NCBI RefSeq assembly: GCF_003073045.1
Contig: NC_037590.1
Coordinates: 14,142,091-14,206,090 of the forward strand
Length of the DNA stretch: 64,000 bases
Direction: 5' to 3'
Origin: Pomacea canaliculata
Lineage: Eukaryota; Mollusca; Gastropoda; Architaenioglossa; Ampullariidae
The notes under the pieces were generated by a model. The model did no database searches, was not told the DNA's origin, and was given only the letters and a program-made list of their open reading frames with translations. A program made the position numbers and the translations under genes. Below, piece by piece: positions 1 through 64,000 of the stretch (positions within the stretch are counted from its first letter, which is position 1; each line of letters begins with the position of its first letter).

Positions 1-3000
1 CCACCACCACCACCAGTCTTTTTATATTCATTGCAATGCCTAATTTTCTCGATTCATTGTAGCATCAAATTTACCCTCCAGACTTCTTCAGCACGCAGAC
101 CTCCCGGCGTTTGCTGCAAAGATATTCTGGACATGGAACACCCAGCCCTCTGTGTTCTTATCTACTCTGTGTTACGCAAGACAGTTAGAAGAAGAAAAGG
201 TTGAAGAACGAGATCCTTCAGTCCCTACATCGAACCATCTGTCTGCTTCCTACAAGCACACACAATAAACCCACATGTCGCTGAGAGGTTACTCCGATGG
301 AGAGGACAGAGAGTGAAGTCGATAACTACCATTAGCAGAAGACGCCACGACAAAAGAAAGCTAAAGTTAGCGCCAAGCCACACTTACAAAGTCCTCCAGA
401 AACTTCTCGAAACGATGTGAAATAAAACGTAAACAATAAAAGTGATGTATGTACATACTGCAACAATGCTTTTCCTACATGGCTTATTTTTTCTGGAAGC
501 TGTCCTCTTTCTTTTCTTTGAATACACTACTTTCTCTTAACCTGAAATGTACTGTTCCTTTCCCTACATTATCCTACATTGTACAGGTGTTTGACAAAGT
601 ACAATCTGTACAAATTCCTTGTAGTTCCGATCTTAACATGTGGACTCTGATCACCGAAAACGAGGAGAATCCATAGTCGTGCATATTACATTTCCTTAAC
701 ATTATCCGAACATGATACTTTTCTTACCTACATTATCCTAACATAGACTTTTTTTATCATGCATTATCCTAACATAGATTTTCTCATAATTCTAAAATAC
801 TTTATCTTAACATTGTACTTTTCCATCCGCTTTCTTTTTTTCTTCGTCCTTCAATGTCTGTTTTCCTCTGCAGAGCCGTTTTCATTGTAATAACTATGCA
901 GACAAGGTTGTCCTCGTTTTGCAGCATGTCGACTCTTTTTCCCACCATGTATTTGAATAATAATCTTCTCCTGTAATATCTTTTCCCTATCGGCTGTTAT
1001 CGTTGCTGAGAATCAGAGAAGCACTAACACCTTCTCATTGGTCCTCCATCCTACGAAGTCCCTTCCTGGTCCTTGGGAGGACATTCCATCGCATGTTACT
1101 GCTGAGAAATGTAAAAATTCTGTTTTATGGACAATGATATATGCAAAGATATTCTACCATCATATATTCCAATGCTGTTTACGCAATCTCATTTCTGTTT
1201 TGTGACCAGCAGACTAAAATCCGTGAAAAACTGTTGTCGATCTTAAAAACTGCAGCAACACCGAGAGAGAAAGAACGTGGGAAGCACTCGGTGGTCTCTG
1301 ATCTTCATGTCCAGCGCTTTCAACAGTATTTCTATCCAGTGAAATGTAATCACTCAGGAAAGTTGAATATGTAACTAGCTTCAAAGTAAACACCGACCAG
1401 AAAGTTGCCTGGCTTCTCTCTCATGCAGGGCACAGTGTCCTGTCACTTAATGCCGCACCAAAGAGTTGCTTCCCTTCTGTTTCCGCCTTACGTCAAAGAC
1501 ACTCGCCTTCAAAGCCAGCATCGAATCTGAGGAACTCATCTGCATAATCGACAGCTCGTCATCGGCGATAGCATGTCAGATCTTCGCGGAAATCAACGGT
1601 CAGCAAATAAACGCAGAACTAATAAACTTGTCGGCAAGACTGGTTGGGATTTCAGATTGAGAAACTCGCTACACGGACCCTGGCCGCCCTTGATGCCGTG
1701 GAGAGAAAAGCGCGAGGTCCTTCGTCTGCCGAGCCCAGTAATCCACAGACTCTGACGTCATCGTCCAAGATGGCGTTGCCGGAAAGGACTTCTTGGTGGG
1801 GCCAGGATATGCCCCATCCCCCTCGCACCAACCCCACTTACTTTCGCAGATGAATTAGCAGCAGTTAGCGAAGTTTTTGCAAGAAGGAGCAAAAGTTTTA
1901 AGAGCCCTCCAGTCAAAGATGTTTCACTTAGGGAGCTAGGGTTGGATCCGAAGCCCGGCTCGGGTATGTGTGGAGTTCGAAGTCAATATATTTTGTCAGA
2001 ACTGAATGTATTGATCATGGCTTGTGCACCGCCATGGTGGAGACCCAGGCTCACAAAGAGGCCAGGTGGGACCTCGTTAGATACCAGGCAAAGAGGCAGC
2101 ACTGAAATTTGTGTAGGTGGATGGGGATGGTTGCCACAAGACTGTCTTATATTTTCATGAAATTGAGCAGCTGTCGTCTGCGCCTGCCTCACACTTTGCT
2201 GAGTTCGTTGACTACTGTGAATAGCCACCATTAACACTCAGAAATTCCAGAACCCTGAGGGCGGTGCCATCGTTCCGAGCAAAATATACCCTTGGATCTA
2301 CATTCTGCTTCAAGATGATAGTAACAAGACTTGAGTCACTTCACTAGACACAAAATTGTTTGTAACAAAAATATCGACTCAGAGTTTTTTCTGGACAATT
2401 TAAACCTTCACTACTTGCCTCGTCCTTACGAAGACAAATATCCGTATATGGATATGTAAATGTACACAGACAGTTTGCCCGTAAAGTCACACACTGGAAC
2501 ATCAATGACTGGTGACGGAGACGGTTAGCACCCAGTCCGGTGAATGGTGCAATCAGTTCTCAGACTCAAGCAAACAAAACCAGCAAAAACCAGGAGATGA
2601 CTACGAGTAATCGGCTTCTGGACTCATCAGCTTACTAGTGGCATAAGAAAAAAAAGTCGCTTCATTAGTAGACACACAACTCACGTGCTTTTCACTGAAG
2701 CACGCGATCATATTAGAGCAAAACAGAAGTAAAATCGGTAGCATAAGCTAAAGAGAAGAAGAACAAATCTCAGAACTATCTGAAATGGCTTTCTGTGACC
2801 CTTATTTCACTTTATGTCGAGCTGTATGTTAAATTGTACATCCATGGTAGGGTTGTATATCCATCGGGTTGCATCTCACCGAGTGCATCTAGTCTGCTTT
2901 TACTTAACAGATATATTAGCCTCTCGATATTAATTTTTCTTCCCAATTAGCTTGCAGTTTGCTTTATGACACGCGAGTTTCTGCTGTCAAAAAGAGAGCC

Positions 3001-5117
3001 ACTCATAGATGTCGCCTGTGGCTCATGATGGTAGAAGACAAAATTAAAAGGCATTGGTGTATAAGGGCGACAACTACAGCCTGGGGACAGACCACCCCTC
3101 ACACCCTACCTTCCGCAGGTCCCTCACGTCTTAAGTCTTAAACTCAAAAATCTCTGCACGTGTGGTGTAGGTGCTCTTCGTCTGAGGTATGATGGTATCG
3201 TCAGCCATAGACAGTCTGGCGGCATCGTCAGCCACACTTTGCCGTCTGATGACATCGTCGTCCGATGACGATGCTGTGGTTGCAGTAGGAGATGGGGGGA
3301 GGGAGTTTGGGTCACCCGCTGGAAGCATTATCTACCAGACATTTGCAGATGGTATCTGGTCTTGAAAGGAGAACAGGCTCACAAGGGTCCTGGACAGTCT
3401 TTTGCCGAAAGACCTCATCCCGGCATGCCTCTGTAGGAGCTAACGCTCAATTCAACATTTTTAGACAATTTACATAACTGGTCTTACTGCAGCTAGGGAG
3501 GCTTTAAAATGAAAAAAATGGAGACTTGTTTTATGTAATTGTCTGAATGTTGGATTATGAAGGTAAAAATCAGCCATTTCGTTGAGCTTAACAGGATTGT
3601 GATGCAATTTTATAGGAACTCGTAGGATCAGACACTATTCGCATTTGTTTTTTGTTGGGTTTTTTCGTGTTGTTTTGCCTTCCTCCTTCTATCCTTTCTC
3701 CTTCTTCTTCTCTTCATTCGTCCACTTTCTCTTTTCAACCCTGTGTGTGCGAGCGTCTCTCGCTTCGCTGACCATTTTAAAAAGATTCAAACCTACATGG
3801 GAGTTTAAGTGCAAGACACGGCAACCGCATTTTCCCGCTCGACTATTAAAACATTAGCTTCGATGACATTCTGCAGATGAACCAAGGGCTCAAGACGAAC
3901 CAACTGTACGAGGTTCGGCATTTCTGAGCTTAGAGAAGTCTACAATTCATCTCTCTCTCTCTTTCTTTCTCTCTTCCTCGTCTTTTCCTTTGATGTGAGG
4001 CTTCCTCGGCACAAATCAAGAACTCATTGATATCACCAACGCCTCCGTTCATGAACCTCAGCTTCAGAATTCTTTTTCTTTCTACCCCCGGAATTCTCCC
4101 TCGATCTGTTTTCAAAGCCCCTCTCATCTATCCCCTCATGGGCCACCTATTTCGGAAACGTTTACTTTTAACTGTTTTGTCTTCCAGAAAAACTGCACCT
4201 ACTGTGATTATGGGATATATAGCCTGATCTTTCATAGGCTAAAAATAGTATGATAACGAGTGTTATTAGTGGTAGAGGTGCTGCTGTTTAAATTCTCATT
4301 GTTTTTTTAAAGTATTTTGCAAGATATTAATGTTTTCTCTGTTCCTTAATGAGCATAAATAGAAAGGTCTGTAGACACACATTTAAGATGCTTTTAGAGA
4401 AGAGAATGTGTAAGGCTAACATATATGAACCGTAACACTAACAAACATTTTTCATATTCATATTCCAACACAAAAACACATTGTCGCGATTTTCAGGTAA
4501 AACCTGAAGAAGTGGTAAGGGTACAGCTACTGCTGACTGTACACGAGAATTCCAAACAAAAATACCCGATTGTTAAATAGCTCAACACACTCAAACATTT
4601 TACTTCGCCGAGAGTTTCAATTCTCTCCCCTAAAACGCTGAAGAAATTAATATTCCACAAAGTTTGTAATCACTCGGGAAAGATTGTTGTCAGATAGAAC
4701 AATGGAGGTATCAACAGAACAAGTATCAACGCGACAAAACGAATAAATCAGAAACTGATCAGCTAATCACCAACAGAAGTCGCTTCTCAATGTTCCTTTG
4801 TTCAAATGGATGTTGGATGGTTTGAGTTTTGCACAAAGACAACAACTTATGTTATATCACCACAAGTTGTTAAAATGGAGAAATAACAAAAATAATATTC
4901 CGAGTATTTTTAGTATGTTATCGACAAAGTGTCACCAATGGCTAAACTCTAGGTCATTCCACAGTTTGACATGTTTCAACATTTTGTGCACAAGAATCCC
5001 ATAATTGCTCTTTGCCCAAACCCAGATTCTAATTACTGTGAGACAGACCGACTTCCAATCTGTCTACAAAGTGTCGAGAAGATTACGTCACGTAGCAACT
5101 ACGTGGAATGCACTTAC
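1..5117. other. probable first intron of the GPCR gene; no coding exon recognised
   Basis: This stretch lies downstream, on the minus strand, of the GPCR first exon and so is probably intronic. I searched both strands for transmembrane exons of that receptor and saw none. It holds a short CCA repeat at 1-16, a CT-rich tract near 3,949-3,977 and a CRE/YY1/ETS-like motif cluster at 1,753-1,786 that is listed separately. The remainder looks like ordinary AT-rich non-coding DNA. Confidence 0.5.
1753..1786 (+). promoter_or_regulatory. composite CRE + YY1 + ETS-like motif cluster
   Basis: A palindromic CRE (TGACGTCA, 1,753-1,760) is followed by a YY1-type core (CCAAGATGGCG, 1,765-1,775) and GCCGGAAAG, an ETS-like core. 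This combination is typical of TATA-less housekeeping promoters. The ATG inside the YY1 core opens a 27-codon frame (1,770-1,853) that starts MALPERTSWW and shows no clear donor site. No downstream plus-strand gene was recognised, so the promoter role is inferred from motifs only. Confidence 0.3.
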
Positions 5118-5219
5118 CTTGTAGAAGTAGAAGACACTGCCAGGTGTGTCATTAACCGTTGATGTCGTCACGTTGCTGTCCGGGAGGAAAGATGGGTAGT
5201 CGGCACTGTCGTCTGCCAT
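5118..5219 (-). CDS. first coding exon of a peptide GPCR (CCAP receptor / NPSR-like), partial
   Basis: On the minus strand an ATG at 5,219 opens 34 codons that end exactly at a consensus donor (AAG|GTAAGT). The peptide starts MADDSADYPSF, has two N-glycosylation sequons (NVT and NDT) and ends PGSVFYFYK. Receptors of the crustacean cardioactive peptide receptor / neuropeptide S receptor group have a short glycosylated extracellular N-terminus followed by an FYxxxKTEQ-type segment just before TM1, and this exon breaks at that point. The transmembrane exons would lie at lower coordinates and are not visible here, so they are probably outside the window. Receptor type is inferred from this short motif; another rhodopsin-like peptide receptor is possible. 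Confidence 0.55.
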
Positions 5220-7734
5220 TTGTGATCACTGTTGACTGTCGGTGCCACGGTTTGAGGAATGTCAGAAGTCTTTCAGTCCATGGGTTCGTTCCGAGATGAC
5301 CAGAAACAGTTTTCACTTTGTTTCTCACCAAAGTCGGTTACTTTTGTTTGTTGAGTGAGGTTTGTTCTTGAAGCTTCCTTGAGTACGAGAATACAAATTT
5401 CAAGCGCAAAAGTATTGTTTTTCTGTCTTTTTAAAATTTCTCCTTTTTTCAATTCTTTGGATTCAATATTTTACTCTGCAGAAGACACTAACTTCACTAT
5501 TTCTCTGAGAAAACTGTAATCACAGGAGAGCGCTCTGTTGCTAACATTGTCTGAAATCCTCCTTTACAAATTCATTAATAGTGTCCAAAATTTTATAGAA
5601 TGTTTGTCCTCTTAACTTTCAGTCTCGAACCGTTTACTTCAGGTAGTCAGCATCCAGCATTTTTACTACATGGTGGAAACGAAGCTGTTCGTCTGAGACC
5701 AGCAGAAAAGGTTCCCCCACAGCGCCGTCTGGTGTAGCAAAGACGAGATTTACCCACAAACAGGTTGTTTCAGATAGTGAACTATGTCGTGGGTTGTGTC
5801 AGTCAGTGAGTAGTCCATGTTGCTGGTCCTGCCAAGACATTTCTCTGTCCACGCCAAGCCTTAGTCTCAACGCCCACAAGGTCTGCGCACGCGCGTTCTC
5901 ACCTCCCGCCTGCAGTTGAAAAGCGTGTGTCTCTTGTTCACGGGCTTGAGGCGTCCCGAGAAAAAAAAAAGAAATTTTATTTTTTAAGTAAACTGTTTAT
6001 TTCTGGCTTTCCAAAAACAATAACTGAATACTGCACGCACTTGCCTAGCTTGTCTCTTGTCGTGGCTGTCAAAAAGAGTTTTTTCAGCGTGTGGAAAGAA
6101 TGCAAGGACAATAACAAATTGTTTTTGTTTTTTGTTTGTTTGTTGTTTGTTGTTTTTTTGTTTTGTTTTGTTTTTTGTTTTTTTGAACGAATACACTGAT
6201 CACAGGTTTCCACGCAATGCGAAAATCCCGACATTAAGGGACAGCCATGACAGCTAGGTCCACCGATGTAAAGATCACGTCTTCGATGTGGGCGATGATC
6301 GGATGACGGATCAGAGGAGCACAGCAATAAGGGGGGCGCTTTCTTTGCAGCACGTGACCGGATGCAGTACTCATTTATAGTTGCCGGGGATGTCGTCGGG
6401 TATTTTCAACTCCCGCCTCTGCTGTCGTGATTTTCGTTGCCTATCGCGTGATGGTCCTCACGTGTTTCCCACGTCTGATATCAGTTCAAGTACAAAGACA
6501 CTCGGTCGACTGTCGGCTTTGTTTCCTGACTACCGTCTTTGATCCAAAATGAGAACAAATATCTGGCACTTTGTTCAGAAATCAGATAGGGCAGCCAGTC
6601 GATTGTAAAATATTTCACGTTGTTTATTTCTCACCACAATTTCCTCGATTTAAAATATGTTATTGTTTCGTTTCAAATATCTTCTTCAAATTCTGACCTC
6701 TTTGACTACTGTTTTATGTGAGGTTTCTCTGAATTAAGCTGAAAATCGAATTTGATGTTTTTCTTTCACACAACACCAACAAGTTTCTAAACTGAAATAA
6801 ATTTAAAGATGTACAATCTTCGATAGTGTTTTTCGTTATTTTCTCAAAGACATTTATTTCTCGGGGTTATTTGCATTTTTTTTTTCACTGGACAACAGTC
6901 AACTATTTCACGAGTCTTTCCTGCCACAAGACTGACGAATAGTTCTTGGGTACCCTTCGTGTACAAATTGATATATTTCTTATCGACCACACAGTAATTT
7001 CAACCTTTGACATCGTGCCTCCCTGTTCCAGAAAATGTATGGAGATTTCATTGGATCCTTAGGTTCTCTCTCTCTCTCTCTCTTCGAAGTGTTATTGTCT
7101 ACAAACTATTCCCAACTCTGAAAAGTCCTTCACGAAAAGAAACGTGTCCAAACTTTCTGCGCATGCCACGCGCTGGTTTCGCAATCCCTGAAGATGAGAA
7201 GACCAGTCCCAGAGAATCACCGTGAAAGCCGCAGCAGAGTTCGAACCATCTGTGCCGAGTGCGACGGACCAATACAGTGATGTAGCGAACCAGCGACGGC
7301 AGCTGCTCCCTCATCACGCGCACGCTCGCGCACACCACCACCCTCCTCTCTCTCTCTCACACAAACACACACACGGACGCAAGCACGCACATATACTTTA
7401 TCACTGTACTATAGACAAGGACCATGGAGGTACCACGGAGGTATATCTGTACCTCCGTGACTAGAGCAGCGCGGCGCGCCTGCAGCACAAGCCTGGAGCG
7501 CCGTCAGTCGCTGCTGCAGCATCCGCGGCAAGAGAGCGCGTGCATCAGGCGCGTGCGTGAGATGTCAGCTGTGGCTGGACGCTAAAGCCCTCCTCATCTT
7601 CGCTGCTCGCGTCTGCTTACAGATCTCCTGCTCTTTACTCTTTTTTGTTCGCTTGTTGTTGTTTTTTTGTTTTTTTTGGTGTATCTTTATATATATAATA
7701 TTAGTAATTATACTTGTCTGTGTTGTGTAATATA
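5220..7734. other. 5' flank / possible 5' UTR region of the GPCR gene
   Basis: No coding exon was recognised. The stretch holds a T/G-rich low-complexity tract (about 6,118-6,185), a CT microsatellite (7,067-7,084), CT and CA runs near 7,340-7,400, and a GC-rich, CpG-containing block at about 7,460-7,600. That block would suit a promoter or 5' UTR for the minus-strand receptor gene, although nothing in the sequence proves it. Confidence 0.3.
7434..7459. repeat. short perfect hairpin (10-bp stem, 6-nt loop)
   Basis: CACGGAGGTA at 7,434-7,443 is followed by a 6-nt loop and its exact reverse complement TACCTCCGTG at 7,450-7,459. A near copy of the arm, CCATGGAGGTA, lies directly upstream. The unit resembles the end of a small dispersed element or a structured UTR segment; the function is unknown. 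Confidence 0.5.
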
Positions 7735-8550
7735 CTGCAGTCTTGTTCGTAGATTTTGCTAAAGCCTTTGATGTCATTGATCACAATTTGCTCATCAGAA
7801 AATAACAACTATACAAGCTAAGTAAATGCTTACTCCAGTTTCTCAAATCTAGAAAACAATGTGTCTTGTATCTCTCTAACAGCGTTTCACCAATAAACAA
7901 GATACAGAATAATAGACTTTGAGATGGGACTATTGATAGCAATTTCCGATGATCCCAGCATGTCTTAGCAATAAGCAAAATATAAATCCCTATTTCCTGT
8001 CGAGAATTAAACACTTCTTAAATCCTTACTCTCGAAAACTCTTCAACAGCCCGTATTTAGTCGACCATTGATTTCACTTCCACCCTGCGGGAGTCTGCTA
8101 GTAGTTCTTCGATTAGGCCTCTTGTAAAAGTGCAGCCATAAAATCAGGACTTCTCAAACCAAAAATACATTCCAGCAATTTCCAGTCCCTAAACCCTGCC
8201 ACTAATAAACAGACAGCAATTCAACAAAAGCATATTTGTTGCTATGATAAAATAACAGATAAACTGTCTATACTTTCTCACTATTTTCCACAAAAAAAAA
8301 CACAAGAACGTTCCTCAAAATCAACAACTCCTGCAGCAAGAATTGACTTATTCAAGACCATAATGAAATACTCAGGCAGCTGTGTAAAAGTCTTACCCTT
8401 TCCCCCACATTTTCAGCAAACGAAATCGAGTCCAAACAAGACTACACATGAATACATCGACGAATTCAAGACCTGAGCCAACAGGACAGCTTGCACAATA
8501 TGTTAATTAGGTACACGTGTATACACATGTTAATTAGGTACACTGTGTAC
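7735..8550 (+). mobile_element. decayed non-LTR retrotransposon (Jockey/CR1-like LINE), 3' part
   Basis: A plus-strand frame at about 7,740-7,797 reads FVDFAKAFDVIDHNLLIRK, the reverse transcriptase box around the first catalytic aspartates in Jockey/CR1-type LINEs. Further downstream, broken frames give pieces such as KINPYFLSRIKHFL that resemble the C-terminal RT/thumb region. The frame is interrupted many times, the endonuclease and 5' end are absent, and the right edge is uncertain. It is a dead 5'-truncated copy. Confidence 0.6.
8501..8543. repeat. 16-bp direct repeat, 27-bp period
   Basis: TGTTAATTAGGTACAC occurs at 8,501-8,516 and again at 8,528-8,543. Each copy contains a TAATTA homeodomain-type core and a GGTACAC segment. 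It may be a chance duplication at the tail of the LINE fragment or a paired binding site. Confidence 0.4.
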
Positions 8551-9438
8551 AAAAGTCAACAATTTCACCTCTTTCTGCATGGAGATGATTTTAAGTGTGA
8601 TCTGGAGAAATAGTATTTTGCAATGAACTTTAATTATTAGAAAAACAATTTCTGCACCTCACTAGACCTTTGAAAGAGCCAGGGATTACGAAAAGGAGAT
8701 TAACTCGATGCTGTCTATTTGTGAATGTTGTTGCCTGTAATATTCAGTAGAAGTAATACTGTAATTTCTCATCAATAAAGCTATTATACCTTTGGGCAGC
8801 CCTGTAATCTAAACTATTGACAAAGTCAGTCGAGGAAAAAAACACACAAATTTATAAACATCAGATATGAGACGTGTATGGCAATGTTGTTTATTCTGAA
8901 ATTGAACACATAGTCTGAGCACTTTCATAAGGGACTGCTTGCGTACCCTAGGTGCCTCGTAAAGATGTGAAAAAAGAAAGCATAAAGCTGTTAATGATCG
9001 CCACCTATGTCACCATCAGTGACGTCAGCACCAGGGCGTTGCCTGTGCAGGTGAACAGACCTGAGGATTCAAATGCCGACAAACGAATAACCCTTTCTTG
9101 TGAGAGATCAGCCAACAGACAGCGAACTATTTAGTGGAAACATTATTTTTCTGCTGGGAATGTGGCGCTTTTTCTGTTTTTGCAGTCTGCACCTTCTGAC
9201 CACGAGGTGCGGCCTGGCCTCACACGTGACATTTTCATAACGACCTCGGTGATTAACTCTCGGGTGGGCTAGGTGGGTACGCGGGTGGATGGGAGGAGGA
9301 GACAAAAGTGAGTCCGGAGTGCTGATCGGCCTTGAATGATTTTCATTGAAGTGTAATCCCGCGTGCTAATAAAAACTGTTGGCTGGCATGCACAAAGGTA
9401 GGAAAGGGGTTGAGCAGTGGCTTAATAATCACCTGACA

Positions 9439-9482
9439 GAGAGAGAGAGAGAGAAAGAGGGAGAGAAAGAGAGAGAGAGAGA
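9439..9482 (+). repeat. GA microsatellite
   Basis: This is an imperfect (GA)n run with AAG interruptions. It creates an artificial Glu/Arg-rich open frame on the plus strand. Confidence 0.85.
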
Positions 9483-12400
9483 AATAAACGAAGCTTACAG
9501 TTCCATAAAAAGATTGAGTCTGTTTTCGCCAATAACAGACATAAGAAACAGAAATGTTCAGAGTATAAAAACCTACCTACACTACGACAGCCAATCGACC
9601 CCCGACACAAGTTGCTCTTTAGGGCGAAGGGCGCGCGAGGAAACAGCGGAATAATTCGATGGGGAAGGCAAGCTGTGTTGGCCAGGGCGGTTTTTCATTC
9701 AAATTTACGATCGGGGGCTTAGACCGTATGTTTCCCCTCGAGCATCATTGTACCCCTGTGATGTTGTGTGTGGTTCCTTCTCCAGTGATGGCAGCTCAGC
9801 CTGCGCGGTTATCTCCCATCGTTATGGGGTTATTGTCTTTCTCATCACTTTGTTTCGCTTTTCTTTCGTCTCTCCATTTTTTAAGTGGATTAAACTTTGA
9901 GTCATGTCCTCATATGCGGGATAGTATATAATTTACTCTTTTGATCATCATCCATTTCGGAGTACTCTCCCCATATGTTCTTCTTAGAGTTTTTGGACTC
10001 GTGGACATTTGACTCCTCTGACGATTAAAAGAAAACTTTGGATTTATATTTTCAGTAAACAAGATATCTATGATAAAATCCAAGTTTACAATGTAAATAT
10101 TATCATGTTTTATTTTCTTCCTTTTTCATCAAAACCATTTTCGATATATGTCTATTTACGTATACGCAATATTTTTTCCATGCTATGTGTTTCTGTCTTG
10201 CATTTGTGTTGCTGGTCACGTGCAAGTGTAAACCCGATGCTTTTTTCCATTAACCCTTTATTGCTCCGTGACCTAAAAACGATTTCTGGTGAAGAAACTA
10301 AACCGACACAACTTACGATGAAGTTTAGAAATTTTTTGTCCGTTGGATTCCATCTTTACAGGACGAGTCAGTGACGAGGACTGAGACTGACAAGCAGTGA
10401 TGTCGAGTCCTCTTGCTTCATGCCTTGTTTCTCCTGATAATCCCTGGGGGCTTCTGCCAGCCCCTTCTCGCTAGAAATGAGAAGCAATACATTTCATTTC
10501 CTGCGCTCGGGTCGCGGAACATGTATTTTGTGGGATGTATTTTTTGCGAGATGACCGTGATCCTTGGCTCTGATCCCATGCCGATAGATGGAGGGTGAGA
10601 GCGATCCCCGCTTGGAGGGTCGCATCCATCACTGGAGGACAGCAGAAGGTTCAGATAGAGGAGAACTTGCTTCAAGTTCTGTAGTGTCTCGTGTTATTAT
10701 TATTATAGTATTTCCGTTTTCAGAGTTAGTATCGTGTGGTCTCTGTTTGCATCCGCGTTCATTTTAGAACACAGGAAGGACTAAGAGGGAAATATAAGAA
10801 CACGAAATATGTCGATGAATGAGGTCAATATATTTCTGCCCTCATTCATAACATGTCACTTCATAACATGGGAAGCGAGTAAAGTATAACAACTTGAGAT
10901 GTTAGTAAAAGAATTATAATTCATTAGAATGTCAAGCCAGAACATGTCAGTAAAGGAAGAAGTATGATATAAAGACTTTTCGGTAAGAGTGAAGTGATGT
11001 CTTCTTTCAATTTTTTATTACCAGAGGCGGAAATAATATAGTTTTCTTTCCCCATCTCTGTGGCTCTCTTCTTTCTACCATGCTGTGTCTTCAGTTTTCG
11101 TTCGAGAATTTCTTTTTCTAATATTTTCGAACTATTTTTACATGGGTATGAAAGTAAAATTCAATTTGTGAGAGTCTTTCTTGCTGGAAACAATGTGAAA
11201 TGTATAGTACTTAGAATTCCTGCTTCATGTTATGAAGTACATATTTTGTATTTTACATATATATATTTAGTATTATATATTATTATAAATTCTTATGAAT
11301 ACTTGTGAATACTGATATGACAGAAGGTAACTCCATGCCTGTGTTTAATGTAAACTTCATTTTACAGTTTCCTTGCGTTGTGCTGCATAAAACTAATGTG
11401 AAATGTTTCTAAAGAAATCGTATCATAAAATATTATTGTCGAATTCCTTTTTTTTTTTTGCTTTTATATTGACCTCAGCTTTCTTTTGCCTGTGTTGTTT
11501 TATTTTTTTAGGATCGTCCTCCTAAACTAAAAAATCGCCATTTTCATTATCATTGTAGAAGACAATGTACAGCCTTTACCCCTCACATACGACTGTCCTG
11601 TTCTCACGATTATTTCTGTTTAGCATACCTCATGTCTAAGAGAATCCGTGTAAATAAAAATAAAGCCACATCTTCATCAGATGGCAAGAAGGCGGCTGGT
11701 GCCAGAAAAATTCTGAACTCTTTCGTACCCCGAGTTACGAACGTCAGCCAGGCACGTGGCGAGGGATTTTGCGCTCGGATTGGCGATGATTAATGCGCGG
11801 GGGGAGAGTGGGGTTACCATCCACCATTCAAGAGGCTGAAGTGCTTCATCTTCCTGCTCTCTAACGAGGAATGCCACCCAGCTAAAAGCTTCGTCATTGT
11901 TACCCGCTCCATTTCAGTTTACTTGACTGCAGGAAGGCAGCTGACCTCGCAATTTCTGGTCTGCGATGCTTGCGGAAAAGACCAAGTTTTTTTTAATTTC
12001 GTTTTTTTCCCCATTTTTAGGAGCATTAATGTAGCCTCAATTATTAAGTCAGGTCATTAGCTCCGAAGTGTAAATCAGATCATGACTGTGCCTGGAAGGG
12101 AACTATCGTATGTAGAAATTTGGATTAGCTTGGCTCGGTGTTCTTTTTCCCAGAGTTGCCGCTCCCTGTATAAAACAGACAATACATCAATTTTTTTTTA
12201 AATTTGAAATAAAGGTGTCTAGGTGTCTTTTTCAGCACTTGGCTTACCGTGTTTCCACTCAACTACCCAAAGAGCTAGTTTTCTTCCTGCCAAGATGAAA
12301 AAAAACCAGCTTGTGCACCCCGAGAGAGATATTTATATTCTGGAAGAAGCTAACACACTTGTGCAAGGGTAGACAATTTTCTGAGGTAATTACCATCTAG

Positions 12401-12869
12401 TCTTTCAGGCGTACCGCCAGACATAAGCTTTCATGCACGGGCATACTCCAGCACTCACAAAAATAGTGGAGATGTGATATCATCCAGTGTCTACTGTATT
12501 CCATCAGCCACCAGGACAATACTCCAGACTTCTTCATTGGTCTGAAGTGACCATCTTCCTCCTTTCTTCGATTTTATCTCTCCAAAGTAGTAATTCATAT
12601 TGCCAATAACAGTTTGTGATCGAGCATAAATATGTTATGTAATACAACTGGACATTGAATTATATATTTGTTATTTATGTGTCTCTTGGATGATGATTAA
12701 AAAAAAATGACATTCTTTGTTCTGCACTCATCCTTGGTTGAATATCCCTGTGTCAGGAAATTCTGTTGAGAATTTACACTCATTGCATAAAACATATGTT
12801 AGAGATAATCTTTCATTTCATTATATCAGAATTGCATCATTTAAACTGCAGAAAATAAGAAAGTCGGAA

Positions 12870-13070
12870 ATGAACGTGTGGCTGGTATTGATCTGCGTTT
12901 TCCTTTTTGTACTAAGACTTAATACTGTGGACAAAATAGAAAGTAGACAAAAGCTTTCAGACCAGATTAAACGAAGGCAATTTCGAAGAAATCCGTCAAA
13001 GCTACAGCCGTTCCCATTAGACCACAGAGCTAATCACTATTGTACTCAACACATACATCAAAGCCAATGA
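12870..13070 (+). CDS. speculative small secreted peptide precursor
   Basis: A 66-codon frame starts with MNVWLVLICVFLFVL, a plausible signal peptide: a hydrophobic run after a short N-terminus. It is followed by a basic stretch with dibasic and multibasic sites (KRRQFRR) and a His-rich tail with one Cys. This layout resembles a short neuropeptide-type precursor, but the frame is also open upstream to 12,717. The region is AT-rich, and I recognise no family. Chance is the more likely explanation. Confidence 0.15.
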   Translation: MNVWLVLICVFLFVLRLNTVDKIESRQKLSDQIKRRQFRRNPSKLQPFPLDHRANHYCTQHIHQSQ

Positions 13071-14788
13071 CAAATGATAAAAGGAGTTGATAAGCTGGAT
13101 GCTGGAAGAAAAATAAACAAAGAAACAAAGGTGAAAGAAAGAATCCAATCAAACAAACAAAAAGCAATACGAACCAGGCAACACTAACTTAAAGAACCTC
13201 GCAGAATAAATATTTTAAATTGTTCTTTTAGCCGCTAAAAAGTCCAGACACTGCATGAATATACTGTTCGAAACAAAATCTCCTTCAAGAAGCTTCATCC
13301 TTGTTGGACTTAAGACTAATAACAAATCTGAAGACAGGACATTGCTTAAGCTGTTTTGCTTTGCTCGCTCCGTCCCGCGAGTGTGATTTATGGACCAAAT
13401 CAGAAACCAAAATAGAAGACTACAGTCCCACAAGGAGGTCGATAACCAAAGACCAACCACTCATGCTTGCGAGTGTTTCCCAGCTCCGTCCTTGTCTTTG
13501 TGCTTAATACACATTTGCCAACTCCAGCCATGATTTTTTCTCTCATAAGTCCATTAAGTTGTCTGCATTGCATTGTATTATCGTCTGAAAAGGTGTGTAA
13601 ATTTACCAGTGGACCCAGACGCAGTAAAATGTATGTGGACAGTTCTAGAAAACAAAAAGGTGTTGCCAGTGGCTAAAGATTTCGTGATAAAATATTTGTA
13701 CAATAAATTCTCATTGCTCCGGCAGAACAATGCGACTCACTCGGCAAAGAAGAGGATGAATGCTGACCGGATGTATTACTTCATAAAATGTTTTATGGAA
13801 TTTCTAACACTTTTTTTGAATGCCCGGGTTTTGTTGTTTTGATATGAAAAATGTTTCCACCAAATGGTGATTTCGCACTGTAGGGGAATAGACCTCATTC
13901 ACGTGTGGCTCTTCCGGCTTTCCAAAGCGAGGCTCCATGAACCTTAAGGTTACCAGAAAGAATGAGAGCTTTTCAAAGAAAGTCAAATGGCACAGGTACT
14001 ACTGTGTGCCACTGTATAAATGATGACACATTACATGTCTGCCAGGCTCTCGTGATTTTTCTTTTTTGTTTGCAAGTGATAAAAAAACTTTGAAATCTTT
14101 GAACTTGAACATTTTGGGGAGATAGGCAAACAGTTTCAATGCATGATATCTCTACATTTGTCTCTTTCTAACTATTTTAGACTGGTTCAATCTATTTGAA
14201 TTACATAAAATAATCGGAATATGGTTAGGTTGCTGTCGTTTTCCTAGTTTTTTGGTTTGTTTTTGTTTTGGGTTGTTTTTTTTTAAATTTCACTTTTCAC
14301 TTCCCACAGTGCTTTTAAGGTTGACTCAGTGGCTGGAGGAACTTTCTGCTGGAGGAATACAAATGTTAAAGTTGACAAAATTAAAGTTAGGATTTTGTTT
14401 TCTTACAAATCAAGTTAGGTCAAAAGCTTCTTCGTTTTCTTTTAATCTTCTACGAAAATAAACTTACGAAATTTAATTTCCCAAATTGCTTTGCCGGTCT
14501 TACTCATGAGAGTTCATATTTCCTACACTATGTATAGTTTGTCAGAAGTTTGATTGTGTAGGGCCTGCAGTCAGACATTACAAGATACCATCGGTCCGTC
14601 GTCTGTTCATTTTGTGTAGGATGGTCTCAATTGCTCTTTGTATAGCAGTCAATCACGGAATGATTGTCTGAAATACTATTTTTCTAGAAGTGATCTCTTC
14701 CACCTATCTCTTTACATTCGTATGTCTCGGTGCAGGCTGCTGTCAGTCTGAACCCCTACTTCCGCTTTTGTCACCGACGTGTGTGTAC

Positions 14789-14799
14789 TGCGCATGCGC
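14789..14799. promoter_or_regulatory. palindromic NRF1-type site
   Basis: TGCGCATGCGC matches the full palindromic NRF1 / alpha-Pal consensus, which marks CpG promoters of housekeeping genes. The surrounding 200 bp are richer in CpG than their flanks. No gene was found next to it. Confidence 0.3.
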
Positions 14800-16295
14800 T
14801 GAATAATGGACGAACTGCCTCTAATCGTCCTGCCACGTCCACTCCAAAGGTTGTGGCCATTAAAACAGTTGTGACCTTTTCACTCAAAGAACAGGATGCT
14901 AAGAGCTATCCCACACACTCGCTCCACGAGTTACATTCAAGCTGCGCTGTAAGAAGCCATCGCACGGACTGTGACAAACTGTGAAACCACAGTTAACATC
15001 TAGTTATCACCTGTCCCCCGTCTCCATGGAGATGATCTGATCAGAACTGCTAACTCGCCTCGGCTGCCGTGTCAGCTAGCAGAGTTTCTGTCCATTCGAT
15101 TTTTCTGTTTTCCTTTCAGCAAGATTGAGATGGATTGATACATAAGTGTCACTGTGATCCGTGTCATGACATTTCTATTTCTCTCGCCTTTCTGTGACTA
15201 CCGCAATATTTGCTAGTCAAATATTTCCCCCGCTTATTCAATTTCCACTTGAAAGAGATGAATTTAGACCAGTTCTTTACTGGCTTCGAAAACACGGATT
15301 CTTGAGTCCGATCTTAATTTGAGTTTGTGACCTCTGTGGCTGGTACACATTGCCATGCTTAAAGTACCGAATCCCAAATGGTCTGACACTTCACCGACAT
15401 GAAATCCCTGGGGGATGAGACTCTTGGTAGAAGAGCTCTGAAAATAGTGTGGGTGGGCGGTAATTTGCAACAAATTTCATACCGATAATCAATGTTTATT
15501 ACAATCTATGCCGGTAGTTGCCAGCTTTTCAAAGCTTTGCGAAGCTACAAAATATACCAGCAGTCATCATATGACCCGTCTCCTTTCGTCTGTCCATCTT
15601 CCTTTTCTTTCTTTCCCTTTCCCTACCTGCACCTGTACCTTGCTGTCCACCTACCATACCTTTCCTGTGGCTTCAGATTGCACCAACATTTGCTGTGTGA
15701 CCCCGGTCATTACTTTACTCGTGAAGTATTGTTTGTGAAATGAGGCTGACATAAGTTTGTCAAATGAAGGCGTTCGATTTAAAAAAATTTTCTTTTAATC
15801 TTGTATTTGCTTAACTTTTTAGGACAGCTTGACAAAAGTTTAACAAATCTTTTTCTGCTTTTTATATCGATTCTTCCCTCTTGGCCGCGATCAACATTTG
15901 TTAATCTTTACGTCAGAAAGGACTATTTTTTTCCTCTCCTTCCTTCATTCTTTTCTTCATTCGTTGCATTTTTTTTTATTATTATTATCGATATCTCTTT
16001 TTTTTTCTAAAAAACTGGCAAATCAGCTGTAAAGTTTTACTTAGCGAATTGTCGCTCTCGTCATCTCACCCAATCGACTTGCTCCTACTCATCAGAACTC
16101 CGGCAAAGCTCAAGCTTCTTATGTTACATTGAAAGGCGTTCAGCAGAAGACAAGTACTTGTGAGAAGGTGAAGGGGGCCGTCGCTTCTTGGGTCTGAGTT
16201 TGGGGATGGCCGTCTCACTCGGGTCAAGTCATCTAGACTTGCAGGACCAGACAATTCCACACGCTTTCCGAACACGCAGACCCTGGTTAAATCCC

Positions 16296-16387
16296 TGCGC
16301 AGGCGGAGGCAATATGGCGGGATTGTCTCGCTCCGCGTATTGAGCACTCCACAGACTACCCGCTGGCGTGGCCAGGCTCACTTCCGG
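16296..16387. promoter_or_regulatory. TATA-less promoter-like cluster (NRF1, YY1, ETS-like)
   Basis: Within 92 bp there is an NRF1-like TGCGCAGGCG (16,296), a YY1-like AATATGGCGGG (16,311) and an ETS core CACTTCCGG (16,379). Spacing and composition resemble a broad housekeeping promoter. No matching first exon could be identified, so the call is motif-based. Confidence 0.3.
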
Positions 16388-17455
16388 TACGTGTTGGAAA
16401 ACGGTTTTCGTATCTGTCCTGTAGGTTAACGGACTTTTTTTTTTTTCAAAGCAAGTCTTCCGACTTCCTTCCTAGCTCAATGTCTCCATCACATGTTTCC
16501 GCGACCTTCTCCTTACTTAACCTTAAGAAGCACGAAAAGTTACACCGGCTTCGAGGTCTCGGTTTGTTTTGTGCTTTTTGTTTGCAGGATATGTCCTGAA
16601 GGCGACAAGGTCGTGCACAGTTTGGCAACAAAACATTTGGAGTAAAAAGTCGATGCTCAAAGCCCTTTTTTCTTTCTTTTATGTTTTGTGGTGAACGTGG
16701 TCCGTGTCGGAAGAAAGGTCTGGCATATCTTCATCTTGGCAATCTTCTCAAACGGAAAACCCATGAAGTAAATTAACAAGCGCTGCACCCTACCTTTTGT
16801 CCAAAAATAAAACTCTTACAGCTAACTCACCCCAAAACCCTTTCTCCTTTTTTCCACTTTATCTCATTTAACCACTTTTACATCCTGCCACAGTGCATCA
16901 GCTTGCCTTCTTACTCTAGCTCTTATTTCACTAATGTAAGCACCATGTCTGTCATTCTGAACGATCTTCTTTAAATCGATGATAGCTCAGATGCTTTCGA
17001 ATAAAGTTTTTTTCCTTTGTTTTTTTTTTAAACCAGTATTCTCTTTTCGGTGGTTTTCTTCCTTGCATCTGCCGTAATCCCGTGCCGATATTGACAGCAC
17101 CAATCAACATAAACAAAAAGCGAACAGAATGAAACTTCAGTATTTTATTGTTTATAAGAAAGTCGCGAAGATATTCATCAGTTAGCTGCAGCACAGGTGG
17201 ACGGAAAGTCAGGCGCTTACGTTCTCCCAACCAGCTTTCCACTATGTGTGGAGAGACAGCAGAAACCAGCAGTCGACACTTTCTTTCTTGCCATCCTTCT
17301 CTCACCAGATTACGCGTAAATTTTTGAACAGCATGGACACATAACGGCCGTCAACCCTTTCAAAAATAACAAAGATTTGTGGGAACAAAAATTTGGTCTG
17401 CAACGCTGCTGTCTTCGGTCAAACCCCAACGAGAAAGAGAGAGAGAGCACGCAAG

Positions 17456-17520
17456 ATGGCCGAGGTCAAGTGGAGTTCATGCAACACTTCAATGTCGCCT
17501 GAAGCACCCGTCAGCAGACA
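17456..17520 (+). CDS. speculative first coding exon with a TISU-like start
   Basis: The start context CAAGATGGCCGA resembles the TISU element used by genes with very short 5' UTRs. The frame reads MAEVKWSSCNTSMSPEAPVS and meets a GTGAGG donor-like sequence at 17,521, just before an in-frame stop. No downstream exon was found, so this may be only a YY1 site with a fortuitous frame. Confidence 0.15.
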
Positions 17521-18816
17521 GTGAGGTCGTTCATGGCCAGCCATGGCTTGCACAGCAGACAGGTCGCGCCCCCCTGGTGAGACTGAGAGCTGTGGCTCCT
17601 GCACGTTCAAGAGCGGCTCTGCACGGTGCCGAGAGAGTCGATCTCATCAACGTCTTTGACCAGACCCCCGTGCCAACGTCTGAGTGCCCGCTACTTACTT
17701 GCCAGTCGAAACATGCTACAGTGAAGATGCTACGGTCAATGCTACGGTTGCCCTCCTCTGCAGACCAAAGAGAAACCACTACGGTCACGTGATATTTATC
17801 ATGAAGCGTGTTTTGGGATTCTCGTAAGAACCAACGAACCTATGAAAGACCCCACGTGCGATGCCTTATTTATGCAGGGTGCAGTTTTTCATGTTATTTG
17901 GATTTCGTAGTCATTCATCAAAGCAGAATCCCATCCACCCCAACTTACCGCCCATATTTGTGACCTGAACCCTCCTCCCTAGTTTGGGACCTGATCTGTA
18001 TCTGAAGCATAACATAGTTGGACACTCAAGGTCGTCAGACACTCGAGTCTATTCAAGAAACTTTCTGACATTCTATGTCTAGTAGCAGATGTACCTGTTG
18101 CAACTGCAGTGCAGATATTCGATTACAGCGGTTTGTACAATACTTGGGACGGATTTGGCTGCTCTAAACCTCTTTATTTCGGGGAAATTGGGGGAGGGAG
18201 AGAAGAGAAAACGGAAGACTAAACGCGGATTGTGGCAGCAAAGCTGCTTTGCCTCCGGTCTGTACCTACAGCTGCATGCAGCTCCCTCAGCAATGGACCA
18301 ATCCCAGCCCGTGATTGCTCCCGGACAATTATGTTGTAAGCTCCAGTCCTTACCTACAGCCAGAAGATGGATGGATTGCCGTTGACGTCACTTCCCGCCT
18401 GTACAAATTATTATAAACACCTCAGTCCTTTGCAGGAGGTCTGATTCCTTTGTGGGAATCTCTCGATGACGGCCTTGCTTAGAATGAAAATGCACTCAGC
18501 TTTGTTCATTTACTTACGTGCCGTTTCCATTCAGTAAGATAATGCCATAACATTTATTTTAGTTGGAGAAATACTGAGGAAAACCCAACAGTGACTACCA
18601 CAATGTGTGAGTAGTCAATAGTACATCGTGAAGCGCGGCTAGCTGACGTGTCTGGTAGTGACAATGGGTATTCCTTATATCTATCAATGGGTGCGAGTCA
18701 GCATGCTGTACAAGCAAATAAACAGATATTTTCTGTTAGAGAATCAGGGCACATCCTTTCGCTTCTTCAGTACTTCAGTTTTTGGTACAATGTCTCACCA
18801 AGCACGTGAACAAGTA

Positions 18817-18868
18817 TTGTTTGTTTGTTTGTTTGTTTGTTTGTTTGTTTGTTTGTTTGTTTGTTTGT
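18817..18868 (+). repeat. TTTG tetranucleotide microsatellite
   Basis: About 13 uninterrupted TTTG units lie here. Both strands are open through the run, which gives spurious frames. Confidence 0.95.
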
Positions 18869-19770
18869 ATTAATTTTATGTTCCACGAGCGCTTACGTGA
18901 GGCAACAGGTTTGTCCTCCTGCATGACGGATGTTTCGGAAGTTATCTTGTTCAGCTGAATTAGTGAATTCCCATTGCAATCCTCTTGGCGGATAATCCCT
19001 TTCTTTGCCCGCCTTCGTTCAGACATTCATTGTAATCTGAACAGTGCGTTGATGTATGAAGGACTGTGGTCCCATACACGTCTGCATTAAAATTTAAAAA
19101 AGGGGGGAAAGGAGATGGCTCAGACTTTTCGAGACGTTTTATTGAAGGAAAATTCGCTCGTCAAAACGAGGCAGGAACCGATTTTTCACGCCGATACGTG
19201 GCGGGACGTGGCGACGCCTGGCGAGGCGATTCAATTTGCGGGACATGCGAGACCGTATAGCTTATGACGGACTATTTGTTCTGTCTGATGCACGGGCTTT
19301 CTCCTTCCGCCCTGCCGTTTGCTGGCCCCGATAACGTGACTAGCGCCAGAAAACAAGGATGGGGGGCCCTCTTAACTGAAATCCCTTCTTAACCCAAGTC
19401 CCTATCGTTACTGCCGCGGATCGCATCCCTGTGGGTGTCTAACTTGGTTACACTCTGGCGGCTTTCCAACGACCGTCTGGGAACAAGGTTCTCCGATTCT
19501 AAAACGGAAAGAAAGCCGACGATAATATTGAATGTAAAGATAAGGGCATCGGAAGATACAAGTCCGCGTGAACACGAAAGTAATTTACACTTCATTCGAG
19601 CACAACAGTCGCGAAGTGTATTACAGCCTCCCCCGCCTTAACTGAAAGATCTTGTTTCTATAATCTGATGAGGGTTGTAACTTTGCATGTGTTTATTAAT
19701 AATTGCTTAATATTAATATTTGGTATACGTATGTATGTTGTGTTCATTTTGAGTCTGCATTTGTTGGTGG

Positions 19771-19922
19771 GTTTTTTTTTTTTTGTTTTTGTTTTGTTTT
19801 TTATTTTTTAGTTTGGTTTGGTTTGGGGGGTTTTTGGTTTTGTTTTGTTTGCTTTTTTGTTCTGTTTGTTGTTCTTTGTTGTTGTTTTTTGTTTTGTTGT
19901 TTTTGTTTGATTTTTGCTTTTG
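19771..19922 (+). repeat. T/G-rich low-complexity tract
   Basis: This is a 150-bp tract of T runs broken by single or double Gs. The long open frames across it are artefacts of composition. Confidence 0.9.
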
Positions 19923-21700
19923 TAAAGCGTATTGCGCCAACTTTAAAATGGGAAAATGTACTATGCAAAATCTGTTTATCATATATTTGACGGAAAGAAG
20001 TTCACGATTTTTCTCGAATGTTCCTAACATTACTTGTGGGTGTTGCGTTGAAGTTACCATGTTAAAACTGCTGAAGTGAGCATTCCATCTTTCTCTCCTT
20101 CGCACAAATAATAATAGGTAAAGACGAGAGGTGGCTCTGTCAATCCGACTTTGTTAAGGAATGGCTCCGATCGCTACATGATTGATTGGTCCCCATTAGA
20201 GGCGTTCGCAGGTTTGAGTACTCGGCTCAAAGAGCTGTCCATGCCGAGTCCAGAGTGGCAGCACTGGCGCCAATCAAACTTCACGCCCGGATGCGTTGTT
20301 GAAAGGATGGCTACTTACAGATACGATGTGTGCATGAAAAGAAGACAGAAAAAAAACTCCCGATGGCATTAATCTCTCACGTGGTTACTCACTGACATGC
20401 CAGGTGAAGCCAGCCGTGAACATTGCAGTGAGAGGAAAACATTGGATGTGGAACACGCCGGATGCCTACGGGTTTGGTTTTTCTTTCTTTCTTTTTGACA
20501 GGGTGTGTGATTTGAGGAGTACGACGGAGAGAGAGGTACAAAGAAGAATGAGGAACGAGATCAGCGGCCGAGAAAAGGAAAAAAATGGCTAAGCGACTCT
20601 GGATAACCCAAGAACTGTCTGTGTTTGTCCGTCGCGCTGAACGTCCTGGTGGTGTCTGACAACATGGACGCCTATCGCCGCAAGCTCATCAGTCAGCAAA
20701 AACTCAGCAGCAAGTGTAAGGAGTAGATCGTCAGCAAGTGTCAGCGGCAGAAAATCCTTAGCCAGTACCAGCAGTAGATAGGGTGCCATACGAAAGTCAA
20801 TCCTGATATAAACTAACAGTGGACGTCTTTGGTGTCGGTGGTGGCTCGGTCCTCTTTAGCATTGTCGGCTGGTCATGTCGGTCAGCTGATCCTACTTGTC
20901 AATTGTTCCTGTTATTCAGTGACTTTTGATAGTTCTGCTGGTCAACTGGCTATTTAGTTCTGCTATTCATTTAGTCCTGTTGGTTAACTAGTCCTGTCAG
21001 TTAGCCTTCCTCGAAAGACACCTTCTTTCCCTTTCCTTCCACATTCCAGTCTCTGTGCATCGCGTGTTGAATAATTTTAAGGACGAACAGGGCAGCTCAC
21101 CTCAGATCATGTAACAATCATCTTGAGCTATTGACTAGTTGTCATCGTCTATGCCGATGCAAATTTTGCGCGCGCATCTGTGTTTATTTGTGTGTGTGGA
21201 AAAGAGGAATAAAGGAACAATGGCGCATATGGCGAGAACTTTAAGACATTTCTCTAATCGTGGAAGTAAAGCTTCGCTTTATTCTAGAATGAGGCACAGT
21301 ACACAGCAAGACGGGATGACTCAAATGACTCGTGTCCAGTCTACCTCTCCATGCCTGCATGCATTGCACTGCGGACATTTCGTCCCCCGCCTCGCTGTAC
21401 TTGTATGTCTGCGTGTTGAAGACATGGCTAGCAGACCTTACAACCACGGTTTTACTATCCAGACACGGTCACTACAAAACTTTCACCACTAGCCACCAGG
21501 TGTCATGAACCTTAAAAATTTGTTTCTTAGATATTTTTTCAGTCACGTGACTGTTGCACAGCATGTTCATACTGCAAGTGCATCACGTGTAACCTCAGTT
21601 TCCTGTATGCGTCGAGCGCACGGCAACAAGCTGGAAGCCTCAGTTGGTGATGTCGTCTTTCTCCATCATCCCTGTATTGTATCGAGACATTTCTATCTTT

Positions 21701-24700
21701 TCAGAAAACTTTCAGACGGAAAACTGAAGAGGGAGAAAAGAGGCTCGGCTCAGATATATATTCACTTGATTGTTTCTGACAATTTGTGGACTTCTTTTCG
21801 CACACGGCTGTCAGTATTTGTTGAAACATGTCGTCGACACCGTCTCCAGTTGCTGCCGAGGTCTCGAAATAACTGTAACAAACGAGATGCTCTTTTTTCG
21901 GTTCAATGTTTCATCAATTTGAAGCAATTTCTTGAAAACTCTGCCAGGTAATCAACATGGCAATCATAGCCTCCCACACACCCTCCACACACGCGCACAC
22001 ACACAAAGGATTTCCAAGAATTCAAGAGCTGAATGACTTTCCTTTTTTACATCAATTCTGTGTGTGTGTGTGTGTGAGAGAGAGAGCTTTTCATGTTTCT
22101 TTGCTATATGAAAGAGTCTGTGGCAAAACATGCTTACCGATAATTATGCAGGAGAGCAAAATCTTTGGCTTCGACTGAAGAAACGACACGCTTTTGTTTG
22201 AGATCAACCTGAAATATTAAAAGGATGAAACATATCATCCGTTACGGCACTTTGTAAGCATACGTAATTTAAGTTTGAAATATTTTCTTTTTCTATCATG
22301 CCCGTACATATACAGAGATAGATAATTTAATTCGATGCAGTCATATTAAACTGCCTGTGGTTTTAAAAAAAAAGGTTCTTGCTGCAATTGAATATACAGA
22401 ATACAATTTAGTTTTATTTAGCATTAGGCAATAATATAGAATGAAATGCAACCTTGCAACAATGCTATAATATAAAAAGATGCTGTTTGCTGGCAATCCC
22501 TTGTATTGCACCATAACTAGAACATTAAATTAACACTGATCCTAGACCTTGCTTGCAGTGATACAAGAGGTACAGGTCAGCAGTTTTGCTAGCATCTAAA
22601 ACAGTTTTTCTCTCACAGTGAGACAAAGGACAAACAATATGGCTTCCTAGCACGGCTTTCACATCCTTAAGCTCGCATGCACCCAAAGAGTCTTATAATT
22701 CAAGTCTCTGATTCAAAACGCTGGCGTGTAGACTCTGCCATGGACTCGACATGTGGCTAAGAAGATATGGTTTGTGTTTCCTAGTCGTTCATAGTAGAGT
22801 CTTTAAAAAGAGGTTAAATTTTCTACATGCAACTCACGCGCTTGCCCACGAGTGCTCATGAATACACACAGGCACGCACACAAGCAAACACACAGGTGTG
22901 CTCGATCACACGTTGACACTACACACAGACGCCGCACACCTTATTGCCGACGATCACAATATCAGGGTTGCCTGTCGCGTAGCGGTTGGCCTCCCGCACC
23001 CAAGATTCCAGGGCTTCAAAGGAGCCAGGACTGGTGACATCATACACAATAAAAATGGCGTCACTTCCGCAGTAGAGCTCGTTCCTGACGTCGAGGTACT
23101 CCGCACTTCCGGACAGATCCCACAGGTGGACTCTTACTGCAAATCAAACAGGTTCTTCACAATCTGCTTCAGTTTTTGCTTCCTCGGCGGTGCCTGATGG
23201 TTAATTATTGTGTGTACAAGAAGTGTGACGAGAAGGTGCAAGTGAGGATCGAACTGCCCTTTGACCTGGTAGTTTGGGCCAAAACTATCACAGCCGAGTA
23301 ACCGAAATATCTCACTGTCCTATCTCATACAGTATGGTTGCCCGTGCAACAATAACAAGCTAATCTCAATCTAACGCCGAGTAACAACTGACACTAGATG
23401 TGCACAAGAAATTACAGAAATTCTTTAAAGTAATCCTTCTAGCCAGATCGGATACCACTGGCTATAATTAGAACGGGAAAAGCAATGAGTTGTGAATTGT
23501 GAGCACCTAACTTGAGCAAAAGGAATTTAAAAATTGAACGTTTTCCCTGGCTAGAGAGATGGAGATTGAAAGTCGTAAACACAGCGATTGGGAAAAGAGA
23601 AGAGGGTTAAGAACACACATAGGTAAAAAAAAAAATTGTTTATACCTTTAAACAAAGCCATTAGGACCCGTTGCTTTTTTTTTTCTTTTTTGCTTGTAAA
23701 GGTCATCCCTTAACCTTTTATAGGTTGTTAGAAGCTGAGGTGTTGGAGACCGCACTTTCCTCTAGCTAGTTATTCTTGTGAGGGCGGTGCCCTATCCCTC
23801 GCCCTCTCACGGCCTTACCTTTCCCAACCCTGTATGGAGTCAGGTCCCCATGTCAACATCTGAGTTGATCAAGGGAAATTCACTGCGCTACACGGATATC
23901 GAACGCGCACGTCACACCTCTCTTCATTTCATCTAAACGAATGCAACTGAATATTAATAGTTGTAATTTGCATTTATTTTACATTTGCGTTTCATTGGTG
24001 ATGTTTGTTTATGATTTTTTTTTCAGGGGGAAGGGAGGGGTGTAGTAATTTCGACGGAAGGTGGGTTGTGAACGTAAAGTTCCCTCCTTTATTTGAAATA
24101 TTGCTTAGAACACAGTAATTCTTTGGATAGCGTCTTATATCAAGAATAAAAACCAAATAAAATCAAAGGCGGCTGCACACGTCCCTGGCAGTGCGTGCGT
24201 TCAGTATGAAGCCATGTGGAATCATGTAGGAAACACAGCTTTGCACGATAGATCGATAGGCTGTGCTCGGGCAGACCTGCTGTTGTCAGCCCCGCGAGAA
24301 ATCGAAGTGCTTGTAACCTGACCCTCTCTAAACTGGATACCACATGCCGGCACTCAAGAGCTCTGTATACTTGCCAATATGCAGGAGTGCTTGCTGGGTG
24401 GCGTGTAGGAGGCGACAGAAGAGGTGTGCTCGTGATTTTTTTCTTTTTTTTACGGGGTTGTAGCAAGGGCATAACAGTATATAATCCTCTCACATATTTT
24501 GTTTCAATGCATTGTCTTGTTCTAAAATGACGATTTATTTACGAAAAGAAACTATTTCAAAAAATGTTTCTTGTACACAAAGAACAAAGATAAAAAAAAC
24601 TAGACAGTTTAAAAAAACCTTAAATGCACTGAATTGATTGAAAAATTAATCTTTCACGCAAACCATACGAGAGAGAAAGTGGAATGGATCTTGACAACAA

Positions 24701-27700
24701 AACTAAACTAAAACATTTTTGTTTGTATCTGCTGCCAACGCCTTTCCTCCTTCGCTAGGTTCTCCTAATACGGATTTTGGAAACATCAAGAGGCATGCAA
24801 CATAAAAGGATTCTTTACCTCTTTGAGAAAATGAGGCTCTTGTGAAAGAAGGGAGGGAAGGGGGATTTAAGGAGAAGGGAACAAATGGCAAGTGTGAAGC
24901 CGATCGTTTTTAGTCTTAATCTCCATAATATCAAGAATTAAAAAATTTTCTTTTGGACGGCTCATTTCAGCCTAGCGGCGATAGCATCAAAATTCGTCAT
25001 TTGAACCTATGCCACTGTTTACTTTCTCCTCACTAGGGGGAAAAAAAGAAAAATTGTAACTCTTTGCACTTCTATTACCCGTTTTCGACCAGAAAATCAG
25101 TTTGGCTTAGGTGTTGTCCCCCCACTTCCCCAAATATGTCGCCAAAAGGTAATTTACACAAACTAATCTGGAGAGTCTACACTATTTTAGGTCTGAAGAG
25201 TTTGCTTCTCACATAGCTAATAGCAAGATCAATAGCAGCAAGTCTCTTCAGCAGCACAACATCAGTCACTGAGGAGATTAGTAAGCTGAGAATGTGGATT
25301 CTTAGGACTACAAATGTACCCGGCTGTTTCTGAGAGACCGAAGGGTTAGGTCAGGTAGTAAACAGTCCCATTACGCCTCAGACGCTGCTCTCGGCTCTTC
25401 CAGTCTTCCTATGTCTTTTCAGAAGTGTTCTTCTGGTTTGAAATTACAGAAACGCAGAACACTGCTGCTACGGATGTGCATGGGGGAGATAACTAACTCA
25501 CCCCTCGTTACTGAGACGTTCCAAGAAGACCCACATCGACACACATATTTTGTTTTCGTCAGAAATGTATAGAGAACAAGAAAACACGTTAAAAAAATAA
25601 TGTGCGTTTGAGTTTGCATTCGATAAATGTTGGATAGATCCTTCGCAGCGCATGCACAAAAAAAAAAAAACAACTGACTGTTGGTCCTTCACTGCGTCTT
25701 GAAGGAAAGTCCAACATTAAGTACTGCGTGGTGGGTATCACACACAGAAAGAGATAGAAATCTTTAGCGTTAATAACTTACAATCTGTGTTCTTCACTGT
25801 CTGAATCTTGAACCCATAATCAACGCCCACTGTTGGCTGGTAACCAGCACTGAACTGCAGCAAAATATAAACCAGTGAGATCATTTTCGCTCTCTCTCTC
25901 TCTCTCTTCAGCCCCTCCCCAATTTTTTTTCTCTCTCTCCCGTACTCATGAACCCAGGTGAACGTGCATAATTATACGTAAATATCTATACACACGCAGG
26001 ATTGACAGATATAGGAAACACACACATGACACGGAACATAACATTTATTCCATACCCTGAAATATATCGTTTTACAAACTCTTACCTACCTTTGCTATGT
26101 AGTGTTTTGGTCACCTATTTCAATAAAAATTTGGTTTTCTTTCTCAAATCGATGTAACCTAATGAAACATGACAATGTGAACATAACTACAATATTTACT
26201 GTTGCTAGTTCAAACATTTTCAAATTTACATACACTAAATTCTGTTATGTTATTTACACAATTATGCAATTGTTTGCATCATTTCAACAGGCATATTAAG
26301 ATGATAAATCTATATGGTTGCATGAAGTATATGTATCAAATTAAAGATCAGAGTGATCAACTGTCAAATCTTGTATTTTAAGCTAAACAAGGAAGCGTGT
26401 GCTTTTGTTCTGCATCTATTTAAATAGCTGCAATATACTATAGGGTATCAAATATCTAGCTACTCTTTTTTTTTTTTTTTGCTTTATCATCAATCAAAGC
26501 CAGTAATTTTAACTCCTCCATAATTGTTTTCAAAATGTTTCTCAGTTACATGTTTGATTCTTCGGAAACAAATCCAAAAAGCACATAGACAATTGAGGAG
26601 CTGATTAAATCAGGAAGTGTGAGTCATATTACCGACCATTCTAGAAGAGACCATAGAAATAGAAGATAATCTAAGATTTCCGTCATTGTACAGTAAGCCA
26701 CAAAAGCTATGGGAGGCAACTTTAGTTTGCAACACTGTGGTTACTGAATAAAGCAGGTGATAGCCTCCCTCTAGCCAACCTAAAGCCTAAGCCAAAAAAA
26801 AAAAGTTTGTTCTGACCATCCATTTACAAACACTGTACTACTGCAAATACTCTTTCAAAAAACAGGAATCCCATTAATAACAGACAAACCTCTGATTCTT
26901 GGTTTTGTGTCTCATCTTCATCCTGCCATTGGGTATACAAATACACCATTTGATGTATAGGTAAAAACAAAGCAAATCAATTACCAAATAAAACTGAGTG
27001 TCATTATTCAAAATTAAGGCAACGCCTCTAACTTATTTTACACATGCTTACTTATTCTTAAATTATTAAATTAAGGCAGGCCCTTATGATATTTATTAGT
27101 GTTCTTTGCTCCTATCTGAGCTAATAAAAGAGCACATTAAGCAACATCTGTATTGAAGAGGGTAAAGCAAGCAATATATCTGTGTATTGAAGTAGGTTAG
27201 GCAGTATTCATATGCCTCTGTATATCATTATTTTTTGCTGTATTCATGTATGTCTACATTTTAATTCAACTATAGCATTCTAACATATGGAAAGATATGT
27301 ATTAATAAAGTAAAACACATATAACCTCTTTAATTATTTCAGTGACCACTGACACCCCAATATTCACTCAATCACACAAAATGTAGCACGTATATGAGCT
27401 CAGAAGCAGCTAATGGAGTTGAACATACAAGAAGTTAGTACCTACCTTGCTTTCACAGAAATGCTTTATAAGGCATGTTTTTCCTGTCCCTGCATTTCCA
27501 ATTCCAACAATCTGAGGGAAAGTGAGTAAAGTATTATTATATTTTCTCCACGTTACTGTTATTTACGCTATATTATGATGCAAAGTTTTGAAAAAAATTT
27601 ATGTGTTATTTAAAAGAAATGAAATTGCACAAATCTAAATTTGGAAACTTCTAAATTTTAAAATATACTTTTTATGAAGTGTAATCAAGGAGCCTATAGA

Positions 27701-27944
27701 ACTTATATATGTGGTTGGTTGTGTAAAGCTCCTCATGATGGCTTGTGGTTGCACTTATGTAGTTGAAGCAGTGAAGATTACGACTGTGAATCCCTTTCTT
27801 TTATAATCAAAAGATTACATTTAGTCTTCTACTGGGTGTGCGATTACGAGCACGCCTACAGCGATAAACATCTACCTTAATCCAAACAAGCGTGGAGACT
27901 GCTTCATGATAATTTTTTGTCAGATGGCCTGGAGTTCTGTTCAT
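21701..27944 (-). CDS. DNAJC27: RJL-family Rab-like small GTPase (DNAJC27/RBJ-like)
   Basis: Six coding exons chain in frame: 27,876-27,944; 27,446-27,511; 25,782-25,854; 22,940-23,136; 22,138-22,208; 21,701-21,872 (stop at 21,701). They give about 215 residues with GT-AG junctions throughout. The P-loop GNAGTGKT lies at residues 28-35, switch II reads WDLSGSAEY (75-83), the guanine-specificity box is NKVD (134-137) and the SAK-type box is ETSA (162-165). Serine follows the switch-II glycine where Rabs have the catalytic glutamine, as in RJL proteins generally, so weak intrinsic hydrolysis is expected. There is no C-terminal prenylation motif. Animal DNAJC27 normally adds a J domain after the GTPase; none was found, and exon 6 reads through to a stop. 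Either a donor inside exon 6 (for example GTGTGC near 21,805) leads to an unlocated J exon, or this copy has no J domain. RJL GTPases occur mostly in ciliated eukaryotes, and human DNAJC27 has been tied to MEK/ERK signalling. Confidence 0.85.
22059..22088 (+). repeat. GT/GA compound microsatellite
   Basis: A TG run passes directly into a GA run inside intron 5 of the RJL GTPase gene. Confidence 0.8.
23755..23905 (-). repeat. possible tRNA-derived SINE fragment
   Basis: Read on the minus strand, the stretch contains GTTCGATATCC, close to the tRNA B-box GGTTCGANTCC, then a compact GC-rich body unlike the AT-rich intron around it. No clear A box or tail was seen. The call rests on composition and one box. 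Confidence 0.25.
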
Positions 27945-28038
27945 TCCTATGTTAGCTGACGTTTCAAAGCCAAGAACGCATACGTTTATAATTAATAATC
28001 TAAAACACTTTAAAGTTCTGAGCAGAATGCACTGTCCT

Positions 28039-28133
28039 GTTGCTATGGTGACACCTAGCCAAGTTCAGAGCAGTAGCTTGTTAACTCTGTTCCGATTGGC
28101 CACTCTACAAAAATACCAATCATTTACTTCCGG
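28039..28133 (-). promoter_or_regulatory. RJL GTPase promoter with RFX X-box, CCAAT box and ETS site
   Basis: On the coding strand of the GTPase gene, GTCACCATAGCAAC (28,052 down to 28,039) fits the RFX X-box pattern at every defined position and ends 95 bp upstream of the ATG at 27,944. Further upstream are a CCAAT box (28,095-28,099) and CCGGAAGT, a perfect ETS core (28,126-28,133). In C. elegans and vertebrates X-boxes close to the start codon mark genes switched on by RFX factors in ciliated cells. The sequence match is direct; the ciliary interpretation is inference. Confidence 0.6.
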
Positions 28134-29727
28134 TGTTGGTCAATTGTTTGTCGTACGAGGTGCTTTCGAAGTGCAAAGACATTTGTACTCAGCGATCTTT
28201 CAATCTTATTTTAAATGTTAAAATTTGTTTAAATTTTCTTTAAATATTCCGTATCTCAAATTAAAAATCGATCGTGTTGTATAAATGGCAAGGAGAGCCA
28301 TGAAGTATGCTGAAGACGTCGGCTCGAATTAGATATGTCGACAGAGAGTGGCATTGTATCGATCCATGGAATCGAGGTAGATATTCGTGGTCGATCAACA
28401 TTGTCACGATGAGCGTAAACTGTGTAGGCTGTAATAAAGGTGTTCCGAACTATTACTAATATAAGTTCCACATTAGCATGAAAAGAACATTTTTTTATTT
28501 AAAGTCTGCAATAAAATTTTAAATGATAGCCATTTAAACTCCCTGCAATAGCTGTCGATGTAACGAGACCCGATGTCTCAGAACCATATGAATTCGTATC
28601 CTTATGGTCTGTCGACGGGATGACAATTAGTAATGCGGTGTGGATTATAAATAATAATATATGACTTCTGCGGAGCATATGTCTCTCGATGGATTATCAG
28701 ACATATATATTCGTGGTTTTCCAACGCATATAATAAAATCCATGTGTTGTGTGTGTTTGCTTTTTCATGTTATTCTAACACATTAATTATAATTAGATCA
28801 AAGCGTGGCTTGTATGAGACATCATTCAAGGAACCTCTGTGTAATAAAAATGAATGTTAACAGTGTAACCATTTTTTTCTCCCCCGGCTCCAAGAAACAA
28901 AATTATACGTACGTACCGCTATTTCACGCGATAAAAAAAAATGGATGACACCTGTATAATTATTGATCTGTTTTGTAGCTCGTACAGGCAGCGCGCTTAA
29001 AGTACTATCACTGACCCCAAACGGAATTACACTCCAAGCATTAAATTCTCTCAGTCTTGCAGGTAGTAATTCGCAAATGACAGCAAACTAATGATTGTTG
29101 TTTTCATACTTTTTAACATGGTATAGTACAATCCGTTTTCAGTTTAAATAAGTGTATTGAACAGAAAAGGTAAGACCGCTGAAAGTCAGCACATGCGAAT
29201 AAACGTGGGCCCCGTTTCACTTGAGATATCGCTTTAAAACGCTTAATTAATGCGTAAAACTTTACAAAAATCAATTGGAAAAATAACGCCTGTTGCCAGT
29301 CTGGCTTCAACACGTCAGTTCTAAGCGTGTTCCCTCAACCGTGCGCATGCTCTGAACTACCGGTGCTCAGCGACTTTTCCGCCCTATGAATCGGACTTTA
29401 AACTCAAAGATTCAATGCTTAAAGAAAATAATAAAGTAAGATCATATTATTTTAATTTATATTTTGGGGATAAAATTACTCTCCCGTAAATTCATTAATT
29501 TTCAAAAATATAAATGATTAAATACTTGACGTAAAAGAAGACGGTTTCAATAACAGGAACCACAGTAGCCGCTCACCGCTCTATTTACGGAGCAGTTGCC
29601 GGATAGCAGATGCTTTCCGATGGAAAGGCAACAAGCTGGCGTCTGCTAGCAACCTGCATGAGAGCAATACACCGTCACTGTCTTCGTGCGTTTAACCACG
29701 CTGTAGCTAAAGATCATTTTTTAAACA
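28134..29727. other. intergenic region between RJL GTPase and DNAJC22 promoters
   Basis: The two genes are divergent, with about 1.8 kb between start codons. The left end belongs to the GTPase promoter. An NRF1-like TGCGCATGCTC lies at 29,342-29,352, 376 bp upstream of the DNAJC22 start. No coding exon or repeat family was recognised in the AT-rich middle. Confidence 0.4.
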
Positions 29728-31506
29728 ATGGCAAACTTAACAATAGCTTACATTTTGTGGTTTTTTCTGGGAATATTTGGTGTTCACCACTTTTACCTCC
29801 GGCGGGATCGCCAAGCCTTCGTGTGGTGGAGTACTCTAGGCGGCTTTTTTGTGTCGGCTGGGTTAGAGATCTTTGGCGTCTTCCTGAGTATGTGAAGGAG
29901 TGTAACGAAGACCAGAATGTAGATGTCAGGGACCGTAATGACAACAGTTTTACTGTAAGATCCAGAGGAAAACCGAAAGTAGGGTTTGCTAGATTTTTTG
30001 GAATGATGATGATGGGAATCATTTTGGGGTACTTGGTACAGGCTGCGTGCCCCAAAGAAGTGTTCAACAGTCCAGGCATTGTTGGTTGGATTTGTAGTAT
30101 GGTGATTCCTCCATTTGCCGCTGCCATCGGTAATTTCTTAATCATTGCTTATCTTATATGGAAATATACAGCATGTGTTCTTTAGTCTCCCATATGTTGA
30201 CATTTCCAGTGTGTGCCGAATTGTGCATTTATAGTTACATATTTCTTTGTAACTTCATTTAGAAAAATGATTTATTGAATTATATAAAATAATATAGATA
30301 CTGAGTAAATATCAAAAATACATGTAATTAACAAATTGCTTTTGCAGGCTTTTTGGAAATCAAATGTGAATGGGTTTGGTAAAGCAAATATTTCAAATCT
30401 ATTTGAAATAAATTTTAAAACCATATGATAAAAAAAAAAAATAAATGTTTCTATTTTCCTGTTTGGTCTCGTTTTTCTTTTAATCCTAGGTGTACACCTT
30501 GTGGCCAACATTGGACTACTACAAGCAAGCTTGAAGTGGCCATTGATTGGAGCATATTTAGGCAGTCTTTGGCTTTTAGAAGATCCCAATAATATTGGTA
30601 TGGTCAGTCTTTTGTCTTCACTGGCAACTTTTTTCCAAGGTTTTAGGTGGAAGCCAGTTCAGAAGCATTGCGGACTTTGCAAACGTCTGACTATTTTAAG
30701 CCTTCTGTGGGACAGCATACTTGTTGCTTTTGGGCTCAGCACTGTACTATAATGCTAACATCATCACAAAGGATGGTGAGTCAGTCCCATTGCGAGAGGC
30801 GGTCCACCACTTCTTCAAATCTCCAGCTTGGACACAGACAAAGGAGTCATTCAGGCGATTGTGGTACTCTTTGCAGGCTCATGGCTGGAGGAACGTTCTA
30901 AATGAGCTGTTGAAGGATTTAGATCCACAAGGAGAGGCAAATGCATACAAGGTGAGTCTACATATGGTTCAATTTTTATCTTAGTATTTCTGCTGCATGG
31001 CTAAGGTTCATTGATAATGCTGTCTTTTTTATATTGTTAATCAAAAATCAACCAATTCTAAAAGAAGCCTTATGAAATACTAGTATCTGACTCACAACAC
31101 CTTTCAACCTCTATTATCATATGTGCAAAATTTAATAATTTAGAGAATCACAGGTCTGAGTCAAAAATGATTAATCTTAGAGCAAACACTGTAAATGCAA
31201 CAATTAAAAAACAAACCCACATTTTCAGATACTAAGAGTAAGAGTACAAAAAACATGGAAAACCATACATACATATTTTGCAGGTGCTCGGACTGGATGA
31301 CTCTGCAACCCAGGAAGATATCAAAGCTCAGTATCGGAAACTAGTAAAGAGAGTGGCATCCTGACAAGCACAAAGACTCAGAAAAAGAGGAATCTCATCA
31401 AAGGTTTATGGAGATTCAACAAGCATATAACACATTATCTACGCTTAAAGCTCGCAGGACACAAAAAAGTAGCAGCTTTTCAGAAAAAAAGCATACAGAA
31501 TTTTAA
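29728..31506 (+). CDS. DNAJC22: DNAJC22 (wurst-like) membrane J protein, with three apparent frame shifts
   Basis: Three exons match the family: 29,728-30,129, 30,490-30,951 and 31,284-31,506, with AG/GT junctions in phase. The N-terminus has a TM2-like block (VHHFYLRRDRQAFVWW, then TLGG). Several hydrophobic segments follow, then the LREAVHHFFKSPAW region, and a C-terminal J domain with helix II, the HPD motif (EWHPDKHKDSEK) and helix III (FMEIQQAYNTLS). Drosophila wurst acts in clathrin-mediated endocytosis and airway clearance, and human DNAJC22 is about 341 residues. The reading frame breaks three times: at the T6 run 29,845-29,850, at GGG 30,709-30,711, and at 31,346-31,353 just before HPD. 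Protein similarity continues on both sides of each break. Introns are kept, so this is not a processed copy. It is either a recent unitary pseudogene or it carries consensus indel errors. Confidence 0.8.
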
Positions 31507-34500
31507 ATGTTTACATATGATTTTGTCAAATATCTGCTGTTTTATGTGAATGAGGATAGATGGAAATTACAAAAACCAAAATGCATTTGTGTGCAAGGCA
31601 GAGTTGTATTTATAAGATGAGGCAGTTCAGATCATATGTTCTGTGTCTTTAATCTGGTAATAAGCATGCCAAAAAAGTTCTAAACAATTCCTTGAACCAG
31701 AGTTAGTTACAGGGCTCAAATGGTTTTACATTAGGCAAACTGTCAGTCACCTAGAGTACAATTTCTTTTGAGAAGGCACAAAAATGAGAAAATTTATTAA
31801 TTTGGGGAGGTGCTATTGATGGTGCTCAAGGATAGCTATAAGATATTACTCTTGAAGGCCAAATTTTCACCGGCTTGCAGGAAAGAATGGATTTGATCTG
31901 GCGAAGGAAAGTAGGGGAGCTTGTCAGGCCAGATGGAAGCAATTAGCAAAAAATGACTACTAGGGTAGCCAGCACAATGTTTGCTCCTCACCTCACTCGC
32001 TCAGGTTGAACCATTCTTTCCTACAATAAGCTTAAAGTTTGGCTTTCAGATGTAATGACATGAACAAAGTTAATGTAGAACATGGTTGGTTGGGGAGTAG
32101 AGAATGTAGTGGAAATATAGCCACGACTAGTTCTGTTTAATTTTATATTTTCAGTATTGATATTTTATCAACATGACAGTGAACCAAGCATGTCATTGTG
32201 ACAAATGGTGAAATGTTTCTGTGTGGATCACATTTATTTTTATCATGACAAAATGTGTCCAGATGACAAAGTTGTAAAACTATGCAATTTTTTCGTGCTA
32301 GTGTAACTTGTAGACTACAGTTTTGGCAAATGGCTTTTGTCGATCTTTCACAACATATTTTCTGTTTGTCTTTCTTATTTTGATAATATTTATAATATTG
32401 CACCAAGTTCTAGTTAGAAGCTACTCATCATGCATGTCACACCTTCCATCCCAATTCAAAAGAAAGTCCAATCTATCATGATGCTCAAATTAAAGATACT
32501 TTCAACTGGATATTACTATGGACCACTTTAAAAAGTGTTAAGAAGTTAAAAAGAACATGTTATCTAAATTTGTTTTTCCCCAAACCCCATTTTCTATAAT
32601 GCAGCTAAATAAATTTAAAATGAGGAACTTATCACTTACTAGAACATTTGAATCTCAACATATTTGTTTCTGTATTCACTTTAAATTGTTGAACATCCTT
32701 ATTAGGTGGTGGTCACCTATAATGTCAAATAAATATATACAAACTATTTACAATACCTTTGTACATAAAATTAATTAGCCCATTTTTTGACATCCCTCTA
32801 GTTCTCTTAATATCCTTTGGGAATAGATGGTACTTGTAGTAAATGTTTTTCAGTCTCATTATAATCAATGGCAGAATTTCCCTTTATTACAGACCAGATG
32901 TACACTGCTGACTCTGCTGAGAAATACTTTTATGCATACTATTTTTCAAAAGAAATAAAAATAACCCGATTTATGCAATATTTTTGCTTTGATATCCTGC
33001 AGTTTTATCCTGAAATATTGCTCATCTAAATGGCCTGTGAATTACACAATGTATGAACTTTATTCATGTTAGCCGTTTGTCAAAAAGGTGTTTTAGTCAC
33101 CTGTTTTGAAACTACATCTAATCAGCTGATCAACAATGGAATCTAAATCTGAATAACACATATGACCTTCAGATCATTCTGTATTTATGACTTTTGTGTA
33201 TTTGTTTTATTGGTATTGATCTGTAAATATTTAATCTTTGTAGTGTGTAGCAGAAAATGATCAGTTTTCAGATCATTTAAAAATATTCATGTCCTTCCAT
33301 GCAATAAATTATACACAAGTTTTCATTAAACTATTTTTTAAGGAAAATGATCAACGAGAAAACAACTTTTACTTTTAACAAATGAAAACATCTGTATAAA
33401 AATATATTATTCCATTAATATACAATAAACAGTTGGTTAACCAATTTGAGTTTTTAAACAAGTTATGCATTGATCTTTATCCAATCTCTCTCTTTGTACG
33501 TGCATGCAAGCAGGTGTATCATTTACCTTTGACGCAAACCTGGCTATACAACACCCTCCTTTGCAAGCTCCACGGGCAAGCCATTTCAAGGTCGCATTGA
33601 TTACAAGAACGCCACATGATGCAACTATTTCCTTCGTAGCTTCCCCCAACAAACATATCTAAGTTACTGATATTTACCTTCTCTATGTTAGGTATCAGAC
33701 AAAAGAAATTCGTCAGATGCTCCTTTTCTTTCTCTACAATTCTCTGCCCTTTCTGCCAGAGGGCCCATATGTTAATCAGATATATCTTTGTACGAACATG
33801 GCAAGATTCTGACCTCTTTCTATGCGTGGTGATGTCTGTATAGGTACGTGTCTTGAGAATCAAAGAGGGTTAGTCGCCCAGATTTGGGAAAGTAATATCT
33901 TGCCCTGAGCTCTACCCAGTCATTAGAAAAAAAACTCTGTACCTCAATACTCAACTTTTCGCAGTAAGTTCAAAGGTTGAATCAGAGGAACTGAATGGCA
34001 TGACTGAACTCAAGCAAAAGTCTGCAGTCCAAAAGATTTGCACGGAACTCATTTGCTTCTGCATCATGTTGACAAAAAAAACCTGATGTAAAATGTTAAA
34101 TGTCAGACAGTAGAATCTGGGTTGCAATATATTCACTTTGTAAGTGCGGAGGGCATAATAATATCTCAAACTTAACTCTATTTAACAAGGAGGGTGCTTT
34201 GCAAAAAAAAAAAGAACCATTTGTAAAAGATTCAATATATATATTAAACTGTTTACATTTGCTTATAATAAGGCAATGACAAAAGACTACCATAATAATG
34301 CTTTTATCTATAACACCTAATTCTGCAATCTACTCAACAATAAAATTAATCTTAAGATTACAAATATCAAAACTTCAACAATTCAAAGGGATAAGTTGGG
34401 AATACAGCATAACTGCATCGGCCAATTTCATCCCTAGCCTTTCAAAAACTTTCAGACAAACATATCAGGTCAAGCTCTCATTTAGGATTTTGAAGAGTTT

Positions 34501-37500
34501 AGTGATTCAACAAATTAAAACAGCTGTACACCATAAACATCCATATCCCTGAAAATACATGCTTATCCCATGCAACATGGATAGCAAAAAAAAATTTTTT
34601 TTAAATCAGCTCAGCAAACAAAGTACAACTCACTAAAGTGTGTACATTATGTCTTGCTACAAAAGCATACAACAAATAGACTTCCTATTCGGAAAAAGAT
34701 CCAAATCAGCAGAAATAAAAGTAAAATTCAAGCTAATTTTTTAAAAACAAAATGGGAAATATAACTAACCTACGCATAAAAAGTTTTGTATAAGGCTTTG
34801 TATGCTAATTCCTATGCTATGTTCAATAATTTAAACATTTTAAGAATGTAGACAAAACTGAAAAATAAAACACACCAAAAACAAAGACATTTTTTCCCCT
34901 TTTAGTAGCATGAAACTGGCATGGAGCAAACTATACATATGAACGCATTCAACTTTCTTGGTTTGTTATAGATTTTTTTTTTTGAAGCCTGGTCCCATCA
35001 ACTCTTATGTCACATTGAACATTACCTTAAATATCCAAATTGAAACAAAACTAATTCAAGCATGGATTAACCAATGGTATGCATGCAAGATCACAACATG
35101 CTGACTCTTGAAATAATCCAGCCATTTCCTTGTCATAATTTTATTAAAGAATCAACCATCATTGCCATTCATTTCACATGCATCATAAAAATGTTAACGT
35201 CTACTGAGAAAAATAAAAATTCATAGTTTTCTGGGGCAAGTATTCCCTGAATACCACATAACACTGCATCCCACTAGCAAATTCTGACAAACCAGCAAAA
35301 GAAGTGAAATATTCTGTCAAATGTTCATGATAAGAATATCATTTGATATGAAGACCAAAGAAGCCATTATTTCTTTGAATCTGCATACATATATATAAAA
35401 TTGAAAATAGGCTTCCAGCCACGTTGACCACAAAAGCTCTGTGTAAAATATGAGATCATATTCACTAGCCTGTATTTAATGAACACTACATTTTAGTTTA
35501 AAGTTTGTAGTTAATTTGTTAATCTGTTTTGATGACATGAGACTATCTTGTAAAGGAATTTACAGTAATACCTACCAGTGAATGCAAAAACCATCGAAAT
35601 GTTAAAAGCCTCATACAGAAGCAATGTTCTTAAATGTGTAGGAGAGGATGGTCATCATTAGAGACAGCTTGCCATGACTTTATTAAACACCACTGCTAGA
35701 AACAAATATGAGATGGCCAAAAGATGTACCAATTCACTACCAGATTTATAACATTTTACTCTTCAATCAGAAAAAAATTAAATTAAAAAAGTCTTACAAA
35801 CTTTATATCATATCTGTTTAACCCTTCTACAATACCAACTAAAACTGCTACCATTTCTCTCGTTTGATGAGTATCTTCATATATACCATGTTTTGTATTT
35901 ATGTATGCATGTGCATGCAACTGTATCTTCATTCCATAGTTTCTTTGTAAATAACATGCAGCCCTCTGGGGGAAGTATATTAAATAAGAACATTTCTTCT
36001 TCTTCATTTCCAGATTTTTATCATGTTCCTCGTTATGCTGGCCCTAATGTGACCTTATTAGGTTTTCTAAAGATGTTAGACCAATAAGTAGACAAAATTT
36101 TTGGAATCTAAGCATGTTTTGAACATGATGCAATTTAACATGAAGGGAAAAGCACACTGTGACACTTTAAGACCCTGTTTTTTTTTTAGATTTCTTTGTA
36201 AAACAAAACTTCCTCTCATTTCCTTGCCACTTGCCTCCTACGTGGACCTGAGAATGTGCACATACCACTTGAAAAAGCAGGTGCAAGAGGCACATGGTAG
36301 GCAAAGAGGCAGCCAAGCAGTGCAACCAATGATTAGAGCACCTGGCTGACAAATACATATCTTTTCAGATAGTGCAAAACTAAACAAGAATTCATATCCA
36401 CAATGATATTCCAGTCTAAAGGACAGGACAAGAGATAACACTGTAAAAGCCAATTGAAAGAAATAAACTTGCATGCATAAAACTGTCCAAAAATACAAAA
36501 CAACATAATATGGCTTGTACCTAAATTCCTAACAGATGCTGAAATTGCTTCATATGAAATCTTCAAAGTTATAACTTACACATGTAATTCAACATGAACT
36601 TTCAGGAAATTTCTTGTGCATCAAAAATGATTTACAAAACCTGTAGTCTGGTGGCAATAACATCACAGACAAATGCTACCTTCAGCACAAATCTGTTGTA
36701 TTTAGAATGTATGCAAAATGTGCCCTCACTGAGGTTCTAACTTATCAACTGTAAGTTTACATAAAAAAGTCTTTCCCATCAGAAACCATATCAAGTGAAA
36801 CAACAAAAAGGATGTCTTGCTTAATGGAGTGTGAAGAGAATATTCAACAGGTAGCATGATTTCTAAATGCTTATCTGAGCTTAAGTAACAGTTACTTTTA
36901 TGAGAATAATCCTGCTACAATAAAATGTTTAGCAAGAACCCCTTTCCCAAAACAGAATCACAGGAATGATACCTGAACTTTCTGCTATATTTTAATATAA
37001 TAAAAGTAGCTCAATGCGGATGAGTCTGTTTTCATCTAGAGCAGTGGTTCTTAACCGGGGTTTGATCGAACTCTAGGGGTTCGGTGAGTCGGTCTCGGGT
37101 TCGGCAGAGCCTCCACCACGGAGGTCAAGACACACCCGCAATTCGTGATGACACTAAAGAAGGGTTCGGTGAATGGCCATATGAAACTTGTGGGTTTGGT
37201 ACCTCAAAAAATGGTTAAGAACCACTGATCTAGAGAGATTAAAAAAGAAACTCCTGGAAGAATATTTAGAGTAAAAGATGATAACAGATAACAACTTTCT
37301 GATGCTACATAAGTGCATCAACATTTGAGCTAAAAGAAATGCCAGAACAATATTATATAAGTTGCTAAGTTTTTTAAAACCAAAAGAGTTTCAAAAGACA
37401 TAAGTTGTTCTTGAATGTTTGCAAATAAGAACTTTCCATTTCCTTTTCTTAATAAATAAAGTAGGCTGCACACATTTGTAACAAAGCTATCATATGAAAA

Positions 37501-38500
37501 ACTATTTTCCCAGTGTAAACAAAGACTTTTACACATCTTTTCACTCTAGTGAACTGACAGTTCTTTAAACTTATCATGGACAATGAACATACTGACAAAG
37601 AAGTAATCAACTCTGCATCACCAAAATAAAACTTTTGCACAACCTATAAACATCATTCTGCAGAATCAAACAGGTACTACAGCAAGGTATTTTTACAGGA
37701 AACAGACTGCAAAACTGGTAAACTACATGTAGCAAGCTACAATCGATACCACCATATGAATTATAAAAATCACAACAACTCAACTGCTCAGTTATAAGAA
37801 AAGAAACAGGGTAATTGACAATAGGCCCTTTCAAGAGAGGTTACAGCAGGCAATGAACTTATTATGAGGTCACAAGCATGGACATGAGGCAAGCACAAGA
37901 AATAAATTAAGCAAATATGCTGAAGCAAGCACCTAGCCTATGCCAGCATGCCAGCCTTTAACACAGGACAGTAAACTCTGAATCTTAGCTCCCACTAGTT
38001 GTATCTTCAGTCTCTGATTTCGCTAGCTCGAATCTCAAGTAAAGCAAGAGTTTAAGCCCAGCATACTTCTTTTTCACATTCACTTTTCTAAAGCAGATAA
38101 ACCAAAGAAATTTACTCAAAGGTTCAAAAGACTTCTTCTGACAGAATTAATGTACCCAGTCTTTAATAATGCCAGATCAGTTCATACACCTTCACAGGTT
38201 TCTTATCACAGTTCCACAATACACATGCATTTTGTCTTTACACTTATCTTTAAGCGATTACATTTAGCCACAAGCTTTCACTTCATAAGAGAGAAAAAGT
38301 AAAATCAAATCCATTTGTTATTATCCTTTGATAACCTGTCCAAAACTGCCTGAATGCTAAAATACTGGATGGATTGAAGTTTTTTCTTCCTTTACTGGGT
38401 GACCTGTGCCATACTAAAAGTGTTTAAGCAGCTGTTGGAGTATGGCATGGATTTGTGGGCAAAAACAATGTTGCCAAGTCTGTGTCTGTTCAAGTGGAAA
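31507..38500. other. convergent 3' region between DNAJC22 and RNF41
   Basis: Both genes end here, so much of this AT-rich 7 kb is probably 3' UTR. AATAAA-type signals occur on both strands. Apart from the hAT MITE at 37,042-37,227 I recognised no gene or element. The overlapping open frames on the minus strand at about 33,437-33,863 match nothing I know. Confidence 0.4.
37042..37227. mobile_element. 186-bp non-autonomous hAT MITE with exact 8-bp target duplication
   Basis: The element starts CAGTGGTTCTTAACC and ends with its exact reverse complement GGTTAAGAACCACTG. It is flanked on both sides by ATCTAGAG (37,034-37,041 and 37,228-37,235), an 8-bp target-site duplication as made by hAT transposases. 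The interior has no coding capacity and is rich in GGGTTCGG words. Perfect termini and an intact duplication suggest a fairly recent insertion. It lies downstream of the RNF41 stop, possibly inside its 3' UTR. Confidence 0.9.
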
Positions 38501-41500
38501 TTATTCTACCCCATGTGCAAAGATCATGACTAGTCCTGGTTCTATGATGAGGTCATCTGGCATGTGCTGGTTTTCACAATACATCACAACCACAGCTTGT
38601 TTGCCTGTTAATTAAAAAAAAATGTTCAGAACCATACTAAAAATGTATAAAGCAGTATAAAGGCAGAACATCACAACTGACCAGCAGCTTCCCAGGACAC
38701 TGCTTTTTTTAAATCTTTAAATTTCAAACAAAATAGGTAAACTACTTAAATCTAAATCCAATGTCAAAAGCAAAATTAACCACAGGTAATAATATATCAT
38801 GCCTAAATCCTAAGTGCAGTTATATGCTGAACACTTTTCCCCTCATGAATGGACTGCATCAACTTTCTCTTTTCCAACTGGATATATTTGATATGAAAGA
38901 CTTAAGTAGGAACAGATTGTTATATTTAAATTATCATTTCAAAGTAATAATTCCTATGGTAATTTTCTGAAATTATAAAATATGATCCTTGACAATATAT
39001 ATCACAGGTGAGGTCCATTTTCTGAGCATTTTTAAAATTAGCATGTTACTCTTTGTTCTATTTTCTGTTTTCCTTCACATAAAAGGCTAAAATATTGCTA
39101 GGTAATGGGTTATTATTTCTATTAACAGAACTGCAAGAAGATACCTGGAATTCGTTTGGCCACATAGTTTTCATACTGTCTCCGGTTGAGCTGTCGAGTC
39201 TCCAAAGTGCTGAGGCCGTTAGGCCATCTCCTCTCATGTGCATTTTCCATCAACTCATTCACAATATGTGTTGGACATCCACTGTCTATAAGAGCACGCT
39301 TGATGACTGCCTGCAGAACAGCATCAGGTGTGGAGATCATGCCACCCCATCGAGTGACTCGAGCAGCCTGAAGGCTTGCAACCCACCTAACAGAGAAAAA
39401 AACAATGAAACTAAAAAATCCAGTAAGAAGCACAGTAAAGGGAGGAGCAGATGGGTCAAGACTGTTTAGAACATTGCAGAAAGGTGGAGATCTACTTACC
39501 AGTTGCGAACAGAAAATCATGCTGCCAAAACAGTGACAAGCCACACCTCTTTCTAAAGATAAGAATTTCTACTAAATTTGATTATTGAAACTCCTTGAAA
39601 ATAATATTATTGTGAAATATAATTATTTTGCTTTTTTAAATGGACAATGTGGTGACCAAAGGAGACATCTGACCTGAAAGGGAGATGTCCTCATTGAGTT
39701 AAGCCATTTATTTCAAAATATAAATGAAGAGCAAAATGTCTGTTGCTTTATTCTATTTAACTGTTAAAGTTACCTGATTACATCTTCATTTTCCATTGAC
39801 GCTTGAATTTCTCGAATGCGTGGATTACTAACTCGCATTGACCGCATTAGTTCCTACACACATAATACGTAGCATATTACCACATGTGCAACAGAAGCCA
39901 AGTGACTGTGCTTCAGACAGAGATCATTTGTTGATGAAGAGGAGTGCAGCATCCTAATTATCAATAGTATCTAAATAATGCAAATGCTCATATAGCCAGA
40001 GACAATCAACCTACTATTGGAAGATGCATAATACAAATGTTGTTCACATTAACTCCTGTCAATTAAACAACAAAATAGCTAAGTGAAAAAGTGACAAAGG
40101 AAATTTCTGATAAATTGCAGATAAATTAAACTTGCACATTAAGCTTCAGTCACTACCTTCAGCAGCTGTATTTCTCGCTTCTGTTCATTCAGTTGTAACT
40201 TGGACTCGATGATCTCACTCTGCATCTCTGCCATCTTTTGCTGATGACTGCTAACCAGACTTCTCAGCTCTCGCACACAGTTGTGTTCCTAAATGTGGCA
40301 TTGGGGATACAATAAAACATCAATTAGAAAAGGATATCTAAATGCATAAAAACAGGTCTTAGCATTTGCAACACACGACTGCTGTAGCACTTCTCACTCG
40401 TGCATGTTGTTTAGTAATGGATCATATTTGTCCCTGCATGTATACCTCAATCAATTTAAACCTTACACGGGAAATCAAATTCCCATATACATACCTTTAA
40501 CTCATCTTTTGGGATAACTAGTCCACAACCCTCTTGACACTGTACTGGTTTTTTGGGATTGTGCTCACATTCCTGCAAGTGAGAGGGGAGAGCATCCAGC
40601 TTGACAATGGCAGTACAGCCATACACTGCATTGTCACAAGCAATCTGAAGTCTTGATAGTAAGTTTCGCAGGATTCGAGGGGCAGGTTTGAGCTGATTAA
40701 AGGTGATGGGGCTTCTGTCTACCGGACAGGTTGGTTGCCTAGTGAGCCACTCCTGAATGCATGATGCACAAAACGCATGTTCACATTGTGGGGCCTGTAA
40801 AATAAAAATTAATGATAATCTAAATATATACTTTAACATTCCAGTTGTTATGTAAAATTTTATTCACACTTTGCATGCTTAATACAGCTATAGTATAATC
40901 AAAATTAAACTGGGATATGTAGTGTAGTGAAACTGTAATCAATTTGAACGATGTCTCCTACCCTTTTCAGTGTTCATGACATCTTGCCACCTTTACAATC
41001 TTTCTCTCTCCCTTATTATCATTAGAGCAATTTCTGAGGTCAGAACCACACAAACAAGATGATTTGATAACCACTATGTTATCTAATTGTTCACTCGCTG
41101 CCTGAAAATGACAAAGACAGTTACCACACTTTTTTTCATAAGAACCATCTGTGATCTACCTAACTAGTTGGTAGTCAAGTATACCAACAGAACTCTGTTA
41201 ATGATTGATCCTTTTTTATCACCATCATAGCCCAGCCCAATGGCAGAGTGGTAAAGGGTTTGCTACACATGACAGGTTTATAAGCAGTTTTTTTAATTAT
41301 TTTATGCAGGAAAGACCCAGATCTGTCAGTGATTGTAAGCTTAAAGGAATTGAGATTCAAATACCATTAGTCTTAGTATGTTGGTCTGATGATGATCACA
41401 TTGTTTGAATCTTTTGTGGGACTTTTCTAATGCTGATAATAATATTTTTTGTGTTAAACATTTAAAAGTGATCTGACAAGTGGAGTGGACTTTGATGATG

Positions 41501-42121
41501 TTCTCATGAAACAATGACTTTTTATTTGGTGATGCTATGTGCTCTGTATGATTGTATGAGCTGGTAAACCATCTCATAGACAATATTTTCTAACACAGTT
41601 GAATTTCATTATCATGATAATGTCTAATGCCAAGTTTGTTCACCAGAGGCACTGTCCTCGCTTAAGGACTTTGAACCCAATTTATGCCTCCTTGAGAGAT
41701 AATTGCATTTTTATGCTAATGGACTGTCTCAGTTTGGTGAAGCCTGGTAGCTTATTGATGTTGTACTCCTTATGTTGCATATCCCTCTGGTTGTTCATTT
41801 GAAAAAAAAAGGAGAAAAAAAGAAGAGAAAATGTACAAGTTTAATATTAAGCTGAGAATAAAGTCACAGGAAGTCCACTGGCAGATCTGTGTTATGATGA
41901 GGGCAAGAACATGTGCTGTCAAATACTGCCTGTAGGTTTTGTACAGTGTGGCAAACCACTAAATTAAAGATATAATGGCATAAAATCAAACTTCATGTTA
42001 AAAATAGGCATTATGAAGTTCAAGCAAATACCTGAAGTGGTTCTTCCATCACACCACTGCATATTGGACAGATCAGTTCTTCATCCACTTCACCTTCAAA
42101 TCTGACTATCTCATAACCCAT
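38501..42121 (-). CDS. RNF41: RNF41 / NRDP1 E3 ubiquitin ligase, complete
   Basis: Six coding exons join without a break: 42,032-42,121; 40,495-40,794; 40,157-40,288; 39,774-39,853; 39,145-39,386; 38,501-38,604. They total 948 nt, or 315 residues, against 317 in human. The RING finger (Cys18, Cys21, Cys34, His36, Cys39, Cys42, Cys53, Asp56) has the Asp as last ligand that is typical of NRDP1. A zinc-binding segment follows (CDNAVYGC, then CQEGCGL), then a coiled coil (about residues 135-180), and the C-terminal USP8- and substrate-binding domain (ARVTRWGGMISTPDAVLQAV; IMIF-type C-terminus ending HGVE). NRDP1 ubiquitinates ErbB3 and other receptors, BRUCE and parkin, and is stabilised by the deubiquitinase USP8. 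An acceptor (TTCCAG) 7 nt before the ATG implies an upstream non-coding exon. No frame errors were seen. Confidence 0.97.
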
Positions 42122-42300
42122 GCTGTTCCTGGAAAAATTAAGCTGATTTTTAAAACGGGCTTCTAGTCAAAAATGTCAAATAAAACCTGAAAGCAGTGAG
42201 AGGAAATGATATTTGTCTTACAATTTGTGATACTGACAATATAAATCCAACAGAAAAATTCAGACTTAAAGAAGCAAGTTTAATAAGGAAGTACACTAAT

Positions 42301-42480
42301 AAACTTTATTAATAATAATGAACACTTATATAGCACTTTTCTGATTTGCTCAAAGCACTTTACAGAAAAGCTGTACAGAAATAAACTGAACCACCAGCAA
42401 CCATGCACCCATATTCACATATAACAGACATGCTCACTTCTACAATAGAAATACCTACTCATATACAAAGTAAATACAGA
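42301..42480. repeat. dispersed repeat of the 'TATATAGCGCTTT...CAAAGCGCTTTACA' type
   Basis: The text AACACTTATATAGCACTTTT followed by CTCAAAGCACTTTACAG matches a short motif that I recall as dispersed in many marine invertebrate and fish genomes. It lies in the 5' intron of RNF41. Its right edge is not clear and it may extend to about 42,790. Confidence 0.45.
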
Positions 42481-44273
42481 CACACGTTAGGTCAGACTCA
42501 TGGTCAGGACATGGTCGTAGTAAAAGTTGCTGTGTCTTAAGTTTAGGCTTACAGGTGATAAGAGAATCAGAGTTATGAAGGCTGATAAGTAATCTGTTCC
42601 CAGTTGATGGGTTTGTTAGGAGAAAAACCTCAGTCTATTTGTTGTTCTCTTAGTTAGTGGGACTCGAAAAAGCTTGAAGATTATGAAGAAGTTTTGCAGG
42701 TGTATAGATTGGAGTGAGTTCAGGAGGTGCCAAGAACAGACCCAGAAATGGCAGAGTAAGTCATAGGTATAGTCTTGCCTTCGCTACATTATTTCATGTA
42801 TATTTTTCGCTGTCCCTTGCTATTCTCTTTTAAGAATAAATGTATGAGCTATAAAATTAAATAACACTCATCAAGCTCAAGCCATAAAGAGTCACTTTGA
42901 GAGTGGGTTATCTTATAAATAAAGCAGAGTTTAGTGATGACTGTGTGTGTGTTTGGTTCTGGTTGATACAAAATCCACACCATCGTATATCCTATGCTGA
43001 CCAAATTTGGGAAGAATACTTCTTACATGTACTGCTGGAAGGACAGTGATAATGTTGGGACTGTATAATTTGTTATGGCTAAAACTGAAGAAAATCAATA
43101 TAAAAGAGCAAACTTTGACATTACTAGTATGCTACACTGAGCAAATTTTGACAAGGATGTAATCTGATAAGGTACCCTATAAGAATGAAAGTAAAAGAAA
43201 AAAAGGATCAAGGGAGCATACAAGTGAGACAGATTCTGTGTGAGAGAGAGTTATGTGATGAAAAAAGGTACTATAACAGATTTTATTTCACAAAATGCTA
43301 CTTCCCTCCTTTTTGATCTGTTTAGCCATCCCACATAATGATAAAAAATCTCTGAAGACATCATCCTTGCACCACAATACAATGTTTATCTCCCATTCAC
43401 TTTAAACAGCATGTCCCCTTTGCAAATTGCACCAAAACAAAAAAAGGCCTGTCAACAACAAGCGTTCTGCTCAAAGTGTTTCCTTTCCACCGCTTGCACT
43501 CTTTTGCAGTATTTGGACCTCCTCTGGAATTCCCAGTGCACTTATGGCATACACTATCACGTGGAACTTTTAAAACATACCAGCCTTTTTTGCAAAATAT
43601 TTAACAGATTGACTCCCTTGTGCACGATTTAGAGATAAATATATATGTTGTGTGCAATGAGTAGCTTTGAGCTAGAACATGAAGGCACAACATAAAAATT
43701 ATCATTATTAAATATAAGAATATAAGTATTTAGGTGTTTCACTACACTCTTATCAAACACATAATTACTCAATGGAATAGGTTTGTTTCAAATAATGTGG
43801 CAGATTGAAAGGTTTGAAACAGACTACTTTTTTCAGTTTTGAAAAAATAAGAACCAAAAACAGATGACTTACAAAAAGCGAATGAAGCCTAGAAATAGAA
43901 CTATTGTTTGGGGAGTTGGGTTATAATATTATTACAGTGTTATTCGCCACTCTTTACCTGTTATATACCTGTGAGGTTACATGAGGTTACGGACTATAGT
44001 AAATACCGTTCGACTATTTTGGCAAAACTAAAAGTTTCACTGAAATGTCTTGTCAATATTACTAAGCTCAGGTTGTCATACTTTTCTTCGCAACGTTAAG
44101 AAACTGATCGACAAAAATTCGACTACAACAGTTAGGCCTCTGTTAAATATTTAGACAGATAAACGTTTACAACTACTCTGTCAGTTAGCGAGTTATCAAT
44201 AACTTCAGACGGGCCATCGGTTTATGTATTATCTATATTGAGAATGGAAACAAATTGTGTCGGTTCCACTTAC

Positions 44274-44480
44274 CTTAAAAACCTAGGAACAAAAGGTTAT
44301 GAAATGACAAAAGCTATTTTCCTCGTGGCAGACTGTGAATCAGATCCTTACATACAAAATAACAACATAATGCCCCTGGAATGCTCACAGCAACTGAGTC
44401 TTTATGGTGCGCAGGCGTTAAGGGGACATCACTTCCAAGGAGTTACGTTGCTTCCTCTTACAAATATTTTGTTTTCTTCC
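44274..44480 (-). other. putative non-coding first exon of RNF41
   Basis: A consensus donor AAG|GTAAGTGG lies on the minus strand at 44,273/44,274, upstream of the RNF41 coding exons, where a 5' UTR exon is required by the acceptor just before the ATG. The upstream edge is unknown; 44,480 is a guess based on CpG-containing sequence with an ETS-like core near 44,430. No start codon in RNF41 frame is expected here. Confidence 0.35.
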
Positions 44481-46340
44481 GTGGTTTTCGATGTGGTGGG
44501 ATCAAAATTAGTATGTAAATGAGTCCATCGGTGTAATTAGAAAATTCTTTGTTGTCATATTTAGGTACTAAAGGTATTGTGGTTGTTTCAATCAGGGTGC
44601 CTTTATCAATGTTTGACACCGGATAACATCCTTCTGAAAAAAAATCTTTGCCATAAAATGAATAAGGCTGCTAATCTAGTATGACAATTTTTTAATGGCT
44701 TTGAAACAATCTAAACCATAGGAAACATGGGTTTCGTTTGCCCATCCAGAACCACGATCAAACAATTAAGGTAGGGCAACTGAAGGGTCTAAAGTAACTG
44801 AATCCTTCAAAAAAAAATGTTTAAACTATACACAACCATATCAATACCAGGTTTACAAAGACAAAACAACTTGTAAAATAATATATAACTGTACAACTTT
44901 AGCAGTAAGAAACTAATATTAGTACCTAAATCTAAATAGAAATCTAGAATAGGGTAACTTAAGAGATCTGGCAACCAGTACAGTACCTCACCATTGCGGA
45001 CTTGGACACCGAGAACAAGGGACCACAACAGGAAAAAAGTGCACTAGAAACAGTAAACAATAACAGTGGCATTATGAAGCAGCAACCCTCCTACACTTCC
45101 CTTTATTCTAATCTCTTACCCATCCCCCCACCGTGCAAAATCACCTTTAAACAGAAGCACTTTTACCTCCCAAAGTCAAATATGCTGTATATGAACTATA
45201 CTACTAATTGGCATTATCTTTCTGTGAAGAAAAAATGCATTACTTAAGTGGATCCACACACCATGACTCTCATCTGCAAATCATAATCTTAAAGGATGAA
45301 ATAAAGGTATCCACTCAAGTAAGGCATTCTAATGTTTTGGGGAGGTGTTTTCTTCCCTGTTGCCTTCATGTTAGGTAGAAACAAATTTAGCTAGCATTTC
45401 AAGAAATAAATACTTTAAAAAACTAGTCCACATATGATCATGGTCAAAACATTGCCCCCATATAAAGGGATAAGATTATTCCAAAGCTCACATAGACTGA
45501 ATGTCACATGTATGAGACCGTCACCCTTTTTGTTAGTGCTTTTGTCTATAGTGCTGGTATGGTTTCCAGGAGGCCCGGAGTGAATGGACAGGCTTACACT
45601 AGCAAGAAAAGTAGTTTTGAATTCAAGGAAATTTAAATGTTTTGACTTCTCTGAGTTTGGAGTCTTAGCTTTTTCAGAATAACTGGGTCCAATTGTATTA
45701 TAGAAGGACTGTTGACACCATGATATAACACTAAAAAAAGGCTTTAGAGTTTGAAAAGGGTTAGATCAGTTTAAAATATCTACTAACCCTAACTCTTGTA
45801 ACCCACACTCCCATTTCTGATTGTATTTCATCGCATCCATAAACCTTCCAAAAACTTTATTTGTAATAAAGGTTAGTTTCAAGAAAACTGCATGCATAGG
45901 AGGAAAGTAAAGACTTTTATAAAGTTTCTGAAACATATCTGCTGTGTTAAAAAAAAAAAGAATTTTTTTCTGCTTCGAAACTCTATTTTCACACAAGCCC
46001 ACAGGTGCATACACAAAATACAAACAATTTTATCTTACAAAGAAAGAAATTTATTATATGTGTATGTCATATTTTTTTGGCATTTATTTATAGGTTACAT
46101 CAGTAACAACATTCAATTCTCCATTTTCCTCTCCTGACACTTCTGTGTAATGATTATTCTCAAAGATATACAGTTTTCATGATTAAAGCACTCTAAAAGA
46201 TCCCTCTAATATTCTAACTATTCTGATTTCCTGTTAGTCCTTAATCATAAAAAATATATTAATTCAAAATGTATATAAATATTGACGACTGCGGTGCACA
46301 ATAGACCACTGATGCACCTTGTCTCTACAATGTCCCACCA
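44481..46340. other. intergenic interval between gene B and RNF41
   Basis: AT-rich sequence between the stop of gene B and the inferred RNF41 promoter. No exon, repeat family or RNA gene was recognised. Confidence 0.4.
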
Positions 46341-49300
46341 TCAGTCTTTTGCTTGCAATATTTTGATATGTGTTACATTTCTTTGGTTTCTTTTTTTATC
46401 ATCCTCCATATCAGCCAAGCCATGTGAAATATCATACATGGAAACTACAGATGGCCTCTTTACCATGAAGACATCATGTTCCCTAAGAGAAGAAAATAAA
46501 ATCAGTATTATGCAGTCTGCAAATGTACTGTCCTTGGTCAAGATGACCACTTTGCTGAAAGTTGAAAAACCAAAGGCTGTTTTTATATTTTTTTACAGTA
46601 CAAAAATACATAAATTGTCTAGCATTTCTGATTGGCTGAAACATAAACATATGCATCAAGCTGTCCTATTTCTATTTGCTACTAATTAAACTTCTGGATA
46701 GCAGAACAGTCAAGAGTGTTGTCTTGTTAACTATTTCACCATCTTTCCTTCCTCATTTTGTCCTTCTGTTTTAATCAAGCACTGTCACCACTTGCTGTCT
46801 CCCTTAAAAATTTGGTTTAAAAGTTAATGTGGAGGTGTACTTGACCATGAAGCCATATGGCTTTACCGTTCTAGAACTGCTAAAAATGTACCAGATGTTC
46901 CAACTCCTACCACGTCCCACTGACTGGGAGTAGTGTTTAATATGGAAACTGGCAGTAATTACAGAAGTGTACCTGTCATTGGTCTTTGCATCAACTTCTT
47001 CCTGAAAACAAACATACGGTTATCTGGTAAATTGTGTCTGTTATTAGTGCAGTCATTAATCCAGTTGCTTATTAAGCATACAATATTATGTAATAAAAAA
47101 GTAATCAATCAAGTGTTACCTATCACATAATATTACAAATTTTGGGAGACATTTTAATGACAATTTGCTAACACTGGTGTTTCTTGCAGGTCAATCATTT
47201 GTAGGAAATATTTTGAATAAATCCTTTCTCCAGGTAAAGTGTAGTTTAGAGTTAGAATCAATTTATAGCAAATGCTGACTACTTAAGGGTTTAAGATCTT
47301 AACCAAGCAGAATTTTATTAACAAATGGCCGAGTTCCGTTTTCTATTTTCCTCCATCTGAGTAAAAAGTTTTCTTCAAGGCAAACTACAGGGTACAGAAT
47401 GAGAAATAAGAAAAAGCTGGCATGTTGTGTACTACACAGACATATCTTTTTTAACGTATGCTATTAATTCATTTACTTCTTGTTTGGCACTTCATTATGT
47501 TTCATATATTGTTTTGCATCTATTCATTTTTAATTATTTAATATTAAATTATCTATTGACTTTATAAGCTGATTGCCATCTGAGAAATTCAGCATGATCT
47601 TCATCCATGGGGTTATAGGCAAAACCATGAGGAGTAAAAGCCTCTGCAGTCTTCTTGTCCAATGATAGAGTAGTCAGATGTAGATTTTCAGCTCTAGTGA
47701 CAGTCCCTGATCTTGCATTGGCAGGATTGAATTTGTCCAGAATGTCTTGAATGTTTTCTGGGCTCACATGAGGTACATAAGACTTTTTACACGGAAAAAC
47801 AACAAAAATCCAAATCCGAAACTCTCGGCGAAAATGACAGGACCTTGCAAAAATATACAGGTTTCAGTTCACATCTTGTTTTCTCGTGAATCTTTTACAT
47901 AAAGACAGAAGTGAAAGACTGCTACATGCCAGCAATTAAAGGCATGATTCACTTTTGGCCTTTAGTTACCCACTATAAGTTAGATACATTGCATTTCAGT
48001 CTTTACTAAAGATTACTTATATATCATGTTAATACTCTAAGCCTGAGTGCCCCCTAAAGTAGTCATAGCATAAACTCATTGCTCACTGTGGTGGTAGCAG
48101 CCTTTTATTACATATTTACCCTGTGAGTAATGAGTTTAAGCAAAACAATTCAGCCAAAGTGGACAGAGTTTGAAGCCAGGCAGTGGCCATGGGACACAGT
48201 GCCACTCTCCCTGTGAAATTAACATCCCTAACTCCTTGGCTTGCAGAACCTTTTTTTTCTGCTGTTCATGTTGGAAACTTTGGTTTTCATTGAAATAAAG
48301 AAGGTGCCTATGTTTACATACATATGTCAGAAATAAAAATTGAAAATATTTTTCTAATCAGCAGTTTTTCTAAGTTAAAAAACTTCAGATCTTTATTAGC
48401 AACCATTTTGCAAGCAACACCAATGAATGAGAATTTTTTGCAACTAGAACATACAAAGAACATGTAGTTATGCATACACTTTCTTACAATGCTTTCAAAA
48501 AATAATATGCATAGAAGTTTTTCAATGATAAGTAGCAGGCTTGAGATTAATGCAAGCAAACAAATTTCAACTATTCTTCATTAGTGAAAGGGCTACATTC
48601 CTAGAGAGTTTCTTAGGAAATGTAGTCTTAATGAAATTGAACAGTGAAAAGCAACTGAATTAGCCAGTTCCTGCTTTATAGTGGTACCGAGTCCATTGCC
48701 TCTGTGTTGTTTCTACTTTTTTCAAATGTATTTATTTTCATTTACTGTCTAAATTAGTACAGATGAATCAAGGTTCTTAATTTTTGTTGGGGAGTATTCT
48801 CTTTCACATATTTTAAAATATGCTAAGCTGTTTAAACAACATGCTGGGCCTACTGATTTTAAAGCCTAATATTCTTCTTTAATATTCTTCTGTAGCATCT
48901 AAAAGATATTTTCCCTGCTCTTCAAAAAATCTTGCATTGGGTGCGCTTTTATTATCTTAAATACACCTTACAGTTTAGTAGTGGTTTATTTTTTGTTAAT
49001 CCTTTAGGAGCACAAGGGCTGAAACGCCAGCGTACTGAATTTGGGCGCCCCCCTCAGTTGGGCCCATGTGGTTTCGGCATCCTTTGCCTAGCTCTCTACT
49101 GTTCTTTTTCAAGTTTTCAAGCTTTTGTCTCCCAATTCTCCTCTCCCCCTTGGGGTTCCAGTCAAGTGCCTGCCTGGCATCAGTTGGTAAAGATCTGGAG
49201 CTTGCTGTTGATGGTGTTTGTCACTCCAGGTTTCAGAACTATACAGTAAGACAGCTTTCACATTGGTGTTGAAGATGCAGATCTTACTGCGGAAGGTTAA

Positions 49301-52300
49301 TGCTTAGGGAGTTCAGATGGGCTGTAGGCTGTTGAAAGCATGTCTGGCCTTGCTGATGTGAACTTTTGATGTCATTGTACGCTCCACTACCCTTGTTAAC
49401 GATGCTCCCCAGATACATGAAGCAATCTGTTTCCAGGATGCTCTCTCCATGAAGTAGGATTGGGAGTTCCTGCTTGTTGTTGACTCTCATCACTTTGGTC
49501 TTCTTTCTACTGACCTTTAAGCCAGGTCTTCTCTGCTTCCTCTGCTAGTTTGCTCAATCAGTTTGGTTTGTGCATGCTGCTGCTGATGAGATAGGAGACG
49601 AATGCCATCTGCAAAGTCCAGGTCCTCTGACTGGTCCACTGGATACTGGTGTTGTTGTCTTGGGTCGTCTCATCTATGACCATCAGGAAGACTGTCAGTG
49701 ATAATATGCAACCCTGTCTTACGCCAGTCTTCATTATGAAAGGTTTAGTGAGTTTGCTGTTGTCGATAACTTGGCAGGATGCGTCTTCATACAACCCCTG
49801 GATAATGTTTATGAGCTTAGGTGGAATACCATAGTGGATCATCATCCTCCAGATGAGTCTCTGTCTACACTGTCAAAGGCCTTCGTAAAGTCCACAAAAG
49901 TTATATAAAGAGATGATTCCCACTCGAGAGACTGCTCAATGATGATACGGAGGTTGGCAATATGGTCAGTGCATGACCGATCCTGGCAAAACCCTGCTTC
50001 TTCTGGTCTCAGTCTCTTGTCTAATGCCTTCTTCAATCTCTCTAGTGTTATCCTTGTCAGGACTTTGCTGGGGATGGATGGCAGAATGATTCCCCGCCAA
50101 TTGTTGCACTGGGAGACGTCTTTTTTTTTTTTTTGGTAGCTTGACCGGTGGCCTACTTTCTAGTCTGTTGGTACTGCCTCTTGTTTCCAGATCTTGTGTA
50201 GGAGGGGCTGTAAATTGTTTGATGGTGTTTCTGAGTCTGCCTTTAGTGCTTCTGGGGATATGCCATCCAGGCCTGCTGCTTTGACCCTTTTTGTGCTTTT
50301 TTTCATAGATTTAATGATTTCTAACTTAGTGGGAGGGCTGGTGTTGCCATGAAGTTGTTCAGTTGCTGGTAGTACGTCAGGTAAGGATGGTGGACGAGGT
50401 CAATTCAGGACCTCTTCAAAGTGTTCCATCCAGCGGTCTCTTTATTCTGCGTTGCTTGTTATGGTCTTGCCGATTTGTCTTTCACCAGCTTGTTTGGGTT
50501 AATGCTCCTGCCTGACCTCTGCACTTGGCGGTTGGCTTCCCAATATTCAGCTCTAAGACCTCTCTTCTCTGGCTAGTCTTGATACTTGTTGAGCTTCTGT
50601 TTCAGTACCTTTTGTGGCTTGTTTTATGCACCTTATACATAACATTAGCTTAAATATATCAACATTGACAAATATTCCTTTTGTTTTTGCTTGAAATAGG
50701 TCACCATCAGACAGACTCTATTGACATCTTTTGAACCAAGCTGTCTTGAGCTACAGCACTGCAGCAAAATAGGGTTAATATGGACCAAACACCATCAAAA
50801 ACGTGATTGGAGCAATGTTGGTTTAAACGTGGGGTTTCCTTAAATCTTGGGCAATTCATGTTTGGCCCAAGATTGACCTGTTGTTTTATAGCGTGACTGG
50901 TCCAATATTGGGATAATCTGGGTGATACATTGGTGCCAAGATATCATCAGGATTTAGCCAATCTTGGGCTTAGTATGGCCCAATTTTCATTTTCATCTTG
51001 GTCCTATATTGCAAACAAAGAAGAGCCAATGCTGGTGCCGATGAAGCAGCAAGGTTAGGGCAATCGAAGTGTTGTTTTCCTTCAAAGTAATCAAAAAATC
51101 AAAGAGCATATTTAAAAACACTTAGGCCACAAGACTGCCTGGTCTACACTTTCTGGAGAAAACCATGAGCAAACTTAATTTGTTTTCAAAACGTTCCATA
51201 AACTGAGATCTGACTCTGCCCATGTGAAGCATTAATTTTCCTGAACACAGCCGCCAATTTTGTGGACTACTAATTAACCCTGCTATTATGTGAAGTATAA
51301 CTTGATTGTAAGAAGGATTTCTCTTACTGTTTCCTCCAGCTTTTCCATTATTAGTTTTTCACATTCAGCACAAGATATTCTCTGTACCTTCTTGGTGAAA
51401 TAGCCAGCAATACATTGGGTATTTTCTTCAGGAGCCAGTTTGAACTGATACATGGAGACTGCATTTTTCCATTTTCCATGCCTTTTATTATAAGCCACCA
51501 TAGCGGTACATGTGCACTCAACGCTGATGTTGAGCTTCAGTAGAAATCAATCTCCTCATTTTCAATGTTGGTTTTTTTTTTGGTAACTCTGCATATTGAA
51601 ACTACTATCATTAGTGCAGAAGAGAACTGAAATGCTGTGGATTTGTGTAAACTCCCTACCCTCCTTAACCTCATATTACAGAAAAACAGTTTTTATGTAG
51701 CCTTAGTTCAGTCTGCTAGAATAGAAAATTTAATCTTATACAGTTTATGAAGAATCTTCCTCAGTCAAAGCAGGCTTTGTATGGCTGAAACGCTTAGTGA
51801 CTTGAAGTGCTTTTCTGCAAGTTTTAGAGCCATGAGCTGGTTTAGCTCTTGCTAAACAATCTTCTGTGTATTTCTTTTTAATATTGCTGCTTTTCATGAA
51901 CCCGGCATTTGTAAAGATTCAAAGTCTTTTGGAAAAGAAAACAATTGATATCCATTAGTCTGAGAGTTTTGAAAACTGTGCACAGGATGTCGATCATAAG
52001 ACTTCACCTCGCATCCTCATTTGAAGAATGATAGAAAAAGGAGGGAGCGACTGCGCTGGAATGTCCCGCAGCCTGGCTTCACTTTCCTGCCTCACTGTCC
52101 CTTCTTTTATGAATATCTGGTTAAAATATGAACCAAGAACTTCAAATTCCATATACTCTGTCACCTGCAGCAGACCTTAGCTGCATGTCTCTAACCTTGT
52201 CATACTTTCCCATGTTATTCATTCCTTTTGGACGTGGACAGATTAGCAAGAGGCCTGTCTCCAGTAGTATGTGGTTTATGCTATGGACAGGCGAGAAATA

Positions 52301-55300
52301 AAACTTTCTGTGCTGTTACATACAATAAAACAGATACAGAAGAAGCATTATGAACTTGATCTGTTTAACACTGCATACATGAATGAATACACATACATAT
52401 GGACAAACACCTTTGTTACAAAATTCATGCATCAAATATAAGTCTTTACATCCAACATTCACCATACATAAAAAAGCTGAGCCTTTCTTTGAACATGGGG
52501 CTCAATAAGCAGACTGTCAATTGGACAGTGCATCAATCACTACTTACACCATCCACATATTGTACATCTGTTCTTGCTTAGCTCTCTGTAGTTCTTGCAT
52601 ACGATTCTTTGCAGCATTTACTTTGTCCATCACCCTGTTGTAGCAAGCCTGTCTATACTTTTCAAAATGGAATTGCCTGGATGTGTCCTCTGAAAAACTT
52701 TTCCTCATCCGGTCAAAAAATCCTTAGACAAAAAATCATCATCATGTATGTAACGTGCATAATTATGTACACATGGATACCTGTTTGTACATTCATGAGA
52801 CATAAAATCAAACACATTTCACTTGCATACACATAGTGTTTACAGAACTTGCTATTCCAGGGCTAGGGTTCTTGCTACGTACTCCAGCTTTATTCCCCCT
52901 CCCCAACCATAGAGAGGTCACCACCTAATCACCAGATACAGCTGCGTTTCTAATTTCCCATATAAATATCTGGAAAACACAATATGGATGACAAAATCTT
53001 TATGTATACTTCATTCAAACCTGCCACCCTCACCCCTCATATTTACAAATAAAAATTACAATGCAGCACCAACCATCCATTTGAGGAAGCTGTGACTTAA
53101 GGTAACATATTTTCACCAGACAAGCCATCTTCTCATCAAAGATGTCAAAAATCTCTTGAAATGCATTGTGTCCTGTCTGGCAGTAAATTATAACTCACAA
53201 TTGTTTAATGTTGAAAAATAAAAAAATAATGAAGATTGTTTATATATAGACCTTTGTTCCCTAGTGGTTCTCAGTGATTTACAAAAAAACAACACTAAGA
53301 TCACAACAGTACATAAAGTATAACAATGTTCATTATGTCACACACTGCAATGAAATCAAGTAACACCAGTGCAGACACCAATCAATCAACAGTCTCCTCA
53401 CACAGGTAAGCTTAACAGTTTTTGTGCAAGACAGTAGAGTGAGTTATGTTTTGGCTTCATGAATCAGTTTGTTGGAATTCCTCTTTATATATAGTTACTG
53501 TACATGCATGTGGACTTCCACTCTTTATGTTAACACCTAAAATAATAATTATTCATGCCTTACATGAAAGATGGACTATCAATCACTTTCGGATTTGGGT
53601 TTTTTAAACACCTACTTCAACACATTTGTGCGAGAGTTTATTTTTAAAGTAGGCTTCCATCATCATCTGCCAATTGGTCTTAACTTGTTTTCCACCAATC
53701 CATAAATCATTCTCAAATCGGCCCTGAAATGATATCATATAATAAGTTGTCTCATACTCTTTCGTTTATGAAGTGCTTTAAGATGAAAAATGACAAAACC
53801 TCATGATGATCATGCTCACTTCTGATTTTAGGATTGAAAAGTTTCCTTTGGATGCTTGTGTAAGAAATTGCTTTGAAATAGAGCACATTTGTTAAAAGAG
53901 ATGCTTACACAAACCAAAAGGCAAAGAATATGTTATCATATTATCATTTGAGACATATGTCTTCTTTTATTCCAAAACAAAAGACCAACAGAAGAAAACT
54001 ATACCAACTTTTTCCAAAGAAAACCACTTTTCCCTCTTCTGATTAACATCTGTGGCCATTTCTTCTGGTTGCCTAGAATCTTCCAAGTAACTTTTTTTAC
54101 TCTCTCTTGACAGGAAAAAATATTTAGTTAAATAATTGATAGTTAATATGTGTAGCTGCTATCCTTTCCCCTTGTGCTGTGGCGTGATTTAATTTCTAAC
54201 ATAAAATGTGACGATCATATCATGTGACTTAATAGTAAGATAAAGCTATGAAGTTAACATTGCACAATGACTATTTCCTGCTGATTCTTCTTCCTGTTTT
54301 CTTAAAAAAACAGATATTTAGTAACAGTGCTAAGGGAAAGTGCAGGCTCTGGATACTTGGCTTGACTGCTCTGTAAACTAGCAGCAGACAAAAGTGTATA
54401 TTTTGGCTTGGTCCCTGACATGGCCATCACATGGCATCCTATCAACATAGGTTTTCCAGTCAATTAATTGTTACTTGAAAAGTTAATGTGTGATGCAGCA
54501 GTTTATATTATTATGATGCTTAATACATTACATACAAATAACATCTGAAGGATGTTTAACTTACAGGTCCCTTGATACTTCACAAAGGCGCATGTGCATA
54601 AAGAACAGTGTCCTGTACTGTTCTTCCAGTTTCAAATTCTTGCTTTTCTGTCCGTTGGATTCCAGAAGAGAAACAAGACATAGGTCATGAGAATGAAAGT
54701 CTGATCTACCCCTGCATAACAGTGTTGTAAGCTTTTCCTTCTCCCGCTTCCAAGAACAACTGTTTCATGATAAGCAATGGTAGTATGCTTATTTTCACTT
54801 TTTTTTTAAATTTAAAGAAAAGTACAAGTGTCACTCAGTAATGTAGTGATTGACTTTATAAAAGGCTGGATCCATAATATCAGATAAAAGTAATTTCAAG
54901 TATAGATTAAGTTCTGTATTTGTTTGTTTGCTACTTTTAAAAGAAGAAACAGAAGAAAGAAGAAACACAGTAAACATTGATAATCATTAATTATCCAAAT
55001 TTGATATTATTATTTACCTTTCACCACTGTTCATATTTTTATATATGAGCACAACAATCAAGGGAGTATAGCTATCATTAAAATTAAACCTTCACACTTA
55101 CTCAACTGTAATTAACATTGTCTCATGAATTCCAAAGTAATAATTAAACAAAACAAAAGGAATTTAAAAACTGTATTAATGATGTTATTTTATAAACTTT
55201 GTTTACAAGACTGGATTATCTGATGACCTCTGGAAAAATTATCAGCTGCATATATAGTTGTACTGAACTGTTTCAGTTCAGTACAACTATATATGCAGCT

Positions 55301-56256
55301 GATAATTTTTATATAGTACTATATTGTTATATTGTACAATATAGTACTATATATTGCTAGCCGTCAACACTCGAGCGACAGGTCGGGTTATTATTTAGGA
55401 CATCGAAAGTCTGCATTTCTCGTGCTAAAGTAGCAGTTTTTCAGAATCCCGAGAAATGCAGACTGTCAACGTCCGAATAATCTGAACTGTCGCTCATTTT
55501 CTCTCTGATTGGTGTGACTGCAGGCAATGTTGTGATTGGTGCACCAACGTGACGTAATACACTGTTAGCGGCGCTTGTTGATCGCAGATGCGAATAGTAG
55601 TGGATAATTAATTAATGGATGGGTTTTGGAGGCTGAAATTCACCGGTTAGTTTTATATCGCTTATTTATTGATATAAAAAAGGCGCAAACCGTTCAGGTT
55701 GGTCTTTATTATAAATGCTCAAAATTAAAATACAGTAATTGCTGTCTCGCAGCCAACGTTCGGTTGCTGCCAATCCATTGTGTTTGTACACCCAAACTAA
55801 TTAAAGGCAAGTTACTCTCATTCCCATCACACCTGTGCCAACGTACATGCATACAAAGGTAATAATAATGGACAGTCCACTTACATATTTCATTATGTCG
55901 TCCATCGTTATCGGACTGCTCTCCTTCAACATCTCAAATTAATAAAAATAAACCATATACAGAGCCATTAAGTTTGAAACAACTTACATCAACTCAATAA
56001 GTATAAAAGAAGCATTATTAGTCTTCCATACTACTATACACACAACTGCATATGATTGTTTTTTTAAACTTAAAATGCATTAATCTGATAAGATTCAGCA
56101 TTTTTATGTTGCAGCTGCAATGTATAGACATTACCTCTCTCGACGTTTGTTGAGGCACCATGTCCCCTCCTTCAAGTGGTTGAATTGTGATAAAAATCTT
56201 TCTTACAGTTGCCCTTACCACTGAAAAGACTGAAACATTTATAAAATTTTCGCCTC
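46341..56256 (-). CDS. unrecognised multi-exon gene B (probably cytoplasmic, partly coiled coil)
   Basis: Exons on the minus strand: 56,135-56,256; 55,885-55,932; 54,565-54,711; 54,009-54,105; 53,616-53,723; 53,074-53,176; 52,548-52,722; 47,561-47,782; 46,973-47,001; 46,341-46,482 (stop). Most junctions keep phase, for example VSRDL|ESKK, SLEK|GRFENDLW, KCVE|TGHNAF, QMD|GFFDRM and TNDR|EHDVFM. Two links are unresolved: 55,885 to 54,711, and 52,548 to 47,782, where at least one exon is missing. The donor after 47,561 (GTCAAT) is weak. The protein is rich in Lys, Glu and Met with helical segments (residues around MDKVNAAKNRMQELQRAKQE) and conserved-looking Trp/Phe positions. There is no signal peptide or membrane segment. 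The family is not recognised. The first exon could start at an in-frame ATG at 56,273, or the gene could be a continuation of gene A. Confidence 0.6.
48990..50640 (-). mobile_element. 5'-truncated RTE-like LINE inside an intron of gene B
   Basis: Minus-strand fragments give the RT motifs in the right order: AGFCQDRSCTDHI (about 49,960-50,000), YITFVDFTKAFDSVDR (about 49,860-49,905), HYGIPPKLINIIQGLY (about 49,795-49,840), KTGVRQGCILS (about 49,715-49,745), and MMRVNNKQELP then FMYLGSIVN (about 49,400-49,490). The stretch from 50,150 to 50,640 corresponds to the linker between endonuclease and RT; the endonuclease is missing. The motif spelling is close to RTE-clade elements. There are several stops and frame changes and the FADD box region is poor, so the copy is inactive. 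The 3' end near 48,990 is approximate. Confidence 0.8.
50780..51070. repeat. short repeats of CCAATnTTGG / TTGGGCC words
   Basis: Over about 290 bp the words TTGGGC, CCAATATTGGG, CCAAGATTG and GGCCCAATTTT recur on both strands, more than expected in AT-rich intron. This looks like the internally repetitive end of a mobile element, perhaps the one that left the transposase-like scrap at 51,286-51,501. Confidence 0.3.
51286..51501 (-). pseudogene. possible P/THAP-type transposase C-terminal scrap
   Basis: A 71-codon minus-strand frame contains TQCIAGYFTKKVQRISCAEC followed by an EKLIMEKLEE helix. The pattern IAGY, 10-12 residues, then CxxC is common near the C-terminus of P-element/THAP9-like transposases. 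It lies in the large intron of gene B next to a LINE. It could instead be an unrecognised exon of gene B; no good acceptor or donor was seen. Confidence 0.3.
55234..55310. repeat. perfect 37-bp inverted repeat with 3-nt loop
   Basis: The arm 55,234-55,270 is exactly reverse-complementary to 55,274-55,310, with loop TTT. A transcript from either strand would fold into a 37-bp perfect hairpin. It lies in an intron of gene B beside two more inverted repeats. Confidence 0.95.
55311..55352. repeat. perfect 17-bp AT-rich inverted repeat
   Basis: ATATAGTACTATATTGT at 55,311-55,327 is reverse-complementary to 55,336-55,352, with an 8-nt loop. It directly abuts the 37-bp hairpin. Confidence 0.9.
55373..55495. 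repeat. imperfect ~48-bp inverted repeat, MITE-like
   Basis: Arms 55,373-55,422 (from GAGCGACAGG to GCATTTCTCG) and 55,450-55,495 (from CGAGAAATGCAGACT to CTGTCGCTC) pair over most of their length around a 27-nt centre. The termini GAGCGACAG/CTGTCGCTC look like short terminal inverted repeats. No target duplication was clear. Confidence 0.75.
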
Positions 56257-56329
56257 CTGTAAAATGATTACACACAGGTGCTGCAGTTAGAGCTGGAGTT
56301 ACGCAGCTTTAATAATAATTTTTTTACTA

Positions 56330-57745
56330 ATTGTATAGTAGTCTGGAACGTGGCACGCATTCACACGCATGAACGCACGCACAAGCACAGTTACTGGTCA
56401 GGTGACAATTAACCCCGTGAACGAAGGAGAGCGGGAGGGGATCGACTGGTGATAAGATGGAGGTGCGGGGATTGCCTGTAGTCATGCAGTTTCCCTTTTG
56501 CGTTTTGAGCTGGCAGGTAGCGCCATTTTGTTCATGTTTAATCAATACTGTTTCATCAAATAAAATAAATAAATAAATACATATTGTTTCTTCAAGAGAT
56601 TATCATTTGGTATTTCATCAGCTTCAGAGATTTTTCAGAGAACCATAAAAACTATCCTCATGGATCAACCCAACATAATTTGCTATTTTGATGATATCCT
56701 TGCTTACAGCAAGAATTAATGAACAAGCTCACGAGAAACATTTAAAGAGGGTCATGAAAACACTTTTTGCCAGTGCTCACCTGAAACTCAGCTACGAGAA
56801 ATGTGAGTTCAGGAAGCAGGAGATTGAATTCTGGGTCATCGAATCAGCAAGAATGGAATTACACCAGACCCAGGAAAGGTTGAAGCAATTAATAATCACC
56901 ATGCCAGATCCAGTTTATGTACCAGAGTTGAGGAGGAGGTTGGGCATGTGCAACTTCTGAGCAATCTACTCCCAAACCCAGCCCTGTTCTAAGCGAGTTT
57001 TCCTTTCCTACTTCTCGTCCAAGTGACAAGTGAACCACAGGCTGATGCCAGTCTCAATGATCCAGTACGCGAGTCCAGCCCGGGGGCATCGCTTCATGTC
57101 AAGGTTCCTAGACAATGTCCAGAGTCGACATCCAGTGTCGGTAGTTCTGATACTGATGCCAGATACACTGCAGTTCCAGATCTAAGCAACTCTTATGCCA
57201 GTATCAGTTCAGCACCAAGAATGTCTCGTAGCTGCAGAATTATCTCCCCGCCCGCTAGTTATAAAGACTGATGACAATGACTTGAAATTTATTTAGAAAA
57301 GATAAACGATTAATCTCAAAGGAAAGATGTCGTGATAACTGATAAGAGTTATCCCGTGAGGACACATCCGGGGTTTTATGTAGTCAGTTTCCCTTTTGAG
57401 TTTTGAGCTGGCAGGTCCGCCATTTTGTTCATGTTTAATAAATACTGTTTCATCAAACTACAACAGAGTCTAGTGTCGGTGCGCTATGAGGAGGCAGCAC
57501 GATACAGGAATGTTTTGGAGAGAATTCTGGTGAAGAGGGTAGGAGGACAGAATGTGAGGGGACAGTGCAGAGGTAAGAGCTACGACTCATCGAGAGCGCG
57601 AGTGTGTGGTGTGAAGGTTTCGCCTTAGCCAGAACTATCGACTGGCGTTTAAGTAAAAGGACTTAATTGGAACCCATAAGACCCATGTGTTTGTTCTTGT
57701 GGTGAGATCGGGACAGCAACCCCCATCTATTCTGTTACATTAATA
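56330..57745 (+). mobile_element. broken Ty3/Gypsy-type LTR retroelement fossil
   Basis: A plus-strand frame near 56,670-56,960 carries the reverse transcriptase catalytic box region (ICYFDDILAYS) and the following thumb segment typical of Ty3/Gypsy pol. It is flanked by two related end repeats of about 80 bp (56,478-56,564 and 57,379-57,459), probably LTR pieces that share GTTTTGAGCTGGCAGGT. Most of gag-pol is missing and the copy is heavily broken. The end repeats have drifted apart, so the insertion is not recent. A further short match to the right-hand junction occurs near 58,588. Outer limits are approximate. Confidence 0.7.
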
Positions 57746-57777
57746 CTCACTAAACTTAATTGTCACTGGAGCATATA

Positions 57778-60700
57778 TTAGCAGTTGTTATAAAAGATTT
57801 CTTTCTGCAAATCTATTTCTCTCACTTTCTGTAACAAAGAGCTGTTTGACTGAAGCATCAATACGGTGTCGAAAGATGTGTGAGAGAAATGTCTGCCCAT
57901 TGAAGTGGTTTAAATTTGTCTAAAGGACAGCTCAAAAGCACAAGATATCTGAATACCCGAATTATTACACACTATATTACACACTGACTTGTGCAATGGG
58001 ATGCGCCTGATCACATTTACTTACACTCATCAATTCCTGATGAAATATCGCGGATCACAGCTTGCTGATGTAATCGCTGCAACAAAAGAAGTTCTTGAAA
58101 TGCATCATTCTGGTATTAAATAATTTTAGAAAGAGCAGCGTTTTTTAATAGTATTCTTTTGCAATAGCTAAACGTATGTTTCACGCACCTCATAAGATTC
58201 AACATACCAGCCTTATGATTTTGGTATTTGCTGTCCGCATCCCCCTGGCCAAGACTTCAGCACCGAAATCGCTAAGCATGGAGGATATGCCGGAGGCGAA
58301 CTTGGCCAGAACCTTCAGAGTCTCGATGCAGTCGGTGCGTGCGATGTCCATCCATGGAACTTGTGGAGACGGGGCCGGAACTGTCGTATCCTAGAGAAAT
58401 GATTACTTATAGAAAGTCTAGACCTTGACCCTGTCCGTGTGGGGAGATGTATCTAGGAAGGCGGGAAAGCCCGGGTACAGGGACTATAGGAGTTAGAGGT
58501 TGAACAGGGAGAGAGTGGGGACGAGCCGACCCGTAGAGCAGACAGGGAAACGTATATGTGGAAATAAATATATGTATAAACGTTCAACCAGAGTCTAGTG
58601 TTGGTATTGAGAGAGAGAGAAGATATGACAGGACTAAGATGATATTTTATCCGCACTACTTTCAAACAATTGGAAGCCGAAGGGAGGGGAAGACGGGGTG
58701 CCCGTAGCTATAGAGATCAGATGACATGCCATACAGAATGTGCAAGAATGTGATGAAATGTATGTTCTTCTATCTGCTCGCAACGAAATGTCAGAATAGA
58801 TGTTATTTGTACCACTATGCGGAATTAAGCACACACTTTCAGTTTTTGTTACAGGGGCAAATAAAATTTAGAAATAATAAGGATGGAACCCGACAAAGAA
58901 CTAACCGAGTAACTGGGTACAGAAGACAGCTGGGATGTGTATGGGTCCTTTCCTGAGAATTGTATCTCAATTATCATTCTTTCCTTAGATTCAGGTCTTT
59001 CTCGCTTCTTGTCCTCTTCAGGGATCACTCTTTCCTTAGATTTAGGTCTTTCTCGCTTCTTGTCCTCTTCAGGGATCACTCTTTCCTTAGATTTAGGTTT
59101 TTTTCGCTTCTTGTCATCTTCAGAGTCAGACGTGAACGCTGGCAAGACAGAGGCAGGCTGTGCAGTTTTTCGGGACGGTATTTATGACAATGCTCATGTC
59201 ATACTAGTCGTAACCAGTGGTAGGCTGCTTAATTATTTCATACCCCCTTGACGGCGATGGTACGACAAAATACCTGATGTTATCGGTCTGCTTCACATGA
59301 GTGATTTAACTGCAACGTGTAACAGGGCTTCTGCTTACGCAAAAAATTGCGTACAGTACGCATTAAAAGTTCGGAGGACCCCTCCAATTTTCGTCAATGG
59401 GGTCCCATTCAAATTTGGGCAAAGAACAGGGACCCCTTACAAATCTGAAGAAGGGGTCCCTGGGACCCCAAAGAATTTAGCTTTAGCAGAAGCCCTGAGT
59501 GTAAGATATGTTTTTGAATCCCAGAGGGCAATTAGCAGGCAGTACCTACGAAGAAGCAAGTGGAAGAATCACACAGCATAGCATCAACTATACCAGCACA
59601 CATTCATAGTCCAACATAATCGCAATTCAGACTCACATTAAAATTACAATTCATTAACACATGGTAGCGTTCAGAAGTCGCATGGCCAGAACAACAAAGG
59701 ACTGCCCTATTCTGTTGGTCATGCATGCAAGCACACAGAATCGGCAGCCTGACGGGAGCTGATGGAACTTTCCCGATAAAACATGCCTGTCACCACGTGG
59801 AATTGCAGACTACTTTTGAAAATGCTTTTATAGAGAATCTCTAGGTCACGTTGGGCCATCCAATAACTTTGGGATTCAAGCTCTTCTCGCCTTTTACTGA
59901 TAAACTGTTGTAATGAAAAAACAGAGAAGAAAGACAGCCCGCTCTCTGTGGGATTTATAAAATGTGTGACTAATAGCGTGAATGCTTCATGATAGTGACG
60001 ACCATTACTTGAATCTACCTTACTGATAGTGATATAGGAACGTCTTCGCGTTCAACTTGCCTAGAGAACCACGAAGAAGATGAAAGAGTTCTACCTTTCA
60101 GTGCCTCAATGTTGTCTTGTAAGTGACTAACGTCTTCAATAAGATTATCCGAGACACGCTGAAATCAAAATGTTTAAGTCTTTGTTAGCTGGACGCATAC
60201 TATCGCACATGTATTTTTTGGCAAATTATTATTTTATGAGACCTGCCAAACATTGCCACGTTCTAGGTACCAGACAACATGTATGCACACATAAGAGAAT
60301 GTTATCGGGAATTTGTTTTTTGTGCTCGCGGGGGGGGGGGAGCATCACATCCTGGCTTTTGTGCACACTCTATTTGTATTCTCGCAAAAGCTTTTACGTA
60401 ATCGTTAAGTACATAAAGTGGCGTAAAAGTCTCAACTTTACCTCGAGTTCATTGATCCTGCTTTGTAGTCTTTTAGTGACGGATTCTGAGACAAAGAAAT
60501 ACACGGTAAGTGAAGGCTGTCTATTCTTGCTGCAGATTGCCAGGTATCTAGCTATAATTTGTGGACACACGTTACAATGGCAACCTGCTTTTTTAATTTA
60601 CGACAAATACCATTTCAGAAAATGTACTCAGGGAAATAGAAAGAGACATATCTCTTGACAGGCCCCGAGACTTAATTAGTTAATTACAACTACATGTACT

Positions 60701-62637
60701 CACCTAAGTTCAAAATAGTATGTAAGTAAGAATGCTGTGTTTCATACCGGTAATAAAAAAGAGGCCTAACTAATGAGTAAGGATTTTTTTTTGTATGGAA
60801 GGAAAGTACAATCACAACATTCAGAACGATCGACTTTCTGGAAGAAAAAAACAAGATAAATCAAAGTAACGCCATCCAAACATTTCTCGGTATCAGTTGG
60901 ACAGGACATCACCTCAGGCAGCGAGATCGGTTAAAACAGTCCGGTACTAGGCGGCAGCTTAATTGTCAGGAGTCTGGCCATCTCCTTTTGCTGAAATTGT
61001 GTCTGGATAATGACTGGCTCATACCACACGTGTGGACTGGATAATGACTCCCTATCACTCGACAAACTGCTCTGTTCGGCGAACGTCTGTTGTCAGTAAA
61101 TACGAAGGTTTGGAGAATTCCCCATACAGTCTTTTTTTGTCTCCAAAGCAAATGCAACATAGCCCAGTTAATCCTATTTGGCGGGTGGGTAAGAGGTGAG
61201 AGTAAAACAACAAATGGTTTCTTACCCCTGGTTTCCTCCTCATCAGACTGCGTTGGTATGGATAGCAGGTCCCGGGAAAGAAATTCAGCTTGCGTTGTCT
61301 CTGTTTGTTGCAGTCTTGGTGAAGTTGTCTTCATCAGTATTTTTGCTACTTCTTTACTTAGTTCCATCAATTCTCTTTTCAGTGTTTCTGCTTCCTTTAA
61401 AGATTGGAGTGCTGATTCAATAATGTCATCTGCTCCATCCTCTTTTGTCGTCCTTTTTGGTACCTCCGTTTGCTGAATCTTTTCCATTTCCGCTTCAATC
61501 TGCTTTTTGATGTTCTCCTGTTTCGTTGTTGTCAAAGACTCACTCAGCAGCTGAATGTTTTGACTAAGCTGTTCGCATTTCTCCTGAGCATCTTTCTGGA
61601 ATAATTATCACGAAAAATCGTCTATGAAATGAAGGAAATTAACCACTGCAGTATCGTGACTGAAGGTTCCAGGCGGTAGTAGAGTAGTTCCTGGTTATTG
61701 TAAGCTACGAGTAACTTTTCAACCCTGCAATCTTCTGGCAGAATATCTCGTGAGTTTTCATAAACATATAAGATTTGTTAAGAGTGCTAATTGTTTTCTC
61801 GAATCAGTGTGCTTATTTTCCTGTAATTCCCTAAATCTAAGTCAAACAACCTCTCCTTCCATTCTTGAAAAACAAGCTAAGAAACAACACCAAGCACAGA
61901 CAGAGGTCAAGTCTTCAACGCTACGAATGTTCCACTGGCTGGAGCCTTGACCATCTTAATGTATCCCTGTTGAATTCTTGATGTCAAGGGGTTTTCATTT
62001 CATTCACCCAAATTTGGAGAAATACACTATTGTACTAAGCCCATTCATCGACAATGATCCCTATGTAGACATTAAACCGAACCACAGCAGACCTGCGACA
62101 ACAACTGTGTTTTACAGAACGTTTCCTCCTCTAATCCTTAGAGTTTCCGATGAGATGGTAAAACTTGGGTGAACGCGTTTCACTTAACGTTCTGTGGAAA
62201 AAGTTAGAACAAGTCCTGATCTTCCGCAAAGGTACCACCTGTCACATTCAATCATCAGGATTTTTTTTTTTTCTCTCGACGCATGCATTACTGAAGACAT
62301 GACGGTCTGCACCCTTAAGTAAAAAAGCCCCACCAGATAATGAGAGAGGAAATAATAAATTTTTTTTTGTTTGCGAAAGCTGAAGGTCAATAAAGTTTGG
62401 ATTACATTAGAGTTCTTGAGCTCCTCCAACTGGATATGCAGCTGCCTGTTGAGTTCTATCGCGCTGTGCAGCTTTTGTTTATCCGTAGCCGCCTGCTCAG
62501 TCGTCTCCTCCAGTTTCTGCAACACATGCGTACTCCAAGTAAACCAAGCATCTAGGCAGCTATTAGATCTTTCACTTTAGAGAGATACGCAAGCGTCATA
62601 ATGTAAAAGTGCAAAAAAGACTAAGATGCTGGCCTGC

Positions 62638-62673
<36 letters not shown>

Positions 62674-63963
62674 GATGTTGATTGATGATGACGATGATGA
62701 CGACGACGACGATCACCATTCAGCTTGTCTCTTCCAGCGTCCTCGGCACACACGGCGGCTTGATTAATTTAGAACCAAGACAACATGCAAAGGAAACGGT
62801 GTCTTGGCACGCGGACATTCGACGCTGGTGTGAGCGGACATGCTGGCCATTATTGTCTTGATCTCTGTGACGTCATACTCCTCGCGTGGCGAGTCGTCAT
62901 CACTCTTAAGGCACCGCGCCATCGCCTCGCCGAAACAACGTATTCAAAGATGGCAGCTGTACCCCCTCTGTTCGGCCTCTACACGCCGTCAGCGTCTAAC
63001 ATGCACTTGAGCGGAATTTCCAGCTTGGGATGTTTGGGAGGTGGAAGGGTGGCGAGCGGAAGACAGTGCTTCTCATTAATGTGCTGATCACCGTAACGTC
63101 ACGCGAGGAGGGTGACGTGTCGGCATTACACGGAGGCTAAGTGCATGTATCACGTGCTCCAAGCTTCCAGACGGACACAGCGTCTCAGTGCTTACTTTGT
63201 TCAGCTTGCGGATGGCTTTTTCCTCAGATGGTAAGGCATCTAAGTGTACTTTAGCTGCCTTCGTCATGTTAGTGTAGAGGGCAATCGCGGTCGCTAGAGC
63301 TGTCAGCAGAAAACAATTCACGTCATCGAGATGATGATGATGATGACGACAATGACAACGATGATCTATAAAGCGCTAGGCTCACTATCGAACTTTACAC
63401 ATGTTATGTGGAAAAATGGGTTTCTGTGAAGTGAGGAAACTGGACACAAATTCGTCAATTCCACTCATTAGTGAAGGGTAAAATAAACATTAACAATCAG
63501 GGAAGGAGAGAAGTACAATACAAATTCATCTCAAACAACTCAAAATTAATATTACGTAGGACAAAATAGCAGTTACAGGAAAAAAAGAAAGTACAGTGAT
63601 AAAATATACCAGAGTGCAGAGGGGGATTTCTTGTATGTTTAATTGCAAGTATCAGCAGATCGGAGATCTTCTTCGAAGCCCAGTCCCACTTGTTCCTTTT
63701 CTTCAAAAGTGTCTGCGCTGCAACATTTCAGGATAAAGCTCGCACAAAATACTATTTCCCAAAGTTTGGTTGGGTGCATCAGGGGTGCACATTTACATTA
63801 TCAAGTCTATAGCCAATGGGGAAGTTAGTACCGTATGCTAATTAGGCATACATGTGACAAACATGATGTCATATAACCTATATTTTCCCTTGTGGCTACG
63901 AAACATGCTTCAAGATGCTTACCGGGTAGAACATTAAATCCCTGTACATCTTCTGGTTTCGGT
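57778..63963 (-). CDS. unrecognised coiled-coil gene A, 5' end beyond the window
   Basis: Twelve minus-strand exons: 63,923-63,963; 63,610-63,717; 63,196-63,299; 62,406-62,516; 61,226-61,595; 60,442-60,485; 60,024-60,158; 59,814-59,904 (low-coordinate edge uncertain); 58,906-59,138; 58,208-58,390; 58,027-58,076; 57,778-57,892 (stop at 57,778). All join in phase, giving about 528 residues here. The visible N-terminal part (PEDVQGFNVLP, KRNKWDWASKKISDLLILA) is followed by a long heptad-like Lys/Glu/Gln-rich coiled coil over about 62,500-60,450. Then come a Ser-rich linker, a charged tandem-repeat exon, a compact helical segment (MDIARTDCIETLKVLAKFAS), and a C-terminus ending LQKEIFYNNC. There is no signal peptide or membrane segment. 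A scaffold or cytoskeletal/ciliary role would fit the architecture, but I do not recognise the family. The last exon is open in a second frame that could splice onward to 56,256, so A and B may be one locus. Confidence 0.7.
58979..59124 (-). repeat. 51-bp coding tandem repeat (17-residue unit) in gene A
   Basis: Units start at 58,979, 59,030 and 59,081 with a strict 51-bp period, the last incomplete. On the minus strand each encodes KSKERVIPEEDKKRERP, a strongly charged helix-breaking unit. Units 1 and 2 differ at only a few bases, which indicates recent duplication. The period keeps the reading frame. Confidence 0.95.
59323..59497. mobile_element. 175-bp MITE with CAGGGCTTCTGCT terminal inverted repeats
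   Basis: The element begins CAGGGCTTCTGCT and ends AGCAGAAGCCCTG. The interior has internal palindromes such as GGGGTCCCTGGGACCCC and no coding capacity. GTGTAA occurs close to both ends, but an exact 8-bp target duplication was not clear. The termini suggest hAT affiliation. It lies in an intron of gene A. Confidence 0.75.
62637..62714. repeat. GAT/GAC trinucleotide microsatellite
   Basis: A long ATG/GAT run passes into GAC units within an intron of gene A. A related shorter run lies at about 63,330-63,365. Confidence 0.95.
62945..62957 (+). promoter_or_regulatory. YY1/TISU-like element on the strand opposite gene A
   Basis: CAAAGATGGCAGC matches the YY1 core. Its ATG (62,950) opens a 45-codon frame to 63,087 starting MAAVPPLFGLYTPSASN. 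The segment is GC-rich with nearby CRE-like TGACGTCA (62,868). It may be an antisense promoter or chance; no downstream exon was found. Confidence 0.2.
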
Positions 63964-64000
63964 CTGAAATGAAAATAACTAAGTTCGTATCAATTTGCAA

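Follow-up and report, generated by a model that had tools for sequence, protein, structure and literature searches.

A putative RFX-type X-box upstream of a second, apparently DnaJ-less RJL-family GTPase gene in Pomacea canaliculata

The stretch of Pomacea canaliculata DNA analysed here (the window, 64,000 nucleotides) carries a minus-strand GTPase gene with an RFX-type X-box close to its start codon. On balance, this X-box is probably bound and used by RFX-family proteins as part of the promoter of the GTPase gene, which would be a second, DnaJ-less member of the RJL family. RFX dimers would bind the imperfect palindrome directly upstream of the GTPase gene, and the bound RFX, together with nearby CCAAT and ETS-type elements, would support transcription of the gene. 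The sequence and position of the X-box, its strong excess in the genome, the gene model and the family placement in a small tree are observed; RFX binding, activation and the choice of which divergent gene the X-box serves are inferred.

The X-box and the GTPase gene model

The minus strand at 28039–28052 reads GTCACCATAGCAAC, a 14-mer, and the plus strand there reads GTTGCTATGGTGAC. The X-box consensus is printed as GTNRCC-N0-3-RGYAAC in an excerpt of PMC10530576. All defined positions of the 14-mer agree with it, the spacer is AT, and the sequence is a near-palindrome. The initial annotation had claimed a match to the RFX X-box pattern at each defined position, a distance of 95 bp to the ATG and the orientation of the GTPase gene. 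The reading of 28039–28052 bears out the first, the ATG at 27944 is indeed separated by 95 bp from the near edge of the X-box, and X-box and gene are both on the minus strand. The snail site shares with the RFX X-box its consensus match, an AT spacer, near-palindromy and nearness to a start codon. The full, oriented match 95 bp from the ATG counts in favour of a functional site. The frame upstream of ATG 27944 is open and contains the X-box, with no in-frame ATG before its stop; this counts against a regulatory site, and an unrecognised upstream coding exon could span the X-box.

The GTPase gene has six exons encoding 215 residues, with GT-AG borders at all five introns, and its protein matches the Pfam family Ras (E 3.5e-43). 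The X-box and the exons are as follows.

28039..28052, minus strand: X-box GTCACCATAGCAAC, full match to GTNRCC-N2(AT)-RGYAAC
27876..27944, minus strand: exon 1, peptide MNRTPGHLTKNYHEAVSTLVWIK, ATG at 27944, donor AAG/GTAGAT (exon/intron)
27446..27511, minus strand: exon 2, P-loop GNAGTGKT
25782..25854, minus strand: exon 3, switch I region (TVGVDYG)
22940..23136, minus strand: exon 4, switch II DLSGSAEYLDVRNELY, Ser in place of Ras Gln61
22138..22208, minus strand: exon 5
21701..21872, minus strand: exon 6 with stop

In the alignment with Xenopus DNAJC27, the last residues of exon 1 meet the beginning of the GTPase domain. Downstream of the GTPase gene, the remaining 21.7 kb of the window contain no minus-strand HPD tripeptide; the window has two minus-strand HPDs, at 44599 and 50924, both upstream of the gene. 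An Rfam search gave 0 matches. Elsewhere, the window carries a minus-strand RNF41-like RING-finger gene at 40142–42166 (named by eye, RING by Pfam) and a tandem array at 58973–59123 with three copies of a 51-base unit (95% matches).

Family placement of the GTPase

Against PDB sequences, the best match of the GTPase protein is Xenopus DNAJC27 (6jmg, 123.3 bits), and Rab30 scores 121.1 bits; a core piece gives 82.1 bits with DNAJC27 and 80.0 with rab1a. That both pairs of scores hardly separate DNAJC27 from Rabs counts against the RJL assignment. In a small tree of nine rows, from which two partial snail rows were dropped and which holds no protist RJL, the window GTPase is sister to snail plus Xenopus DNAJC27 with 98/98 support, apart from Rabs and Ras, and this grouping counts for it. 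The window GTPase is 42% identical to snail DNAJC27, 35% to Xenopus DNAJC27 and 36% to Rab30.

The likeness to vertebrate DNAJC27/RBJ extends from the tree grouping to the GNA start of the P-loop and to the residues DYG and VRNE, which the window GTPase and Xenopus DNAJC27 have in common. Both also lack Gln at the Ras-61 position. In the window GTPase the catalytic Gln of Ras is lost, with Ser there (DLSGS), and Xenopus Rbj has His75 at that position (excerpt of PMC6776491). The difference lies in the DnaJ domain. An excerpt of the same paper describes RJL family members as having a DnaJ domain and places that of Xenopus DNAJC27 at residues 203–273. In the window GTPase no DnaJ domain was found, and the snail DNAJC27 is a separate gene on C4.

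That gene was reached with the Xenopus GTPase fragment. Two Rab/Ras-like frames, 30% identical, are the best single rows for this fragment in the genome; after them comes the C4 gene, near 23.61 Mb, with exons 54, 59, 83 and 68% identical. By tblastn, the C4 gene is 56–86% identical by exon to Xenopus DNAJC27. When joined (C4:23612855–23615132), it scores 308.6 bits against 6jmg and aligns up to residue 229, into the DnaJ region. Pfam assigned no family to its last 72-residue piece taken alone.

The initial annotation had called the window gene an RJL GTPase and had treated RJL and DNAJC27 as one. Membership in the RJL family holds, at the strength of 98/98 in a small tree; identity with DNAJC27 was rejected because the C4 gene is closer, the DnaJ domain is missing, and the window GTPase is only 42% identical to the snail DNAJC27. 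From its sequence relationships, the window gene is best placed in the RJL family but not within DNAJC27, apparently as a DnaJ-less second member.

Flagellated protists reportedly have DnaJ-less RJL proteins consisting of the GTPase domain alone, as Elias and Archibald are said to have described in 2009. The window gene, with its GTPase domain alone, would be like these proteins.

The 20 kb around snail DNAJC27, which include 9.9 kb upstream of its ATG, contain no strict, relaxed or RYYNYYATRRNRAC X-box. They contain four one-mismatch forms, the nearest upstream at 3.7 kb. DNAJC27 could have a distant non-coding first exon. As it stands, an apparently X-box-less DNAJC27 goes against extending the X-box claim to all RJL genes.

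Chance expectation and genome-wide frequency of the X-box

That the X-box is a chance match without function is, in our estimate, very unlikely. For the window, the expectation was taken from 30 Markov-simulated sequences. The strict X-box with spacer 1–3 occurs once, with 0.33 expected, and with spacer 2 once, with 0.07 expected; with spacer 0–3 there are two matches and 0.43 expected, the other match being at 10208–10219. The looser pattern RYYNYYATRRNRAC occurs four times, with 2.2 expected, and two of the four are the X-box at 28039–28052 on both strands. Another looser pattern, GYYNCC(N0-3)RGNAAC, occurs twice, near the expectation of 1.77. The 0.33 strict matches expected in the window and the near-chance numbers of the looser patterns favour a fortuitous match and count against a functional site, as does the choice of the motif after the fact among many motifs and windows.

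The genome-wide frequency argues otherwise. The scan covered 440,159,624 bases in 24 contigs. The strict AT-centred X-box GTNRCCATRGYAAC has 1099 matches (564 and 535 by strand, perfect palindromes being counted twice). The reversed pattern has 59, and a control in which the RCCATRGY core was kept and the flanks were permuted has 71. The excess over these two matched controls is about 15 to 19 fold, so that most strict AT-centred matches would not be due to chance. The exact 14-mer occurs 55 times, against one occurrence of the reversed 14-mer; its two strands are unequal (17 forward, 38 reverse). From 1099 against 59 and 71, a chance match is unlikely for GTCACCATAGCAAC (about 5–7%), and the X-box at 28039–28052 is very probably not one. 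This excess counts in favour of a functional site. Position adds to it: at 1099 per 440.16 Mb, the probability that a strict site falls in the 200 bp before any one given ATG is about 5e-4, a figure that is no clean p-value because motif and window were picked after the fact. A strict site less than 100 bp from an ATG is improbable at the observed density.

Some of the genome matches are coding. In frame, the X-box reads V-[TA]-[MI]-[VA]-T, and at one locus (L070) the exact 14-mer lies within a GPCR coding frame and is read V-T-I-A-T. Therefore the genome-wide excess overstates the number of regulatory sites, and the coding matches count against the favoured reading. A start-codon context (RCCATGG) as the source of the excess was rejected, since the control that retains the RCCATRGY core has only 71 matches. 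Spread of the X-box by a single repeat was rejected as well: no pair of the 57 X-box loci that were fetched has common flanks of at least 80 bp, which counts for the favoured reading.

Outside these 57 loci, three exact 14-mers lie about 9.45 kb apart at C8:19800616, 19810063 and 19819528, probably a tandem duplication. Most of the sampled strict X-boxes are outside CpG-normal sequence and beside no gene nameable as ciliary.

Probable promoter setting, the divergent neighbour and the proposed ciliary regulon

Beyond the X-box, seen from the GTPase gene, lie candidate promoter elements and, further off, a gene on the opposite strand.

28094..28101, minus strand: extended CCAAT box GGCCAATC (92 CCAAT on both strands in the window)
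28116..28120, plus strand: second CCAAT box
28126..28133, minus strand: ETS-type element CCGGAAGT (three such in the window)
28100..29700, no strand: CpG-normal intergenic stretch between the two divergent genes (CpG o/e 1.29, against 0.61 for the window)
29595..29653, no strand: three RFX half-sites, GTTGCC, GGCAAC and AGCAAC, within 60 bp, 75–133 bp upstream of ATG 29728
29728..31503 (approximate), plus strand: divergent neighbour, TM2 domain then DnaJ domain with HPD, ATG at 29728

The X-box lies at the edge of the CpG-normal stretch, and CpG o/e around it is 1.01, the fifth rank among the 57 X-box loci. Both this value and the CCAAT pair with CCGGAAGT, all within 81 bp of the X-box, count for the favoured reading; going by these features, the X-box is probably within a promoter region. 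The X-box loci as a group behave otherwise. Their median CpG o/e is 0.72, against 0.68 for the background, and values of at least 1.0 are found at 5 of the 57 loci, against 9.6% of background pieces. Thus, by the CpG measure, X-box loci in general do not look like promoters, which counts against the favoured reading.

The divergent neighbour, whose Pfam domains (TM2, DnaJ) come from frames chosen and joined by hand, has the TM2 plus DnaJ layout of DNAJC22, and we take it to be DNAJC22-like. The X-box may mainly serve this gene, or both genes through a shared promoter region, in which case its link to the GTPase gene would be positional; we regard this as unlikely. It would accord with the near-palindromic form of the X-box and with the CCAAT boxes, the ETS-type element and the CpG-normal stretch, all of which lie on the DNAJC22-like side. 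The far-side position of the CCAAT and ETS elements, which could serve the divergent gene, counts against the assignment of the X-box to the GTPase gene. The three half-sites that closely precede the DNAJC22-like ATG point the same way, and no other triple of this kind occurs among the 67 RFX half-sites of the window; however, the cluster may signal a separate promoter nearer that ATG. Distance also speaks for the GTPase gene, with the X-box 95 bp from its ATG and 1.68 kb from the DNAJC22-like ATG.

For the favoured reading, a site serving the GTPase gene, a further step, proposed in the initial annotation, would be that the X-box puts the RJL gene in the ciliary regulon. RFX would then activate the gene in ciliated cells, and its GTPase would act with the flagellar apparatus. 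We hold this step as tentative and rather doubtful. It draws on the literature for several points. Ciliary promoters of choanoflagellates are enriched in RFX motifs, with 21.9% against 2.0% (excerpt of PMC10530576). RJL was proposed as ciliary from its species distribution, and the RJL of T. cruzi apparently localises to the flagellar pocket (excerpt of PMC4736243). DNAJC27 is among the computed partners of IFT172 (excerpt of PMC7515907). On the other side, the same excerpt of PMC4736243 reports human RBJ as nuclear and calls the ciliary status of RJL/RBJ uncertain. According to an excerpt of PMC2375033, a single-gene upstream X-box with a degenerate consensus is not predictive, and ciliary genes are overrepresented in lists of genes whose X-box is conserved between two Drosophila species. 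A shallow literature search found no statement linking RFX to DNAJC27 or RJL, and DNAJC27 is unnamed in the main texts of PMC5838959, PMC3338421, PMC5245798 and PMC10530576.

Among sequence features beside the X-box, FOX-type 7-mers at 28145–28151 and 27864–27870 would agree with ciliary control, although such 7-mers commonly arise by chance.

The ciliary genes of the snail were compared with controls in 2-kb stretches reaching about 1.8–1.9 kb upstream of the first domain match. The ciliary set (n=12) comprised five tektins, three intronless chaperonin-family genes, IFT20, IFT57 and two of three B9 genes; the chaperonin-family genes were taken as BBS-like. The control set (n=10) comprised nine CCT genes and one dynein light intermediate chain gene. 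Within about 1.8–1.9 kb upstream, the strict X-box was found at none of the 12 ciliary or probably ciliary genes and at none of the 10 controls; at tektin d, IFT57, both B9 genes and several controls, the domain match starts inside the profile, so that their promoters may lie outside the stretch. In the absence of strict X-boxes from these stretches the snail site differs from the known RFX X-box, and the result goes against membership in a ciliary regulon. The relaxed pattern gives weak support in the other direction, with 4/12 ciliary genes (tektins a, b and e and one chaperonin-like gene) against 1/10 controls. The pattern RYYNYYATRRNRAC was found at 3/12 (one within the IFT57 match) and 1/10, and one-mismatch strict forms at 3/11 and 2/9, the last two stretches being left out.

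The genome-wide list of GTNRCCATRGYAAC is complete for C1 only, with 89 rows at 80 places, which for 45.4 Mb gives about 0.03 strict X-boxes expected per 15 kb. A DHC gene on C1 (36.10 Mb) has a strict X-box 8.0 kb upstream at C1:36092532 (L094), and a B9 gene (30.43 Mb) has one 13.5 kb upstream at C1:30412589 (L044), the exact 14-mer; both are in the orientation of the gene. A tektin (25.22 Mb) and another DHC gene (21.34 Mb) have no strict X-box within 100 kb. A strict X-box within 14 kb upstream is thus present at two of the four ciliary genes found on C1, and against the expectation of about 0.03 this leans, weakly, towards the ciliary reading. The surroundings of both sites speak against it. 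Judged by eye, the 1.6 kb read next to the X-box on the DHC side contain a PGS1-like gene in the opposite orientation, and the frames adjoining the X-box on the B9 side do not look like a B9-family gene. The DHC gene was dropped as a positive control because the PGS1-like gene adjoins the site.

Genes beside the other X-box loci were sought in 269 frames, picked by a weak coding score with at most five per locus, at 56 loci, the window's own locus (L043) being excluded. No ciliary Pfam family was found near these 56 loci, a result of low power in which most frames were unmatched, and it tells against the ciliary regulon to that extent. The families found were Cadherin, Trypsin, 7tm_1, Cadherin_FAT4_N, MH2, Glyco_transf_22, I-set, ANF_receptor, PMT_2, Srsx, Ig_3 and PDGF. 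By eye and Pfam together, few of the genes beside X-box loci could be named.

The snail DNAJC27, which has no strict or relaxed X-box in its 20 kb, likewise argues against the ciliary regulon, and for ciliary membership of DNAJC27 itself the present sequence evidence is negative. A flawless X-box beside a single gene should still not be taken as a sign of ciliary membership. It is conceivable, although we think it quite unlikely, that the two snail RJL genes have separate roles, the X-box-less DNAJC27, which retains its DnaJ region, being outside the ciliary programme and the RFX-controlled DnaJ-less RJL keeping an old flagellar role. If true, and if lophotrochozoans generally share the arrangement, it would account for a vertebrate RBJ that looks nuclear in a family whose species distribution looks ciliary. 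A DnaJ-less second RJL gene that an animal has in addition to DNAJC27, and that starts close to an RFX-type site, would offer a concrete gene for the question of how RJL relates to cilia.
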